From an uncultured Lachnospiraceae bacterium (GTDB lineage Bacteria; Bacillota; Clostridia; Lachnospirales; Lachnospiraceae), in assembly GCA_944380185.1 (NCBI GenBank), contig CALWGV010000079.1, forward strand, positions 1 to 59,233: DNA of 59,233 nucleotides, given 5' to 3'. Positions within the stretch are counted from its first letter, which is position 1, and each line of letters begins with the position of its first letter. A model generated the notes under the pieces. The model made no database searches. It had not been told where the DNA came from and saw only the letters and a list, made by a program, of their open reading frames with translations. Both the position numbers and the translations under genes were made by a program. This document shows positions 1 to 59,233 of the stretch, piece by piece.

Positions 1-5
1 CCCCC

Positions 6-59
6 ACAAGAAAAGGCGGTACGCTACCCCTCCACGGGGCGCATACCGCCTTTTCTTGT
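6..59. terminator. Long bidirectional terminator-like hairpin
   Basis: A perfect 16-bp inverted repeat (6-21 with 44-59) has an A-rich outer end on one side and a T-rich end on the other, so it can terminate in either direction. The loop holds a second small CCCC/GGGG stem. No gene that it serves is visible upstream; it probably belongs to a gene just outside the window. Confidence 0.8.
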
Positions 60-127
60 TGTCCAGCCCTCCGGCTGTATCGGTTGAGCAAAAGCCAGCG
101 TGGGATTGGTGTGGTATCTTTATCTAA

Positions 128-301
128 ATGATACCCCTGATTCCCACCCAGAGAAAAATCAAACCTTCGGAGGTAAAGCATCTGTATGAAGCCGGCTGCA
201 AGGCAGTGATGATCGGTGCGATTGTTATGGGTAAGGAGCCGGGGCCTGAAGAGGTGAAAGCTGCCACGGCGGCCTTCCGCGAGGCAGTGGACGCTCTGTG
301 A
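128..301 (+). pseudogene. 3' remnant of a (beta/alpha)-barrel aldolase-like gene
   Basis: This 57-codon frame reads like the last two strand/helix units of a phosphate-binding TIM barrel of the KDPG/KHG-aldolase kind: an eight-residue helix lead, EAGCKAVMIGAIVMGKE, then a C-terminal helix ending in AVDAL. A TAA stop sits in frame directly before the ATG at 128 and there is no ribosome site, so the 5' part of the gene is missing. The first few residues do not look like barrel sequence, which puts the breakpoint near 128-160. The family assignment rests on the short tail only and is tentative. The remnant lies just upstream of the permease and hydantoinase-like genes and may once have been part of that pathway. 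Confidence 0.55.
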
Positions 302-400
302 CAAAATGCCCCGGAAGAAATCGGAAAACCTGTAAATGAAGAGAGTTGCCGTGTGAACGGTAAATCATACACAACAAAATCCCAAAGAGGAGGTAGAAGT

Positions 401-1705
401 ATGTTACAAGGTTCCTTAATCATTATCGCCTTTATCATCATTGCAGCGCTGATGATGACCAAGAAGATTCCTACGCTGCTGGCTCTGCCGCTCATGGCTG
501 TAGTGATCTGCATCATTGCCGGTGTTCCGGCTGTGGGCACCGATGCCGACGGCAATGCCATCGGCTGGCTGCAGACCGTGGTGGAGGCCGGTACTGTGCG
601 CATGGGCAGCGCCATCATGGCGGTTATCTTCGGCGCATGGCTGGGTCAGCTGATGAACAAGACCGGCGTCACCGAAACCATCATCAAAAAGAGCGCTGAG
701 CTGGGCGGCGATCGTCCTCTCATCGTAACGCTGATCATGGTGGCAGCCTGCGCCGTCCTGTTTACAACCTTGAGCGGTCTGGGCTCCATCATTATGGTCG
801 GCTCCATTGCCCTGCCGATTCTGATTTCCGTAGGCGTGCCTGCGATGAGCGCCGCCTGCATCTTCCTGATGGCCTTCAACACAGGATTGACGTTCAACAT
901 TGCCAACTGGAGAACTTTCTCCAGCATCTTCAGCCTGGATATCAGCCAGATTCAGAGCTTTGAGATCTACATGGTAGTGGCTACTCTGATTGCCACCCTG
1001 ATTCTGGTCTTTGTGGAATTTAAGAAAAACGGCGTGAAGTTTGCCTTCTCGGCCCCGGCCAAGGAGACTGCCGAGCCCTCCAAGCAGTTGAGTGGCGTGA
1101 GGGGCGTGCTGGCTATGTTCACCCCCATTGTTCCCATCGTGCTGGTGGCCGTGTTCTCCGTGCCTGTATGCCCTGCATTTATCGCCGGCATCATCTGGAT
1201 TCTGCTGTTTACCAGCAAGAGCTTTTCCAAGGCCATGAATCTGCTGGTCAAGACCTGCTATGACGGCATCACCGATGCCGGCCCCGCTGTGATTCTGATG
1301 ATTGGCATCGGCATTCTGTATCTGGCCGTGACTCACTCCATGGTTACCGCAGTGCTTAATCCTTTCCTGCTGGCAGTTATCCCGACCAGCCGCGTGGGCT
1401 ACATCATCTTCTTCTCCATCCTGGCTCCTCTGGCTCTGTACCGCGGGCCGATGAACCTGTTTGGTCTGGGCAGCGGCATCGCCGCTTTGGTGATCGGCCT
1501 GGGCAGCCTCACTCCTCTGGCAGTGATGGGCGCTTTCCTGGCGTCCGAGAGAATCCAGGGCTGCGGCGACCCCACCAACACCCAGAACGTGTGGACGGCC
1601 AATTTCGTTGAGGTGGATGTCAACGGTATCACCAAGAAACTGCTGCCTTATCTGTGGGCGGTGGCCATCATCGGCGTTGTCCTCAGCGCGTTCTTGTACT
1701 TCTGA
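401..1705 (+). CDS. Multi-pass permease of the ion-transporter (GntP/DcuC/CitMHS-like) kind
   Basis: The 434-residue protein is hydrophobic throughout, with about 11-12 predicted membrane segments, so it acts in the cytoplasmic membrane. Its layout of an N-terminal half with a GAWLGQLMNKTG stretch, a charged central loop near residues 205-235 and a second hydrophobic half resembles permeases for organic anions. The substrate cannot be read from the sequence; it probably feeds the hydantoinase-like enzyme downstream. ATG 401 is preferred over the longer frame from 353 because GAGGAGG lies 8 bases upstream of it and the extra 16 residues are polar. Confidence 0.75.
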   Translation: MLQGSLIIIAFIIIAALMMTKKIPTLLALPLMAVVICIIAGVPAVGTDADGNAIGWLQTVVEAGTVRMGSAIMAVIFGAWLGQLMNKTGVTETIIKKSAELGGDRPLIVTLIMVAACAVLFTTLSGLGSIIMVGSIALPILISVGVPAMSAACIFLMAFNTGLTFNIANWRTFSSIFSLDISQIQSFEIYMVVATLIATLILVFVEFKKNGVKFAFSAPAKETAEPSKQLSGVRGVLAMFTPIVPIVLVAVFSVPVCPAFIAGIIWILLFTSKSFSKAMNLLVKTCYDGITDAGPAVILMIGIGILYLAVTHSMVTAVLNPFLLAVIPTSRVGYIIFFSILAPLALYRGPMNLFGLGSGIAALVIGLGSLTPLAVMGAFLASERIQGCGDPTNTQNVWTANFVEVDVNGITKKLLPYLWAVAIIGVVLSAFLYF

Positions 1706-1728
1706 TCTTTTGCATGAGGCTGCGGACG

Positions 1729-1755
1729 GGTATCCGGGAAGTCGTCCCGGATACC
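1729..1755. other. 11-bp perfect stem-loop between permease and hydantoinase-like gene
   Basis: GGTATCCGGGA (1729-1739) and its exact complement (1745-1755) enclose a 5-base loop. No T-run follows, so it is a poor terminator; it could protect or process the mRNA between the permease and the next gene. The rest of 1756-1890 shows no gene. Confidence 0.6.
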
Positions 1756-1902
1756 TGCTGCGGTCCGGCGGCAGCGCAGCCCGCGATTTTTGCCTTGGAT
1801 GCGGGCCGGAGGAGGATGCCGGCTCCCGATCTTCCGGTCCATATCCAAAGCAGAAATCATCGGAAAAGAATGATAAGGATAAAAAGAGGGAGGAAAAGAA
1901 AA

Positions 1903-4056
1903 ATGGCAGTCAGAATTGGAATCGATGTGGGAGGAACCTTTACCGACGCGGTAGCCATTGATAACGATACCTACGAGCTCATCGGTTCGGTCAAAACCCC
2001 CACGACGCACACGGCGCCCGAAGGCGTGGCGGCCGGTATCGTCCAGGTGCTGCACAAGGTGATGGAGCAGTGTCATATCGCGCCGGAGGACGTGGTTTTT
2101 ATCGCCCACGGCACCACCCAGGCCACCAATGCTCTGCTGGAGGGCGATGTGGCGCAGGTGGGCGTCATCACCCTGGGCAAGGGACTTCAGGGAGCCAAGA
2201 GTAAGGGGGACACGACCATCGGGAATATCGAGCTTGCCGAGGGCAAGTATCTGGTATCCAAAAATGCCTATGTGGACACGGGAAACTTAGACCAGCTGGA
2301 TGAGACGATCCGTCAGGCGATCCGCTCGCTGAAGGAGGAGGGCTGCACCAGTTTCGTGGCGGCGGAGGCCTTCAGCGTCGATGATCCGGCCAATGAAAAC
2401 CGCGCGGTGGAGATCTGCGGCGAAGAGAACGTGCCGGCTACAGCCACCAACGATATCTCCAAGCTGTACGGCTTAAAAATCCGCACCAGAACTGCTGTGG
2501 TCAATGCCAGCATCATGCCCAAGATGCTGGAGGCAGCTACGATGACGGATCAGAGCATCAAGGCGGCCGGTATTGAAAGCCCTCTGATGGTGATGCGCTG
2601 CGACGGCGGTGTGATGACGGTGGACGAGGTGCGCCGCCGCCCGATTTTGACCATCCTCTCCGGCCCGGCGGCTGGCGTGGCCGGAGCGCTGATGTATGAG
2701 AAGCTGACCGACGGCATTTTCTTCGAGGTGGGAGGCACCTCCACCGATATCTCCTGCGTCAAGGACGGCAAGGTCATGATTCAGTACGCCGAGGTGGGCG
2801 GACACAAGACCTATTTGAACAGTCTGGATGTGCGCACTGTCGGTATCGGCGGCGGCAGTATGGTACAGATCAAGGACGGCAAGGCCGTGGAGACAGGCCC
2901 CCGCAGCGCCCATATTGCGGGCCTTGAGTATGAGGTCTATACCGATCCGGAGAAGATAGTCAATCCCCGCCTGGTGACGGTGCGCCCTACGCCCACTGAT
3001 CCGGAATACGGCTGCATCGAGTGCGACGGAGGGGTCCGGGTGGCTCTGACCATGGCCGGCGCGGCCAACCTGGCCGGCTATGTGCGCCCGGAGGATTACG
3101 CCTACGGAAATGTGGAAGCGGCAAGGAAGGCCTGGAAGCCTCTGGCCGACAACATGGGCTGTACCGTGGAGGAGGCGGCGCGCAAGGTGATGGCCTTTGC
3201 CGCGGCCAAGAACAGCAAGGTAGCTGCTCAGCTGATGAAGGATTATCATATGGATCCCGCCCAGACCGTCTTCGTGGGCGGCGGCGGCGGAGCGGCCAGC
3301 GTAGTGCCCCATCTGGCGAAGACCATGGGCCATAAGCACCGGATTGCCAAGAACGCTCCTGTTATCTCTACCATCGGCGTAGCGTTGGCCATGGTCCGCG
3401 ATATGGTGGAGCGCAGCGTCACCAATCCCACCCAGGAGGATATCATCAGCGTGCGCCGTGAGGCCGAGCTGAAGGCTATCCAGAACGGAGCCGCTCCGGG
3501 CACCGTGGAGGTCAGCGTGGAGGTGGATACCCAGAGAAATGTGGTGCGGGCCATCGCCGTGGGAGCCACGGAGCTGCGCAGCAAGAACCGTCTGCAGAAA
3601 AAGCTGGAAAAGGACGAACTTTTGGATATCGTGGCGGAGAATCTGAGCGTGCCCAAGGGAGAACTCTCCATCACCGCTGAGAATGGCTCCATGTATGCCG
3701 TACAGTGTGAAAAGAAGCAGAAAAAACTCTTTGGCCTGATGAGCAAGGTGACCCATCCTCTGCGTCTCATCGACGAGGAGGGAGTTATCCGTCTGCAGAA
3801 AAACAACGCCATGGTGAGACAGACCACCGTGGGCGGCTGGGGCAAGGAGCTGGACTACATCCTGGAGGAGCTCACCGAGTACAACGACGGCGGCACCAAT
3901 CTTCCCAATGTCTATGTGATTCTGGGCAAACGTATCGTGGATCTGTCAGGTATGGCGAGCTCGGAGCAGATTGCGAGTCTGGGAAATGTGGAGCTGGCCG
4001 GCTGCGGCCAGGATGAGCCGCTGATTCTGGCGGCCACCCGGCGCGTGGACGCCTGA
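1903..4056 (+). CDS. Hydantoinase/oxoprolinase family protein (HyuA-like subunit)
   Basis: The 717-residue protein belongs to the ATP-dependent hydantoinase/5-oxoprolinase A family of the ASKHA fold. Visible landmarks are the first phosphate loop RIGIDVGGTFTDAV at residues 4-17, the family block HGTTQATNALLEG near 68-80, the second phosphate motif EVGGTSTDIS near 278-287, GIGGGS near 315-320 and a glycine-rich FVGGGGGA block near 460. Family members cleave or carboxylate cyclic amides or ketones with ATP. The usual B subunit is absent from the window, so the enzyme may act alone or with a different partner. The ATG at 1903 is chosen because GGGAGGAAAAG lies upstream and the protein then starts directly with the ATPase motif. 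The substrate is unknown. Confidence 0.85.
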   Translation: MAVRIGIDVGGTFTDAVAIDNDTYELIGSVKTPTTHTAPEGVAAGIVQVLHKVMEQCHIAPEDVVFIAHGTTQATNALLEGDVAQVGVITLGKGLQGAKSKGDTTIGNIELAEGKYLVSKNAYVDTGNLDQLDETIRQAIRSLKEEGCTSFVAAEAFSVDDPANENRAVEICGEENVPATATNDISKLYGLKIRTRTAVVNASIMPKMLEAATMTDQSIKAAGIESPLMVMRCDGGVMTVDEVRRRPILTILSGPAAGVAGALMYEKLTDGIFFEVGGTSTDISCVKDGKVMIQYAEVGGHKTYLNSLDVRTVGIGGGSMVQIKDGKAVETGPRSAHIAGLEYEVYTDPEKIVNPRLVTVRPTPTDPEYGCIECDGGVRVALTMAGAANLAGYVRPEDYAYGNVEAARKAWKPLADNMGCTVEEAARKVMAFAAAKNSKVAAQLMKDYHMDPAQTVFVGGGGGAASVVPHLAKTMGHKHRIAKNAPVISTIGVALAMVRDMVERSVTNPTQEDIISVRREAELKAIQNGAAPGTVEVSVEVDTQRNVVRAIAVGATELRSKNRLQKKLEKDELLDIVAENLSVPKGELSITAENGSMYAVQCEKKQKKLFGLMSKVTHPLRLIDEEGVIRLQKNNAMVRQTTVGGWGKELDYILEELTEYNDGGTNLPNVYVILGKRIVDLSGMASSEQIASLGNVELAGCGQDEPLILAATRRVDA

Positions 4057-4073
4057 CGGGAGGCGAGACGGCG

Positions 4074-4649
4074 ATGGCGGATTTTACCCTTCCCTTTCCG
4101 GGACGCGAGCTGGCTGACCGAGAATTGACCTATGATCCCTGCTATGGCAAAATACCGCAGAAAGACCGGGGCGTTATCGTGGAGAAGGCCTGGCAGAAAG
4201 GCTGCCGGGCCGCCCGCGAAGCCTATGCAAGGTTTGGGGGCAGTACGGATTTTAAAAAGATCGTAAGGGAGAGCGGCCTGGAACTGATCGAGAAGGATAT
4301 CGACTATGTGGCGGGAGGACAGCGCTACTTCAGCGACTATGTGTCCGGGCAGAAGACCGTGACCCTCTATCTGGGTTCGGTGCGGCTGTGGGCCCAAAGC
4401 AATTCCCTGGATCTGCTCACAGCGGAAAATTTGATTCTGAGCCATGAATATTTTCACTTTCTGGAGATGAACGGTCTGGGATTGACCTCGAAGGAGTACC
4501 AGGTGCCGATGCTTAAGCTGGGCCCGGTGAAAATCGGCCGGACCGGCATACATGCTCTGTCGGAGATTGGGGCCCACGCCTTTGCGCGGACCTACTATGA
4601 ACTGGCGGAGGGAGAGGAGTCAGAAGATGGAAAACAAACTGAGTTATGA
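4074..4649 (+). CDS. Unrecognised protein with an HExxH motif
   Basis: I do not recognise this 191-residue protein. It carries SHEYFHFLE, a match to the zinc-metallopeptidase HExxH motif with H124, E125 and H128, and a possible third ligand E164 in a second helix (SEIGAHAFA, with H168). It has no signal peptide or membrane segment, so it would be cytoplasmic. A GGGAGG ribosome site precedes ATG 4074. It starts 17 bases after the hydantoinase-like gene and overlaps the next gene by 23 bases, so it belongs to the same operon. It could be a peptidase or metal-dependent amidohydrolase for the pathway, or a protein that only borrows the motif. Confidence 0.7.
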   Translation: MADFTLPFPGRELADRELTYDPCYGKIPQKDRGVIVEKAWQKGCRAAREAYARFGGSTDFKKIVRESGLELIEKDIDYVAGGQRYFSDYVSGQKTVTLYLGSVRLWAQSNSLDLLTAENLILSHEYFHFLEMNGLGLTSKEYQVPMLKLGPVKIGRTGIHALSEIGAHAFARTYYELAEGEESEDGKQTEL

Positions 4650-6000
4650 CGTGATCGTGATCGGAGGAGGACCGGCGGGAACGGTGGCTTCCATTGCCGC
4701 GGCCAGAGAAGGCGCCAGTGTTCTTCTGGTGGAGCAGAACGGTTATCTGGGCGGAATGCTGACCATGGCTGGAGTCGGCCCCCAGATGACTTTCCATGCG
4801 GGGGATACCCAGGTGGTCCGGGGTATTGCCCAGGAGATCGTAGAGCGGCTTCAGGCCATCGGCATGTCGCCGGGGCATATGGAGGATTTCGTGGGTTATG
4901 CCAGCAGTGTGACGCCTTTTGATGCGGAGGGGATGAAGCTGGTGCTGGAGACCATGGCCAGGGAAGCCGGGGTTCAGCTTCTCTACCATACGGTATATAC
5001 CGGCTGCGAGAAAGAAGGAGATGAGATCCGCTCGGTTCGCCTCTATTCAAAGAACGGTTTCTTTACAGCCCGGGCAAAGGTCTTTATCGACTGCAGCGCC
5101 GACGCTGATCTGGCCACCCACGCCGGGGTTACCTCGGTCTATGGGCGGGACAGCGATCATCTGGCTCAGCCGATGACGATGAATATTAAGGTGGCTGACG
5201 TCGACCGGGAGGAGATGATTGCCTTTGTCAAGGGCAATCGGGACGATATGCTGCACACCATTCCCTTTGACCGGCTGGAGGAGCTTCCGCGGGCAGGCAT
5301 TCAAGGGGCTTACTCCCGGATCCGGCTGGCCAAAGAGAGAGGGGAGTTTGACGTAGACCGGGATATGGTTCTGTGCTTCGAGACCAACACCCCCGGCGAG
5401 TGTATTCTGAACATGTCCCGGATTATCCGCCGTTCGGCGGTGGATCCCTTTGACCTGACCGAGGCGGAGGTGGAAGGACGCAGGCAGGCCCACCAGATCG
5501 TGGCTTTTATGCGCAAATATATCCCCGGCTTTGAGCATTGCCGGATTATTCAGACCGGCCCTCACATCGGCATCCGGGAGAGCCGCAAGATTGACGGCAA
5601 ATATAAGCTGACGGCAGAAGACCTTTTATCCAACCGGATGTTTCCTGATGCCGTTGCCATGGGCGGCTACCCTATCGATGTCCATTCGCCGGACGGCGCC
5701 GAGACGAACCATCGTTATCTGAAGCCGGGAAGCTGGTACTCTATCCCCTACGGCTGTCTGGTGACGGATAAGGTGCCGAATCTTCTGGTAGCCGGCCGAT
5801 GCGTAAGTGCCACGCATGAGGCCTGCGCGGCGATCCGGGTGACACCCATCATCATGGCGACTGCCCAGGGAGCGGGCACGGCGGCGGCGCAGAGCGTGAG
5901 AACCGGTCAGCCGGCCTGCAGCCTGGATACCGATGAGCTTCGCCGGACATTAAAGGAAAGAGGAGCATTTCTGGAGGAATATCACGGCCAAAGCGCCTGA
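4627..6000 (+). CDS. FAD-dependent oxidoreductase
   Basis: The 457-residue protein begins with the dinucleotide-binding motif VIVIGGGPAGTVASIAA near residues 9-25 and ends with the flavin-contacting block LLVAGRCVSATHEACAA typical of the FAD_oxidored (glucose-inhibited-division-like) flavoprotein family. It has no membrane segment. ATG 4627 lies inside the preceding gene, behind GGAGAGGAG, and starts directly with the FAD domain. Its place as the last gene of the cluster suggests oxidation or reduction of the same substrate or product; which one is not shown. Family assignment is firm, the reaction is not. Confidence 0.85.
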   Translation: MENKLSYDVIVIGGGPAGTVASIAAAREGASVLLVEQNGYLGGMLTMAGVGPQMTFHAGDTQVVRGIAQEIVERLQAIGMSPGHMEDFVGYASSVTPFDAEGMKLVLETMAREAGVQLLYHTVYTGCEKEGDEIRSVRLYSKNGFFTARAKVFIDCSADADLATHAGVTSVYGRDSDHLAQPMTMNIKVADVDREEMIAFVKGNRDDMLHTIPFDRLEELPRAGIQGAYSRIRLAKERGEFDVDRDMVLCFETNTPGECILNMSRIIRRSAVDPFDLTEAEVEGRRQAHQIVAFMRKYIPGFEHCRIIQTGPHIGIRESRKIDGKYKLTAEDLLSNRMFPDAVAMGGYPIDVHSPDGAETNHRYLKPGSWYSIPYGCLVTDKVPNLLVAGRCVSATHEACAAIRVTPIIMATAQGAGTAAAQSVRTGQPACSLDTDELRRTLKERGAFLEEYHGQSA

Positions 6001-6017
6001 TCCGGAACAGAAAATCC

Positions 6018-6064
6018 GCTGAAAAGGGGACGTCTGAATAGGCGTCCTCTTTTTCAGCAGTGAA
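6018..6064 (+). terminator. Terminator after the hydantoinase-like cluster
   Basis: GCTGAAAAGGGGACG (6018-6032) pairs with CGTCCTCTTTTTCAGC (6043-6058), with a T-rich right arm. It closes the 401-6000 operon. Confidence 0.75.
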
Positions 6065-6073
6065 AAAAGATCA

Positions 6074-6102
6074 TTGTTGAAATGTCCATTTCGTGATAAA
6101 GT
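6074..6102 (+). promoter_or_regulatory. Possible promoter of the alarmone synthetase gene
   Basis: TTGTTG and TAAAGT are separated by 17 bases, with a TG one base before the -10 box (extended -10). It lies between the terminator and the gene at 6156. The match to consensus is modest. Confidence 0.4.
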
Positions 6103-6155
6103 GTTCAGTGAGGCCAAAGCAGTTTTTGACCTAAAAGCGAAAAGGAGTATTTGCA

Positions 6156-6896
6156 ATGGCAATTAAGATACCAAAACTGAGTGATTCGGCAAGGGAAGAA
6201 TTTAAGGGAAAGCTTTTAAGCGAGCTGGTCAGCGAGGAATTTCTGGAGATGGCCCGGGACAATACGCAGCCCTGGCGGCAGTTAATGTCCTACTACCGCT
6301 GTGCGATGATGGAGGTGGAGACCAAATTCCGGGTGCTCAACGAGCAGTTTTCGCTGCAGTATGACCGCAATCCCATCGAGACCATCAAGACCCGCCTAAA
6401 GTCCATGGACAGTATTGTCGGCAAGATGAAGAGCAAAAATCTTCCCTTTACTCTTTCGGCTCTGGAGGAGAATATTTTTGATGTGGCGGGGATAAGGATC
6501 ATCTGTTCTTTTCCGGAGGATATCTATATGCTGGCGGACTGTCTGCTCAAGCAGGATGACATTACCCTGATCGAGCGCAAGGATTATATTCAGCAGCCGA
6601 AGAAGAGCGGCTATCGGAGTCTGCACCTGATTGTGGACGTGCCGATCTTTTTGGAGAATGAGAAAAAGCTGATGAAGGTGGAGGTGCAGTTCCGCACCAT
6701 AGCCATGGACTTTTGGGCCAGTCTGGAGCACAAGCTGCGATACAAGAAAGACATCCCGGAGCAGATCGCCGATGAGCTGGCGGCAGAGATGTATGAATGC
6801 GCCGAGATCAGCGCCGAGCTGGACCGCAGGATGGAGGCGGTCCGGGGACGCATCGAGCAGGAGACGGAGCAGAGGATACACGGGCAGACAAAATAG
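6156..6896 (+). CDS. Small alarmone synthetase, RelQ/YjbM-like GTP pyrophosphokinase
   Basis: The 246-residue protein is a stand-alone (p)ppGpp synthetase that transfers pyrophosphate from ATP to GTP or GDP. The RelA/SpoT synthetase core runs from about residue 50 to 195 with DVAGIRIICSF, SGYRSLHLIV and EVQFRTIAMDFWASLEHK. There is no hydrolase, TGS or ACT domain, and the length is near that of RelQ proteins. AAAAGGAG lies upstream of ATG 6156. Residues 215-246 form a charged helical tail, as in the tetrameric RelQ group. It starts its own transcription unit and is followed by a sugar kinase gene. Confidence 0.9.
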   Translation: MAIKIPKLSDSAREEFKGKLLSELVSEEFLEMARDNTQPWRQLMSYYRCAMMEVETKFRVLNEQFSLQYDRNPIETIKTRLKSMDSIVGKMKSKNLPFTLSALEENIFDVAGIRIICSFPEDIYMLADCLLKQDDITLIERKDYIQQPKKSGYRSLHLIVDVPIFLENEKKLMKVEVQFRTIAMDFWASLEHKLRYKKDIPEQIADELAAEMYECAEISAELDRRMEAVRGRIEQETEQRIHGQTK

Positions 6897-6983
6897 CGGC
6901 GGAAGAACAGTGTTAGGAGAGAGCAGCGGTACGGAAGGCAATAAAAACCGTGGCGTGAAGACAAATAAGGAGGATTTCTTTTG

Positions 6984-7865
6984 ATGAGAGTGGGAGCATT
7001 GGAGGCTGGCGGTACCAAGATGGTGTGTGCTGTAGTGGAGATAGACGAAGAACAGAAGTGGAGTATTCGAGAGAAGGTATCGATCCCTACCACGACGCCG
7101 CAGGAGACTCTGCCGAGACTGGCGGATTTCTTCCGGGGCAAGGAGATCCAGGCTCTGGGAATAGCCTGCTTCGGTCCGGTGGACTTGCACCGGGATTCGC
7201 CCACCTACGGCTATATCACCACGACGCCCAAGCCCGGCTGGACGTGGTGCGATGTGGCGGGCTTTTTTGGCCGTGAGCTGGGGGTACCCATCGGTTTTGA
7301 TACCGATGTCAATGGATCTCTCCTGGGTGAGGCCACCTTCGGCTGTGCCAGGGGTCTGGAAAACAGCATCTATATCACCATCGGCACCGGCATCGGGGCC
7401 GGAATCATGAGCAACGGACGGCTGCTTCACGGGATGCTCCACCCGGAAGCCGGTCATTTGACTCTAAAAAGGAGGGCCGGCGATGAAGACTTTGTCTGCG
7501 TCTGCCCTTATCATGACAGCTGCTTTGAAGGACTGGCTGCCGGGCCTGCCATCGAGAAACGCTACGGCAGACCGGGGGCGGAGCTTTCGGACTGCCCGGA
7601 GGTGTGGGAGCTGGAGGCCTACTATATTGCTCAGGCGCTGGTGGCCTATATTATGATCCTGTCGCCGGAGAAGATTATCCTGGGCGGCGGAGTTATGCAC
7701 CAGCAGAGCCTCCTGCCGCTGATCCGCAGGGAGGTGCACAGGCAGCTGGGCGGCTATTTAAATACCAGAGAGCTGGAACATCTGGATGAATATATTGTCG
7801 GGGCCAGTCTGGGAGACGATCAGGGGATTCTGGGAGCCTGCTGTCTGGCCATGGAGGTGTGCTGA
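6984..7865 (+). CDS. ROK-family sugar kinase (fructokinase type)
   Basis: The 293-residue protein starts with the ATP phosphate loop GALEAGGTKMVCAV, has the central GTGIGAGI block and a zinc site in HPEAGHLTLKRR followed by CVCPYHDSCFEG (His, Cys, His, Cys). This set is typical of fructokinases and related ROK hexokinases that make fructose-6-phosphate or mannose-6-phosphate in the cytoplasm. AAGGAGGA precedes; ATG 6984 is preferred to the TTG at 6981. Its stop overlaps the addB start by one base (TGATG). Confidence 0.85.
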   Translation: MRVGALEAGGTKMVCAVVEIDEEQKWSIREKVSIPTTTPQETLPRLADFFRGKEIQALGIACFGPVDLHRDSPTYGYITTTPKPGWTWCDVAGFFGRELGVPIGFDTDVNGSLLGEATFGCARGLENSIYITIGTGIGAGIMSNGRLLHGMLHPEAGHLTLKRRAGDEDFVCVCPYHDSCFEGLAAGPAIEKRYGRPGAELSDCPEVWELEAYYIAQALVAYIMILSPEKIILGGGVMHQQSLLPLIRREVHRQLGGYLNTRELEHLDEYIVGASLGDDQGILGACCLAMEVC

Positions 7866-10800
7866 TGGGGCTTACTCTTCTTCTCGGTCCTGCCGGCTCC
7901 GGCAAGACTACCAGTCTCTATAGGGAACTGTTGAAAAAGGCGGAACATAGTTCCGCCTTTCGGGCTATGGTCATTGTGCCGGAGCAGTTTACGATGCAGA
8001 CCCAGAGAGATCTGGTAAACCTTCATCAAAGGCACAGCTTTACCAACATTGATATTCTGAGCTTTGACCGGCTGGCTTACCGTGTTCTGGAGGAGCAGGG
8101 AAAGGACGGCCTCAAGGTGCTGGATGACATGGGCAAGCTTCTGGTTCTGCGCCGGGCGGCGGCAAAAAGCAGGGATGAGCTTCCCTATTTCGGCAAAAAC
8201 CTGGACAAGGCAGGTTTCATCGGACGAGTCAAATCCATGCTCAGTGAGCTCTATCAGTACCGGATCGACGAGGAGGCGCTGGGGATTCTGGTGGAGGAGA
8301 CAAAGGATGAACCCCTGCTTTGCCGAAAGCTTCAGGAGATTTTGACAATCTATCGGGCCTTCGACGCCAGCATGAAGGAGGATACCATTCCCTCGGAGAA
8401 GCTTCTGGATGTGCTCTGCCGCCTGGTTCCTCTGTCGAAAAAGGTGAAGGACAGCGTGGTATTCTGCGACGGCTTTGCCGGATTTACCCCGGTGCAGTTT
8501 TCTGTGCTGGAGGTGTTGATGGCCCATGCAAAAGAGGTGGTAGTGACCGTCACCGTAGACGGGGAGCTGGCGGAGGAGATTTCCGGGCAGACCTCCGGGT
8601 CGGAGCAGTCCGGCGAGAGGACTCCTTTTGAGAAGGCCAGGCTGGCTTCGGACAGACAGCTCTTTGAGCAGAGCCTGACTACGGTGCGCACTCTGTGCGG
8701 CCTGGCGGAGGGCCAGGGCGTACCGGTGCGAAAAATCGGGGACTTCACTCCCGGCCTGCGCTATGGCACACGGGGAGCGCTGGCGGCTTTGGAGCGGCAG
8801 TTTCTGCGCTGTCCGACGGTCCCCTTTGTCACGGAAAAGGACTGCGGCGAAATCCATCTGTGGGAGGCGAAGGATCGGAGAGGAGAGCTTCGGTCGGTGG
8901 CCCGTGAGATTTTTCGCCTGGTGAGCGAGGAGGGCTTTCGCTACCGGGAGATTGCCCTGGTGGGCGGCGACGTGGCGGGCTATGAGCCGGTGATCCGTCA
9001 GGTCTTTGATCGGGCGGGAATTCCGTTCTTCATCGATGCCAAGGGAGATATGATGGGTCATCCCCTGGTGGCTTTTCTGCGGGGAGCTTTGGAGGCGGTG
9101 GAGAAGGACTACTCTTATGATACGCTCTTTGCCTGTTTAAAGAGCGGCCTGGGCCCTTTAGCCGGGGAGGATCTCTATGAGCTGGAAAATTATGTCCTGG
9201 CCACCGGCATCCGCGGCCGAAAAGCCTGGAGCGGTCCCTGGGAGGCTTGTCCGGGCCGGGAAGAGTGGGACATGGAGCGTCTTGAGGGCCTGCGCCAGGC
9301 GGTTGTGGAGCCTCTTTTTGCTTTTGCGGAAGTGCTGAAGGATGAGGCCAGCACTGTGCGGGACTACGCGGAGGCCACGGTAGCCCTGATGCAGAGTCAG
9401 CAGATCGAACAGAAGCTCAAAACCATGGCGATGGAGCTGTCTGCCTCCGGCGAGGCCACCCTGTCGCAGGAGTATGAGCAGTCTTATGACAAAGTGCTGG
9501 CTCTGCTGGACCGGGTGGTGGAGCTTTTTGGCGACGGTCAGGTCTCCCTGCGGGAGTGGAGGGAGATTCTGGACACCGGCTTTTCCGAGATACGGGTGGG
9601 TGTGATTCCGGCCTGCGCCGACTGGGTGGTGGTGGGCGACATGCGCCGGACCAGACTGAAGGATCCCCGAGCGGTTTTCTTCATCGGAGCCAATGACGGC
9701 ATCGTGCCCTCGTCAGGGGAGAGCGGAAGCCTGTTGTCGGACATGGACAGGCGCAGTCTGGAAAAACGCGGCGTCCATCTGGCCCCCACCAGGCAGGAGG
9801 CCGGCTTTGCCGAGCGGTTTTATCTGTATCTGGCGCTGACCAAGCCCTCGGAGAAGCTTTATATCTCCTGGTGCTGTCAGGGAGCCGACGGCAGCTCTCT
9901 GAATCCCTCCTATCTGGTAGGGGAGGTGGAGGAGATTTTCCCTGCCCTGGAGGTGAAAAGGCCTGACGAGGAGGCAGACCTGGCGGAGCAGATTGTCAAT
10001 GCGGATACAGCCAGGGAGGCTTTGCTGCGCGGTCTGCCCCGATACCGGGACGGCGAGGAGGAGCCGGAGTGGGAGGAGCTGTATCGGCTTTTTGCCCAGG
10101 ACCCGGCCAATGAGGAGGAGCGAAAGAGACTGCTGGATGCCGCCTACTATGTATATCGGGAGGAATCCATCGAGCCGGCGGTGGCAAAGGCTCTCTACGG
10201 CGATGTGCTGACCGGCACCGTCACCAGACTGGAGCAGTACGCCGCCTGTGCCTACGCTCAGTTTCTGTCCTTCGGCCTGGGCCTCGCAGAGAGGAAACTC
10301 CATCGCTTCGCCCCGGCGGATATGGGAACCCTGTTTCATGAGGTGCTGCGCCGCTTTTTTGCCAAGGTCTATGGTCAGGAGGGAGGCGGCAGGCTGCCGG
10401 CGGAGGAAGAGAGAAAGCAGATGGTCCGCGATTGTCTCGGCGAGGCTGTGGAGGCTGGGGCAGGCCGGGGACTTGCCGACACGGCCAGAGGGAAATATCT
10501 GCTCAGGCGCGTGGAGCGCATCGCAGACCGTACGCTCTGGGCCCTGTGCGAGCAGTTAAAGAGAGGGGATTTCCGCCCTGAGGAGGTGGAGGTGGAATTC
10601 GACGGCAGAGACAGCCGGGCCATGAATCTGGTGCTGGGGGAGGATGCTCTGATGCGTCTCTACGGCCGGATTGACCGGGTGGACACCTGCGAGGATGGCG
10701 ACCAGGTCTATGTAAAGGTCATCGATTACAAGACCGGCTCTACCTCCATCGATCTGACCGGCATCTATTACGGCACCAGCCTGCAGCTGGTGGTCTATCT

Positions 10801-11389
10801 GGATGCGGCCATGGAAAGGGAAGAAAAGAAGAAGCGGGGCAAGAAGGTGATCCCTGCCGGCATTCTCTATTATAATATCCGCGATCCCTTTATCGCGGTG
10901 GAGCCGGGACAGGAGCCGGATGAGGCAGAGATCGAGGCGGCGATTCTGGGCGAACTCCGGATGAATGGCATCGTAAACCGCGACCGGAAGATTTACAGCC
11001 GTCTGGATCATCTGGTGGGTACAGGAGCCGCGCCGGTGATTCCCGTGGTGGAAAAGAACGGTGAGCCGGTGGAAAAGAGATCTTCCTTAGCCGATACAGA
11101 GCAGTTTGCTCTGCTAAAAAGAGCCGTGCGGGAGAGGATGCGCTGCTTTGGCCGTGAGATTATGGACGGAAGGCTGACGGTAAACCCCTATATTCAGGGC
11201 GCCAGGACCAGCTGCGATTACTGCCGCTTCGGAGCGGTCTGCGGTTTTGACCGCAAGATGCCCGGTTTTGCCTACCGCAGGCTGCGGGAGATAACGGCTC
11301 CTGAGCTGTGGGAACGATTGAGAGAAGAGGAGAAAGAGAAGGAAAAAGAACGGGAAGGAGGGGCGTCCGATGGCGGTGACCTGGACTGA
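7865..11389 (+). CDS. addB: Helicase-exonuclease subunit AddB
   Basis: The 1174-residue protein is the B subunit of the AddAB complex, which resects double-strand breaks for RecA. It shows the Walker A motif GPAGSGKT near residues 8-15, the nuclease motif VIDYKTGS near 957, and the iron-sulfur cysteines C795 and C1117-x2-C1120-x5-C1126, with the same spacing as the B. subtilis enzyme. The length matches the family (about 1160). It overlaps the sugar kinase stop by one base and addA by 20 bases. Confidence 0.95.
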   Translation: MGLTLLLGPAGSGKTTSLYRELLKKAEHSSAFRAMVIVPEQFTMQTQRDLVNLHQRHSFTNIDILSFDRLAYRVLEEQGKDGLKVLDDMGKLLVLRRAAAKSRDELPYFGKNLDKAGFIGRVKSMLSELYQYRIDEEALGILVEETKDEPLLCRKLQEILTIYRAFDASMKEDTIPSEKLLDVLCRLVPLSKKVKDSVVFCDGFAGFTPVQFSVLEVLMAHAKEVVVTVTVDGELAEEISGQTSGSEQSGERTPFEKARLASDRQLFEQSLTTVRTLCGLAEGQGVPVRKIGDFTPGLRYGTRGALAALERQFLRCPTVPFVTEKDCGEIHLWEAKDRRGELRSVAREIFRLVSEEGFRYREIALVGGDVAGYEPVIRQVFDRAGIPFFIDAKGDMMGHPLVAFLRGALEAVEKDYSYDTLFACLKSGLGPLAGEDLYELENYVLATGIRGRKAWSGPWEACPGREEWDMERLEGLRQAVVEPLFAFAEVLKDEASTVRDYAEATVALMQSQQIEQKLKTMAMELSASGEATLSQEYEQSYDKVLALLDRVVELFGDGQVSLREWREILDTGFSEIRVGVIPACADWVVVGDMRRTRLKDPRAVFFIGANDGIVPSSGESGSLLSDMDRRSLEKRGVHLAPTRQEAGFAERFYLYLALTKPSEKLYISWCCQGADGSSLNPSYLVGEVEEIFPALEVKRPDEEADLAEQIVNADTAREALLRGLPRYRDGEEEPEWEELYRLFAQDPANEEERKRLLDAAYYVYREESIEPAVAKALYGDVLTGTVTRLEQYAACAYAQFLSFGLGLAERKLHRFAPADMGTLFHEVLRRFFAKVYGQEGGGRLPAEEERKQMVRDCLGEAVEAGAGRGLADTARGKYLLRRVERIADRTLWALCEQLKRGDFRPEEVEVEFDGRDSRAMNLVLGEDALMRLYGRIDRVDTCEDGDQVYVKVIDYKTGSTSIDLTGIYYGTSLQLVVYLDAAMEREEKKKRGKKVIPAGILYYNIRDPFIAVEPGQEPDEAEIEAAILGELRMNGIVNRDRKIYSRLDHLVGTGAAPVIPVVEKNGEPVEKRSSLADTEQFALLKRAVRERMRCFGREIMDGRLTVNPYIQGARTSCDYCRFGAVCGFDRKMPGFAYRRLREITAPELWERLREEEKEKEKEREGGASDGGDLD

Positions 11390-14300
11390 GGAACAGAAAA
11401 AGGTGATCGAGCTGCGGAACCGCAATATTCTGGTGTCGGCGGCGGCGGGCAGCGGCAAGACGGCTGTCCTGGTGGAGAGGATTCTCTCCCGGATCACGGA
11501 TCCGCAGGATGCTGTGGATGTGGACGAGCTTCTGGTGGTGACCTTTACCCGGGCGGCGGCAGCCCAGATGCGGGAGAGAATCGGACAGGCCCTGAAAAAC
11601 CGGCTGCGGGAAAATCCGGAGAATATCCATCTGCAGAGGCAGACGGCTCTGCTTCACTGTGCCCAGATCACTACCATAGACAGTTTTTGTCTCCACGTGC
11701 TGCGCAGCCATTTCGACGAGCTCAATCTGGACCCGGATTTTCGCATCGGCGACGAGGGCGAGCTGAAAATGATGCGGGGGGATCTGATCGAAGAACTGAT
11801 GGAGGATTTCTATCAGAGCGGAGATGAGGAGTACGCTCGGTTTATCGAGACGGTGGCCGTGGGCAAGGAGGATGCAGGAGTGAAAGAGCAGATTGAAAGG
11901 CTCTACTCCTTTGTGATTTCCCATCCCTTTCCGGAGGATACGCTGCAGGCCTGGGCTGTCGGGGAGGGGGACGACTGGCTTGAGGACCTTTTGTCCCAGA
12001 TACGCACGGAGGCGGCCAGCCTGGCAGAGGGCTATGACCAGGCCCTGGCTTTCTGCATGACCGAGCCTGGACTGTCGCCCTACGCACAGATGTTTTTAAG
12101 CGACAGAGATCTGGCCCGGCGCGTGGCCGGTGCCGGGGACTACGAGCAGATGCGGGAGGCCCTGGAGGAGATGACTTTTGTGCGCAAGCCGGTAATCCGG
12201 GATAAGTCGGCGGATCCGGTGAGCAAGGAGGAGATGTCTGCCCTGCGGGACCGCTACAAAAAAGTCATGCAGAAGTGGAAGGAATATGACTTCAGCGAGC
12301 CGGAGAAGCTCAGAGAGGAGCTTTCCCAGGCGCAGAAACCAGTGCGGATGCTGTGCCGTCTGACCGAAGAGTTTATGGAGCGCTACAGGGCCAGAAAAAA
12401 GGAAAAGCATATGCTGGATTTCAGTGATCTGGAGCATCTGGCCCTGCAGATTCTGGTGACGCGGGAGGATGGGGAGCTTCGCCCCACGGAGGCGGCCAGG
12501 CTGATGTCCGGCGCCTACCGGGAGATCATGATCGACGAGTATCAGGACAGCAACCAGGTCCAGGAGCTGATTCTCTCCAGTATAGACGGAAGCCTCTCCG
12601 GCCGCCCCAACCGCTTTATGGTGGGGGATGTAAAGCAGAGCATATATAAGTTCCGGATGGCCAGACCGGAAATCTTCATGGAGAAATATGAGACCTATAC
12701 CCTGACGGACAGCGTTAATCAGAGGGTTGATCTGCACAAAAATTTTCGCAGCCGCAGCGAGGTTCTGGACTCAGCCAACTTTATTTTCCGCCGTCTGATG
12801 GACCGGCCCATCGGCGGCATCATCTACGATGACGCCAACGCCCTGTACCCAGGCGCCGACTACCCGGAAGCACCCGGTAAAGAGGGGGATGAAGGCCAAA
12901 ACGGCAGGGGAGACATCGGAGGCTGCGGCGGTGTGAGTCATGAGGACTATGTCACCGAGCTTCTCCTGGTGGATCTGGCCGACGAGGAAGGAACGGTGAA
13001 GGAGATCGAGCCCCGGGAGGCGGAGGCCAGAGCCATAGCCGGGCGCATCCGGGAGCTGACCGATGAGGAGACCGGCTTGGATATCTGGGATAAGGAAGAA
13101 AAGTGCTACCGCAAAGCCCGATGGGGAGATATTGTCGTTTTGCTCCGCACCTTCTCCGGCTGGGCGGAGACCTTTGTGAATGTGCTGCAGAATGAAGGGA
13201 TTGCGGCCTACGCCCAGTCGGCGTCAGGATATTTTACCGCCATGGAGGTGCAGACGGTGCTCAACTATCTGCGGATCCTGGACAATCCGGAGCAAGATAT
13301 TCCGCTGGCGGCGGTGATGCACTCCCCCATCGGCGGCTTTACCTCGCAGGAGCTGGCTAAGATCAAGGCGAATTTTCGCCGGGCCGATCATCCCGGAAAA
13401 ACAGGAGGATTGTATGGAGCCTGCCTGTACGTTGCCGGGCAGGACGGTGAGCTGGGGCAAAAGGTGAGAAACTTTTTAAACCAGCTGTCGTTTTTCAGAA
13501 AGAAGGCGGTCTACCTGCCTCTCTATGAGCTTCTCGATGCCATTTACCGGGAGACCGGATATCTGGATCTGGTGTCAGTGATGCCGGACGGAGATGTGCG
13601 CCGGGCTAATCTGGAGATGCTCTCGGAGAAGGCCGTGGCCTACGGCAGGACCAGCTATTATGGACTTTTCGATTTTGTCCGCTATATCGAGAACCTTCAC
13701 AAATATGAGGTGGATTTCGGGGAGGCTTCGCCGGAGGGGGAAAACGGCGGGACTGTACGCATCACGACGATTCACAAGAGCAAGGGTCTGGAGTATCCGA
13801 TTGTATTTGTGGCTGGTACAGGCAAAACTTTTAACCGCCAGGACAGCCGCAGCCGGATCCTGATGCATCCGGATCTGGGACTGGCGGCGGACTGGGCGGA
13901 CCCGGAGCGCAGGCTTAAGGGGACTACCTTAAAAAAGCAGGCGCTGGCAAGGCGCCTTGATCTGGACAGCCTGGGCGAGGAACTCCGGGTTTTGTACGTG
14001 GCCATGACCAGGGCCGAACAAAAGCTGATCCTCACCGGGACGGACCGTTCCCTGCTAAAGAAACTGAGCCAGAAATGGAAAACCGGCGGAAAAGAGGGTG
14101 CGCTTCCCTTCTTTATGACAGCGGGTGCGTCCTCCTATCTGGACTGGCTTTTGCTGTGTCTAAAGACCAGTGAAAAAGCGCCCATACGCTGCAGAACAAT
14201 CCACTTTACGGAGCTTTTGCGCGAAGCGGTGGTATCCCGGCTGATGCAGGCGGGCAGCAGAGAAAAGCTGGAGCGGCTGGCCGCCGCCGAAAGCGGCCGG

Positions 14301-15074
14301 CCTGAGATCCGGCAGCGGATTGTGGAGCGGCTGACCTACCGTTATCCCTACGAGGAGGATGAGACGCTGCCGGTAAAGGTCTCTGTCTCGGAGCTGAAGC
14401 ACGCCGCCATGGAGGAGGAGCCGGAGGCCGTGCAGGTCTATGAGGGAGAGAGGGAAGAGAGTCTGCCGCATTTCCTGCAGGAGAGCCGTCCCGTGACCGG
14501 AGCCCTGCGGGGGACGGCCTATCACCGTATCCTGGAGCGAATCGACATGGTTTCCCTGGTGGAGTGGAGTGCAGAAGAGACGGTGCAGGGAGAAGAAAAC
14601 GGGGAGCAGAATCTTATGCGCTTCCTGGACGGACTCTGCGCGCAGGGGATTTTAAGCGCTGGACAGAGGGAGGCTGTGGATACCGGGGATCTGATCCGGT
14701 TCGGCCGATCTCCGGAAGCTCACCGGCTGGCAGCCGCGGCGGCAAGAGGGCAGCTTGACCGGGAGCAGCCTTTCTCCATGGGCATTCCGGCCCGGGAGGT
14801 CTACCCTGCGCGCAAAAGCGGGGAGCTGGTGGTGATCCAGGGCATCATCGATGTATGCTGGCAGGAGAATGGGCGCCTGTATATCCTGGATTACAAGACG
14901 GACCGGGTGCGAAGAGCGGACGGGCAGCAGGTGCTCTGCGATCGTTACGGCGCACAGCTCTGCTACTATGCCAGGGCGCTGTCGGCGGCCAGCGGTCTGC
15001 CGGTGGGAGAGTGCTTCATCTACTCCTTTGCCCTGGGGAGGGCTTTTTCCGTGCCGGTAACAGTTGTGAAATGA
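11370..15074 (+). CDS. addA: Helicase-exonuclease subunit AddA
   Basis: The 1234-residue protein is the UvrD-type helicase and nuclease subunit of AddAB. It has Walker A AAAGSGKT at residues 24-31, the Walker B box IDEYQDSN, the helicase motif TTIHKSKGLEYP, the LYVAMTRA motif, and the C-terminal RecB-type nuclease motif ILDYKTDR. The start overlaps addB by 20 bases, implying coupled translation and equal subunit amounts. ATG 11370 follows GGAAGGAGG. Confidence 0.95.
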   Translation: MAVTWTEEQKKVIELRNRNILVSAAAGSGKTAVLVERILSRITDPQDAVDVDELLVVTFTRAAAAQMRERIGQALKNRLRENPENIHLQRQTALLHCAQITTIDSFCLHVLRSHFDELNLDPDFRIGDEGELKMMRGDLIEELMEDFYQSGDEEYARFIETVAVGKEDAGVKEQIERLYSFVISHPFPEDTLQAWAVGEGDDWLEDLLSQIRTEAASLAEGYDQALAFCMTEPGLSPYAQMFLSDRDLARRVAGAGDYEQMREALEEMTFVRKPVIRDKSADPVSKEEMSALRDRYKKVMQKWKEYDFSEPEKLREELSQAQKPVRMLCRLTEEFMERYRARKKEKHMLDFSDLEHLALQILVTREDGELRPTEAARLMSGAYREIMIDEYQDSNQVQELILSSIDGSLSGRPNRFMVGDVKQSIYKFRMARPEIFMEKYETYTLTDSVNQRVDLHKNFRSRSEVLDSANFIFRRLMDRPIGGIIYDDANALYPGADYPEAPGKEGDEGQNGRGDIGGCGGVSHEDYVTELLLVDLADEEGTVKEIEPREAEARAIAGRIRELTDEETGLDIWDKEEKCYRKARWGDIVVLLRTFSGWAETFVNVLQNEGIAAYAQSASGYFTAMEVQTVLNYLRILDNPEQDIPLAAVMHSPIGGFTSQELAKIKANFRRADHPGKTGGLYGACLYVAGQDGELGQKVRNFLNQLSFFRKKAVYLPLYELLDAIYRETGYLDLVSVMPDGDVRRANLEMLSEKAVAYGRTSYYGLFDFVRYIENLHKYEVDFGEASPEGENGGTVRITTIHKSKGLEYPIVFVAGTGKTFNRQDSRSRILMHPDLGLAADWADPERRLKGTTLKKQALARRLDLDSLGEELRVLYVAMTRAEQKLILTGTDRSLLKKLSQKWKTGGKEGALPFFMTAGASSYLDWLLLCLKTSEKAPIRCRTIHFTELLREAVVSRLMQAGSREKLERLAAAESGRPEIRQRIVERLTYRYPYEEDETLPVKVSVSELKHAAMEEEPEAVQVYEGEREESLPHFLQESRPVTGALRGTAYHRILERIDMVSLVEWSAEETVQGEENGEQNLMRFLDGLCAQGILSAGQREAVDTGDLIRFGRSPEAHRLAAAAARGQLDREQPFSMGIPAREVYPARKSGELVVIQGIIDVCWQENGRLYILDYKTDRVRRADGQQVLCDRYGAQLCYYARALSAASGLPVGECFIYSFALGRAFSVPVTVVK

Positions 15075-15094
15075 TTTTGTAACATTAATTTCGG

Positions 15095-15123
15095 TTTTCA
15101 AATAGGCAGAAACAGGTTATACT
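15095..15123 (+). promoter_or_regulatory. Promoter of the M16C peptidase gene
   Basis: TTTTCA and TATACT are spaced by 17 bases, directly after addA. The five-of-six -10 match and the position support a vegetative sigma promoter that separates the peptidase-era-recO unit from addBA. Confidence 0.6.
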
Positions 15124-15200
15124 TGGTAGAGACGGCCTGTCAGGCCAAAAAGGAGCGGTATAGATTGACACAGAAGGAATGGACAGAAAGGGATAATCAG

Positions 15201-18200
15201 ATGTCAGAAAATCATATTTTGGATGAGCAGCCTGTAAAGGGGCAGCCTGCAGCTAATCAGTCTGCGGACAATCAGTCTTCCGGGAAACAGCCGGAGGAGA
15301 GACAGAGAAAAACGGTCCGGGAAACCGTGGATGCGGTGCAGGCCCTGGATGCCTATGAGGTGACGGAGACCAGATGGATTGAGGAGCTGCATTCCCAGGC
15401 TCTGATCTGCCGCCACAAAAAGAGCGGAGCCAGACTTTTTCTGCTGTCCAATGATGACGACAATAAGGTGTTTGCCATTGGCTTTCGCACGCCGCCTATG
15501 GACAGCACCGGCGTACCTCATATATTGGAGCACAGCGTGCTGTGCGGCTCCCGCAAGTTCCCAGCCAAGGACCCCTTCGTGGAGCTGGTCAAGGGCTCGC
15601 TAAACACATTCTTAAACGCCATGACCTATCCGGACAAGACGCTGTATCCTATCGCCAGCTGCAACGATAAGGATTTTCAGAATCTGATGGATGTGTATAT
15701 GGATGCCGTGCTTCATCCCAATATCTGCGAGAACGAAAAGATTTTCCGTCAGGAGGGATGGCACTATGAGATCGCCGGGAGGGATGAGCCCATCACCATC
15801 AACGGCGTGGTCTACAACGAGATGATCGGGGAGTATTCGCAGCCGGAGAATATGCTGGATGCGCAGATTCACCGGGCTTTGTTTCCCGACACCTGCTACG
15901 GCTATGATTCCGGGGGAGATCCGGATGTGATTCCGCAGCTCAGCTACGAGGCCTTTCAGAATTTCTACCATCGCTACTATCATCCGTCCAACAGTTATAT
16001 CTATCTCTACGGAGACATGGATATGGCCCAGAAGCTTCGCTGGCTGGACGAGGAATATTTGTGCGAATACGACAGGCAGCCGGTGGATTCCCGGATTGCC
16101 ATGCAGAAGCCTTTTGCGGCCATGGCGGACCGTACCTTCTATTATCCGCTGACCGACGATGAGGATGAGGAAAATCAGACTTATCTGTCGATCAACTGGG
16201 TGGTGGGCACGGATCTGGACAGGGAGCTCTATGTGGCATTCCAGATTCTGGAGTACGCGCTGCTGACCGCCCCGGGGGCTCCTTTAAAGCAGGCTGTGCT
16301 GGACGCCGGCATCGGAAAGGATGTGCTGGGGGGCTATGAGAGCGGTATTCTGCAGCCCTATTTCAGCGTGGTAGCCAAAAATGCCAGCCCTGAGCAGAAG
16401 GAGGAGTTCCTGCAGACAGTGGACGGTGAGCTTCGCCGCCTGGCGGAGGAGGGGCTGGATCGCAAATCCCTGCTTGCCGCTCTCAATTACTATGAGTTTA
16501 AGTATCGGGAGGCGGATTACGGCCAGTTTCCCAAAGGACTGATGTACGGGCTCCAGTGCTTTGACAGCTGGCTCTACGACGAGTCCGACCCGCTGATGCA
16601 CTTGGCCTACGCCGAGACCTTTGCCGAACTGCGCCGCAAGGTGGATACGGGGTATTTTGAAGGACTGATCAGGGAATATCTGCTGGACAATCCCCACAGT
16701 GCCCTGGTGACGGCCGAGCCGAAGAAGGGCCTTTCGGCAAAGCGGGAGGCAGAGCTTGCCCGAAAGCTGGCCGAGTTTAAGGCTTCCTTGGGCGAAGAGG
16801 AAATCGACCGTCTGGTTCGGGAGACTGCCGAACTCAAGGCATACCAGGAGGAGCCTACGGATCCGGAGATTTTAAAGAAGATTCCCATGCTGACCCGGGA
16901 GGATATCGGCAGGAAGGTGCTGCCCTTCACCTGGAAGGAATATGCTCTGGGCGGGGCTACGGTACTGCACCACGACATTTTTACTTCCGGCATAGCTTAC
17001 CTGAGGCTTCTGTTTGACACAGCCTCAGTGGAGGATGAGGATCTTCCTTATTTGGGACTCCTTCGATCTGTTCTGGGCTACATGAACACGCAGAGCTATG
17101 ATTATCGGGAGCTGTTCAATGAGATCCATATCCACAGCGGCGGAATTGCGACGAATCTCAACACTTATGCGGATTCGGCGGACCCGGACAGCTACCGGGC
17201 CATGTTTGAATTTTCGGCCAAGGCTTTTTACGGCAAGCTGGATTTTGTCTTTGACATGATTGCCGAGATGGCCACAAAGACAATTTTTGATGATAAAAAG
17301 AGACTGCGGGAGCTGATCGCCGAGAACAAGTCCCGGGCGCAGATGCGTCTTCTCTCCTCCGGCCACTCAGCGGCGGTGTCCAGAGCCAGCTCCTACTACT
17401 CGCAGGCGGCCTGTTTCGGGGATATCACCGGCGGCATCAGCTACTACAAGTTTATCGAAGATCTGGACGCCCATTTTGACGAGCGGGCCGACGAGGTTAT
17501 CACCCGGCTGAAAAAGCTGGCGGCGCAGATCTTTACGCCGGACCGGCTGCTAATCAGTCTGACGGCGGATGAGGAGGGATACGCCGGCCTCAAGGAGCCG
17601 CTGTCGGCCTTTATCGAGAGGCTCTATCCCGGCGGTCAGGCGGCGGTGCGGTGTCTGGTGCCCGTCAGGAAAAACGAAGGCTTTATGACCTCCGCCGGCG
17701 TTCAGTACGTAGCTCAGTGCGGAAGCTTCCGCCGGGATGGCTACGCTTATACCGGCGCGCTCAAGATTCTGAAGATGATTCTTTCCTATGACTATCTGTG
17801 GATCGAGCTGAGAGTGAAGGGCGGAGCCTACGGCTGCATGAGCGGTTTCTCCCGCTCCGGCGACGGCTATTTTGCCTCCTACCGGGATCCTCATTTGAAG
17901 AGCACGCTGGAGGTATACCGGAAAATCCCGGATTACCTGAGAAACTTTGACGCGGACGAGAGGGAGATGACCAAGTATATCATCGGCACCATCAGCGATA
18001 TGGATGTGCCGCTCAATCCCTCCGCCAAGGGTGCCAGATCTCTGGCTGCCTATCTCTGCCATGTGACGGAGGAGATGGTGCAAAAGGAGAGGGATCAGGT
18101 GATCACGGCGCAGCCGGAAGATATCCGTGCTTTAGCGCCGCTGGTGGAGTCTGTCCTGGCGGACGACTGCATCTGCGTCATCGGAGGAGCCGGCAAGTGC

Positions 18201-18248
18201 AGGGAGGACGGCGACGAACTGATGGAGCTGTGCAATCTGTTTGAGTAG
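15201..18248 (+). CDS. M16C insulinase-family (presequence-protease-like) zinc peptidase
   Basis: The protein of 1015 residues is a full-length M16C metallopeptidase, with the inverted zinc motif HILEH at residues 107-111 followed by the family block SVLCGSRKFPAKDPF. The C-terminal half carries the inactive second M16 repeat with KGGAYGCMSGF. Members form a closed chamber and degrade peptides in the cytoplasm. The start is uncertain: ATG 15201 has a weak AAAGGG site, while the in-frame TTG at 15165 has a better AAAAGGAG 10 bases upstream and would add 12 residues. Residues 10-40 are a low-complexity Gln/Asn/Pro tract. It is followed closely by era. Confidence 0.85.
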   Translation: MSENHILDEQPVKGQPAANQSADNQSSGKQPEERQRKTVRETVDAVQALDAYEVTETRWIEELHSQALICRHKKSGARLFLLSNDDDNKVFAIGFRTPPMDSTGVPHILEHSVLCGSRKFPAKDPFVELVKGSLNTFLNAMTYPDKTLYPIASCNDKDFQNLMDVYMDAVLHPNICENEKIFRQEGWHYEIAGRDEPITINGVVYNEMIGEYSQPENMLDAQIHRALFPDTCYGYDSGGDPDVIPQLSYEAFQNFYHRYYHPSNSYIYLYGDMDMAQKLRWLDEEYLCEYDRQPVDSRIAMQKPFAAMADRTFYYPLTDDEDEENQTYLSINWVVGTDLDRELYVAFQILEYALLTAPGAPLKQAVLDAGIGKDVLGGYESGILQPYFSVVAKNASPEQKEEFLQTVDGELRRLAEEGLDRKSLLAALNYYEFKYREADYGQFPKGLMYGLQCFDSWLYDESDPLMHLAYAETFAELRRKVDTGYFEGLIREYLLDNPHSALVTAEPKKGLSAKREAELARKLAEFKASLGEEEIDRLVRETAELKAYQEEPTDPEILKKIPMLTREDIGRKVLPFTWKEYALGGATVLHHDIFTSGIAYLRLLFDTASVEDEDLPYLGLLRSVLGYMNTQSYDYRELFNEIHIHSGGIATNLNTYADSADPDSYRAMFEFSAKAFYGKLDFVFDMIAEMATKTIFDDKKRLRELIAENKSRAQMRLLSSGHSAAVSRASSYYSQAACFGDITGGISYYKFIEDLDAHFDERADEVITRLKKLAAQIFTPDRLLISLTADEEGYAGLKEPLSAFIERLYPGGQAAVRCLVPVRKNEGFMTSAGVQYVAQCGSFRRDGYAYTGALKILKMILSYDYLWIELRVKGGAYGCMSGFSRSGDGYFASYRDPHLKSTLEVYRKIPDYLRNFDADEREMTKYIIGTISDMDVPLNPSAKGARSLAAYLCHVTEEMVQKERDQVITAQPEDIRALAPLVESVLADDCICVIGGAGKCREDGDELMELCNLFE

Positions 18249-18278
18249 AGAGCAAGAAATAGAAAGAGAGCGGAAAAA

Positions 18279-19175
18279 ATGGAAAAATTTCATTCCGGCT
18301 TTGCGGCCCTGATCGGACGGCCCAATGTGGGGAAATCCACGCTGATGAATCGGATGATCGGCCAGAAGATCGCCATCACCAGCAGCAAGCCCCAGACCAC
18401 GAGAAATCGTATTCAGACTGTCTACACGGACTCCCGCTGTCAGGTTATCTTTTTAGATACGCCGGGTATTCACCGGGCCAAGAACAAACTGGGGGAATAT
18501 ATGGTAAATGTGGCCGAGAGGACGCTCTCGGAGGTGGACGTGATCCTGTGGCTGGTGGAACCGTCCACCTACATAGGGGCCGGCGAACAGCATATCATCG
18601 GCCGGCTGAAAGGCGTGAAAACCCCGGTGGTGCTGGTTATCAACAAGGTGGATACGGTAAAGAAGGAGGATGTGCTGACCGCCATCGAGACCTACCGAAA
18701 GGAACTGGATTTCGCCGACATCGTGCCGGTCTCTGCGCTGAAGGGAGAAAACACGGCCGAGCTTCTGCGGGTGATACAGAAGTACCTGCCCGAGGGGCCG
18801 ATGTACTACGATGAGGATACGGTGACGGATCAGCCTATGCGCCAGATTGCGGCGGAGCTCATTCGGGAAAAGGCCCTTCGTTCCCTGAGCGATGAGATTC
18901 CCCATGGGATCGCCGTGCTGATCGATTCCATGAAGGAGAGGGAAAACGGTCTTTTTGACATCGAGGCAACCATTGTCTGCGAGAGGGATTCCCACAAGGG
19001 AATCATCATCGGGAAACAGGGAGCCATGCTGAAAAAGATCGGCAGCGCAGCCCGGTATGAGATCGAAGCTCTTCTGGGCGCGCGGGTCAACCTAAAGCTG
19101 TGGGTCAAAGTCAGAAAGGAATGGCGCGACAGCGAGCTGTACGTCAGAAATTACGGATATCGGGATGAAAAATGA
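18279..19175 (+). CDS. era: GTPase Era
   Basis: The 298-residue protein is the ribosome-assembly GTPase Era, which binds the 3' end of 16S rRNA. The G1 motif GRPNVGKS lies at residues 13-20, G3 is DTPG, G4 is NKVD, and the C-terminal KH domain carries GIIIGKQGAMLKKIG. Length and domain order are normal. The recO start overlaps its stop by 4 bases (ATGA). Confidence 0.97.
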   Translation: MEKFHSGFAALIGRPNVGKSTLMNRMIGQKIAITSSKPQTTRNRIQTVYTDSRCQVIFLDTPGIHRAKNKLGEYMVNVAERTLSEVDVILWLVEPSTYIGAGEQHIIGRLKGVKTPVVLVINKVDTVKKEDVLTAIETYRKELDFADIVPVSALKGENTAELLRVIQKYLPEGPMYYDEDTVTDQPMRQIAAELIREKALRSLSDEIPHGIAVLIDSMKERENGLFDIEATIVCERDSHKGIIIGKQGAMLKKIGSAARYEIEALLGARVNLKLWVKVRKEWRDSELYVRNYGYRDEK

Positions 19176-19819
19176 GTGATGGAATTACCCTCACGGGCAT
19201 GGTGCTTTCTGCCATGCCTATCGGGGATTATGACAAGAGGATTGTGCTGCTGACGAGAGAGCGGGGAAAGATCGCTGCCTTTGCCAGGGGGGCCAGACGG
19301 CAGAAAAGCGTGCTTTTGGGGCCCACCCGGCCTATGGCCTTCGGCTCCTTCGATCTGTATGTGGGACGGGACAGCTACACTCTGCGCAGCGCCCGGATTC
19401 AGGACTATTTTGACGAGCTGTCCAGGGATCTGGAGCAGATCGGCTACGGTTCCTATTTCCTGGAGGTGGCGGCGGCCTATACCGTTGAAGGTGTGGAGGC
19501 CTCGGCGATACTGACGCTTTTGTATCTGTCTCTGAAGGCCCTGCAAAAGCCCAGTATTCCCAAACTTCTGGTGCGGTATGTCTTTGAGCTTCGCCTGATG
19601 GTGGAGAACGGCGTCTATGATCTCAAACCGCCCATGGCGGTCTGCGATTCTACCGCTTATGCCATCTATTATATAGGAACTGCCCCGCTGGCAAAGCTCT
19701 ACACCTTCTCCGTCTCTGACCAGGTCCTGGACGAACTGGGCAAATGCCTGGAGATTTACCGCCCGCGCTATCTGGAAGGACATTTTACTTCCCTTGACAT
19801 TCTAAAAAGCCTAGAGTAA
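19172..19819 (+). CDS. recO: DNA repair protein RecO
   Basis: The 215-residue protein has the N-terminal OB-fold of RecO (ITLTGMVLSAMPIGDYDKRI, then GKIAAFARGARR) followed by a helical C-terminal domain. RecO loads RecA with RecR during gap repair. It is shorter than typical RecO (about 240-250 residues): the C-terminal end is trimmed and no Cys4 zinc knuckle is visible. The ATGA overlap with era is the usual gene order in this group. Confidence 0.9.
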   Translation: MSDGITLTGMVLSAMPIGDYDKRIVLLTRERGKIAAFARGARRQKSVLLGPTRPMAFGSFDLYVGRDSYTLRSARIQDYFDELSRDLEQIGYGSYFLEVAAAYTVEGVEASAILTLLYLSLKALQKPSIPKLLVRYVFELRLMVENGVYDLKPPMAVCDSTAYAIYYIGTAPLAKLYTFSVSDQVLDELGKCLEIYRPRYLEGHFTSLDILKSLE

Positions 19820-19884
19820 ACTATGCTTACGGGTTTTGCGCCTGTATGGTGAAGAAATTCCGAATTGGACATAGTTTCCATAAA

Positions 19885-19900
19885 TAGATGATATCATCTA
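19885..19900. promoter_or_regulatory. 16-bp perfect palindrome upstream of the lipoprotein gene
   Basis: TAGATGATATCATCTA is a perfect palindrome 34 bases before the ATG at 19934, just downstream of a TTGGAC that could be a -35 box. It is a good operator candidate or overlaps the -10 region. No factor can be named. Confidence 0.45.
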
Positions 19901-19933
19901 ACTACAAATTGAAAAAAGTGGAGGAAAAAAAGA

Positions 19934-20581
19934 ATGAAACGAAGTATAAGAACCTGTGCCGTCTTTTTGGCGCTTGTCCTGCTTTTGTCCGCGCTGACCG
20001 GGTGCCGATCGGGCCGGGCCTTCGAGCCTACGGGGGACAGCCTTTACATTTCGGATGAGGGAGTGATCAGCACAGCCTTCATCGTGGATGTGGATGCTTC
20101 CTATTATACGGAGGATGATATGCGCTCCTTCTGCGAGACCGAGGTGTCGGAATACAACGCGTCCAAGGGCGCCAGCGCTGTGGCCTATCAGGATGATGCG
20201 GCCGATAACGAGACTCTGCCGGTGGCTATCGAGAGCTTTACCTACGGCGATCAGGCGCAGCTGATCCTGACCTACGCCTCGGCGGATGACTATGTGGCGT
20301 TCAATGAGGCTGACCCGGACAGCGCCACCTCCATCATGTATGCCGAGGCCAGGAACACGGTAGGCATGCCGGAGATTTCCCTGGTGTCCGTGGAGGACGG
20401 CTCCCGGGTGGCAGCCGGTTCTGTGGTGGGAGACGACAGGCTGAAGATCGTGATGATCGAGGGCGACGTGAACGTACAGGTTCAGGGGCGGCTGGTATAT
20501 ACCTCTGAAAATGTGACAGTGACAGGAGAGGATACGGCCACCACCGGAGCAGAGGGATCATCCTATCTGATCTTCCGTTAA
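19934..20581 (+). CDS. Putative lipoprotein of unknown function
   Basis: The 215-residue protein starts with a lipoprotein signal: basic MKRSIR, a hydrophobic run and the lipobox LTGC with the lipidated Cys near residue 24. It would be anchored outside the membrane. The mature part is acidic and rich in Asp, Glu, Ser and Thr, with no motif that I recognise. GGAGGAAAAAAAGA precedes the ATG. It sits alone between recO and glyS with its own upstream palindrome. Confidence 0.75.
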   Translation: MKRSIRTCAVFLALVLLLSALTGCRSGRAFEPTGDSLYISDEGVISTAFIVDVDASYYTEDDMRSFCETEVSEYNASKGASAVAYQDDAADNETLPVAIESFTYGDQAQLILTYASADDYVAFNEADPDSATSIMYAEARNTVGMPEISLVSVEDGSRVAAGSVVGDDRLKIVMIEGDVNVQVQGRLVYTSENVTVTGEDTATTGAEGSSYLIFR

Positions 20582-20633
20582 ACATACGCCGCCCCAAAGC
20601 GGACATCATCAGTAAAGCGAGGAGAGGTCTATT

Positions 20634-22022
20634 ATGGAAAAGACAATGGAAAAAATCGTAGCCTTGGCAAAATCCAGAGGCTTTGTATACCCCGGGTCAG
20701 AGATTTACGGCGGCCTGGCCAACACCTGGGACTACGGCAATCTGGGTGTGGAACTTAAAAATAACGTAAAGAAGGCCTGGTGGCAGAAGTTCGTGCAGGA
20801 AAGCCCTTACAATGTAGGGGTGGACTGCGCGATTCTGATGAATCCGCAGACATGGGTGGCCTCCGGTCATCTGGGCGGCTTCTCGGATCCCCTGATGGAC
20901 TGCCGTGAGTGCCATGAGCGGTTCCGCGCCGACCAGCTTATCGAAAATTATGCCAAAGAGAAGGGCATCACGCTGGAATCCAGCGTGGACGGCTGGTCTC
21001 AGGAGGAGATGAAGGACTTCATCGAGAAGAACAATATTCCCTGTCCCAGCTGCGGCAAGCACAATTTCACGGATATTCGTCAGTTCAATCTGATGTTCAA
21101 AACCTTCCAGGGAGTTACGGAGGATGCGAAGAACACGGTTTATCTGCGTCCGGAGACCGCCCAGGGCATCTTTGTCAACTTTAAGAATGTACAGAGGACT
21201 TCCCGCAAGAAGATTCCCTTTGGTATCGCCCAGATCGGCAAATCCTTCCGCAACGAGATTACCCCCGGCAACTTTACCTTCCGCACCAGAGAATTCGAGC
21301 AGATGGAGCTGGAATTCTTCTGCGAGCCCGGCACGGATCTGGAGTGGTTTCAGTACTGGAGAGGCTTCTGCCGCGACTGGCTGATTTCCCTGGGGATCAA
21401 GGAGGATGAGATGCGGCTGCGGGATCACGACCCGGCGGAGCTTGCTTTCTATTCCAAGGGAACGACGGACATCGAATTCCTCTTCCCCTTCGGCTGGGGA
21501 GAGCTGTGGGGGATTGCCGACCGCACCGACTATGATCTGACCCGCCATCAGGAGACTTCCGGTCAGGATCTGTCCTATTTTGACGATGAGAAAGGCGAGC
21601 GCTACGTGCCCTATGTCATCGAGCCCTCACTGGGAGCGGACCGCGTGACTCTGGCCTTCCTGTGCGCCGCTTACGACGAGGAAGAGCTGGAGGGCGGAGA
21701 TATGCGCACGGTGCTTCATTTCCATCCGGCCATCGCTCCGGTGAAGATCGGCGTGCTGCCGTTGTCCAAAAAGCTCTCCGACGGGGCTTATCGGATCTAT
21801 ACGGAGCTGTGCAAGTATTATAACTGCGAATATGACGACCGGGGCAACATCGGCAAGCGCTATCGCCGTCAGGATGAGATCGGTACGCCTTTCTGCATCA
21901 CCTATGATTTTGACTCGGAGAATGATCAGGCGGTGACGGTGCGCGACCGCGATTCCATGGAGCAGGTCAGGGTCCCGATCGCTGAGCTCAAGTCCTACTT
22001 TGAGGATAAGATGCGCTTTTAA
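20634..22022 (+). CDS. glyS: Glycine--tRNA ligase, dimeric type
   Basis: The 462-residue protein is the single-chain alpha2 class II glycyl-tRNA synthetase. It has the N-terminal block [20 protein letters not shown], motif 2 around [20 protein letters not shown], and motif 3 EPSLGADR, followed by the anticodon-binding domain with [10 protein letters not shown]. It charges tRNA-Gly in the cytoplasm. GAGGAGAGG precedes the ATG. The 52-base gap upstream is too short for a T-box leader, unlike many Firmicutes glycyl synthetase genes. Confidence 0.96.
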
Positions 22023-22090
22023 AGAGACCGGTCTGCCATGCGGACATTGTCAGCTATCGTCAACCATGAAAAGCAGAGGAGGAAAGTGCC

Positions 22091-22831
22091 TTGGGCAAGA
22101 TCGTTCAGCTTATTCCTGCATCGCCCCGGACTGAGGATTCTCTGGAGGATGGAAGCAGAAAGGCGGACTCCTGGTTTGCAGACGGACGCTATCGAATTCT
22201 TCAGCTTGACGGCAGTCGGATCACGGTCTGTGCTGCAGGGGAAAATAGGGAGAGGAGACAGGGACAGCTCTTCATCACGGAAATGACGGAATTCTCTGTC
22301 TGCAATCTGGAACCGGAGGTGATTATGCCGGTGGCCTGTACCTTCTCCGAATTTTGCGGGCACTGGAGCCCGGAGCGGGCTTATGATCTGTGCTGCCTGA
22401 TCGGCGAGGACGGCACGCCCCAGCTGTACAGCATCAGGGAATACAGCGACGAGGACCAGACCTTCCGGCAGCTGGAACCGGGGAGACTGGGCTGGCTGTA
22501 CTACAATGTGTCTTATACTTCCGTCAGAGATTGGCTGCGGCTGGTGCCGGTGGAGATTATGACGGCTGAGAGATACGGCTCATACGCAGATAAAGAGGAT
22601 GTGACTGTCCTGCGCAGAGTCGGCGACTGGCTTTTGCTTCGTCATACCAAGCTGGAGAGACTTGTCGCTCTGCAGCCGGATACCAGATACTATGTGATGA
22701 CGGCGGAGGGGGGACTGCAGCTGACCCGGGACAATGTGGACGGTTATTTTGACGATGACACGGTATTTCGAGTCATTGCGCGGGAAAATCGGGCAGTCTG
22801 CGTGATCTGCTATCAGGTGGTCGTCTCCTGA
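22091..22831 (+). CDS. Unrecognised protein, 246 residues
   Basis: I do not recognise this protein. It is soluble, acidic, without signal peptide or membrane segment, and rich in aromatic and beta-prone stretches, for example GWLYYNVSYTSVRDWLRLVP near residue 137. The start is TTG 22091, supported by AGAGGAGGAAA 8 bases upstream; no ATG is better placed. A clear terminator follows at 22853. It lies 68 bases after glyS and may be co-transcribed with it. Confidence 0.65.
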   Translation: MGKIVQLIPASPRTEDSLEDGSRKADSWFADGRYRILQLDGSRITVCAAGENRERRQGQLFITEMTEFSVCNLEPEVIMPVACTFSEFCGHWSPERAYDLCCLIGEDGTPQLYSIREYSDEDQTFRQLEPGRLGWLYYNVSYTSVRDWLRLVPVEIMTAERYGSYADKEDVTVLRRVGDWLLLRHTKLERLVALQPDTRYYVMTAEGGLQLTRDNVDGYFDDDTVFRVIARENRAVCVICYQVVVS

Positions 22832-22852
22832 TCCGGATATCATAAAAATGAA

Positions 22853-22896
22853 AGGTGCTTCTCTCGGCAGCGGAGCCAGGGGAAGCACCTTTTTTG
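22853..22896 (+). terminator. Intrinsic terminator
   Basis: AGGTGCTTC (22853-22861) pairs with GAAGCACCT (22882-22890) and is followed by a run of six T. It ends the glyS unit before the convergent minus-strand gene. Confidence 0.9.
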
Positions 22897-22941
22897 CGGC
22901 AGCGGTAAAATATAATTGAAAAGCAGTGCCTGGGGCAAAGA

Positions 22942-23460
22942 TCAGCCGGCCGAGACGGATTCCTGGTAGGCAGAGTAACTGTCCATCAGCTCTTCCGGCA
23001 CAATCTCTTCGCGGATACGGGACCAGTCGATGTCGCTCTCCGCCACGATACTTACATAGACTACATTGGGCATGCAGACGATGGGGATGATCGTGCCCGG
23101 CTCGATGACGCCCTGGTAGACGCAGACCTGATCGGGGCAGTTGGCGGACTGCATGGAGACACCGCCGTTTTCAATGTGAAGCACATTCTCTCCGTGCTCG
23201 CCGCTGCCTCTGTCGGCATAGATGTTTTCAAAGGTGTAGTCACCGTCGGCGTCAATGGAGATCAGCTGCTCCACCCGATTGTTGACTTCCACTTGGACGT
23301 AGTAGGCAGCTGCACCGGATTCATTGCCGGAGCTGTTGCGGAGAGTGAGATAGAGAAAAATGCCGATAACGATGACGGCCAGAACCGCCAGCAGGATCAG
23401 ATCATATTTCCAGTTGTGCTTCTTTTGGGTTTCTGTAGTTTCCGTGTTTTTTGCAGTCAT
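22942..23460 (-). CDS. NusG domain II-containing membrane protein
   Basis: The 172-residue protein has a charged N-terminus, one membrane segment near residues 21-41 and an extracytoplasmic domain of the NusG-II family, with the conserved SANCPDQVCVYQGVI and IPIVCMPN blocks (cysteines possibly paired). The role of these proteins is not settled; they are often found near respiratory or FMN-transfer genes. AAAAGGAAGG precedes the start. It lies 131 bases downstream of coaX on the same strand. Confidence 0.8.
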   Translation of the reverse strand: MTAKNTETTETQKKHNWKYDLILLAVLAVIVIGIFLYLTLRNSSGNESGAAAYYVQVEVNNRVEQLISIDADGDYTFENIYADRGSGEHGENVLHIENGGVSMQSANCPDQVCVYQGVIEPGTIIPIVCMPNVVYVSIVAESDIDWSRIREEIVPEELMDSYSAYQESVSAG

Positions 23461-23591
23461 TTTCGTGAATCCTTCCTTTTCTAAAAGATGTTGCCGCCCG
23501 GAGCTGCCTTGTCCCTAACGTCACGTAAAATAAGCAGACAAAGAGACAAAACTGTGATAGAATGATGTAGACATAAGGGAATCGACGGCGC

Positions 23592-24356
23592 CTACAGATT
23601 CTTTTGGTAGATGATCCACAGCCCCCGCAGGAGCAGTCCGTCATCCAGGGTGATGGCACGGCGGCAGTGGGGAATGACAAAGCGGGCAAGTCCGCCGGTG
23701 GCCACGACTGTGGCGCTTTGCCCCAGCTCCTCCTCCATCCGGTCGATCATACCGTCGATCATGGCGGCATTTCCATAGATTGCGCCGCTCTTCATGCAGT
23801 CGATGGTATTTTTGCCGATGACCTGCTTGGGATTATCCAGGCCGATCCGTGTCAGCTGGGCAGTCCGGCTGACCAGCGAGTCCAGAGAAACCTGCAGGCC
23901 GGGAATGATGACGCCGCCGATGTAGCTGCCCACATTGTCCACCACGGTCATGGTGGTGGCCGTGCCCATGTCGATGATAATCAATGGCGTGGGATAATCT
24001 CTGACAGCGGCTACGGCTGCGGCGATGAGATCGGCTCCCACGGAGGCGGGATTGTCCATCTTAATATTGAGACCGGTGCGGACGCCGGGGCCCACGGACA
24101 GCACATGTCTGCCCAGTACCTTTTCGAGGGCCAGCTTTACTGTGGTGGACAGGGGAGGAACAACGGAGGAGATGATTCCGCCGTTCAGATCCTCGCGGGT
24201 AACGCCGTAGAGCTCCAGAACATTTTTGAGATCCAGAGCGTATTCCAGCTCTGTCTTCAGCGGATCGGTACGCAGTCTCTCCACAAAGAGGGTATGCTGT
24301 TCGTCGATGCAGCCGATCACGATATTGGTATTGCCTATGTCAAGCGCAAGAATCAT
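23592..24356 (-). CDS. coaX: Type III pantothenate kinase
   Basis: The 254-residue protein phosphorylates pantothenate in the first step of CoA synthesis. It begins with the ASKHA phosphate loop LALDIGNTNIVIG, has the pantothenate site block GADLIAAAVAA and the second phosphate motif IIDMGTATTMTVVD, then GGVIIPGL. Length is normal for CoaX. AAAGGAA precedes the ATG. The next gene on the other strand, divergently placed, is coaBC, which acts two steps later in the same pathway. Confidence 0.96.
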   Translation of the reverse strand: MILALDIGNTNIVIGCIDEQHTLFVERLRTDPLKTELEYALDLKNVLELYGVTREDLNGGIISSVVPPLSTTVKLALEKVLGRHVLSVGPGVRTGLNIKMDNPASVGADLIAAAVAAVRDYPTPLIIIDMGTATTMTVVDNVGSYIGGVIIPGLQVSLDSLVSRTAQLTRIGLDNPKQVIGKNTIDCMKSGAIYGNAAMIDGMIDRMEEELGQSATVVATGGLARFVIPHCRRAITLDDGLLLRGLWIIYQKNL

Positions 24357-24402
24357 GGATTTTCATTCCTTTCCCCGGCGGGCCGGTCATGATTTCTCAG
24401 CG

Positions 24403-24431
24403 ATTATAACATACTATTTTCGGAAGTACAA
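24403..24431 (-). promoter_or_regulatory. Promoter of coaX
   Basis: On the minus strand TTGTAC and a perfect TATAAT are 17 bases apart, 47 bases before the coaX ATG. It drives coaX and probably the NusG-II gene behind it. Confidence 0.75.
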
Positions 24432-24531
24432 TCCAAAAAACCGGTGAGCAAAACCAATGTCACAAAATTATCACAAATAAAATGTCATGGAAGGGCAGCA
24501 GGCTGTCGCCCTATAAATGGAGGAAGAATTT

Positions 24532-25731
24532 ATGTTGGAAGGAAAAACCGTTGTTTTAGCCGTCAGCGGCAGCATTGCCGCCTACAAGAGCGCCGGGCTG
24601 GCGCGCCGCTTTAAGAAGCTGGGGGCTGATGTTCAGGTACTGATGACGAAAAATGCCACTTATTTTATCAATCCCATCACTTTTGAGTCGCTGACCGGAA
24701 CCAAATGCCTGATCGATACCTTTGACCGGAATTTTGAATTCAGTGTGGAGCACGTGGCGCTGGCAAAGAGGGCGGATCTGGTGCTTTTGGCTCCTGCTTC
24801 GGCCAACGTGATCGGAAAGATCTGTGCCGGTATCGCCGACGATATGCTGACCACGACGATTATGGCCTGCACCTGTCCCAAGATCATCGCGCCTGCCATG
24901 AACCACAATATGTATCACAATCCCATCGTGCAGGACAATCTGCGCCGCCTGGCCGGATACGGCTATGAGATCATTGCGCCCGGCCATGGAATGCTGGCCA
25001 ACGGGGACGAGGGGGACGGAAGGATGCCGGATGAGGATCTCCTGCTGGAGGCATCGCTGCGCCAGCTGACTGTGCCTAGGGATCTGGCGGGCAAAAAAGT
25101 CCTGGTGACGGCGGGCCCCACCCAGGAGGCCATTGATCCGGTGCGCTTTATCACCAACCATTCCACCGGCAGAATGGGATACGCCGTGGCGGCGGCTGCC
25201 ATGCGCCGGGGAGCCCAGGTGACTCTGGTGAGCGGGCCGACAGCCCTCAGACCTCCTTATTTTGTGGAAACCGTACCGGTGGTATCGGCCGAAGATATGT
25301 ATCAGGCGGTGACGGAGCGGGCTCCAGAGTCTGATTATATCATCATGACGGCGGCGGTGGCGGATTACCGGCCCCAGGAGGCAGCCCAGGAAAAAATCAA
25401 GAAGGGGGAGGGACCGGCCGTTCTGCCCCTCGTCCGCACGAAGGACATTTTGGCTGCTCTGGGACAGAACCGCCGTCCGGGCCAGGTGATCTGCGGTTTT
25501 TCCATGGAGACGGAGGAATTGATCGCTCATTCCCGGGATAAGCTGGCGCGCAAAAATGTGGACATGATCGCAGCCAACAGTCTCCGGGAGGAGGGGGCAG
25601 GATTTGGCGTGGAGACCAATCGGCTGACTCTGATCACGAAAGAGAAAACGGAGGAGCTGCCTCTGATGACGAAGGAGGAGGCGGCCGGCATTATCCTTGA
25701 TCGGCTGATCGGGCTTGGCGAGGAGAGATAG
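24532..25731 (+). CDS. coaBC: Bifunctional phosphopantothenoylcysteine decarboxylase/phosphopantothenate--cysteine ligase
   Basis: The 399-residue protein joins cysteine to 4'-phosphopantothenate and decarboxylates the product. The N-terminal flavoprotein domain (about 1-190) has AVSGSIAAYKS, APASANVIGKI and the conserved PAMNHNMY motif. The C-terminal ligase domain starts near 190 with VLVTAGPTQEAIDPVRFI and has NHSTGRMGYA. ATG 24532 is chosen because GGAGGAAG lies directly upstream; an earlier ATG at 24517 lies before that site. Length and order are normal. Confidence 0.96.
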   Translation: MLEGKTVVLAVSGSIAAYKSAGLARRFKKLGADVQVLMTKNATYFINPITFESLTGTKCLIDTFDRNFEFSVEHVALAKRADLVLLAPASANVIGKICAGIADDMLTTTIMACTCPKIIAPAMNHNMYHNPIVQDNLRRLAGYGYEIIAPGHGMLANGDEGDGRMPDEDLLLEASLRQLTVPRDLAGKKVLVTAGPTQEAIDPVRFITNHSTGRMGYAVAAAAMRRGAQVTLVSGPTALRPPYFVETVPVVSAEDMYQAVTERAPESDYIIMTAAVADYRPQEAAQEKIKKGEGPAVLPLVRTKDILAALGQNRRPGQVICGFSMETEELIAHSRDKLARKNVDMIAANSLREEGAGFGVETNRLTLITKEKTEELPLMTKEEAAGIILDRLIGLGEER

Positions 25732-25738
25732 GTCCGGG

Positions 25739-25795
25739 TTTGCAGATTGAACTTATATTTGCAGGCTGAGCTTGTATTTGCAGGCCAAATGTGAT
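25739..25795 (+). repeat. Three 19-bp direct repeats before prfC
   Basis: Copies begin with TTTGCAG at 25739, 25758 and 25777, with constant 19-base spacing; the second and third share TTTGCAGGC and the first two share A/GTTGAxCTTxTA-like ends. They lie between coaBC and prfC, close to a possible promoter (TTGTAT 25773, TACATT 25796). They may bind a regulator or be slippage products. Confidence 0.6.
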
Positions 25796-25835
25796 ACATT
25801 TTTACAGGTGAAATTCGGATAGGAGGAAGAAAGCT

Positions 25836-27434
25836 TTGCCAGGCAATACGCTTACGGAAGAAATAAAGAAGAGAAGAACCTTTGCCATCATATCTCACCC
25901 GGATGCGGGCAAGACGACTCTGACGGAAAAGTTCCTTCTCTATGGAGGAGCCATCAATCTGGCCGGCTCGGTCAAGGGGCGCAAGGCGGCTCGTCATGCC
26001 GTGTCGGACTGGATGGAGATCGAGAAGGAGAGAGGTATCTCCGTCACCTCCTCGGTCATGCAGTTTAATTATGGAGGATACTGCATCAATATCCTGGATA
26101 CGCCGGGACATCAGGATTTCTCGGAGGATACCTATCGGACGCTGATGGCGGCGGATTCGGCGGTGATGGTGATCGATGCCTCCAAGGGTGTGGAGGCGCA
26201 GACCATCAAGCTCTTCAAGGTCTGCGTCATGAGGGGAATCCCGATCTTTACCTTTATCAATAAGATGGATCGGGAGGCCAACGATCCTTTTGAACTGATG
26301 GATGATATTGAGAACGTGCTGGGGATCACCACCTGCCCCATCAACTGGCCCATCGGCTGCGGCAAAAATTTCAAGGGTGTCTACAACCGGGATACCAAGA
26401 CCATCACTACCTTTACGGCGGCCATGAACGGACAGAAGGAGATCGCCTCCAGAGAGGTGCCCGTGGACAGCGAGGAGGCCGTGGGCTTGGTGGGACAGGA
26501 TTACTATGATCAGCTACGGGAGGAGATCGAGCTGTTGGACGGGGCCGGGGAGTCCTTTGACATGGAGGAAGTCAGGGCCGGTCAGATTTCGCCGGTGTTT
26601 TTCGGCTCAGCCCTCACCAATTTCGGTGTGGAGACATTCCTGAAGCACTTTTTAAAGATGACGACTTCACCCCTTCCCCGCAAGTCGGATATAGGTCTTA
26701 TCGACCCCTTCCGGCCTGATTTTTCCGCCTTTGTGTTCAAGATTCAGGCCAATATGAACAAGGCGCACCGGGACAGGATTGCCTTTATGCGCATCACCTC
26801 CGGAAGATTTGAGGCCGGGATGGAGGTCACCCATGTGCAGGGCGGCAAGAAGATTCGTCTGAGCCAGCCCCAGCAGATGATGGCCCAGGACCGCAAGATC
26901 GTGGAGGAGGCCTACGCGGGGGACATCATCGGCGTCTTTGATCCGGGGATTTTTTCCATCGGGGACACGCTGTGTACGGGCAGTGAAAAATTCCGCTTTG
27001 AGGGGATCCCCACCTTTGCGCCGGAGCATTTTGCCCGGGTGCGGCAGATGGACACGATGAAGCGCAAGCAGTTTGTCAAAGGGATCACCCAGATCGCCCA
27101 GGAAGGAGCGATCCAGATTTTCCAGGAGTTTAACACCGGCATGGAGGAGATCATCGTCGGTGTGGTGGGCGTTTTGCAGTTTGATGTGCTTTTGTATCGG
27201 CTGAAGAACGAATACAATGTGGAAGTAAAGCTGGAGAATCTGCCCTATGAATATATTCGCTGGATCGAAAACAAGGATGAAGTCGATGTGAACAAGATCC
27301 AGGGAACCTCCGACATGAAGAAGATCAAAGATCTGAAGGATAATCCTCTGCTTTTGTTTGTCAACAGCTGGAGCGTGGGCATGGTGTTGGAGAGAAATCC
27401 GGGACTGAAGCTGTCCGAGTTCGGAAGAGAATAA
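25836..27434 (+). CDS. prfC: Peptide chain release factor 3
   Basis: The 532-residue protein is the GTPase RF3, which recycles RF1 and RF2 from the ribosome. It has G1 SHPDAGKTTLTEKF near residues 20-33, the RF3-specific block GRKAARHAVSDWMEIEKERGISVTSS split over switch I, G3 DTPGHQDF and G4 NKMD. The length equals typical RF3. The start is TTG 25836, placed 7 bases after AGGAGGAAGA. No terminator separates it from manA. Confidence 0.95.
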   Translation: MPGNTLTEEIKKRRTFAIISHPDAGKTTLTEKFLLYGGAINLAGSVKGRKAARHAVSDWMEIEKERGISVTSSVMQFNYGGYCINILDTPGHQDFSEDTYRTLMAADSAVMVIDASKGVEAQTIKLFKVCVMRGIPIFTFINKMDREANDPFELMDDIENVLGITTCPINWPIGCGKNFKGVYNRDTKTITTFTAAMNGQKEIASREVPVDSEEAVGLVGQDYYDQLREEIELLDGAGESFDMEEVRAGQISPVFFGSALTNFGVETFLKHFLKMTTSPLPRKSDIGLIDPFRPDFSAFVFKIQANMNKAHRDRIAFMRITSGRFEAGMEVTHVQGGKKIRLSQPQQMMAQDRKIVEEAYAGDIIGVFDPGIFSIGDTLCTGSEKFRFEGIPTFAPEHFARVRQMDTMKRKQFVKGITQIAQEGAIQIFQEFNTGMEEIIVGVVGVLQFDVLLYRLKNEYNVEVKLENLPYEYIRWIENKDEVDVNKIQGTSDMKKIKDLKDNPLLLFVNSWSVGMVLERNPGLKLSEFGRE

Positions 27435-27508
27435 GAGGGCAGGCCAGAAAAAACAGGATGGAAGAGACAAAAACGGAAGAGACAGGGAAAAGAGAGTGAG
27501 AAGAGACT

Positions 27509-28462
27509 ATGGCGGAACTGATATTTTTGGAACCAGTGTTTAAAGAAGTGATCTGGGGCGGCGATGCGCTGCACACCCGTTTTGGCTACGCGATTCCCAG
27601 TGATCATACCGGGGAGTGCTGGGCAGTCAGCGGACATAAAAACGGCGACTGCCGTATCCGGGGAGGGGCCTGGGACGGGTATACTCTGGGACAGCTGTGG
27701 AAGGAGCACAGAGAGCTGTTCGGTGGACAGGAAGGCGATCAGTTCCCGATTCTGATCAAGCTGATCGATGCGAGACAGGATCTGAGCATTCAGGTCCATC
27801 CCGATGATGTCTATGCAAAGGAGCATGAGAACGGCTCTCTGGGAAAGACCGAGTGCTGGTATATTCTGGACTGCGAGCCGGGGACAGAGATTGTCATCGG
27901 ACATAATGCCTCCACCAGGGAGGAATTAAAGCAGATGATTGATGAAGGACGCTGGAAGGAATTATTGCGGACCTATCCCATCCGCCGGGGCGATTTTTTC
28001 CAGATTGAGCCGGGCACCATCCATGCCATCAAGGGAGGCACCCTGCTTATTGAGACGCAGCAGAGCAGCGATGTGACCTATCGGGTATATGATTATGGAA
28101 GACTGCAGGATGGCAAACCCAGGCAGCTGCATCTGAGACAGAGCCTGGATGTGATCACCTGCCCTTCCCCGGAGCAAAACCTGGGCCGTACGGTGGAGGA
28201 GACGAAAGAAGGCTGTCTGGAGAAGCTGGTGGAATGCGCCTATTACGGCGCAGAGCATCTGAAGCTGCACGGACAGATGCAGCGGAATACGCCTGCCCTC
28301 TATGAGATTGCCGGAGTGCTGGACGGAAAGGGCACGGTCAATGGGACAGCGGTGAAAAAAGGGGATTTTTTCCTGATCCCCCATGGATATGGAGACTATG
28401 AGCTGCAGGGGCAGATGGAATTGATGCTTGTCTGTCCAGGCCGGTCTGCCGAAGACAGATAA
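27509..28462 (+). CDS. manA: Mannose-6-phosphate isomerase, class I
   Basis: The 317-residue protein interconverts mannose-6-phosphate and fructose-6-phosphate in the cytoplasm. Zinc ligands are visible in SIQVHPDD (His) and GKTECWY (Glu), and the conserved FFQIEPGTIHAIKGG block holds another His. It is the short Firmicutes form. Upstream is a 74-base purine-rich gap. A weak terminator follows at 28498. Confidence 0.93.
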   Translation: MAELIFLEPVFKEVIWGGDALHTRFGYAIPSDHTGECWAVSGHKNGDCRIRGGAWDGYTLGQLWKEHRELFGGQEGDQFPILIKLIDARQDLSIQVHPDDVYAKEHENGSLGKTECWYILDCEPGTEIVIGHNASTREELKQMIDEGRWKELLRTYPIRRGDFFQIEPGTIHAIKGGTLLIETQQSSDVTYRVYDYGRLQDGKPRQLHLRQSLDVITCPSPEQNLGRTVEETKEGCLEKLVECAYYGAEHLKLHGQMQRNTPALYEIAGVLDGKGTVNGTAVKKGDFFLIPHGYGDYELQGQMELMLVCPGRSAEDR

Positions 28463-28497
28463 CATAGAATGATGTCACAATGAGACGGAAGAAAGTG

Positions 28498-28536
28498 ACC
28501 GCCAGCGGGAGAGCCGATTTCCCGTCTGGCGGTATT
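28498..28536 (+). terminator. Probable terminator after manA
   Basis: ACCGCCAG-CGGGA pairs with TCCCG-T-CTGGCGGT with one bulge and is followed by ATTTCATT. The T-run is weak. Confidence 0.55.
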
Positions 28537-28611
28537 TCATTCATGGGGTCAGGGACAATATGGATTTTGTTCCCGGCACGATTTGCCCCAGTCACAGCAG
28601 GAGGAAAAAGA

Positions 28612-29187
28612 ATGAACTACAGAAAAGAATTAGAGTGCTATCGCCCCAAAAACGAGCAGGAGGAGACGGATAAGGAGACGATACTGCTGTATATAAAAAC
28701 CTTTCCCGATACCATTCTGACGCGGTCCAATGTTTTTGCCCACATCACTTCCTCCTCGATGATCTTTAATGAGACGGGGGACAAGGTGCTGATGGCCTAC
28801 CACAATATTTTTCATTCTTGGTCCTGGACAGGAGGTCACGCCGATGGGCAGGAGGACATGCTGGAGGTGGCGCTCAGGGAGGCCAGGGAGGAGACCGGCG
28901 CAGAGAGGATAACGCCTCTGTCGCGCGAATTGGCGGCTGTGGATGTGCTGCCGGTGTGGGGACACATAAAACACGGAAAATATGTGAGCGCTCATCAGCA
29001 TCTTAATTTCAGCTATCTGCTGCAGGCCTCGCAGGAGGAAAAGCTGCGGATAAAGGAAGATGAAAACAGTCAGGTGGGCTGGATATCGGTGGATCGGATC
29101 CGCGAGCTGGTCTCCGAGCCGGATATGGTGCCGGTATATGAAAAGCTGATTCGGGCAGGACGGGAGATCATTGGAGGAAGAGGATGA
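28612..29187 (+). CDS. Nudix hydrolase
   Basis: The 191-residue protein carries a complete Nudix box, GHADGQEDMLEVALREAREE then TGAE, near residues 76-102, so it cleaves nucleoside diphosphates linked to another moiety. The substrate is not shown. ATG 28612 follows CAGGAGGAAA; an earlier in-frame start at 28480 would cross the terminator-like hairpin. Its stop overlaps the PRD regulator start (ATGA), so it is translated together with that regulator. Confidence 0.85.
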   Translation: MNYRKELECYRPKNEQEETDKETILLYIKTFPDTILTRSNVFAHITSSSMIFNETGDKVLMAYHNIFHSWSWTGGHADGQEDMLEVALREAREETGAERITPLSRELAAVDVLPVWGHIKHGKYVSAHQHLNFSYLLQASQEEKLRIKEDENSQVGWISVDRIRELVSEPDMVPVYEKLIRAGREIIGGRG

Positions 29188-31202
29188 AAACAGCGGTATA
29201 TCTGAATGCCAGGTGTAAAGAGATTCTGCAGCTTCTGACCACGGCGGGCCGTCATATGACCGTGGATGAAATCGCCAAGGTCAAGATGGTGTCCCGCCGC
29301 AGTATCTATTATGATCTGTGCAAAATCAACGAGTGGATGGAGTATCACGGCATTCCTGCAATCGAGGTGGAGAGGGGAAAGGGAATCTGTCTGACGGCGG
29401 CGCAGAGCAACGCAATAACGGCCTTGAGCGATCATCCGGAGGAACTAAACGGCTATGTCTTTTCGCCGGTGGAGAGGGTCAAGGGGATAGTCTGCCTGAT
29501 CGGACTGTCCCTGGAAGTGATACGTATTGAAGACTTGATGCGTTACTGCCAGGTAAGCCGCAATACAATTTTCAATGATCTGAAGGTGGTCACGGCTCAG
29601 CTGGTCAGGTACGATCTGCATCTGGTCTATGAGACCAAAAAGGGGTATCGCATCGAGGGGGACGCGGTGCGGGTGCGCACGGTGTGCCTGTATTATCTCT
29701 ATTCGATGCTCCCTCTGTATACCAGCGGAGTCCTGCGCCTTCACGGGCGGGAGAGGGTGCAGGAGCAGATAGAACGGCTGAGAGCCGTGGAGGCCAGATT
29801 GAACACCAGTTTCCCGGGGGAGATGGTGATGGCCCTCTCGGCCCTGCTGCCTGTGATGGAGCAGGGGAGGGATATCCTGGATTTGCGGGATGTGAAGATA
29901 CGCGATGTGGTCAATACCCGGGAGTTTGGCCTGGTGGCGGAGTATTTTCCTCAGCTGGTGGAGAGCGAGCAGATCTATCTGTCAGTCCATCTTCTGGGCA
30001 ACCGTATTCAGATGGGGACCGGCAGCCGGGATGCAGATCTGTATACGGCGGCTCGTTCGGTGGTGGCAGAGTTTGAGCGGGCATCGGGCATAAGCTTTTC
30101 CGCCGGTGAGGAGGTGGAAAGGGCCCTATTTATGCACCTGAAGAGCTCCTGGTATCGTCTGCGCTATGGAATTTTGATGGATGGGGCCGTACTGATTCAG
30201 GAATTGGTAAGTCAGGACAAGGAGCTGTACGAGAGCACAAGAAAAGCCTGTGTTTATCTGGAGGACGAGCTGGCTCTGCCTATACCCGAGAGTGAGATTG
30301 CCTATATGGCGCTGAATTTTGCCGGTTATCTGAAGCGTTCCTGCCAGACCGAACAGCAGCTGAGGATTTTGATTGTCTGCTGTCAGGGGATGACGACGGG
30401 ACATATGCTGCGCTGGGAGATCGGCACCCTCTTGCCCAAGGCCAAGGTGGTGGGCGTGGTGGCCCAGCAGGATGTGTTTTACGTAAAGGATATCTGTGAT
30501 CTGGTGCTCTCCACGGTATCGGTGCACAGCGATGTGCCGGTGGAAGTGGTGCATCCGATGATGACGGACAAGGAGCGGATAGCGGTGCTGCGCCGCAGCG
30601 CGGAACTGATGGGGACGGCTCGTTTTGGAGGACCGGCAGTCAGCGCGGCCGGGATCATGAATATCGTGGGAGAATATGTGCCTGATGAGGAAAAGCTCCG
30701 GGTGATGGATAAGCTGGAGGCTTATCTGAACGGCCGAAGCGATCTTCTGCCGGCGGCAGAAAACGGACTTCTCGCATATCTGACGCGGGAGAAAATTTGT
30801 CTGACAGACAGAGAAATGTCCTGGCAGGAGGCTCTCCGAATGGTGGGAGCACCTCTGCTGCAGGCCGGCAGCATTGAGCCTTCCTATGTGGAACATATGA
30901 TTTCTGTGACCGAGACCATGGGTACCTATATGTTTTTCGTCCCTTGGCTGGTCCTGGCCCATGCCGGCCCCCAAAACGGAGTAAATCGTCTGGATGTATC
31001 TATGGGGATATTCCGTACGCCGGTGCAGTTTTCCCGTTACCGCCATGCAAAGATCGTCATTATGCTGGCTCCTGTGGACAAGGAGAGCCATCTGGAGATT
31101 ATCCGGGATCTGATGAGGATTTTTGCTGTCCAGACGAGGATTGATGAGCTGCAGCATCAGGATAGTCCGGCACAGGTCCTGGAAATGCTGGCATCCTATT
31201 GA
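29184..31202 (+). CDS. PRD-domain transcriptional regulator with EIIB- and EIIA-like domains
   Basis: The 672-residue protein has two N-terminal helix-turn-helix units (about 10-60 and 100-140), two PTS regulation domains (about 185-400), an EIIB-like domain with ILIVCCQGMTTG near 394-405 and a C-terminal EIIA domain with the likely phosphorylated His in LVLAHAGPQNGV near 590. This is the MtlR/LicR-type activator plan, although such proteins are often labelled antiterminators. The EIIA part resembles the free EIIA encoded next (31393), so the regulator most likely senses and activates this PTS operon. Confidence 0.9.
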   Translation: MKTAVYLNARCKEILQLLTTAGRHMTVDEIAKVKMVSRRSIYYDLCKINEWMEYHGIPAIEVERGKGICLTAAQSNAITALSDHPEELNGYVFSPVERVKGIVCLIGLSLEVIRIEDLMRYCQVSRNTIFNDLKVVTAQLVRYDLHLVYETKKGYRIEGDAVRVRTVCLYYLYSMLPLYTSGVLRLHGRERVQEQIERLRAVEARLNTSFPGEMVMALSALLPVMEQGRDILDLRDVKIRDVVNTREFGLVAEYFPQLVESEQIYLSVHLLGNRIQMGTGSRDADLYTAARSVVAEFERASGISFSAGEEVERALFMHLKSSWYRLRYGILMDGAVLIQELVSQDKELYESTRKACVYLEDELALPIPESEIAYMALNFAGYLKRSCQTEQQLRILIVCCQGMTTGHMLRWEIGTLLPKAKVVGVVAQQDVFYVKDICDLVLSTVSVHSDVPVEVVHPMMTDKERIAVLRRSAELMGTARFGGPAVSAAGIMNIVGEYVPDEEKLRVMDKLEAYLNGRSDLLPAAENGLLAYLTREKICLTDREMSWQEALRMVGAPLLQAGSIEPSYVEHMISVTETMGTYMFFVPWLVLAHAGPQNGVNRLDVSMGIFRTPVQFSRYRHAKIVIMLAPVDKESHLEIIRDLMRIFAVQTRIDELQHQDSPAQVLEMLASY

Positions 31203-31284
31203 TGAGGCATAGGACTTTCCGCTGACAGGATTCTGCCGGCAGAGTATAAGGCATTGAAAATATCTGGAAAGATAGTACAAAAAG

Positions 31285-31303
31285 GTGCACAGTCATATTG
31301 CAC
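31285..31303. promoter_or_regulatory. Inverted repeat, candidate regulator site
   Basis: GTGCA and TGCAC are separated by 9 bases and centred about 61 bases before the expected transcription start of the PTS operon, the usual place for an activator. The adjacent PRD protein is the natural candidate. Confidence 0.45.
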
Positions 31304-31318
31304 AAATTGGGCTGGACT

Positions 31319-31348
31319 TTGGCATGCTTCGTGTTAAAATTATATAGT
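31319..31348 (+). promoter_or_regulatory. Promoter of the PTS operon
   Basis: TTGGCA and TATAGT are 18 bases apart, 45 bases before the EIIA start. The region 31325-31390 is very AT-rich. Confidence 0.6.
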
Positions 31349-31392
31349 AAATATTAAAAAAATATAAAACTTATAAAAAGGGGATTAAGGAA

Positions 31393-31854
31393 ATGATTAC
31401 GGATATGCTAAAAAAAGAAAATATTCAAATCATCGACAGCATTCCGGACTGGCGCGAAGCCATCCGAATCAGCGTACAGCCCCTGGTGGATACCGGCTAT
31501 GTGGAGCCCCGTTATATCGACGGCATCATCGCCAACACGGAGGAGCTGGGTCCCTATTATGTTCTGGTGGACGATGTGGCGCTGATCCACGGCAGACCGG
31601 AGCAGGGCGTGCTGGAAAAACAGCTGGCGGTGACCGTCGTGAAGGAGCCTGTGGCCTTTGCCGAGGACGGCAGCCATAAGGCGAGACTTCTGGTGACCCT
31701 GGCAGCCACCGACGGCGAGGCGCATATCGATGTGATGCGGGCTCTGGCCGAGCTCTTCATGGATGCGGATAAGATCGAGCAGCTGGTAAACAGCACCGAT
31801 GTAGACACAATCTATCAGATTTTCTCTGATGCTGATACTGCCGAGGCAGAATAA
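31393..31854 (+). CDS. PTS EIIA component, ascorbate (UlaC/SgaA) type
   Basis: The 153-residue cytoplasmic protein is a fructose/mannitol-superfamily EIIA of the ascorbate group. The phosphorylated residue is most likely His66 in ALIHGRPEQGV. It accepts phosphate from HPr and passes it to the EIIB encoded at 33426. AGGGGATTAAGGAA precedes the ATG. The gene is 43 bases from the EIIC gene. Confidence 0.9.
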   Translation: MITDMLKKENIQIIDSIPDWREAIRISVQPLVDTGYVEPRYIDGIIANTEELGPYYVLVDDVALIHGRPEQGVLEKQLAVTVVKEPVAFAEDGSHKARLLVTLAATDGEAHIDVMRALAELFMDADKIEQLVNSTDVDTIYQIFSDADTAEAE

Positions 31855-31896
31855 GCATAAATAATCATTACAACTCTACAAACCAAGGAGGTTGTC

Positions 31897-33318
31897 ATGC
31901 AAGTATTACTTATTATCCAAGAAATCCTTTCGACGCCGGCTATTCTGGTAGGCCTGATGGCTCTGCTGGGTCTGGCCCTTCAGAAGAAGGCAGCCACGGA
32001 CGTTGTAAAGGGAACCATTAAGACCATCGTCGGCTTTCTGGTGCTGTCCGCAGGTTCTGCTTTCCTGCAGAGCGGCTCCCTGAATGATTTCGGCGTGATC
32101 TTCAACTATGCGTTCAGCGTAAACGGCGTTGTGCCCAACAACGAGGCCATCGTTACCGCCGCTCTTACGCAGTACGCTTCCGACACGGCCTGGATCATGA
32201 TGTTCGGTATGGTCGCCAACATCGTAATCGCCCGTTTCTCCCGGATGAACTACATCTTCCTGACCGGCCATCACACCCTGTACATGGCCTGCATGATCGC
32301 TATCGTGCTGACTGTGGGCGGACTTTCCGGCTGGCAGCTGATCCTGGGCGGCTCCCTGATTCTGGGCCTGGTGATGGTGATCTTCCCCGCTCTGGCTCAG
32401 CCTACAATGAAGAAGCTGACCGGCACCGACGATGTGGGCTTCGGCCACTTCTCCACCATCGGCTACTGGTTTGCCGCGCAGATCGGCAAGCTGGTGGGCG
32501 GCAAGGCCATGAAAGAGGGCAAGGGCAAGAGCACCGAGGATATCAACTTCCCCAAATGGCTGTCCTTCATGAGAGATACCACCGTTGCCATCTCCATCAC
32601 CATGATGGTGATCTTCATCGTTGTCTGCGCGGTGGCTTCCACCAGACCGGACTATGCTGCGGCCGTAGCTGAGGGCGCTCTGTCTTCCACGGCTCTGGGC
32701 GGCTATACCAACTGGATTGTATACGCTCTGGTCTGCGGCATGAATTTCGCTGGCGGCATCTACATCATCCTGTCCGGCGTGCGTCTGATTCTGGCTGAGA
32801 TCGTTCCGGCCTTCAAGGGTATTGCTGACAAGCTGGTTCCCAACGCCAAGCCCGCCATCGACTGCCCCGTTGTGTTCCCTTACGCACCCAACGCGGTTCT
32901 GATCGGCTTCCTGGTATCCTTCGTGGGCGGCATCGTGGGTATGTTCATCCTGCTGGGTATCAATCCTACTTTCGGCAACACCCTGCCGATCATCCTGCCC
33001 GGCGTAGTGCCTCACTTCTTCTGCGGCGCTACAGCAGGCGTATTCGCCAACACCCACGGCGGCCTGAAGGGCTGCATTATCGGCTCCTTCCTGCATGGCC
33101 TGCTGATCACCTTCCTGCCGGTCATTACCATGCCGATCATGGGCGATCTGGGTTATGCCTCCACCACCTTCTCCGATGCCGACTTCTGCGGCGTTGGTAT
33201 CGTGCTGGGCTATATCTCCAGATTGCTTCAGGGCACTCCTCTGCTGATCGTCTGCATCGTATTCTTCCTGCTGCCGATTATCTACAACTTTGTTGCTCCT
33301 AAGAAAAAAGCAGAGTAA
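31897..33318 (+). CDS. PTS EIIC permease, ascorbate (UlaA/SgaT) type
   Basis: The 473-residue protein has about 11 membrane segments and the features of UlaA-type permeases, for example FLTGHHTLYMAC near residue 125 and GATAGVFANTHGG near 375-388. It would translocate and phosphorylate an ascorbate-like sugar acid or pentitol-like sugar. CAAGGAGGTTGTC precedes the ATG. The true substrate is open because the ascorbate breakdown genes ulaD/E/F are not nearby. Confidence 0.9.
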   Translation: MQVLLIIQEILSTPAILVGLMALLGLALQKKAATDVVKGTIKTIVGFLVLSAGSAFLQSGSLNDFGVIFNYAFSVNGVVPNNEAIVTAALTQYASDTAWIMMFGMVANIVIARFSRMNYIFLTGHHTLYMACMIAIVLTVGGLSGWQLILGGSLILGLVMVIFPALAQPTMKKLTGTDDVGFGHFSTIGYWFAAQIGKLVGGKAMKEGKGKSTEDINFPKWLSFMRDTTVAISITMMVIFIVVCAVASTRPDYAAAVAEGALSSTALGGYTNWIVYALVCGMNFAGGIYIILSGVRLILAEIVPAFKGIADKLVPNAKPAIDCPVVFPYAPNAVLIGFLVSFVGGIVGMFILLGINPTFGNTLPIILPGVVPHFFCGATAGVFANTHGGLKGCIIGSFLHGLLITFLPVITMPIMGDLGYASTTFSDADFCGVGIVLGYISRLLQGTPLLIVCIVFFLLPIIYNFVAPKKKAE

Positions 33319-33322
33319 GTAG

Positions 33323-33351
33323 TTGCGAAAAGGCGGTGAATCCGCTATAAT
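33323..33351 (+). promoter_or_regulatory. Internal promoter before EIIB and transketolase genes
   Basis: TTGCGA and a perfect TATAAT are 17 bases apart in the gap between EIIC and EIIB. A start about 7 bases later would place the hairpin at 33362-33385 at the very 5' end of the new transcript. Confidence 0.5.
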
Positions 33352-33361
33352 AAAGCTACAT

Positions 33362-33385
33362 AGGGCGTGCCCTCGTGCACGCCCT
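33362..33385 (+). other. 9-bp stem-loop between EIIC and EIIB genes
   Basis: AGGGCGTGC and GCACGCCCT enclose a 6-base loop; no strong T-run follows. It may stabilise the mRNA 5' end made from the internal promoter, protect the 3' end of the EIIC message, or weakly terminate. Confidence 0.6.
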
Positions 33386-33425
33386 TAAATTTGATAAGGT
33401 AAAAGCGAAAGGAGATTGTATTGTT

Positions 33426-33713
33426 ATGGCTGTTTCCAAGATTATGTGCTGCTGCGGTTCCGGTATCGGTTCTTCTCTGATGATCCGTCTGAACGTAGAA
33501 AAGGTGTTGAAGAAGATGGGCAAGACCGGCATTGAGGTGGTTCATTCCACGACCTCCGATGCGCAGCCCGGCGCAGCCGATATCTTTGTAGTGGGCGGGG
33601 ATCTGGCTGATTTCGTCGAGAAGCTTCCTCACAAGATTGTGCTGCACAATATTATGTCCGCACAGGAGCTGGAGGAGAAGCTGACGGCCATGTTTGCCGA
33701 GCTGGGCGAATAA
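33426..33713 (+). CDS. PTS EIIB component, ascorbate (UlaB/SgaB) type
   Basis: The 95-residue cytoplasmic protein has the phosphocysteine loop CCCGSGIGSS; by comparison with UlaB (CGNGQGSS) the active residue is Cys10. It carries phosphate from EIIA to the sugar bound by EIIC. ATG 33426 is the only good start near AAAGGAG, though the spacing (11) is long; the frame extending to 33375 would run through the hairpin. The separate A, C and B genes are as in the ula system. Confidence 0.9.
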   Translation: MAVSKIMCCCGSGIGSSLMIRLNVEKVLKKMGKTGIEVVHSTTSDAQPGAADIFVVGGDLADFVEKLPHKIVLHNIMSAQELEEKLTAMFAELGE

Positions 33714-33752
33714 TCTGTAGTTTTCAGTACCTGTTTAAGGAAGGAAAGAGAA

Positions 33753-34607
33753 ATGGACAAGGCAGAATTATTGAAATTGAAAAAAGGCTCTGCGGCGATC
33801 CGTATCCAGACATTGAAAATGCTCAAGTGGAGAAGATACGGACATCTGGGCGGAGCTATGTCTATAGTGGAGCTGATGTCGGTGCTTTACAACAAGCACT
33901 TAAACTATGATCCGAAGAATCCTCAGTGGGAGGACCGGGACTATGTGGTTCTGTCCAAGGGACATGCCGGCCCGGCCTGGTATTCCACGCTGGCTCTTCA
34001 TGGATTCTTTGATCCGGAGATGCTCTACACGCTCAATGAGGGCGGCACAAAGCTGCCGTCTCATCCGGACCGCACCAAGACCCCCGGTGTAGATGCCACC
34101 ACTGGCTCTCTGGGGCAGGGAACATCGGTGGCTGCTGGTATCGGATATGCATTTCGCCTGAACAAGTCTTCACAGAAGGTTTATCTGATTGTGGGCGACG
34201 GCGAGCTGAATGAGGGACAGTGCTGGGAGGCATTCCAGTTTATTGCTCACAATAAGCTGAATGAAGTGATCGTGATTATCGATAATAATAAAAAGCAGCT
34301 GGATGGCCCTCTGGAGGAGATCATCAATCCTTTTGATATTGCCAAGAAGATGGAAGCGTTCGGATTCTATACCATCAGGGCCAACGGCCAGGATGAGGAG
34401 GCTCTTTCCGATGCCATCGATGAGGCCAAGGCGGTGAAGGATTCCGCTGTCTGCATTGTGATGGATACGATCAAGGCACAGGGTGTCCCTTACTATTATG
34501 ATCGTTCCGACAGCCATTCTCCTAAGTTTGGCCCTGAGTCCGATGCTGCCATCGACTCTGTTATAGCCGAACTGCAGGCGTTTATCGACGAGAATGGAGG
34601 TATGTGA
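33753..34607 (+). CDS. Transketolase, N-terminal subunit
   Basis: The 284-residue protein is the thiamine-diphosphate-binding half of a split transketolase: SKGHAGPAWYSTLA near residue 69, GSLGQGTSVAAGIG near 115, and the diphosphate motif VGDGELNEGQCWEA followed by IIDNN. It works with the next gene product as a heteromer in the pentose phosphate pathway. AAGGAAAGAG precedes the ATG. One base separates it from the C-terminal half. Confidence 0.95.
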   Translation: MDKAELLKLKKGSAAIRIQTLKMLKWRRYGHLGGAMSIVELMSVLYNKHLNYDPKNPQWEDRDYVVLSKGHAGPAWYSTLALHGFFDPEMLYTLNEGGTKLPSHPDRTKTPGVDATTGSLGQGTSVAAGIGYAFRLNKSSQKVYLIVGDGELNEGQCWEAFQFIAHNKLNEVIVIIDNNKKQLDGPLEEIINPFDIAKKMEAFGFYTIRANGQDEEALSDAIDEAKAVKDSAVCIVMDTIKAQGVPYYYDRSDSHSPKFGPESDAAIDSVIAELQAFIDENGGM

Positions 34608-34608
34608 T

Positions 34609-35562
34609 ATGTGGAAATTAGCTCCCGCCGGGACCGGCAAGGAATTAAGAGCAGTATTTGTAGAAACCCTTCAGGAGATCATGAAGGACAATAAGAAGGT
34701 CGTTGCTCTGGAGGCTGATCTGGGCGGCGCTTCCGGATTTACCAAAATTCAGAAGACCAATCCCGATCAGTTTGTGCAGGTAGGCATTGCAGAGGCCAAT
34801 ATGGTCGGCATTGCTGCCGGTATGTCCATGAGAGGATATATTCCCTATATCCATACCTTTGCCCCCTTTGCTACCAGGCGTGTGCTGGACCAGGTATTCC
34901 TGGAAGGCGCATATGCAAAGAATACCATCAATATCTATGGCTCCGATCCCGGTGTCTGCGTGGCTGCCAACGGCGGCACGCACAACAGCTTTGAGGATAT
35001 TGCCCTGATGCGCTCTATTCCTGAGGTTATGGTATTTGCTCCCGCCGATGAGGCTCAGCTTTCCTGGACCATCAGAGAGTGTGCAAAGCTGAAAGGCGTG
35101 CATTATATTCGTGCCAATAGAAAGGGCAATCCCACGATGTATGCTCCCGGCTCTACTTTTGAGATCGGCAAGGGAAATGTGATCCGTGAGGGCAGCGATG
35201 TGCTGCTGGTTTCCATGGGCGAGATGCTCTCCAAGGCATACAATGCGGCGGAGAAGCTGGCTGCCGACGGCATCAGCGTGGAAGTGGTGGATATGTTCAC
35301 CCTGAAGCCTTTCGATGCGGAACTGATTCGCAGCGAGGCTGCCGGCAAGAAGCTGGTGGTCACCTTTGAAAACCACAATGTCATCGGCGGCCTGGGTAGC
35401 TGCGTGGCTGAAGTGCTGGCTGATGAAGGCGCAGGTGTTCCTCTTAAGAGAATCGGTGCAAATGATGTATTCGGACAGGTAGGCACTTACGATTATCTCT
35501 GCCAGGCCTTTGGTCTGACGGAGGAGCATATTATTGATACGATCAAGGATGCTCTGAAGTGA
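34609..35562 (+). CDS. Transketolase, C-terminal subunit
   Basis: The 317-residue protein holds the pyrimidine-binding half of transketolase, with the catalytic Glu in VGIAEANMVGIAAGM near residue 60, and the C-terminal domain with VVTFENHNVIGGLGS. ATG 34609 follows ATGGAGG at 34594 and lies one base after the partner's stop, so the halves are made together. Splitting is common in Firmicutes. Confidence 0.95.
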   Translation: MWKLAPAGTGKELRAVFVETLQEIMKDNKKVVALEADLGGASGFTKIQKTNPDQFVQVGIAEANMVGIAAGMSMRGYIPYIHTFAPFATRRVLDQVFLEGAYAKNTINIYGSDPGVCVAANGGTHNSFEDIALMRSIPEVMVFAPADEAQLSWTIRECAKLKGVHYIRANRKGNPTMYAPGSTFEIGKGNVIREGSDVLLVSMGEMLSKAYNAAEKLAADGISVEVVDMFTLKPFDAELIRSEAAGKKLVVTFENHNVIGGLGSCVAEVLADEGAGVPLKRIGANDVFGQVGTYDYLCQAFGLTEEHIIDTIKDALK

Positions 35563-36380
35563 TGAAATTTCGCAGGGATTTTAAAATTGCATTTTTTGAT
35601 GTGGATGGAACCACAGTCATTACCAGCGAGGGCTTCGTCCGCCGTCCGGCGGCCGAGGCCCTGCGCCGTCTGCAGGACAGCGGCATCATGATGGCAGTGG
35701 CCAGCGGCCGTCCCCAGGTACATCTGAAAGAATTGGATAAGGTGATGGATGCCTCCTACAAGGTAACCTGCAATGGCAACTGTGTGCTGGACCGGGAGGG
35801 CAACATGATCCGCAATCGTCCTATCAGCGCCGCCTCCTTTGAAGCTCTGCGCAGATATGCCGCGGAGAGGGATGTGGGGCTGGCTTTCCATTTTCTGGAG
35901 CAGACCTATGTATATCACGGCTATGATAGGATTGCCGCCCATTACAATGCCAGGACCAAGGAAAAGACGGAAGTGTACAAGGATCTCCCTTCCCAGGATC
36001 GTCATCTGAATGGAACGCCCTATGCTTACCCCTATAATGCAGTGGTGGCTGTGGATGACGACGAGGATCTGATTCGGTTTGTGGAGACGCTGGGAGATAT
36101 GAGGACGGACAGTCCCTGGCCCCATATGTTTGATGTATTCAATAAAGACGTCAGCAAGGCAAAGGGGATCGAGGCGGTATTGGCGCGAGAGCATCTGACC
36201 TGGGATGACTGCATCGTCTTTGGCGACAGCACCAACGATGTGGAGATGCTGTCCAGAGCCGGCCTCGGCGTCTGCATGGGCAATGGCTGCGACGCGGCCA
36301 AGGCAGCTGCCGACTATGTGTGCGGACGTATCGAGGAGAATGGGCTGGCCGAGGCTATCTATGATATCTTTGGCGTCTGA
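35562..36380 (+). CDS. HAD-superfamily (Cof-type) phosphatase
   Basis: The 272-residue protein has HAD motif I FFDVDGTT near residues 10-17, motif II in AVASGRP, the Lys motif in SKAKGIEAV and motif III/IV VFGDSTNDVEML. The insert position fits the Cof/YbiV sugar-phosphate phosphatase group. As the last gene of the PTS-transketolase operon it may dephosphorylate an excess sugar phosphate. Its ATG overlaps the transketolase stop by one base; a GTG at 35559 is possible. Confidence 0.88.
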   Translation: MKFRRDFKIAFFDVDGTTVITSEGFVRRPAAEALRRLQDSGIMMAVASGRPQVHLKELDKVMDASYKVTCNGNCVLDREGNMIRNRPISAASFEALRRYAAERDVGLAFHFLEQTYVYHGYDRIAAHYNARTKEKTEVYKDLPSQDRHLNGTPYAYPYNAVVAVDDDEDLIRFVETLGDMRTDSPWPHMFDVFNKDVSKAKGIEAVLAREHLTWDDCIVFGDSTNDVEMLSRAGLGVCMGNGCDAAKAAADYVCGRIEENGLAEAIYDIFGV

Positions 36381-36419
36381 GTCAAAGACGGAGAGAAGAA
36401 AAGCCGGCAAAGAGCAGAA

Positions 36420-36465
36420 GACCGGAAAGCAAACGATGTGACAGCTTGCTTTTCCGGTCATTTTA
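36420..36465 (+). terminator. Terminator of the PTS-transketolase operon
   Basis: GACCGGAAAGCAA (36420-36432) pairs with TTGCTTTTCCGGTC (36446-36459), followed by ATTTTA. Confidence 0.85.
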
Positions 36466-36497
36466 GCATTTGCTTTTCTTACCGCTTTTCCCGCTGC

Positions 36498-36728
36498 TTA
36501 ATTTCCTTTGCTGCTGAGCGGATTGCTTCTTTCTTCGAAAAAAATATTGTTGTCCGGGGCGGCTTTGTTGTCATCATCGTAGTCTGAATTTTGCCGTACG
36601 GAATCAACCAATTCGATGCGGTCTACCGCAACAAACTCCTGCGTATATTTTTCAGGGATATTGGGATACTCATATTCCCGGGGAAATTTCCGGGGTGTCT
36701 TTTTATCGGACTTTTCTGGTTTTGCCAT
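36498..36728 (-). CDS. Small charged protein of unknown function (uncertain gene)
   Basis: The 76-codon frame gives a soluble, very polar, Pro-, Lys- and Asp-rich product (KKTPRKFPREYEYPN near the start, DYDDDNK later) that reads more like protein than the overlapping plus-strand frame. The start is weak: AAAGGAAG lies about 15 bases upstream of the ATG. I do not recognise it. Confidence 0.4.
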   Translation of the reverse strand: MAKPEKSDKKTPRKFPREYEYPNIPEKYTQEFVAVDRIELVDSVRQNSDYDDDNKAAPDNNIFFEERSNPLSSKGN

Positions 36729-36904
36729 ACAGTGTTTTTCATCTTCCTTTCTGCATATTGGTCAGCGGCTTGCTTTCTCGTATCTAGTGTAACCTTTGGC
36801 GCGGGAAATATGCTGGAAGTCGATGGCGTATGGCTGACGAAATGCGTTCCGACAAAGTATCTGAAAAAAATGTTTACTGATGATGAAAAGTAGAAATATA
36901 AGGA

Positions 36905-36927
36905 GGCTGGCGTTTTTCACGTCAGCC
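36905..36927 (-). terminator. Terminator-like hairpin after the alcohol dehydrogenase gene
   Basis: GGCTGGCGT pairs with ACGTCAGCC over a 5-6 base loop, 52 bases past the dehydrogenase stop. T-runs on both sides are short. Confidence 0.5.
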
Positions 36928-36978
36928 CCTTTGTATTTAAGTGTCCTTTTTGACTTTTGCTGCGGATTAAACTGAAGC

Positions 36979-38160
36979 TTAGAAATCTACCTCCGTGCCG
37001 TAGTAGGTGCAGGTGAGAAGTCTTTCCATCTGCTCAGGCGTGATGGTTCTGGGATTGGAACCGGTGCAGGCATCGCCCACGGTGTTGACAGCGATCTCGG
37101 CTACCTTCTCTTTGAACTCTGCCTCGTCAATGCCGAATTCTTTCAGCGTACTGGGAATATTCAGCTTGACGTTGTAGGATTTGATCAGGTCGCACAGCGC
37201 ATTGACCTGAGACTCTTCGGAAGTTCCGCCGATGCCGATGCGTCTGGCAATATCCGCATAGCGGCGCTTGGCTTCGGGCTCATGGGCATTGTATTTGATT
37301 ACATAAGGCAGATAGATGGCGTTGGCACAGCCGTGAGGGATATGTCCCGTGGAGAAGGCAGCGCCGGTCTTGTGCGCCATGGAGTGTACGATACCCAAAA
37401 GGGCGTTGGAGAAAGCCTGTCCGGCCAGGCACTGGGCATAGTGCATCTGCTCTCTGGCATCCATGTTGCCATTGTAGGAGGCAGGCAGATAATCCACTAC
37501 CATCTCGATTGCCTTGATAGCCAGAGGATCGGTGAAAGGCGTATGCATCGTGGACACATAAGCTTCGATGGCATGAGTCAGGGCGTCCATACCGGTGTAG
37601 GCGACCTGCTTTACAGGCAGAGAGGCAACCAGATCGGGGTCGAGGATGGCAACATCGGGAGTGATCTCAAAGTCAGCCAGCGGATACTTGATTCCCTTGG
37701 CGTAATCCGTGATAACGGAGAAAGCCGTCACCTCGGTAGCCGTGCCGGAAGTAGAAGGAATCGCACAGAAATGAGCCTTGGTTCTCAGCTTCGGGAAATT
37801 GAAGGGAACAATCAGATCCTCAAAGGTGGTCTCAGGATGCTCATAAAATGCCCACATAGCCTTGGCGGCATCGATGGGTGACCCTCCGCCGATGGCGACG
37901 ATCCAGTCGGGCTGGAATTCGGTCATGGCTGCGGCGCCTTTCATCACAGTCTCTACGGAGGGATCGGGCTCCACTCCCTCGAAGAAGCGGACCTCCATGC
38001 CGGCTTCCTTCAGGTAGCCTTCTACTTTGTCGAGGAATCCGCCCTTGCGCATGGAGCTGCCGCCGGAGACGACGATGGCTCTTTTGCCGGACAAATTTTT
38101 CAAATCTTCCAGTGCGCCCTTCCCATAGTACATGTCTCTGGGCAAAGTAAATCTCATCAT
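36979..38160 (-). CDS. Iron-containing alcohol dehydrogenase
   Basis: The 393-residue protein is a group III NAD(P)-dependent dehydrogenase. It has the cofactor motif GGGSPIDAAKA near residues 90-100 and metal ligands in GMDALTHAIEAY (Asp and His) and VHSMAHKTG plus HIPHG (two His). It likely reduces an aldehyde such as acetaldehyde or butyraldehyde during fermentation; the exact substrate is not shown. AGGAGG precedes the start by 10 bases; ATG 38157 is an alternative. Promoter and operator sites upstream suggest redox control. Confidence 0.93.
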   Translation of the reverse strand: MMRFTLPRDMYYGKGALEDLKNLSGKRAIVVSGGSSMRKGGFLDKVEGYLKEAGMEVRFFEGVEPDPSVETVMKGAAAMTEFQPDWIVAIGGGSPIDAAKAMWAFYEHPETTFEDLIVPFNFPKLRTKAHFCAIPSTSGTATEVTAFSVITDYAKGIKYPLADFEITPDVAILDPDLVASLPVKQVAYTGMDALTHAIEAYVSTMHTPFTDPLAIKAIEMVVDYLPASYNGNMDAREQMHYAQCLAGQAFSNALLGIVHSMAHKTGAAFSTGHIPHGCANAIYLPYVIKYNAHEPEAKRRYADIARRIGIGGTSEESQVNALCDLIKSYNVKLNIPSTLKEFGIDEAEFKEKVAEIAVNTVGDACTGSNPRTITPEQMERLLTCTYYGTEVDF

Positions 38161-38185
38161 GGTTACTAATCCTCCTGTAATCAGG

Positions 38186-38200
38186 GCCTGTAAGACAGGC
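38186..38200 (-). other. Small hairpin in the dehydrogenase leader
   Basis: GCCTGT and ACAGGC enclose AAG between the promoter and the ribosome site. It may stabilise the mRNA or affect translation start. Confidence 0.4.
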
Positions 38201-38212
38201 TGTATTTCAAAT

Positions 38213-38228
38213 CGTTATCATTATAACG
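38213..38228. promoter_or_regulatory. Inverted repeat over the -10 box
   Basis: CGTTAT and ATAACG are separated by 4 bases and cover the -10 region of the dehydrogenase promoter. It is a second operator candidate. Confidence 0.4.
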
Positions 38229-38248
38229 CTCTCGCCTCTGCGTGTCAA
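38220..38248 (-). promoter_or_regulatory. Consensus promoter of the alcohol dehydrogenase gene
   Basis: On the minus strand a perfect TTGACA and a perfect TATAAT are 17 bases apart. A promoter of this strength is normally held by a repressor. Confidence 0.88.
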
Positions 38249-38259
38249 CAATTTAACAA
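38242..38259 (-). promoter_or_regulatory. Candidate Rex operator
   Basis: On the minus strand TTGTTAA-ATTG-TTGACAC matches the Rex consensus TTGTTAA-N4-TTAACAA fully in the first half and in five of seven bases in the second. It overlaps the -35 box. Rex represses fermentation genes when the NADH/NAD ratio is low, and alcohol dehydrogenases are classic targets. Confidence 0.55.
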
Positions 38260-38449
38260 TAATTTCACATTTGGTTTACGCTGTTTTTATGTCGAGATTT
38301 TTAACTTTTATTTTGTGTAGTTTTTTCTTTCCTTTTACCGAAAAAATATTGTAAAATACCGCGAAAGATAATATGATGAAGAGGATCAGCCTCTCCCCGC
38401 CCTGCGGCAGGAGGAGCAGGCGGGAGAGAAGACAGGAGCCGTATCGGTA

Positions 38450-39613
38450 ATGGAGCTATACATTCACATTCCTTTCTGCGTGCAAAAATGCTTATATTGT
38501 GATTTTTTATCGGGATCTGCATCCGTGACCGTCCAAAAAAAGTATATTGATGCTTTGATACAGGAGATCCGCTGGAGGGGCGAGGCAGTGCGCGGGGAGG
38601 GGAGGGCGCAGACGGTGTCCTCTGTCTATATTGGCGGAGGAACGCCTACGGTCGTCGAACCGGAGGCAATCTGCCGGGTGATGCGAACGGTGAGGGAGTG
38701 CTTTCAAATCGATGACGGTGCAGAGGTGTCGATGGAGGCCAATCCAGGGACATTGACGCAGGAGAAGCTTTTCGCTTACGGACAAGCGGGAATCAATCGC
38801 CTCAGCATTGGTCTTCAGTCGGCTGACGACGAAGAGCTTGCGCGGCTGGGGCGGATTCACAGCTGGGCGGATTTCCTGGTCAGCTACCGTCTGGCCAGGG
38901 AGGCGGGTTTTGATAACATCAATATCGATTTGATGTCTTCGCTGCCGGGACAAACGGCGGAGTCCTATGGGCGGACCCTTCGTCTGGTCACAGAACTTTT
39001 GCCGGAGCACATTTCGGCATACAGTTTGATTGTGGAGGAGGGCACTCCCTTTTACCGGAAGTACAGGGATCACCCTGAACTTTTGCCGGATGAGGATGAA
39101 GATCGCCGGATGTATGCAATGACGGAGGAAATCCTGGGGCATGCCGGTTATCGGCGTTACGAAATCAGCAATTATGCAAAGCCCGGCAGGGAGTGCCGGC
39201 ATAATATCGGCTATTGGATTCGCACGCCTTATCTGGGTCTGGGCCTGGGGGCGTCCTCCCTGTACGGGGAAAAGCGCTTTTCCAACACGGCGGATATGAA
39301 GCGATATCTGACGGCATTGTCGGCGGAAAACGCAGACAGAAAAGAGGGCCTCTGCAAAATTCTGGAGACGGAGGAGACCGTCGGCAGGAACGAGGCCATG
39401 GAGGAGTTTATGTTTCTGGGCCTGCGTCTGACAGCCGGTATCCGCGAGGAGGATTTTCTGCACCGATTCGGCCAAAGTCTGGAGAGTGTCTATGGCGGCA
39501 CTCTCGCCCGTCTGACACAGGAGGGGTTTTTGCGGAAAACGGATGGCGGATATCGTTTAAGCCACAGAGGCATTGATGTGAGCAACCGCATTCTGGCGGA
39601 ATTTCTATTATAA
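38450..39613 (+). CDS. hemW: Radical SAM heme chaperone HemW
   Basis: The 387-residue protein has the radical SAM cluster motif CVQKCLYCDF (CxxxCxxC) near residues 10-19, the SAM-binding IGGGTPT and the HemW C-terminal domain. It is shorter than HemN and lacks the HemN N-terminal extension; proteins of this group bind and insert heme rather than oxidise coproporphyrinogen. AGGAG lies 12 bases before the ATG. A GC-rich hairpin (about 38392-38427) precedes the start. Confidence 0.92.
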   Translation: MELYIHIPFCVQKCLYCDFLSGSASVTVQKKYIDALIQEIRWRGEAVRGEGRAQTVSSVYIGGGTPTVVEPEAICRVMRTVRECFQIDDGAEVSMEANPGTLTQEKLFAYGQAGINRLSIGLQSADDEELARLGRIHSWADFLVSYRLAREAGFDNINIDLMSSLPGQTAESYGRTLRLVTELLPEHISAYSLIVEEGTPFYRKYRDHPELLPDEDEDRRMYAMTEEILGHAGYRRYEISNYAKPGRECRHNIGYWIRTPYLGLGLGASSLYGEKRFSNTADMKRYLTALSAENADRKEGLCKILETEETVGRNEAMEEFMFLGLRLTAGIREEDFLHRFGQSLESVYGGTLARLTQEGFLRKTDGGYRLSHRGIDVSNRILAEFLL

Positions 39614-39688
39614 AACCGTGTTGTAAAGGTTCGGCGTAAAAGGCCGAACAGTTTTCGCGGATACAGATATTTGGGAGGAAAAAAAGAA

Positions 39689-40348
39689 ATGATTACCTTT
39701 GAAGAAATCAAAAAAAACGAGGAGATTAAGACCTATATCCGCAAAGCGGACGAATCGCTGATTGCTCTGGGATATACGGAGCACAGCTTCGCCCATGTCA
39801 ATAAGGTGGCGGAGACGGCGAAGTACATCCTGCTGACCATGGGATATTCGGAGCGGGAGGCTGAGCTGGCCCAGATCGCCGGGTATCTTCATGACATTGG
39901 AAATGTGATCAACAGAATAGACCATGCGCAGAGCGGAGCCGTCATGGCTTTCCGTATCCTGGACCGTCTGGGGGCGGATGCGGAGGACACGGCTACGATC
40001 ATTACGGCCATCGGCAACCATGACGAGGGGACGGCCCAGGCGGTCAATCCCATCGCGGCGGCGCTGATCCTGGCGGATAAGACCGATGTACGCCAGAGCC
40101 GGGTGCGCAACCAGGCAATCACGGACTTTGATATCCATGACCGCGTCAACTATTCGGTGAAGGAGTCCTCCACCCGGATCAATGAGGAGAAGACAGAAAT
40201 CACGCTGACCCTTTCTATAGATACGACAATCTGCTCGGTGATGGATTATTTCGAGATTTTCATGGGACGAATGATCCTCTGCCGCAAGGCTGCTGCAAAG
40301 CTGGGGCTGGCTTTCCGCCTGATGATCAACGGCCAGAGCATGCTGTGA
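39689..40348 (+). CDS. HD-domain phosphohydrolase
   Basis: The 219-residue protein has the HD metal motif spread as HSFAHVNKV, YLHDIGNV, DHAQSGA and ITAIGNHDE, so the His and Asp ligands of a phosphohydrolase are present. The substrate (nucleotide or other phosphate ester) is unknown. ATG 39689 lies 10 bases after GGGAGG. It follows hemW by 75 bases. Confidence 0.85.
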   Translation: MITFEEIKKNEEIKTYIRKADESLIALGYTEHSFAHVNKVAETAKYILLTMGYSEREAELAQIAGYLHDIGNVINRIDHAQSGAVMAFRILDRLGADAEDTATIITAIGNHDEGTAQAVNPIAAALILADKTDVRQSRVRNQAITDFDIHDRVNYSVKESSTRINEEKTEITLTLSIDTTICSVMDYFEIFMGRMILCRKAAAKLGLAFRLMINGQSML

Positions 40349-40388
40349 AAAAACGGCTGCAGCAGGGATGAGATGACGGATAAAGCTC

Positions 40389-40417
40389 TTGTATTCAGTC
40401 AAGGTTTGTGATATGGT
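40389..40417 (+). promoter_or_regulatory. Possible promoter of the TM1266/ABC operon
   Basis: TTGTAT and TATGGT are 17 bases apart; transcription would begin near 40424 and include about 270 bases of leader. Confidence 0.4.
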
Positions 40418-40504
40418 ATAGGTGCTTGAAAAAAGGTACTGATCCCGATGGGGCTGCTCCCGGAGGGCTAAGGCGGCATTTCAATCATGGGAAAAGAAAA
40501 TAGA

Positions 40505-40560
40505 ACAGAGGTGGCTAAGCGGCTGAGGAGAGATTCTTATGGCGCTTTGGTTTGCTCTGT
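40505..40560 (+). ncRNA. Structured leader hairpin over a small-ORF ribosome site
   Basis: Three nested helices can form: ACAGAG/CTCTGT (40505-40510 with 40555-40560), AAGCG/CGCTT (40517-40521 with 40543-40547) and GAGGA/TTCTT (40525-40529 with 40534-40538) capped by a GAGA tetraloop. The inner helix contains the AGGAG ribosome site of the ORF at 40539. I could not match this leader to a riboswitch class I know (TPP, cobalamin, Moco, THF, glycine, lysine, ZTP and T-box were considered by eye). The 40440-40500 part is also GC-rich and can fold. Confidence 0.5.
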
Positions 40561-40757
40561 CTGTTTACAGCCTGGCCGCCGCCAGGCTTTTTGTCTGTGA
40601 TGCCGGCAGGAAATGCGGGCAGGCTGACCAGCCGTCGATCCCGCGATGCGCCTGCAGTTGCGGCGCTTGTACAACAAAAAAGGAGAAGCGGGATGAATAC
40701 GAGAGTAGCGCTGATCGGTATTATCGTGGAAGACACGGATTCGGTGGAGCAGCTTAA
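40539..40757 (+). CDS. Candidate Cys-rich leader ORF
   Basis: The 72-codon frame has AGGAG 8 bases before its ATG. It encodes a hydrophobic N-terminus (residues 3-19) and then six cysteines at 20, 26, 37, 39, 41 and 44, with a CxCxCxxC cluster. It is read straight through the intrinsic terminator at 40569 and overlaps the start of the TM1266-type gene in another frame. It may be a regulatory leader peptide rather than a working protein, or a chance frame. Confidence 0.4.
   Translation: MALWFALSVYSLAAARLFVCDAGRKCGQADQPSIPRCACSCGACTTKKEKRDEYESSADRYYRGRHGFGGAA
40569..40593 (+). terminator. Intrinsic terminator in the leader of the TM1266/ABC operon
   Basis: AGCCTGGC and GCCAGGCT form a perfect 8-bp stem with a CGCC loop and are followed by TTTTG. 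It lies about 100 bases before the first main gene, so it is an attenuator rather than an operon end. GGCGGC at 40483-40488 could pair with its GCCGCC segment as an antiterminator. Confidence 0.7.
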
Positions 40758-40938
40758 CAGGCTGCTGCATGAGTATGGACACTATATTATCGGACGGATG
40801 GGCATTCCATATCGGGAGAGGCAGGTTTCCATCATCAGTGTGGTGATCGATGGACCGGCCGAAATCATCAGCGCTCTTTCCGGCCGACTGGGAATGCTCC
40901 CGGGGATCAGTACCAAGACTGTGTATTCCAAGCTGTGA
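40693..40938 (+). CDS. TM1266-type iron-only hydrogenase system regulator (ACT-like)
   Basis: The 81-residue protein matches the small family found with [FeFe]-hydrogenase maturation genes: RVALIGIIVED at the start, an HEYGHYIIGRMGIPY core and GISTKTVYSK at the end. The fold is ferredoxin-like, as in the NikR C-terminal domain, without a DNA-binding part, so it probably senses a ligand or metal. AAAAAAGGAG precedes the ATG. No hydrogenase genes are in the window; the ABC importer behind it is its only visible partner. Confidence 0.85.
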   Translation: MNTRVALIGIIVEDTDSVEQLNRLLHEYGHYIIGRMGIPYRERQVSIISVVIDGPAEIISALSGRLGMLPGISTKTVYSKL

Positions 40939-40968
40939 CTTCAGAAAAGAGAACGAGGAGGATAGACA

Positions 40969-42063
40969 ATGAAAAGAAAATTGTTGGTACTGATTCTGGG
41001 ACTGTGTATGATCCTGTCCTTGGCAGGCTGTGCTTCGCAGACGGAGACCACAGCCGCCCGGACAGAGGATGCGGCCGAGTCCGCTGCGACAGCCGACGAG
41101 ACAATGGCTAAGGAAAGTCAGCCGGAGACAACGCAGGAGGCAGAACAAGGCCAGACGACAGATGGCCAGACCGGTACAGTGATCCGCGTGGGCTCTCTCA
41201 GCGGGCCTACTTCCATGGGATTGGTGTCTCTGATGGAGAAGAATGAGAACGGGGAGGCAGCCAACACCTATGAATTTACGATGGCGGCGGCAGCTGATGA
41301 GATCAACGCCTCTTTTCTGCGGGGAGATCTGGACATCGTATTGATTCCGGCCAATGTGGCCAGCGTCCTGTACAATCGTACCGATGGCGAAGCTGTGGTG
41401 CTGGATGTCAATACGCTGGGCGTTTTATATCTGCTGGAAAGCGGGGACAGCATCCAGTCCGCAGCGGATCTGGAAGGCCGCACCATCTATCTGCCGGGGC
41501 GGGGTACCACGCCGGATTATGCCCTGCAGTATGTTCTGGCGCAAAATGGCCTGAGCACGGAGGATGTGGATCTGCAGTATAAGGCGGAAGCCGCCGAAGT
41601 GATCTCCGCACTGGCAGAGGAGCCGGATGCAGTGGGACTGCTGCCGCAGCCTGCAGTGACGACGGCCCTGATGCAGAATGACAGTCTGCGCATCGCCCTG
41701 GATCTCACGGAGGAGTGGGACAAGGTCAGCGAGGACAGCTCTCTGGTAACGGGGGTTACGGTGGTCAATCGGACATTCCTGGAGGAAAACGAGGCCGCTG
41801 TCCAGGCGTTTATCGAGGAGCATAGGGAGTCGGCGGCTTATACCAATGAAAATACGGAGGCGGCTGCGGAGCTGGTGGCGCAGCTGGGGATCGTGCCGCA
41901 GGCGGCCATTGCGGCGCAGGCCATCCCTTACTGCAATATCACCTGTCTGACCGGAGAAGAAATGCAGACGGCTCTGTCCGGCTATCTGGAAGTGCTCTAC
42001 GGCCAGAACGCCGAGTCGGTGGGGGGCGCCCTGCCGGGGGATGATTTTTACTATCTGCCGTGA
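40969..42063 (+). CDS. ABC transporter substrate-binding lipoprotein
   Basis: The 364-residue protein has a lipoprotein signal with LAGC and the lipidated Cys at residue 22, a 45-residue Ser/Thr/Glu spacer, then an NMT1/SsuA-like periplasmic-binding fold (VIRVGSLSGPTSMG, later GRTIYLPGRGTTPDYALQY). This group binds sulfonates, HMP-type thiamin precursors and similar small organic molecules. It sits outside the membrane and delivers to the permease at 42112. The ligand is unknown. Confidence 0.88.
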   Translation: MKRKLLVLILGLCMILSLAGCASQTETTAARTEDAAESAATADETMAKESQPETTQEAEQGQTTDGQTGTVIRVGSLSGPTSMGLVSLMEKNENGEAANTYEFTMAAAADEINASFLRGDLDIVLIPANVASVLYNRTDGEAVVLDVNTLGVLYLLESGDSIQSAADLEGRTIYLPGRGTTPDYALQYVLAQNGLSTEDVDLQYKAEAAEVISALAEEPDAVGLLPQPAVTTALMQNDSLRIALDLTEEWDKVSEDSSLVTGVTVVNRTFLEENEAAVQAFIEEHRESAAYTNENTEAAAELVAQLGIVPQAAIAAQAIPYCNITCLTGEEMQTALSGYLEVLYGQNAESVGGALPGDDFYYLP

Positions 42064-42111
42064 CAGTGATCGAGATCAGATTTTGTCATAATCAATCAGG
42101 GAGGTGAAACG

Positions 42112-42864
42112 ATGGAGAGCAGGCGTGTCCGGCTGGTGAAAAAGGCGGCCATCCTCCTGTTCTGGCTTGTGCTGTGGCAGGGCGCATCGCTGTGGGTGGG
42201 GCGCCCCATTTTCCTGGTGGGCCCCTGGGAGACCCTTGCCGCCATACTTAGACTGTCGGGAACGGGAGCCTTTTGGCACGCTGTGCTCTCCTCCCTGGCC
42301 CGGATCGGCTTTGGCTTTGCCATGGCCTTCTGCGGGGGACTTTTCTGCGGCAGCCTGGCTTATTTTTGGCCTTTTTTTGGGGAGATTCTGTCCCCGGTGG
42401 TCACATTGATGAAAACGATTCCGGTGGCTTCCTTCGTGATCCTGGCGCTGATCTGGGCGGGGGCGGACAATCTGTCTTTGATTATCTCCTTCCTGGTGGT
42501 CTTTCCGATTATCTATCTCAACACCGCGGCAGGACTGCAGTCTGCGGACCGGCAGCTGTTGGAAATGAGCCGGGTGTACAGGGTAAAATGTTTGGACAGG
42601 ATTCTTCATATTTACCGGCCTGCCCTGGCGCCCTATCTGGTCAGCGCTTGCCAGGTAGCCTTAGGGATGAGCTGGAAATCGGGCATTGCCGCTGAGGTGA
42701 TCGGCACGCCCGAGTATTCCATCGGAGAGAATCTCTACATGGCCAAGGTGTTTTTTACCACGGACGAGCTTTTTGCCTGGACGGCAGTGATCATTGCGCT
42801 CAGCTTTCTTTTTGAGAAGGCAGTGCTTTTGCTGCTGAAAGCGGCAGCCAGGGAGAGGCCGTAA
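42112..42864 (+). CDS. ABC transporter permease
   Basis: The 250-residue protein has about six membrane segments and the cytoplasmic EAA loop with GIAAEVIGTPEYSIGENLY, typical of BPD_transp_1 permeases of the SsuC/TauC group. It begins 48 bases after the binding-protein gene behind GGGAGGTG. It pairs with the ATPase at 42909. Confidence 0.9.
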   Translation: MESRRVRLVKKAAILLFWLVLWQGASLWVGRPIFLVGPWETLAAILRLSGTGAFWHAVLSSLARIGFGFAMAFCGGLFCGSLAYFWPFFGEILSPVVTLMKTIPVASFVILALIWAGADNLSLIISFLVVFPIIYLNTAAGLQSADRQLLEMSRVYRVKCLDRILHIYRPALAPYLVSACQVALGMSWKSGIAAEVIGTPEYSIGENLYMAKVFFTTDELFAWTAVIIALSFLFEKAVLLLLKAAARERP

Positions 42865-42908
42865 CGGGGCTGTGATAAAAACGCATGAACAAGTGAGCGG
42901 AGGTAGCT

Positions 42909-43517
42909 ATGGAATATCGGACGGAGAATCTGGGCAAGAGCTATGGAGAGAAACAGATTTTTTGTCATTTGAATCTGTGTCTGAAGGAGGGCGGCGTATA
43001 CTGCCTGATGGCCCCCTCCGGAATGGGTAAGACAACACTTTTCCGCATCCTGATGGGATTGGAGAGGGCAGACGAGGGACGGCTGATCGGATTCGAAAAG
43101 GTCCGCTTTGCCCCGGTATTTCAGGAGGACCGGCTGTGCATGGGATTGGGCGCGGTGAAAAATGTTCGTCTGGTGAGGCCGGAACTGTCCGAGGAGACGG
43201 CAAGGCGAGAGCTCTTGCAGCTGCTGCCTGCGGACAGTCTGAACCAGCCTGTGTCGGAGTACAGCGGCGGCATGCGCCGCCGTGTAGCGCTGATGCGGGC
43301 TTTGCTCTCCGCCGGAAATTTTCTGCTGTTTGATGAGCCCTTTGAAGGTCTGGATGAGAAGACCAGGGAGGCGGCCATAAGGGTGGTGGAGCAAAAGCGG
43401 CAGGGGCGGACTCTGCTTTTTGCTTCCCATTATCCCGAGGAGGCCAGAGCTCTGGATGCCCGGATCATTGATTTTCTCTCAGCCATTCCTGAACGGCAGG
43501 ATCAGTCATCTGGCTGA
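42909..43517 (+). CDS. ABC transporter ATP-binding protein
   Basis: The 202-residue ATPase has Walker A APSGMGKTT near residue 37, the signature YSGGMRRRVAL, Walker B LLFDEPFEGLD and a switch His in FASHYPEEA. It is shorter than usual (230-260), having lost the C-terminal part. Its last 53 bases overlap the convergent peptidase gene. Confidence 0.9.
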   Translation: MEYRTENLGKSYGEKQIFCHLNLCLKEGGVYCLMAPSGMGKTTLFRILMGLERADEGRLIGFEKVRFAPVFQEDRLCMGLGAVKNVRLVRPELSEETARRELLQLLPADSLNQPVSEYSGGMRRRVALMRALLSAGNFLLFDEPFEGLDEKTREAAIRVVEQKRQGRTLLFASHYPEEARALDARIIDFLSAIPERQDQSSG

Positions 43518-44601
43518 TGCGGTGCCATTGTTTGGTGGCGTCATCCCGTACTGTTTCGCTGCGATTGCGGCTTAAAAAACGGATCAGCTCGTAGCAGTCG
43601 ATCCAGATCTCTCCATTCCCTTCTTTCTGCGATTCATCAAAGATCAGCTGTATGCCGAAGTGAAGGTGAGGCGTGTCGATGTTGTTGGTATTTTCTGTGG
43701 TGCTGTAGCCAGTGCGTCCCAGATAGCCGATGACATCTCCGGCGGTGACTGTGCTTCCTACCTGCAGGCCATCCTGATAGGGGTAGTTCTGCCGCAGATG
43801 GGCATAGTAATAATAGCGTTTGCCGTCAAAGCTGCGTATGCCCAGCCGCCAGCCTCCGTACTGATTCCATCCCATTGCCTCCACATAGCCGGATTCGACG
43901 GCGATAATGGGGCTGCCGACCTGCCCTATCATGTCGTGGCCCAGATGGCTGCGGGTGTATCCGTAGGAGCGGGAGACGCCGAAGTCATCATAGTCGGTGT
44001 AGGGAAAGTTTTTGGCGATGGGGAGGAAGGCTTTCAGCCCGTAGCGCGATTCCCATATGGGTTCGCCGGTGACGGGATCGGTCCCTGTCTGCATCTGATA
44101 TTCTCCCAGCATTCCATCCAGAATGGCGCCGTAGGCTTCCCGGTAGTAGTCATAATAATCGAGATTTTCTGTGAGGGATTCAATGGTCTCCTCGCCTGAC
44201 AAAAGGACTTCGGTGAGGCTGTCCAGGTCAGAGCTGCGGTAGGCCGAGAAATCTCCCCCATTATGGCAGGCCAGCACGGCCAGCAATTCCACCCAATGAA
44301 GCTCGGCCGCTGTGCCGTGGGTTTCTATATCGCAGGCGCAGGCGTCCTCCAGAGCTGCGCAGGACACGTTGAAATCCACCCATCGGATGAAATCTTTTTT
44401 CTCTTCTTGGGGAGCTATTGTTTCTTCGGGTGATGGTTCATCTGCTCCCTCCTTTGTCTCCAGGAGTTCATAGTTCATATTTATGCCGATGGAGGCTTCC
44501 TGCGTTTTTGCGTCAGCGTTTTGCCAGGCAAAAATCAGGCCGGCAGCCATGAGCAGCAAAAATTCTGCCAGAACAGCCTTCTGTATGGGTGAAAGACGCA
44601 T
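43465..44601 (-). CDS. M23-family cell-wall endopeptidase (LytM type)
   Basis: The 378-residue protein has an N-terminal membrane anchor (residues 8-25) and a C-terminal M23 domain with zinc ligands in RSHLGHDMIG (His, Asp) and PHLHFG (His). It would cut peptidoglycan cross-links outside the cell. Start ATG 44601 is preferred to 44634 because GCAGGAGGATC lies about 10 bases upstream. The region before the peptidase domain (about 60-220) is acidic and unlike known domains. Confidence 0.88.
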   Translation of the reverse strand: MRLSPIQKAVLAEFLLLMAAGLIFAWQNADAKTQEASIGINMNYELLETKEGADEPSPEETIAPQEEKKDFIRWVDFNVSCAALEDACACDIETHGTAAELHWVELLAVLACHNGGDFSAYRSSDLDSLTEVLLSGEETIESLTENLDYYDYYREAYGAILDGMLGEYQMQTGTDPVTGEPIWESRYGLKAFLPIAKNFPYTDYDDFGVSRSYGYTRSHLGHDMIGQVGSPIIAVESGYVEAMGWNQYGGWRLGIRSFDGKRYYYYAHLRQNYPYQDGLQVGSTVTAGDVIGYLGRTGYSTTENTNNIDTPHLHFGIQLIFDESQKEGNGEIWIDCYELIRFLSRNRSETVRDDATKQWHRISQMTDPAVQEWLRENQ

Positions 44602-44776
44602 AGGTGTGTGAGATCCTCCTGCTTTGCTTGTCATGAATATTTTATGTAAAAGTGATGAATCGGATTCCTGGGACCTTCCTTTCGCCCTTCCTTTTGTCGT
44701 TTTCTCTGCCTGGATCTTCGATAAATTTTGAAAAAACGGTTGCCTTTATTTTTTGGCGTCTGTACAGATATCCCCA

Positions 44777-44805
44777 TTGACACCGAAAATTTCTTATTTT
44801 AGAAT
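44777..44805 (+). promoter_or_regulatory. Promoter of the wall-hydrolase/malQ unit
   Basis: TTGACA and TAGAAT are 17 bases apart, 91 bases before the ATG at 44897. The gap 44602-44776 to the divergent M23 gene shows no other gene. Confidence 0.78.
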
Positions 44806-44896
44806 AGAAAAATAGGAATAAGACTGAATGGATGCAGCGCGCTGAAGGTTTGATGCTGTTCCAGGGATAACGCAGATAAAATACAGGAGATAATCA

Positions 44897-46372
44897 ATGA
44901 AGAAAAAATGGAGACGGAGACTTATGCCGCTGGCTCTGTGCTGTGCGCTTCTGGCCGGGAGTGTGCTGCATGCCGGGGCCACAGAGATGGATACGACCGG
45001 CGCGGAGGCAACAGGGCAGGGGAGCACTGCAGAATCTACCAGGAGCCCTCTGGATGAGGTAAATGACGAGATAGACCGGGTGGACGATGAGATAAATGAG
45101 CTGGAACAGAATCTGAACGAAGCCAAGGAAAACCACAGCAGTCTGGAACAGAATAAATCCGAGGTGGAGAGTTATCTGGATAATCTGAACAGCCAGTATG
45201 CGAGCCTGGCAGATCAGATTACGCAAGTGCAGGCGGATATCGAGGCCAAGGAAGCCCAGATTACAGAGAGCGAAAAGGCTATCGCGGACAAAGAGGCGGA
45301 GATTACAGAGATCGAGGCGTCCATTGAGAACACGAGAAGTGAGATCGAGAAGACGCAGACGGATCTGGATGAGCAGTATGAGGCCATGAAGCTTCGTATT
45401 CAGTTTATGTATGAGAACTCTTCGTCGGTGCAGCTTTTTGAACTTTTGCTCAGCTCCGACAGTTTGGTTTCTCTGCTGAACCGGGCAGAGTACATAGAGG
45501 AGATGGTCCGTTACGATGATCAGCTCCTGCAGGAATATAAGGAAACCAAGCAGGCTCTGGATGAGCAGGAGGCGAAACTGGAGGAAGAGGAAGCGCGCCT
45601 GAACGAGGAGAGGGAGAGCCTGCAGCAGGATCGCGATGACCTGCAGCAGGAGAAAGACGAGCTTGACAAGCTGAATGAAACTCTGGAAGACAGGCAGTCC
45701 CGTGTGGCTGCTCAGCAGAATTCTTCCGCGGCCGAGCTGCAGCGGTATGTGGATGAGCTGGTGTCTTCTTCGGATACCATCAACTCTTATGAAGAGGAGA
45801 TTGCGGCCAAGCAGCAGTACTATGAGGAGCTGTTGGCGGAGAAGGAGCGTCAGGAGGAAGAGGAGGCCAAAAGACAGGCCGAGGAGGAGGCCAACAATAC
45901 CGGAGGCAACATTACCGAGGGAGACTCCGGCATTGACAATGGTATGGACGTCACGGCCACCGACGATGAAATGCTGCTCTTAGCGGCCATCATCTACTGT
46001 GAGGCAGGCGGTGAGAGCTATGAGGGACAGCTGGCCGTGGGCTATGTTATCATGAACCGGGTGCGAAGCAATCAGTTTCCCAACACGATCACCGGCGTCG
46101 TCTATCAGCCCAACCAGTTTTCACCGGTAAAGAGCGGAAGACTGGCGACGATCCTGGCTATGGAGGCGGATCCTGACGTGCAGGGAAAGATTACCGATTC
46201 CTGCCGCCGCGCGGCTGCCGAGGTGATTAACGGGACCAGCAATGTGGGCGAGAGCCTGTTTTTCCGCACATATAAGCCGGTGCCGCAGCTGCTGGAAAAC
46301 CTGGAGGCCAATGGAATTCCGTATTATATTATAGGCAACCACGTATTCTATCACAGATGGGTGGCGTATTAA
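44897..46372 (+). CDS. Secreted coiled-coil protein with SleB-type cell-wall hydrolase domain
   Basis: The 491-residue protein has a signal peptide (about 1-28, cut near AGA-TE), a long coiled coil (about 50-320) like the PcsB/CwlO N-terminal domain, a short linker and a C-terminal Hydrolase_2/SleB domain starting at LLLAAIIYCEAGGESYEGQ with the likely catalytic Glu, followed by VIMNRVRS and PNQFSPV. It would act on peptidoglycan outside the cell during growth or division. Only 13 bases separate it from malQ. Confidence 0.92.
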   Translation: MKKKWRRRLMPLALCCALLAGSVLHAGATEMDTTGAEATGQGSTAESTRSPLDEVNDEIDRVDDEINELEQNLNEAKENHSSLEQNKSEVESYLDNLNSQYASLADQITQVQADIEAKEAQITESEKAIADKEAEITEIEASIENTRSEIEKTQTDLDEQYEAMKLRIQFMYENSSSVQLFELLLSSDSLVSLLNRAEYIEEMVRYDDQLLQEYKETKQALDEQEAKLEEEEARLNEERESLQQDRDDLQQEKDELDKLNETLEDRQSRVAAQQNSSAAELQRYVDELVSSSDTINSYEEEIAAKQQYYEELLAEKERQEEEEAKRQAEEEANNTGGNITEGDSGIDNGMDVTATDDEMLLLAAIIYCEAGGESYEGQLAVGYVIMNRVRSNQFPNTITGVVYQPNQFSPVKSGRLATILAMEADPDVQGKITDSCRRAAAEVINGTSNVGESLFFRTYKPVPQLLENLEANGIPYYIIGNHVFYHRWVAY

Positions 46373-46385
46373 GGGGGAGTTAAAC

Positions 46386-47837
46386 GTGAGAAGAGCAGGA
46401 ATACTGATGCCGGTGGCGGCTCTGCCGTCGCCCTGGGGGATAGGGGACTTTGGCAGATACAGCTATGAATTCGTGGATTTTTTGACGGAGTGCGGGATGA
46501 AGGTCTGGCAGATCCTCCCGTTAAATCCGCTGGGATTCGGCAATTCCCCCTATCAGCCCTATTCGTCCATGGCGGGCGATGAGCTGTATATCGATCTGGC
46601 GGATCTGAAGGCTAGGGGGCTTTTGCCGGAGGAAACCCTGCCTCGCAGGCTGTCTAAAGCTGCAGCTATTGACTATGACGGGATCCGCAGGGAGAAGGGA
46701 CTGCTTCTGCGCAGAGCTTTTTCCTGCTTTACTCCGGATCAGGACTACGAAAAATTTATTCAGATGGACTGGGTTTATCCCTATGCGGTTTTTCTTACCT
46801 TCAAGAAGCACAATCATATGCAGTGCTGGACGGACTGGCCTGAGCCGCAGAAGGAGTGGCCGCAGGGGTCAGATTTTGACGAGACGGTGTGGCTGGACGA
46901 TATCCGCTATGAGATGTTTGTCCAGTATACCTTCTATCGGCAGTGGATGGAGTTAAAGGCCTATGCCAACGGCAAAGGCATCGAGATCATGGGTGACATT
47001 CCCTTCTATGTGGGGCTGGATTCCCTGGATGTGTGGACCAACCGGGATAAATTCCTGCTGGGGGCGGATGGCCAGCCCTCTTTCGTGGCGGGAGTGCCGC
47101 CGGACTATTTCAGCGCGACAGGTCAGCGCTGGGGCAATCCGATCTACGATTGGGAGAGGCTGGCTGAGGAGGACTTTTCCTTCTGGGTCGACCGGATCGG
47201 CTATACGGCCCGGCTTTTTGATATCATACGGATCGATCATTTCCGAGCCTTTGACACCTACTGGAAAATACCGGCCTCCTGCGAGACGGCTATTGAGGGA
47301 GAGTGGATGGAGGCTCCGGGCTATGACTTTTTTGACCGGCTCTATGAAAAATGCCCCGACCTCAATATTGTGGCAGAGGATCTGGGCGACATGAGGCCCG
47401 AGGTCTATGTTCTGCGCGATCACTATGGGCTGCCGGGTATGGACGTGGTACAGTTTAATTTTGATCCGGACAGAGGGGACACAGTGGACTCTGCCAACAT
47501 GGTTGCCTATACAGGCACCCACGACAACGAGACGATACTGCAGTGGTTCCAGGCAAAGAGCCGGGAAGAGCAGGAGAGATGCCGCCGCACTCTGCGCAGC
47601 CAGGGGATTTCCACCAGACATATCGCCCATGCCTTTGCGGCTTATGCGATGGAACGTCCGGCAGATCTTGCCATTGTTCCCGTCGCAGATGTGCTCAGCT
47701 TGGGGGCAGAGGGCCGGATCAACACGCCGGGGACGGTGGGGGAACCGGACTGGATGTGGAGACTTGCGGATTTTGCCCGCCTGCGCAGACAGAAGGATTT
47801 TCTGCGGCGGACCGTGGAGGAATCGGGAAGGGCCTAG
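46386..47837 (+). CDS. malQ: 4-alpha-glucanotransferase (GH77)
   Basis: The 483-residue protein moves maltodextrin segments between glucans in the cytoplasm. GH77 landmarks are WQILPLNPLGFGNSPYQPYS near residue 40, the nucleophile Asp in RIDHFRAFDTYW, the acid/base Glu in VAEDLGDM and the Asp in TGTHDNET. The length is that of the short bacterial form. The start is GTG 46386 behind AAGGGGGAG. Its pairing with a wall hydrolase is unusual. Confidence 0.95.
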   Translation: MRRAGILMPVAALPSPWGIGDFGRYSYEFVDFLTECGMKVWQILPLNPLGFGNSPYQPYSSMAGDELYIDLADLKARGLLPEETLPRRLSKAAAIDYDGIRREKGLLLRRAFSCFTPDQDYEKFIQMDWVYPYAVFLTFKKHNHMQCWTDWPEPQKEWPQGSDFDETVWLDDIRYEMFVQYTFYRQWMELKAYANGKGIEIMGDIPFYVGLDSLDVWTNRDKFLLGADGQPSFVAGVPPDYFSATGQRWGNPIYDWERLAEEDFSFWVDRIGYTARLFDIIRIDHFRAFDTYWKIPASCETAIEGEWMEAPGYDFFDRLYEKCPDLNIVAEDLGDMRPEVYVLRDHYGLPGMDVVQFNFDPDRGDTVDSANMVAYTGTHDNETILQWFQAKSREEQERCRRTLRSQGISTRHIAHAFAAYAMERPADLAIVPVADVLSLGAEGRINTPGTVGEPDWMWRLADFARLRRQKDFLRRTVEESGRA

Positions 47838-48081
47838 GAGCTGAGATGAATCTGAGAATCTGAGGTAAAGCGGGATAAACGCAAGTTAAATATGGTTTCA
47901 TTATCTTCTATCAGATATTCACTCTGGCGGCCAGTCTGATTTTGCTGAAGATGGATTTCGGGCAGACTTTCGGTGATGCACTTTGTCTATAATATGTGTG
48001 GCTTTTTCGTATTTAACACGGTCACATAAGGAAACGAAAAGCAGAAAGATGCGGAACAATGGCAGGGAGGAAGCATTAGAG

Positions 48082-48273
48082 ATGAGGGATGACGATAAAA
48101 AAGAGATAAAGCAATTGTTGATGTGTATCGCAGGACTGCTGGTCGTCATATTTATTCATCTGGCGGCGCTCACTGGGTTCTTTCTGATCGATGTGCTGGC
48201 TCTTATCTGCATTGCGGGTATTCTTTATCTTCGCTACAAAAAAGCGGGGACACAAAAAGACAAAGAAGAGTAA
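48082..48273 (+). CDS. Small two-helix membrane protein of unknown function
   Basis: The 63-residue product has an acidic/basic start, two membrane segments (about 11-31 and 34-49) and a Lys-rich tail. ATG 48082 is supported by GGGAGGAAG 8 bases upstream. A TATAAT at 47988 with a weak -35 may drive it. The gap 47838-48081 holds no other gene that I can see. Confidence 0.6.
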   Translation: MRDDDKKEIKQLLMCIAGLLVVIFIHLAALTGFFLIDVLALICIAGILYLRYKKAGTQKDKEE

Positions 48274-48306
48274 GAAAAAGAGCGTCACAAATTGTTCACA
48301 GACAAA

Positions 48307-48333
48307 TTAGCACTCACCTATTGACAGTGCTAA
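48307..48333. promoter_or_regulatory. CIRCE element (HrcA operator)
   Basis: TTAGCACTC-N9-CAGTGCTAA matches the CIRCE consensus TTAGCACTC-N9-GAGTGCTAA at 17 of 18 bases. It overlaps the -35 box of the hsp20 promoter, the normal place for HrcA repression. Confidence 0.93.
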
Positions 48334-48349
48334 CAACAAGTGCTATAAC
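48321..48349 (+). promoter_or_regulatory. Promoter of hsp20
   Basis: TTGACA and TATAAC are 17 bases apart and the -35 box lies inside the CIRCE element. Transcription would start about 95 bases before the hsp20 ATG. Confidence 0.88.
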
Positions 48350-48453
48350 ATAATCAGAACGAAAAAGAAAGCGACAGGGATCGGGAAATGAGAACACGGA
48401 AGACGAGATTATCCCTGCTCCTTGGCTGCAAGAAATAAATGGAGGTAATGATT

Positions 48454-48918
48454 ATGTTGATGCCCGGTTTTTTTGGTGAGAGTTTGTTTGATGAGCTGAT
48501 GGATTTTCCCTGGGAGAGGGAGCATTATACCGCTAATACGGATAATAATAGAAAGAATACAGCTCCGGCCAAAAATGAGAAGAATCTGATGAGAACCGAT
48601 ATCCGTGAGCTGGAGGGAAGCTATGAGCTGGATATGGATCTGCCGGGATTTAAGAAGGAGGAGATCAGGATCAAGCTGGAGAAGGGCTATCTGATGGTCA
48701 GCGCTGCCAAGACGGTGGACAGGGATAATGAGAATAAGGGTTCTTATCTGCGCAGAGAGCGCTATGTGGGCAGCTGCTCCAGGAGTTTCTACGTAGGCGA
48801 AGAGGTGAGACAGGATGAGATCAGGGCTAGATATGAGAATGGTATTCTTCGTCTGAGCATCCCGAAGAAGGACAGAAGACAGGTAGAGCAGAGCAAATAT
48901 ATCTCCATCGAGAGCTGA
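48454..48918 (+). CDS. Hsp20/alpha-crystallin small heat-shock protein
   Basis: The 154-residue protein has a short N-terminal arm (MLMPGFFGESLFDELMDF), an alpha-crystallin domain (about 42-140) with ELDMDLPGFKKEEIRIKLE and the C-terminal ENGILRLSIPKK block containing the usual GIL motif. It would hold unfolded proteins as an oligomer. ATG 48454 is 8 bases after GGAGG; earlier ATGs at 48439 and 48448 overlap that site. HrcA control is shown by the CIRCE element. Confidence 0.95.
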   Translation: MLMPGFFGESLFDELMDFPWEREHYTANTDNNRKNTAPAKNEKNLMRTDIRELEGSYELDMDLPGFKKEEIRIKLEKGYLMVSAAKTVDRDNENKGSYLRRERYVGSCSRSFYVGEEVRQDEIRARYENGILRLSIPKKDRRQVEQSKYISIES

Positions 48919-48948
48919 AAAAATCCGGTCTGCCGGTTGAAATAAGCA

Positions 48949-49016
48949 ATACCCCGGAAGCTGCGGCGTACGGTTTGTCTTTTGGGACAAGCGCCGTGGA
49001 GTCCGGGGTATTTTTG
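48949..49016 (+). terminator. Long two-part terminator after hsp20
   Basis: ATACCCCGGA (48949-48958) pairs with TCCGGGGTAT (49002-49011), followed by TTTT. Inside it, CGGCG/CGCCG and TTGTC/GACAA form further helices. Confidence 0.85.
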
Positions 49017-49161
49017 TATCCGGGGGAAGCTTTGCCTTTACAAGGTTCTGCCCGCCTTCTATAATAGACGGGGTATAAGATAGTATATGATGCATAACAA
49101 ACGGGACACAGGATAACTGGGACACATAACAAAGGAAATTGTCCGCAGAGAGGAGAAGGAG

Positions 49162-49923
49162 ATGGCAAAAGAGGAAGAAGAGCGGCTGAAAAAGCGATTT
49201 GCCGAGTTGGCGGAGAAATCTTATCGACAGAATGTATATTGTTTTACCGGATTTCTGGGATTGCTGGAGCAGACCTTGTTTTATGAGACGGTTCCCCGAT
49301 TTTCCTATGTCTCCTTTACTGCTTTTGGAGGGAGCGAAGTTTGTGAGCGGCAGATGATTCGTTTTGGCAGCGAAGAAGTGCTGGGCTATGAGGAGCCATT
49401 TCCCATCGCCTGCCTTCACATCCGGCCGTCAGCGCCCAAATTTGCGGAGAAGTTAAACCATCGGGATTATCTGGGCACTTTGATCGGACTGGGGATAGAG
49501 CGAAGCGTGCTGGGAGATATTTTTGTGACGGATCAGGATGCCTATGTATATTGCCAGGAGAATATGGCTTCCTACATCTGTACGAATCTTGACCGGGTCA
49601 GGCATACCGCCGTGATCTGCGAACAGGCGGACAAGGTGCCGGCGACTGCTCTTCCCAGGCTTGAGGAGGAAAGGGTAAATGTGGCGTCTGAGCGGTTGGA
49701 TGCCGTTGTGGCGGCGGTTTACCGCCTGTCCCGCAGTCAGAGCATGGAGCTTTTCCGGGGAGGCAGGGTTTTTATAGACGGAAGACTGACCGAGAATAAC
49801 AGCGTTCAGCCCAGAGAGGGAAGTATCATAAGCGTTCGCGGCTTCGGCCGTTTTGTCTACAGGGGGATTGCAGGAGAGACGCGGAAAGGGCGCCTCTATG
49901 CCCTTGTGGCTGTGTATCGTTAG
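49162..49923 (+). CDS. YlmH-family S4-domain RNA-binding protein
   Basis: The 253-residue protein has the YlmH N-terminal and central domains (SAPKFAEKLNHRDYLGTLIG near 93-112 is typical) and a C-terminal S4 domain (about 177-235) with RLDAVVAAVYRLSRS and GRVFIDGR. Family members bind the ribosome and have been linked to rescue of stalled 50S subunits (RqcP2) and to cell division in Firmicutes. AGAGGAGAAGGAG precedes the ATG. Here it is not next to divIVA or sepF. Confidence 0.9.
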   Translation: MAKEEEERLKKRFAELAEKSYRQNVYCFTGFLGLLEQTLFYETVPRFSYVSFTAFGGSEVCERQMIRFGSEEVLGYEEPFPIACLHIRPSAPKFAEKLNHRDYLGTLIGLGIERSVLGDIFVTDQDAYVYCQENMASYICTNLDRVRHTAVICEQADKVPATALPRLEEERVNVASERLDAVVAAVYRLSRSQSMELFRGGRVFIDGRLTENNSVQPREGSIISVRGFGRFVYRGIAGETRKGRLYALVAVYR

Positions 49924-50115
49924 ATGCCGGCGGGGTGAGGGCATATTGATCACCGGTGTCACGCAGAAACTTTGTGAAAAATACCCATGTGATTATTTGG
50001 CTAAAAAATGGTATACTATTATTATAACTAATAAGGGTACGAACAAATAAAAGACGTCAGAGTTCGTCAGAGACGGGAGCTGACGCTCGTGATTATGGAC
50101 GGAAAGGAGTATGCC

Positions 50116-50640
50116 ATGCTGAAAATCGGTGAGAAGGTGTTGTACGGAGCTGTCGGCGCGTGCACAGTGACGGATATGTGTACAAAGAAGTTCGGGGATG
50201 CAGGCGAGCGGGAGTATTATGTTCTTGTTCCGGTTTATGACAGCAGGACGACTCTCTATGTGCCGGTGGACAATGAAGCGCTGAAGGCAAAAATGAGAAA
50301 GCTGCTGTCGGCGGAGGAGATTGAGGAGCTGATCACTTCGATGCCGGCTGCGGAGAGCTCATGGATTTCTGATGAAAAGGCCCGTCAGGAGCATTTCAAA
50401 AATACATTGCGCAGCGGTGATCGCCGGGCCTTGATCGGGATGACCAAGTCGCTCTATACACACAGAAAAAAGGTGCTGAGCATGGGACGCAAGCCGCATA
50501 TGGCGGATGAGAGAATGTTCAAGGAAGCAGAAAAAATGCTCTGCGATGAATTTGCGGTGGTGCTGGGTATGGAGCCGGGAGAGGTAATGCCTTATATCAT
50601 GGGCAAGCTGGATGGGAAAGAAGCCAAGAAAAAGGCGTAA
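50116..50640 (+). CDS. CarD-like transcriptional regulator
   Basis: The 174-residue protein starts with a CarD/CdnL/TRCF RNA-polymerase-interaction domain (IGEKVLYGAVGACTVTDM, then YYVLVPVYDSRTTLYVPVD) and continues with a helical domain (about 80-170) as in CdnL. It would bind the polymerase beta subunit. ATG 50116 is chosen because AAAGGAG lies 6 bases upstream; the frame from 50089 includes that site. Confidence 0.88.
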   Translation: MLKIGEKVLYGAVGACTVTDMCTKKFGDAGEREYYVLVPVYDSRTTLYVPVDNEALKAKMRKLLSAEEIEELITSMPAAESSWISDEKARQEHFKNTLRSGDRRALIGMTKSLYTHRKKVLSMGRKPHMADERMFKEAEKMLCDEFAVVLGMEPGEVMPYIMGKLDGKEAKKKA

Positions 50641-50709
50641 CAGCAGAATAGATTCGAACACCGTTCAAAACGTATAGGGAAACGAAACCAGATGTCATAA
50701 AATGGATGG

Positions 50710-50748
50710 AGGGTTTGCCGTGAAATTTAACGCGGCAGACCCTTTTTC
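50710..50748 (+). terminator. Terminator after the CarD-like gene
   Basis: AGGGTTTGCCG (50710-50720) pairs with CGGCAGACCCT (50733-50743), followed by TTTT. Confidence 0.9.
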
Positions 50749-50820
50749 TATTTGCTTTTTATATAAAATTGGAGTAAGATAGACCAAGAAAAACGGTGCG
50801 GCAGTCCGAATCAAAAGATT

Positions 50821-50850
50821 TTGTGTATGGGATCTTAATAAAATTATAAG
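50821..50850 (+). promoter_or_regulatory. Possible promoter of the vanG-like operon
   Basis: TTGTGT and TATAAG are 18 bases apart in the AT-rich gap 50749-51009, which holds no gene that I can see and no VanR/VanS or VanU gene. The leader would be about 150 bases. Confidence 0.4.
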
Positions 50851-51009
50851 ATTCCGTTTAGAAAACAATAAATGGATTTAAAGAAACGCTTCTTTCGGGT
50901 CTGTTAAACTGATACCGTGGGAAAAGTGATGGAAAAGCCACAATGTTTTCGGGCCTGCTGTAGGCAATAGAAAGAAAGGAGCGGCCAGCGATGGCTGCAG
51001 GGGTAGATT

Positions 51010-52074
51010 ATGATGAGAAAAAAATTGGGCATTATATTCGGAGGAAAGTCGACAGAATATGAGATATCTTTACAGTCTGCCAGCGCGGTTATTGCAGCGG
51101 TAAATGAGGAAGAATATGAAAAGGTGCTGATCGGCATCGATAGGGAAGGACGCTGGTATCGTTATTACGGTGATGTGGAGAAAATAGAAAAGGATCGCTG
51201 GTGCAACGAGACTGACTGCGTTCGGGCGATTATCTCCCCTGATCGGGAGACTCACGGCATTATGGAGTTTTTCCGCGGCCAGGTGACGATCACAGCTCTG
51301 GATATGGTTTTGCCGGTGCTGCACGGGAAAAACGGTGAAGATGGTACGGTACAGGGGCTCATCGAGCTATCCGGCATTCCGCTGATCGGCTGTGACACGC
51401 TTTGCTCCGCCCTGTGCATGGACAAGGACAGAGCGCATAAGCTGGCGGCTCTGGCAGGCGTATCGGTGCCCGCATCCGCGGTATTCAGCGAGATCGCAGG
51501 AAACGCAGGGGATGAGGAAAGCTGGAAAGAGGCTGCGGCCGGGATCGGTTACCCGGTGTTTGTCAAGCCGGTGCGCGCCGGCTCCTCCTTTGGCGTGACC
51601 AAGGTGAGTGAGGAAGGAAATCTGGTTGAAGCTGTGCGTGAAGCCTTCCGGCACGACAGCGAAGTGATCATCGAGGAAGCGATCGAAGGCTTTGAGGTGG
51701 GCTGTGCTGTCATGGGCAAGGACGAGCTGACGGTGGGCGAGGTGGATGAAATCGAGCTGACCCACGGATTTTTTGATTACACGGAGAAATATACGCTGAA
51801 GACGTCGCGGATCTATGTGCCGGCGCGGATTCGGCCGGAGACGGCTGCCCGCATCAAGGAGACCGCAAAGGTGATCTACCGGGCTCTGGGCTGCCGCGGC
51901 TTTGCCAGGGTGGATATGTTTCTTACTCCCGAGGAGAGGATTGTGTTCAATGAAGTTAATACCATTCCCGGCTTTACTTCACACAGCCGTTTCCCCAGCA
52001 TGATGAAGGCGGCTGGGATATCCTTTGCAGAGGTGGTGGATCGTCTGATTAAAGAGGGGGCGGGGGAAGAATGA
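51010..52074 (+). CDS. D-alanine ligase, VanG-like (probable D-Ala--D-Ser ligase)
   Basis: The 354-residue ATP-grasp enzyme has the Ddl/Van N-terminal IIFGGKSTEYEISLQSA, the LPVLHGKNGEDGTVQG block, the ATP-site GYPVFVKPVRAGSSFGV and the metal-binding NEVNTIPGFTSHS. In the omega loop the residues are FFDYTEKYTLKTS, with E259-K260-Y261; the EKY form is that of the VanC/E/G serine ligases rather than the AKY/KKY form of ordinary Ddl. The two genes behind it, overlapping by 4 bases and 1 base, are the other VanG-operon enzymes. An ordinary Ddl activity cannot be excluded. ATG 51010 follows AGGGG; 51013 is possible. Confidence 0.82.
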   Translation: MMRKKLGIIFGGKSTEYEISLQSASAVIAAVNEEEYEKVLIGIDREGRWYRYYGDVEKIEKDRWCNETDCVRAIISPDRETHGIMEFFRGQVTITALDMVLPVLHGKNGEDGTVQGLIELSGIPLIGCDTLCSALCMDKDRAHKLAALAGVSVPASAVFSEIAGNAGDEESWKEAAAGIGYPVFVKPVRAGSSFGVTKVSEEGNLVEAVREAFRHDSEVIIEEAIEGFEVGCAVMGKDELTVGEVDEIELTHGFFDYTEKYTLKTSRIYVPARIRPETAARIKETAKVIYRALGCRGFARVDMFLTPEERIVFNEVNTIPGFTSHSRFPSMMKAAGISFAEVVDRLIKEGAGEE

Positions 52075-52838
52075 CCGTGCTCACTTTGTCAGCGGAGGAC
52101 CGTCACCACGGCGATCTGATCCTGGTCAATCGCAGCTATCCCCTGCACGGTACGGCCCTGGTCAGGCGGGGAGATCTGGAGACGCAGCTGATGGCGGCAG
52201 ATCCTGCCTGGCCGGAGGTCCTTCTGGCCCGCCCGGCGGCTCTGGCTCTCCAAAGGGCGATGCGTGATCTGGGGGCCGAGGGAAAAATCGTACCGGTCAG
52301 CGGTTATCGCAGCCGCGAAGAACAGGAAAAAATCTACCGGGACAGCCTGGAAGAAAATGGCCCGGAATTTACGAAAAAGTATGTGGCTCTTCCCGACCGC
52401 AGCGAGCATCAGACCGGTCTGGCTATCGATCTGGGCGAGGGAGGAGCGGAGCTGGATTTTATCCGCCCCTCTTTTCCGGACGACGGGATCTGCGGTCTTT
52501 TTAAAAAAGAAGCAGCCCGTTATGGTTTTGTGCTCCGCTATCCGAAAGGACGGGAGGCGGTGATGGGGATTGCTTATGAACCCTGGCACTTCCGCTATGT
52601 GGGGTGTCCCCATGCCTCCATTATGGCGGAAAAGGGGATGGTTCTGGAGGAATATCTGGAATATCTGGAAAACTGCGCCGATGGCCTTACTTGGGCGGAA
52701 GGAGAAAATTTGGCGGAGATTCGCTACATACATGGCGGAGAAAACGGGACAGAGATCGCTGTGCCGGAGAATTGCCCATATCAGGTGTCGGGAGATAACC
52801 GGGAGGGCTTTATCATAACGGTCTGGAGGAGACGCTGA
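52071..52838 (+). CDS. M15B D,D-peptidase, VanXY-like
   Basis: The 255-residue protein is an M15B zinc peptidase with SGYRS near residue 76, SEHQTGLAID holding H113 and D120, and the catalytic EPWH with E170 and H173. The combination with KYVALP upstream and RYVGCPHA downstream resembles VanXY, which splits D-Ala-D-Ala and trims D-Ala from pentapeptide precursors. No signal peptide is visible, so it acts in the cytoplasm, as VanXY does and VanY does not. About 55 extra C-terminal residues (NCADGLTWAEGEN onwards) form a small beta-rich tail. Confidence 0.87.
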   Translation: MTVLTLSAEDRHHGDLILVNRSYPLHGTALVRRGDLETQLMAADPAWPEVLLARPAALALQRAMRDLGAEGKIVPVSGYRSREEQEKIYRDSLEENGPEFTKKYVALPDRSEHQTGLAIDLGEGGAELDFIRPSFPDDGICGLFKKEAARYGFVLRYPKGREAVMGIAYEPWHFRYVGCPHASIMAEKGMVLEEYLEYLENCADGLTWAEGENLAEIRYIHGGENGTEIAVPENCPYQVSGDNREGFIITVWRRR

Positions 52839-55333
52839 TGGGAGCTTTGGATTGGTTTCGACTCATTGCAGCTTTTCTGGTGACAGCGATTCATATATCG
52901 CCCCTGGAGGACCTGAGTCTGTGGGGGGATCTGACGCTGACCCGCATCGTGGGAAGAGTAGCCGTACCTTTTTTCTTTATGGTGACAGGCTATTTTGTCC
53001 TGGCGGGGAGCAGAGGGGATAAGATCAGACGCTCCCTGGTTAAAAATCTCAAATGGTATCTGCTTGCCATAGTGATCTATCTGCCGATCAACTGGTATGC
53101 GGGCAATCTGTCCGGACTGACTGTGCCTGCCGTATTGGAAGAACTGCTGATCCAGGGCACCTTTTATCATCTGTGGTATCTGCCGGCTTTGCTTACGGGG
53201 CTTCTTCTGTGCTGGGGGCTGAAACGGCTTTTGGGCACCCGCGGTGCTCTGGCCGTGTCTGCTTTTTTGTATATCATCGGGCTGATGGGAGACAGCTATT
53301 ATGGGCTGGCTGCGCAGATTCCGGTGCTGAAGGCTTTTTATGACGGTATGTTTGCGGTGACGGAGAATACGCGAAACGGCCTTTTCCTGGCGCCGATATT
53401 TCTGATGATGGGAGCCTGGTTCGGGGAGAGCAGCCAGCAAAATGAAAAGGAGAGGCGCCGATTTGCTCCGCCGAAGGATTTTCTGTTCTGGGGGCTGGGC
53501 CTTGCGTTCAGCCTGGCGGCTATGACGGCGGAGGGGCTGTATGTCCATTTGGCTGGATGGCCTCATCATGACAGCATGTATCTGCTGCTGCCGGTGACGA
53601 TGACTTTCCTGTTTGGCTCGCTGATTCGTCTTCCTGCAAGAGAAAGACCCCTGTTTCGCAGCGTTTCCCTGTGGATCTATCTGCTGCATCCCTTCTTTAT
53701 CGTGGTAGTGCGGGCTTTTGCTCGGGTCACACGGACGACGGACATCCTGGTGGACAACAATCTGGTCCACTATATCTGTGTTGCCCTTGCCTCTGCGGTG
53801 ACCGCTTATCTTCTGGCTCTGTTTACCAGACTCTGGTCGCAGAGACGGCAGGCAGCGGCGGTTCGGCGCAGCCTATACCAAAATCGGGAGCTTGGCCGAA
53901 AAAAAGCGACGGAAGAAAACACGGATCACGGCGATTCCGATATGAAAGATCCGGGCGGAGAGGGTTTGCGCGAAGACAATTTTGCTGCGGACGATCTGGA
54001 AACTGCCGGGGAACTCGCCCCGGATGCGGACAGAACGGGGGATGGCAGCAAATCGTTTTTTTCGCCTGTTTATGAAGAAAAAACGTCTGAGGAGCAGACT
54101 ATGGAAAGTGAAAATATTGGAAAGGTCCGGGACGATGATGCTTGGGCAGTGATGAGGGCGCAGGAGAGGAGGAACGGGACAGAGATGGCACAGGGAAAAC
54201 GTGCGTGGATTGAAGTGAGCATGGATGCTCTGGCGACAAATGTCGCTCAGTTTCGTCAGCTTTTGTCGGAGGGCAGTCGGATTATGGCGGTGTTAAAGGC
54301 CGATGCCTACGGTCACGGAGCCGTGCCGGTCGGCCTGTTTTTGGAAAAACTGGGCATTACGGATTTTGCCGTGGCAACGGCGGATGAGGGAGCAGAGCTT
54401 CGCCGCGGCGGAATCTCCGGTCAGATCCTGGTCCTGGGCTATACGGACCCTGCCCAATGGGAAGAGGTGCGCAGCTATGATCTGATTCAGGCGGTGGTGG
54501 ATGAGGAATATGCGGCCAAAATGAGCCGGTACGGCTGTGAGAAGGGGGTACTGCGGGCCCATCTGGCCGTGGATACGGGAATGCATCGTCTGGGAATTGA
54601 TGCCGGCGATATTCGGGCCGTGCAGAGGGTTCTGCGGCTGCCCGGCATTCAGATCGAAGGCATATTCAGCCATATGAGCGTGGCAGACAGTCGGCAGCCG
54701 GACAATGTGGAATATACGGCAGATCAGATCCGCCGTTTTGACGGTCTGAAAAAATGGCTGGAGGAGAGCCGTGCCAAGACAAGAGAGCCGGGTCTTGTCT
54801 ATCATCTGCAAAACAGCTATGGCTTTTTAAATTACCCGCAGCTGCGATATGATTTTGTACGGCTGGGAATTGTCCTCTATGGCGTCTGCAGCAGCGGCGA
54901 AGATCTGCCGCAGATCAATCCCGGTCTGGAGCCGATGATGAGTGTCCGAGCGCGGGTGGCGATGGTTCGTGATATGGAGGCAGGCCAGGATTTGGGATAC
55001 GGCAGAGCCTTCCATGTGGAGAAGGACGGCAGGATGGCTGTGGTGTCTATCGGCTATGCCGATGGCATACCCAGGAATTACGGTCAGGGAGGAGCCCAGG
55101 TACTGATCCGCGGACGGCGCTATCCGGTGGTGGGCTTAGTCTGCATGGATCAGCTGCTGGTGGACATATCGGCGGATACAGAGAGAGCTATCGTCTCCGG
55201 CGATGTGGTGACGCTGATTGGCCGGGACGGCGGCGCGTATATCAGCGCCGAGGAATCCGCAGCCTGGTGCGGCACCATCACCAATGAACTTCTCTGCCGG
55301 ATGGGTGCCAGACTGGAGCGAATACGGCTGTAA
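52838..55333 (+). CDS. Membrane serine/alanine racemase, VanT-like
   Basis: The 831-residue protein joins an acyltransferase-3-like membrane domain (about 1-340, some ten segments) to a fold-III PLP racemase (about 455-831). PLP Lys487 lies in AVLKADAYGHG and the catalytic Tyr721 in DLGYGRAF. Asn816 in GTITNELLC stands where alanine racemases have Tyr354 (TINYEVPC); the matching Asn696 of VanT-G is known to allow serine. It would take up and racemise L-Ser for the ligase. The acidic linker of about 110 residues makes it longer than VanT-G (712). The start overlaps the VanXY-like stop by one base. Confidence 0.9.
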   Translation: MGALDWFRLIAAFLVTAIHISPLEDLSLWGDLTLTRIVGRVAVPFFFMVTGYFVLAGSRGDKIRRSLVKNLKWYLLAIVIYLPINWYAGNLSGLTVPAVLEELLIQGTFYHLWYLPALLTGLLLCWGLKRLLGTRGALAVSAFLYIIGLMGDSYYGLAAQIPVLKAFYDGMFAVTENTRNGLFLAPIFLMMGAWFGESSQQNEKERRRFAPPKDFLFWGLGLAFSLAAMTAEGLYVHLAGWPHHDSMYLLLPVTMTFLFGSLIRLPARERPLFRSVSLWIYLLHPFFIVVVRAFARVTRTTDILVDNNLVHYICVALASAVTAYLLALFTRLWSQRRQAAAVRRSLYQNRELGRKKATEENTDHGDSDMKDPGGEGLREDNFAADDLETAGELAPDADRTGDGSKSFFSPVYEEKTSEEQTMESENIGKVRDDDAWAVMRAQERRNGTEMAQGKRAWIEVSMDALATNVAQFRQLLSEGSRIMAVLKADAYGHGAVPVGLFLEKLGITDFAVATADEGAELRRGGISGQILVLGYTDPAQWEEVRSYDLIQAVVDEEYAAKMSRYGCEKGVLRAHLAVDTGMHRLGIDAGDIRAVQRVLRLPGIQIEGIFSHMSVADSRQPDNVEYTADQIRRFDGLKKWLEESRAKTREPGLVYHLQNSYGFLNYPQLRYDFVRLGIVLYGVCSSGEDLPQINPGLEPMMSVRARVAMVRDMEAGQDLGYGRAFHVEKDGRMAVVSIGYADGIPRNYGQGGAQVLIRGRRYPVVGLVCMDQLLVDISADTERAIVSGDVVTLIGRDGGAYISAEESAAWCGTITNELLCRMGARLERIRL

Positions 55334-55356
55334 GGGAGGATATAAGGGAGGACAGA

Positions 55357-55863
55357 ATGAGTCAGTCGCTTCTTACCACGCTCTGTTATCTTGAACAGGG
55401 CGGAAAATATCTGATGATGCACCGGGTAAAAAAGGAGAAGGATGGAAACCGGGACAAATGGATCGGGATCGGCGGACACTTTGAGAAGGGCGAGAGTCCG
55501 GAGGAGTGTCTCCTCAGGGAGGTGCGGGAGGAGACCGGTCTCATCCTGACCCGGTACCGCTTTCGGGGGCTGGTAACCTTTTCCTCCGGCGATTGGCAGG
55601 AATATATGTGTCTGTATACGGCCGATGAGTTTGCGGGAGACCTGACACCGGAGCGGATGAAGGAATGCGCTGAGGGCGAGCTGGTCTGGGTGGATAAGGC
55701 GGCCATAGGCGAGCTGAACATCTGGGAGGGCGATCGGATTTTCCTTCGTCTTCTGGCGGAGGAACGGCCGTTCTTTTCCCTGAAGCTGCGCTACGACGGC
55801 GACCGGCTCGTGGAGGCGGCGCTGGACGGAGGACCGCTCCGACTGCCGCAGGACGATATATAG
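55357..55863 (+). CDS. Nudix hydrolase (MutT/8-oxo-dGTPase-like)
   Basis: The 168-residue protein has a full Nudix box, GHFEKGESPEECLLREVREE then TGL, near residues 40-63, preceded by KWIGIGG as in MutT-type 8-oxo-dGTP phosphatases. It would clean oxidised nucleotides. Two tandem copies of TAAGGGAGGA (55331-55340 and 55343-55352) precede the ATG, so the ribosome site is duplicated. It trails the van-like genes by 23 bases and may be co-transcribed. Confidence 0.88.
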   Translation: MSQSLLTTLCYLEQGGKYLMMHRVKKEKDGNRDKWIGIGGHFEKGESPEECLLREVREETGLILTRYRFRGLVTFSSGDWQEYMCLYTADEFAGDLTPERMKECAEGELVWVDKAAIGELNIWEGDRIFLRLLAEERPFFSLKLRYDGDRLVEAALDGGPLRLPQDDI

Positions 55864-55959
55864 GATACAGGATATAAAGCGGGATATCGATGGGCGTGAA
55901 AAATTTTCCGGCGCCGTAATCGGAACCGATCAGAATAGCAGAATAGGAGAACGATATAG

Positions 55960-55994
55960 GGATCTGGATTCCATGGGAGTCCGGGTCCTTTTAT
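55960..55994 (+). terminator. Probable terminator, with an alternative hairpin
   Basis: GGATCTGGA pairs with TCCGGGTCC (two G-U pairs) and is followed by TTTTAT. The GGTCC of the right arm can instead pair with GGGACC at 55997-56003, so two exclusive folds exist before the glucosidase gene. Nothing else is seen in 55864-56109. Confidence 0.55.
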
Positions 55995-56109
55995 AGTGGG
56001 ACCAATAAAAGGGAATGAACTTTGATTTTTGCAAAAAATATAGGAAAATTAAGAAATTTTATTTGACAGGCCACTGTGCTATGATGATGACAGAAGGGAG
56101 GAATGACAG

Positions 56110-57495
56110 ATGAAGCTGCCGAAGGATTTTCTCTGGGGAGGCTCGGTTTCCGCGCACCAGACGGAGGGCGCCGTGGGGCCGGAGTACGGCAAGGGGCCGT
56201 CCATATATGATTATCTGAAGGAAAAAGGATTTTGCAACTTTGATCAGGGGATTGACACCTATCACCATTACCGGGAGGACGCCAGGCTTTTTGGCGAGCT
56301 GGGGCTTAAGTGTTATCGGTTTTCCATCTCCTGGTCCAGAGTGATTCCCGACGGAGAGGGGGAGATCAACGAGGAAGGAATGGCCTTCTACGAGGATTTT
56401 GTCGACGCTCTGCTGGAAAACGGAATTGAGCCGATGGTCTGCCTGTATCATTTTGATACGCCTCTGGCTCTGCAGAAAAAATATAATGGGTGGCTCAGCC
56501 GGGAGACGGTGAAGGCCTATGGCCGGTATGCGGCCATCGTTATGGAGCGGCTGGGAGGCAAGGTGAAATACTGGATTCCGATGAACGAGCAGAATGGCTG
56601 TCCGTTGGTGGGAATGATCTCCTCGGGGATAAAGCCGGATCATCCGGACTTTGACCGGCTGCGCAGTCAGCTGACCCATCACCTGGCTTTGGCCTCCGCC
56701 TGGGTGACGGAGCACAAAAGGACCTATGCGCCCCAGGCCACGGTGATCGGTATGATCAATGCCGGCCCGGTATATCCGGCTACCTGCCGGCCGGAGGATG
56801 TCAGAGCAGCCCAGAGTCTGAGCGAGGTCTACAATCTGGAGCTTTTGCAGCTGCTGACGGGGGGGACCTACAGCAAGTCTCTGTGGAGACGGATGGAGCG
56901 GCAGGGAATCCTGCCGGAGACAGACGAAGAGGACTGGGATTTCCTGAAGCGAAACACCGTGGATGCGGTGGGCATCAGCTATTATGCCTCCAAGACTGTC
57001 AGCGGGCAGAATAAAAATGCGGACCTGTCCAGGGACCTTCTTCGGACTTTTGCCGGCGGCAAGTCGGCCTTTGCTCCGAATCCCTATCTGGAGGCGACGC
57101 AGTGGGGCTGGACGGTGGACCCGGAGGGGCTGCGCATCGTTCTCAATATGATTTACAATCGCTTCGAGCTGCCCATCTATGTTTTGGAGAGCGGTATTGG
57201 TGTGAGAGAAAGCCTGAATGAAAACAAGACGGTGGAGGATGACTACCGCATCGATTATCTGAGGCGCCAGATCGAGGCGGTGGAGGCGGCCTGCGCACAG
57301 GACGGCGTGGATGTCCGTTCATATTTGACCTGGGCCCCCATCGACATTCTCTCCTCCCGCGGCGAGATGGCCAAGAGATACGGTTTTATCTATGTGGACC
57401 GGGATGAGGAAGGAAACGGCGACATGAAGCGGTACAAAAAGAAAAGCTTTGATTGGTACCGGCAGGTTATTGAGAGCAATGGAGAGAAATTGTGA
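56110..57495 (+). CDS. GH1 6-phospho-beta-glucosidase
   Basis: The 461-residue protein is a full-length GH1 enzyme that starts with KLPKDFLWGGSVSAHQTEGA. The acid/base Glu160 lies in PMNEQN (usually NEP or NEI) and the nucleophile Glu360 in VLESGIG (usually ENG). The C-terminal block with KRYGFIYVDRD and KKKSFDWY is the phosphate-site signature of 6-phospho-beta-glucosidases. It would hydrolyse PTS-imported beta-glucosides. AGAAGGGAGG precedes the ATG. Its stop overlaps the regulator start (GTGA). Confidence 0.92.
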   Translation: MKLPKDFLWGGSVSAHQTEGAVGPEYGKGPSIYDYLKEKGFCNFDQGIDTYHHYREDARLFGELGLKCYRFSISWSRVIPDGEGEINEEGMAFYEDFVDALLENGIEPMVCLYHFDTPLALQKKYNGWLSRETVKAYGRYAAIVMERLGGKVKYWIPMNEQNGCPLVGMISSGIKPDHPDFDRLRSQLTHHLALASAWVTEHKRTYAPQATVIGMINAGPVYPATCRPEDVRAAQSLSEVYNLELLQLLTGGTYSKSLWRRMERQGILPETDEEDWDFLKRNTVDAVGISYYASKTVSGQNKNADLSRDLLRTFAGGKSAFAPNPYLEATQWGWTVDPEGLRIVLNMIYNRFELPIYVLESGIGVRESLNENKTVEDDYRIDYLRRQIEAVEAACAQDGVDVRSYLTWAPIDILSSRGEMAKRYGFIYVDRDEEGNGDMKRYKKKSFDWYRQVIESNGEKL

Positions 57496-59233
57496 GAGAC
57501 ACAGGTTTATCTTCAAGGGAGAGGTCCCTGCTGCACTATTTGATGCGGGAGGAGGCCGGAGCTACGGTGGAAGAGCTGGCGGAGCAGTTTCGGGTGTCCT
57601 CCCGCTCCATGTACGATGCGCTGCGAAAGGTGCGGACTTATCTGGAGGAGTGCGGCTGCCAGCTGCAAAAAAGCGGAAAGAGATACTTTCTGTCCCGTGA
57701 GGACGCTGTGCGCCTGGGCGAGGAGGAACGGCAGGCGGACGGCGAGGAGGGCTTTTCCTCCGGTTCCCGCAAATATCAGATCATCGAATATCTGACCGAT
57801 AAAAGGACGACTACGCTGCAGGAGATCGCGGATCATCTGTATTTTTCCAAGAGCACGATCTACCATGAGATGAAGGCGGTGGAAAAGATTCTGTCCAAGT
57901 TTTCCCTGCATCTGGTCAAAAAACCCTATCACGGCATGATGTTAGACGGAACGGAGAAGGACATCCGCTTTATGCTGCAATATCTTCTGGAGGAGCAGAT
58001 GTCCGACGCAGGGGCAGGGCTGGAGGAGATTACCTTTGCCCATCATTTTCTGCGGGATGAGGGCGATGAACAGCTGCGGGAAATTCTGCACCGGTATCCG
58101 GCTTTTGACAACCTGGAGAGTTATCTGTCCCTGCGGGTGATGCTGCACCGGATGCGCAAGGGATGCGGTTTTACTGCCAGCGGCGAAATTCGGGAGAACT
58201 ATGAGGGATCTGCGCTGAAGCGCCAGGGCGAGCAGCTTTTGGGCGAGCTGGGCGAGCGCCTTGGCCTGGAGCCGGGGGCGGATGAGGTCTATTATCTGCT
58301 GCTTGGCACAGAGAGCGGAGAGGCAAAGGGAGCTCTCAAGGAAGATGTCTGCGCCATGGCGGAGGCAATCATGGAGACAATCCAGGAAAAGCATCCGTTT
58401 ATCGACGTTCGGGAGGGGTCTTTTTATACCGGACTGATTGTCCATGTGTCGGCCATGCTTCGCCGCATTCGCTTTGGCAAGGTGGCCCGCAATCCCATTC
58501 TGGGCGAGATTAAAGAGAGCTTTCCTCTGGCCTTCAATGTGGCGGCGGATATCACGATGATGCTGGAGAACCGTTTTGCCATCACCCTCAATGAGGATGA
58601 GATCGGACTGTTTGCCATGCACATCCAGGTGATGCTGGAGGAGAGCCGCAGAGCCAGCCGGAGAAGCCGGGATGGAATCGTAGTCAGCCACATCGGCTAC
58701 GGCAACGCCCGGATGATTGCAGGCAGGCTGTTCGATGCAATTCCTTCTTTGCAGTTTTCCCACATATTGTCCTTTGCTCAGATGGAGGAGCTGATCCGGG
58801 AGGATGAGCTGGGGACGGATGAGGTGATTGTCTCCACCAGATCTCTGTCCCTTCCCAAGGAGCGCTACTGCCTGGTCCAGCCGCTGATCACGCAGACAGA
58901 TGTGGAGCGGGTGAAGGAATATCTCCACAGACGGGAGAAAAAGAGCGAGCGGCCAAAACGCCAGGGATTTATGGAGAAATTATCGCCGGAGCACATATAT
59001 CCCGGCAGGAGATTCCGCACCAAGGAGGAGCTGCTGGCCTTTGCCTGCGGGCGGCTTGAGGAAACCGGATATGTGACGGAGGAATTTTATGAATCGACTT
59101 TGTCGAGGGAGAAGATATCCACCACATATGCCCTCAATGGAGTGGCGCTGCCCCACGGCTACAGCAGATGGGTGAAAAAGCCGGTAATTGCGGTGATTAC
59201 GCTGGAGCGGCCTCTGGACTGGGACGGCTATTA
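57492..59233 (+). CDS. PRD-domain transcriptional regulator (partial, runs off the window)
   Basis: The visible 580 codons encode two N-terminal helix-turn-helix units (EELAEQFRVSSRSMYDALRK near 30 and LQEIADHLYFSKSTIYHE near 108), two PRD domains (about 160-390), an EIIB-like domain whose phosphocysteine is absent (IVVSHIGYGNARMI) and the start of an EIIA domain with the likely phosphorylated His in VALPHGYS. The GTG start overlaps the glucosidase stop. It is an MtlR/LicR-type activator, likely for beta-glucoside use; the cognate PTS genes probably follow outside. Confidence 0.88.
   Translation, partial: MRDTGLSSRERSLLHYLMREEAGATVEELAEQFRVSSRSMYDALRKVRTYLEECGCQLQKSGKRYFLSREDAVRLGEEERQADGEEGFSSGSRKYQIIEYLTDKRTTTLQEIADHLYFSKSTIYHEMKAVEKILSKFSLHLVKKPYHGMMLDGTEKDIRFMLQYLLEEQMSDAGAGLEEITFAHHFLRDEGDEQLREILHRYPAFDNLESYLSLRVMLHRMRKGCGFTASGEIRENYEGSALKRQGEQLLGELGERLGLEPGADEVYYLLLGTESGEAKGALKEDVCAMAEAIMETIQEKHPFIDVREGSFYTGLIVHVSAMLRRIRFGKVARNPILGEIKESFPLAFNVAADITMMLENRFAITLNEDEIGLFAMHIQVMLEESRRASRRSRDGIVVSHIGYGNARMIAGRLFDAIPSLQFSHILSFAQMEELIREDELGTDEVIVSTRSLSLPKERYCLVQPLITQTDVERVKEYLHRREKKSERPKRQGFMEKLSPEHIYPGRRFRTKEELLAFACGRLEETGYVTEEFYESTLSREKISTTYALNGVALPHGYSRWVKKPVIAVITLERPLDWDGY

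Follow-up and report, generated by a model that had tools for sequence, protein, structure and literature searches.

Van clusters are mostly regarded as inducible, dispensable resistance traits, the VanG-like sets of Clostridia have been termed cryptic or incomplete, and Enterococcus faecalis keeps its own alr. According to an abstract in mBio from 2015, VanTG reportedly racemises alanine at least as well as serine. VanT is termed 'serine/alanine racemase' in PMC8541618 and PMC11326576. The vanG operon of E. faecalis contains the genes vanU, vanR, vanS, vanY and vanW (PMC4405338), and in Clostridium acidurici 9a VanRS and VanY lie apart from the VanG-XY-T genes (PMC3519856).

The genus studied here consists of uncultured gut-type bacteria, of which seven genomes were compared. 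The window, that is, the whole stretch of 59,233 nucleotides that was analysed, contains at positions 51010–55333 three open, complete and overlapping van reading frames, equivalents of VanG, VanXYG and VanTG of E. faecalis BM4518 in identical order. The best PDB matches of the ligase, the peptidase and VanT are 4fu0, 4f78 and 4ecl, respectively, which are E. faecalis VanG-type proteins. Unlike in the E. faecalis vanG operon, adjacent vanU, vanR, vanS, vanY and vanW are absent, and no alr-family gene other than that of VanT was found. As in the split cluster of C. acidurici 9a, VanRS lies away from the enzyme genes, but the enzyme cluster of that organism holds VanW and a second VanR (PMC3519856). 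In the trees, the ligase and the racemase each share a side with their counterparts from vanG-like clusters of Clostridia, C. difficile included; unlike this locus, van loci of the family frequently have a linked VanR (24/42), and an alr-family gene at a second place was found in the other genomes of the family that carry such a set (44/44, C. difficile itself being outside this count).

Enzyme genes and their chromosomal position

The ligase gene (51010–52074, forward strand) encodes a protein of 354 aa, which scored 557.9 bits against the NCBIfam VanG model NF000091, above the curated cut-off of 495. Its loop FFDYTEKYTLK, containing the EKY form reported in an earlier note on this DNA, is identical to that of 4fu0 (PDB name 'D-alanine--D-alanine ligase 7'), a VanG ligase. 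In a quick tree of 49 rows without bootstrap, the ligase is placed on the VanG side, apart from Ddl and VanA (SH-aLRT 99); the ligase of G302, represented by two pieces in different frames, and the Ddl of G303, reported as two stretches, were excluded from this tree. The agreement of the loop and of the SRFP motif suggests a ligase of the D-Ala-D-Ser type. An ordinary, intact-looking Ddl is retained separately in the window's genome. The van ligase was also considered as a second housekeeping Ddl, a reading rejected in view of the tree and the motifs. The grouping with housekeeping Ddl that the earlier note named as a refutation was not observed: the tree puts the ligase with VanG, and the genome encodes an ordinary Ddl apart from it.

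The peptidase gene (52071–52838, forward strand; 255 aa, M15B) overlaps the ligase gene by 4 bases. Its VanXY-like identity, proposed earlier, is borne out by the sequence: the product matches Pfam VanY (PF02557) with 104.6 bits, and the stretches SEHQTGLAIDLG and EPWHFRYVG are aligned with 4f78. The scores are below the curated cut-offs, namely, 243 versus 500 bits for the vanXY_G model NF000149 and 204.8 versus 250 for NF000380.

The gene of VanT (52838–55333, forward strand; 831 aa) overlaps the peptidase gene by 1 base, so that both overlaps are within the 1–4 bases noted previously. The protein contains the domain Acyl_transf_3 at residues 3–327 and the N- and C-terminal Ala_racemase domains at 460–829 (PF01757, PF01168 and PF00842); a linker of about 115 aa lies between the acyltransferase-3-type membrane domain and the racemase domain, which begins at about residue 454. 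The matching structure 4ecl bears the name 'Serine racemase'. Against the vanT-G-Cterm model NF033131, VanT scored 460.6, barely above the cut-off of 460 (468.6 for VanT of G065), and against the full-length vanT-CELN model, made for the C/E/L/N types, it scored 602.8, below the cut-off of 900. Like housekeeping Alr, VanT has the Pfam racemase domains and conserved catalytic Lys and Tyr, and in the gene inventory it stands where Alr would be expected. Unlike Alr, it has a fused membrane domain and carries Asn at the aligned column where 21/21 ordinary Alrs carry Tyr, a column which we take to be Tyr354 of Alr. These features agree with the membrane racemase with Asn for Tyr354 described earlier. 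Asn was found in 43 of the 45 VanT rows of the alignment; the rows L109 and L111 are cut short there and were read separately. In the tree, computed without one partial VanT (L053), the racemase groups with VanT, separately from Alr (SH-aLRT 100).

The dN/dS ratio of the ligase against G065 was 0.052, and values for the ligase, the membrane part of VanT and its racemase part were in the range 0.05–0.09, with 0.088 for Ddl; by this sequence-based estimate, the van genes are under purifying selection. Across the genus, the van genes occupy one chromosomal place beside the gene of a CarD-like regulator (PF02559; 50089–50640, forward strand, in the window). A NUDIX hydrolase gene (PF00293; 55357–55863, forward strand) is located 3' of the van genes in the window, G065, G300 and G302, and this neighbour was not found at the locus of G301 in the synteny comparison. 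All 508 plasmid records matched with less than 60% identity. The synteny in the genus speaks against recent plasmid transfer of the van set.

A fixed locus would also suit a role in ordinary physiology in which the set has reverted to D-Ala-D-Ala only, with VanT serving solely to racemise alanine and the ligase as a second Ddl; the fact that no VanXY was detected between the ligase and VanT genes at the G300 locus is in line with this. Such a reversion is nevertheless highly improbable: all five ligases of the genus read whole have the EKY loop and the SR[FY]P motif, as against AKY and SMYP in the six genus Ddls read, an intact-looking Ddl is present in addition, and the six VanTs of the genus all retain Asn at position 354.

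The housekeeping alanine racemase

A search for a second alr, suggested in the earlier note, revealed none in the window's genome (a draft, 84% complete), in which VanT is the only match both to PF00842 and to TIGR00492. The TIGR00492 search likewise matched nothing but VanT in six of the seven genus members, including a genome of 98% completeness. All six VanT assemblies cover the place where alr normally lies (Rex-alr-MazF-YebC), and alr is absent there, AcpS being the only gene seen between Rex and MazF; a tblastn search of the six with the Alr of G299 gave a best match of only E 1.8. The seventh genome, G299, keeps alr in the order AnsA-Rex-Alr-MazF-YebC. No VanG was found in G299, an absence that is not firm since this genome is only 86% complete. 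MazF adjoins Alr in 19/20 family loci fetched; acpS is near alr in 2/20 as well, so AcpS by itself is no mark of alr replacement. For the tree of Rex, MazF and YebC, 24 of 27 loci, those with at least two of the genes, were kept.

The genomes being drafts, with completeness of 72–98% in the six, a housekeeping alr might be present and have been missed. The TIGR00492 search gave no match in the control C. glutamicum, which presumably has an alr, and thus can miss an Alr. Against this, the usual locus lacks alr in every one of the six assemblies, and the same search found an alr-family match apart from the van locus in 44/44 other genomes checked; 20 of these genes were fetched, and all 20 belong to the Alr clade with Tyr at 354. 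An overlooked alr is therefore considered quite unlikely.

The reading that we prefer, with a probability of about 0.72 assigned on the basis of sequence, is that the VanG-type set is chromosomally fixed and that VanT replaced the lost housekeeping alr, making both D-Ala and D-Ser. The housekeeping alanine racemase would have been lost in the genus; VanT, as a serine/alanine racemase, would make D-Ser as well as the D-Ala used by Ddl and in the first position of the D-Ala-D-Ser dipeptide; joining of D-Ala to D-Ser would fall to the ligase and trimming of D-Ala-D-Ala to VanXY. A share of the precursors would probably carry a terminal D-Ser permanently, alongside those ending in D-Ala-D-Ala made by the Ddl still present. 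Gene content, enzyme clades, active-site residues, the lack of alr at its locus, synteny and purifying selection are seen in the sequence, and the use of two substrates, the expression and the D-Ser termini are inferred from it. The Asn retained at position 354, which leaves the VanT pocket in a form other than that of Alr, speaks against this reading. The role in normal physiology suggested in the earlier note gains support from the sequence. Uptake or a moonlighting PLP enzyme could be an alternative source of D-Ala. Class-IV aminotransferase matches were found once each in the window's genome and in G065; a D-amino-acid transaminase as the D-Ala source in the former was rejected, its sole Aminotran_4 match being ilvE.

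No description of VanT as the sole alanine racemase was found among the literature matches listed, a coverage to which subscription papers mostly do not belong, nor in the available parts of PMC8541618, PMC5073890, PMC4405338, PMC11326576, PMC3519856 and PMC9558356.

Upstream region and VanR/VanS

No VanR, VanS, VanW or separate VanY was found by Pfam among 42 ORFs of the window, a set in which not every small ORF is included. The absence of VanW and VanY from the window noted earlier is thereby upheld. The absence of VanR and VanS holds within the window but not for the genome, in which contig C60 encodes a VanR (377.9, above the curated cut-off of 350) and a VanS-like kinase (329.8, below the cut-off of 400); a similar pair is located on contig C167 of G065.

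An intrinsic terminator-like hairpin (50708–50745, forward strand), the single one found against a mean of 0.3 in shuffles, lies 3' of the CarD gene and separates the van genes from the upstream genes. It is followed by a candidate promoter, TTGCTT-17-TAAGAT (50752–50780, forward strand), in a block conserved in the window, G065 and G302 in an alignment read by eye; a consensus promoter scan reported none at these positions. A weak VanR-box-like half site, TCTTAATAAAAT, is present at 50833–50844 (forward strand; p=0.035 as a single site, p=0.10 as a tandem pair), as scored by a matrix derived from 15 relatives' sites, the published consensus at ≤3 mismatches being uninformative. No Rfam match was found in the window at the gathering threshold or in the 461-base leader at E up to 1.

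Induced expression is conceivable, given the VanRS pair on C60 and the weak VanR-like site 5' of the van genes. The set could then be an ordinary inducible VanG-type operon with VanRS merely unlinked, VanT being induced by glycopeptides only and D-Ala coming from uptake or another PLP enzyme. A split arrangement of this kind is known in C. acidurici, with an MIC of about 20 µg/ml (PMC3519856), and an adjacent VanR scoring over 290 bits is missing from 18 of 42 loci of relatives as well. However, VanR-box pairs reach 20–30 bits in 11/42 relatives and only 9.5 in the window, 8.0 in G065, 5.2 in G300 and 1.9 in G302 (12.0 bits, p=0.015, in G301), the G300 locus lacks a detectable VanXY, and the loss of alr from the usual locus in 6/6 VanT genomes would remain unexplained. 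An operon of this ordinary type is accordingly regarded as doubtful.

VanT as a probable housekeeping enzyme

If, as preferred here, VanT stands in place of the lost alr, it is probably needed to build the cell wall. Since growth is impossible without D-Ala, vanT at least must be expressed without vancomycin, and the van set is therefore probably under basal or constitutive expression. As VanT most likely supplies both D-Ala and D-Ser, a resistance-type enzyme would now be a housekeeping one. Chances are about even for the wider proposal that the lineage built the van module into its core cell-wall pathway, with VanT as the indispensable supplier of both D-Ala and D-Ser, a constitutive operon that can no longer be lost, D-Ala-D-Ser as a normal terminus and intrinsic glycopeptide tolerance.

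If true, the replacement of alr by a van racemase would explain the retention of the set without drug selection and would show a route from a resistance-type gene to an essential gene. The genus makes testable the operation of VanT racemases as the lone D-Ala supply and D-Ser-ended peptidoglycan as a normal state. For metagenome surveys, the finding would be a caution that such gene sets are not to be called acquired resistance.

Enzymes of the van locus

The window spans the entire contig C79, one of 112 in a draft genome of 2.91 Mb with a completeness of 84%. The overlapping three-gene set described in the earlier note was confirmed at 51010-55333, where all three genes are intact, with an overlap of 4 bases between the first two and of 1 base between the last two. 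The ligase scored 557.9 against a curated VanG cut-off of 495, with 4fu0 as the best structure match; the nearest two named ligase records (80 and 87% identity) come from metagenome bins of uncultured Lachnospiraceae. The peptidase has 4f78 as its best match, in agreement with its earlier reading as VanXY-like, but its score is far below the VanXY-G cut-off. The third protein, previously taken for a VanT-like membrane racemase with Asn in place of Tyr354, shows the VanT architecture of a membrane domain plus two racemase domains, has 4ecl as its best match and barely exceeds the VanT-G catalytic cut-off (460.6 vs. 460); the alignment likewise places Asn at the 354 column.

In a quick tree of 59 ligases, computed without bootstrap, the window protein falls on the VanG side (49 rows, SH-aLRT 99) together with VanG of C. 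difficile, apart from VanA and six Ddls of the genus; the deep joins are unsure because of one very long extra row, L079_VanG_138. The EKY loop was also recovered: all five VanG ligases of the genus readable whole contain FFDYTEKYT and GFTSHSR[FY]P, and the six Ddls read contain FYDYDAKYN and GFT[SD]ISMYP. The search for a second ddl proposed earlier revealed an ordinary Ddl on contig C102, adjoining a glutamate-racemase-like gene recognised by eye. Ligases above the VanG cut-off are encoded in 43 of the 299 family genomes sampled.

Several unusual ligase records were encountered. In genome G204, the VanG ligase at locus L079 is preceded, at a distance of 3.7 kb, by another ligase-like gene (position 1981) that is highly divergent (138 bits, FYDYKNKYQ). 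The VanG ligase frames at L078 (G144, 6418) and L085 (G256, 3576) are 654 and 533 aa long compared with the usual 350, possibly owing to an N-terminal fusion or a wrong start. The record NZ_CP134663.1, labelled vanG in the plasmid collection (37.5% identity), is a 4.9-Mb E. coli sequence, probably a chromosome matched through its own Ddl.

The order YlmH-CarD-ligase-(VanXY)-VanT is shared by the window and the genus members G065, G300, G301 and G302, while G303 is represented by a short contig with the three van genes only. Four of these loci (window, G065, G300 and G302) carry a NUDIX gene 3' of the van genes; in G301 none was found there. The ligase of G302 is split into two frames in its assembly. 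At the G300 locus (L108, 8858-12641) VanT comes immediately after the VanG ligase, and no intervening VanXY was detected; pairs of this kind also occur at other family loci, e.g., L051, L056 and L060. Between the window and G065, the ligase has a dN/dS of 0.052 and VanXY one of 0.134; the membrane and racemase parts of VanT have values of 0.050 and 0.094, against 0.088 for Ddl, 0.033 for Rex and 0.061 for CarD. The VanT linker (53840-54190, about 115 aa, acidic by eye) evolves fast, with dN/dS of 0.50.

Racemases and the ordinary alr locus

The distribution of racemase genes suggests that VanT took over from a lost housekeeping alanine racemase in this genus. The search for a second alr in the window's genome, a draft with 84% completeness, found none: the single Ala_racemase_C match and the single alr-model match are both VanT. 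Exactly one alr match is present in each of the seven draft genomes of the genus. Six of these genomes (72-98% complete) have the long VanT frame as that match. The seventh, G299 (86% complete), has an ordinary Alr of 373 aa instead; an ordinary Ddl is present there, and no ligase near the VanG cut-off was found. No match was obtained in the control C. glutamicum, which possesses an alr, so the search can miss an Alr.

In the comparison set of 44 other genomes (41 whose ligase exceeds the VanG cut-off, three below), every one of the 44 yielded a match of the alr family at a site distinct from the van locus; all 20 of these matches that were fetched have Tyr at the 354 column. The match in G281 (C68, 8095-10324) is partial and weak, adjoins a Ddl-kind ligase, is the sole non-VanT match there and is perhaps a decaying alr. 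In a quick racemase tree without bootstrap, the 21 ordinary Alrs fall together on one side (SH-aLRT 100), and within the VanT side the six sequences from the genus make up a single group (SH-aLRT 100). Both catalytic residues, Lys and Tyr, are retained in 45/45 VanT and 21/21 Alr rows; the 354 column holds Asn in 43 VanTs, and likewise in the other two, whose aligned rows were truncated, and Tyr in the 21 Alrs.

The ordinary place of alr is conserved: in 20 family loci fetched as stretches of 6.5-7 kb, MazF stands beside alr in 19, Rex occurs in 15 and YebC in 16, and the order in G299 is AnsA-Rex-Alr-MazF-YebC. A MazF relative is present in all seven genus genomes (83-87% identity to that of G299). 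The locus is assembled in all six VanT genomes, with Rex and MazF in each and AnsA and YebC in five each (contig ends), and tblastn with the G299 Alr gave nothing there better than E 1.8. Accordingly, the missing alr at this locus is not an assembly gap. AcpS lies between Rex and MazF in all six, and also near alr in 2 of the 20 family loci; therefore, AcpS need not have displaced alr. In a quick Rex, MazF and YebC tree without bootstrap, the six VanT genomes group together with a support of just 17, so alr may have been lost a single time or repeatedly.

VanR, VanS and linked regulation

The reported lack of VanR/VanS holds within the window, where no two-component regulator or kinase, VanW or further VanY was found among the 42 ORFs scanned against Pfam, but not genome-wide: contig C60 encodes a VanR, which scores 377.9 bits (cut-off 350), together with a VanS-like kinase below its cut-off (329.8 against 400). 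They are followed by a C39-peptidase-like gene (L045, 10545-13504), upstream of genes that by eye resemble those of a methionine-type ABC transporter and of glycine cleavage; the same trio is present on contig C167 of G065 (L112). Two of the 45 loci compared (L065 and L082) have a C39 relative next to the van genes, and the trio may thus once have been linked to them. A split VanG system is described for Clostridium acidurici in a passage of PMC3519856; in the window's genome, the VanR/VanS-like pair is on C60 and the enzymes are on C79. A second, weak VanY-domain match (C38, 176957-177226, L091; 21.9 bits, 460-aa frame) exceeds the Pfam cut-off only when counted with its neighbours.

In other genera, a linked VanR (>290 bits, at most 5.5 kb upstream) was found at 24 of 42 loci and is absent from 18, some at contig ends, so its lack in the window is not special. 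VanR-box pairs with an 11-base period (20-30 bits) precede the ligase in 11 of 42 relatives. The window shows no more than one weak half site (single p=0.035; scored as a pair, 9.5 bits, p=0.10); the pair in G301 is better (12.0 bits, p=0.015).

Proposed role of VanT

VanTG reportedly turned over alanine at least as well as serine in a 2015 mBio study. VanT is termed a serine/alanine racemase in passages of PMC8541618 and PMC11326576, and a role as L-Ser transporter is proposed for its membrane domain in a passage of PMC9558356. The search for another source of D-Ala found no D-amino-acid transaminase in the window's genome; moonlighting PLP enzymes or D-Ala uptake, instead of VanT, are possible sources. 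A cell with Ddl, in which neither alr nor this transaminase was found, would probably need VanT for D-Ala, which would require basal vanT expression. As vanT comes after the genes for the ligase and VanXY, at the end of the set, all three would most simply be expressed at a basal level, and precursors ending in D-Ser may be made by these enzymes.
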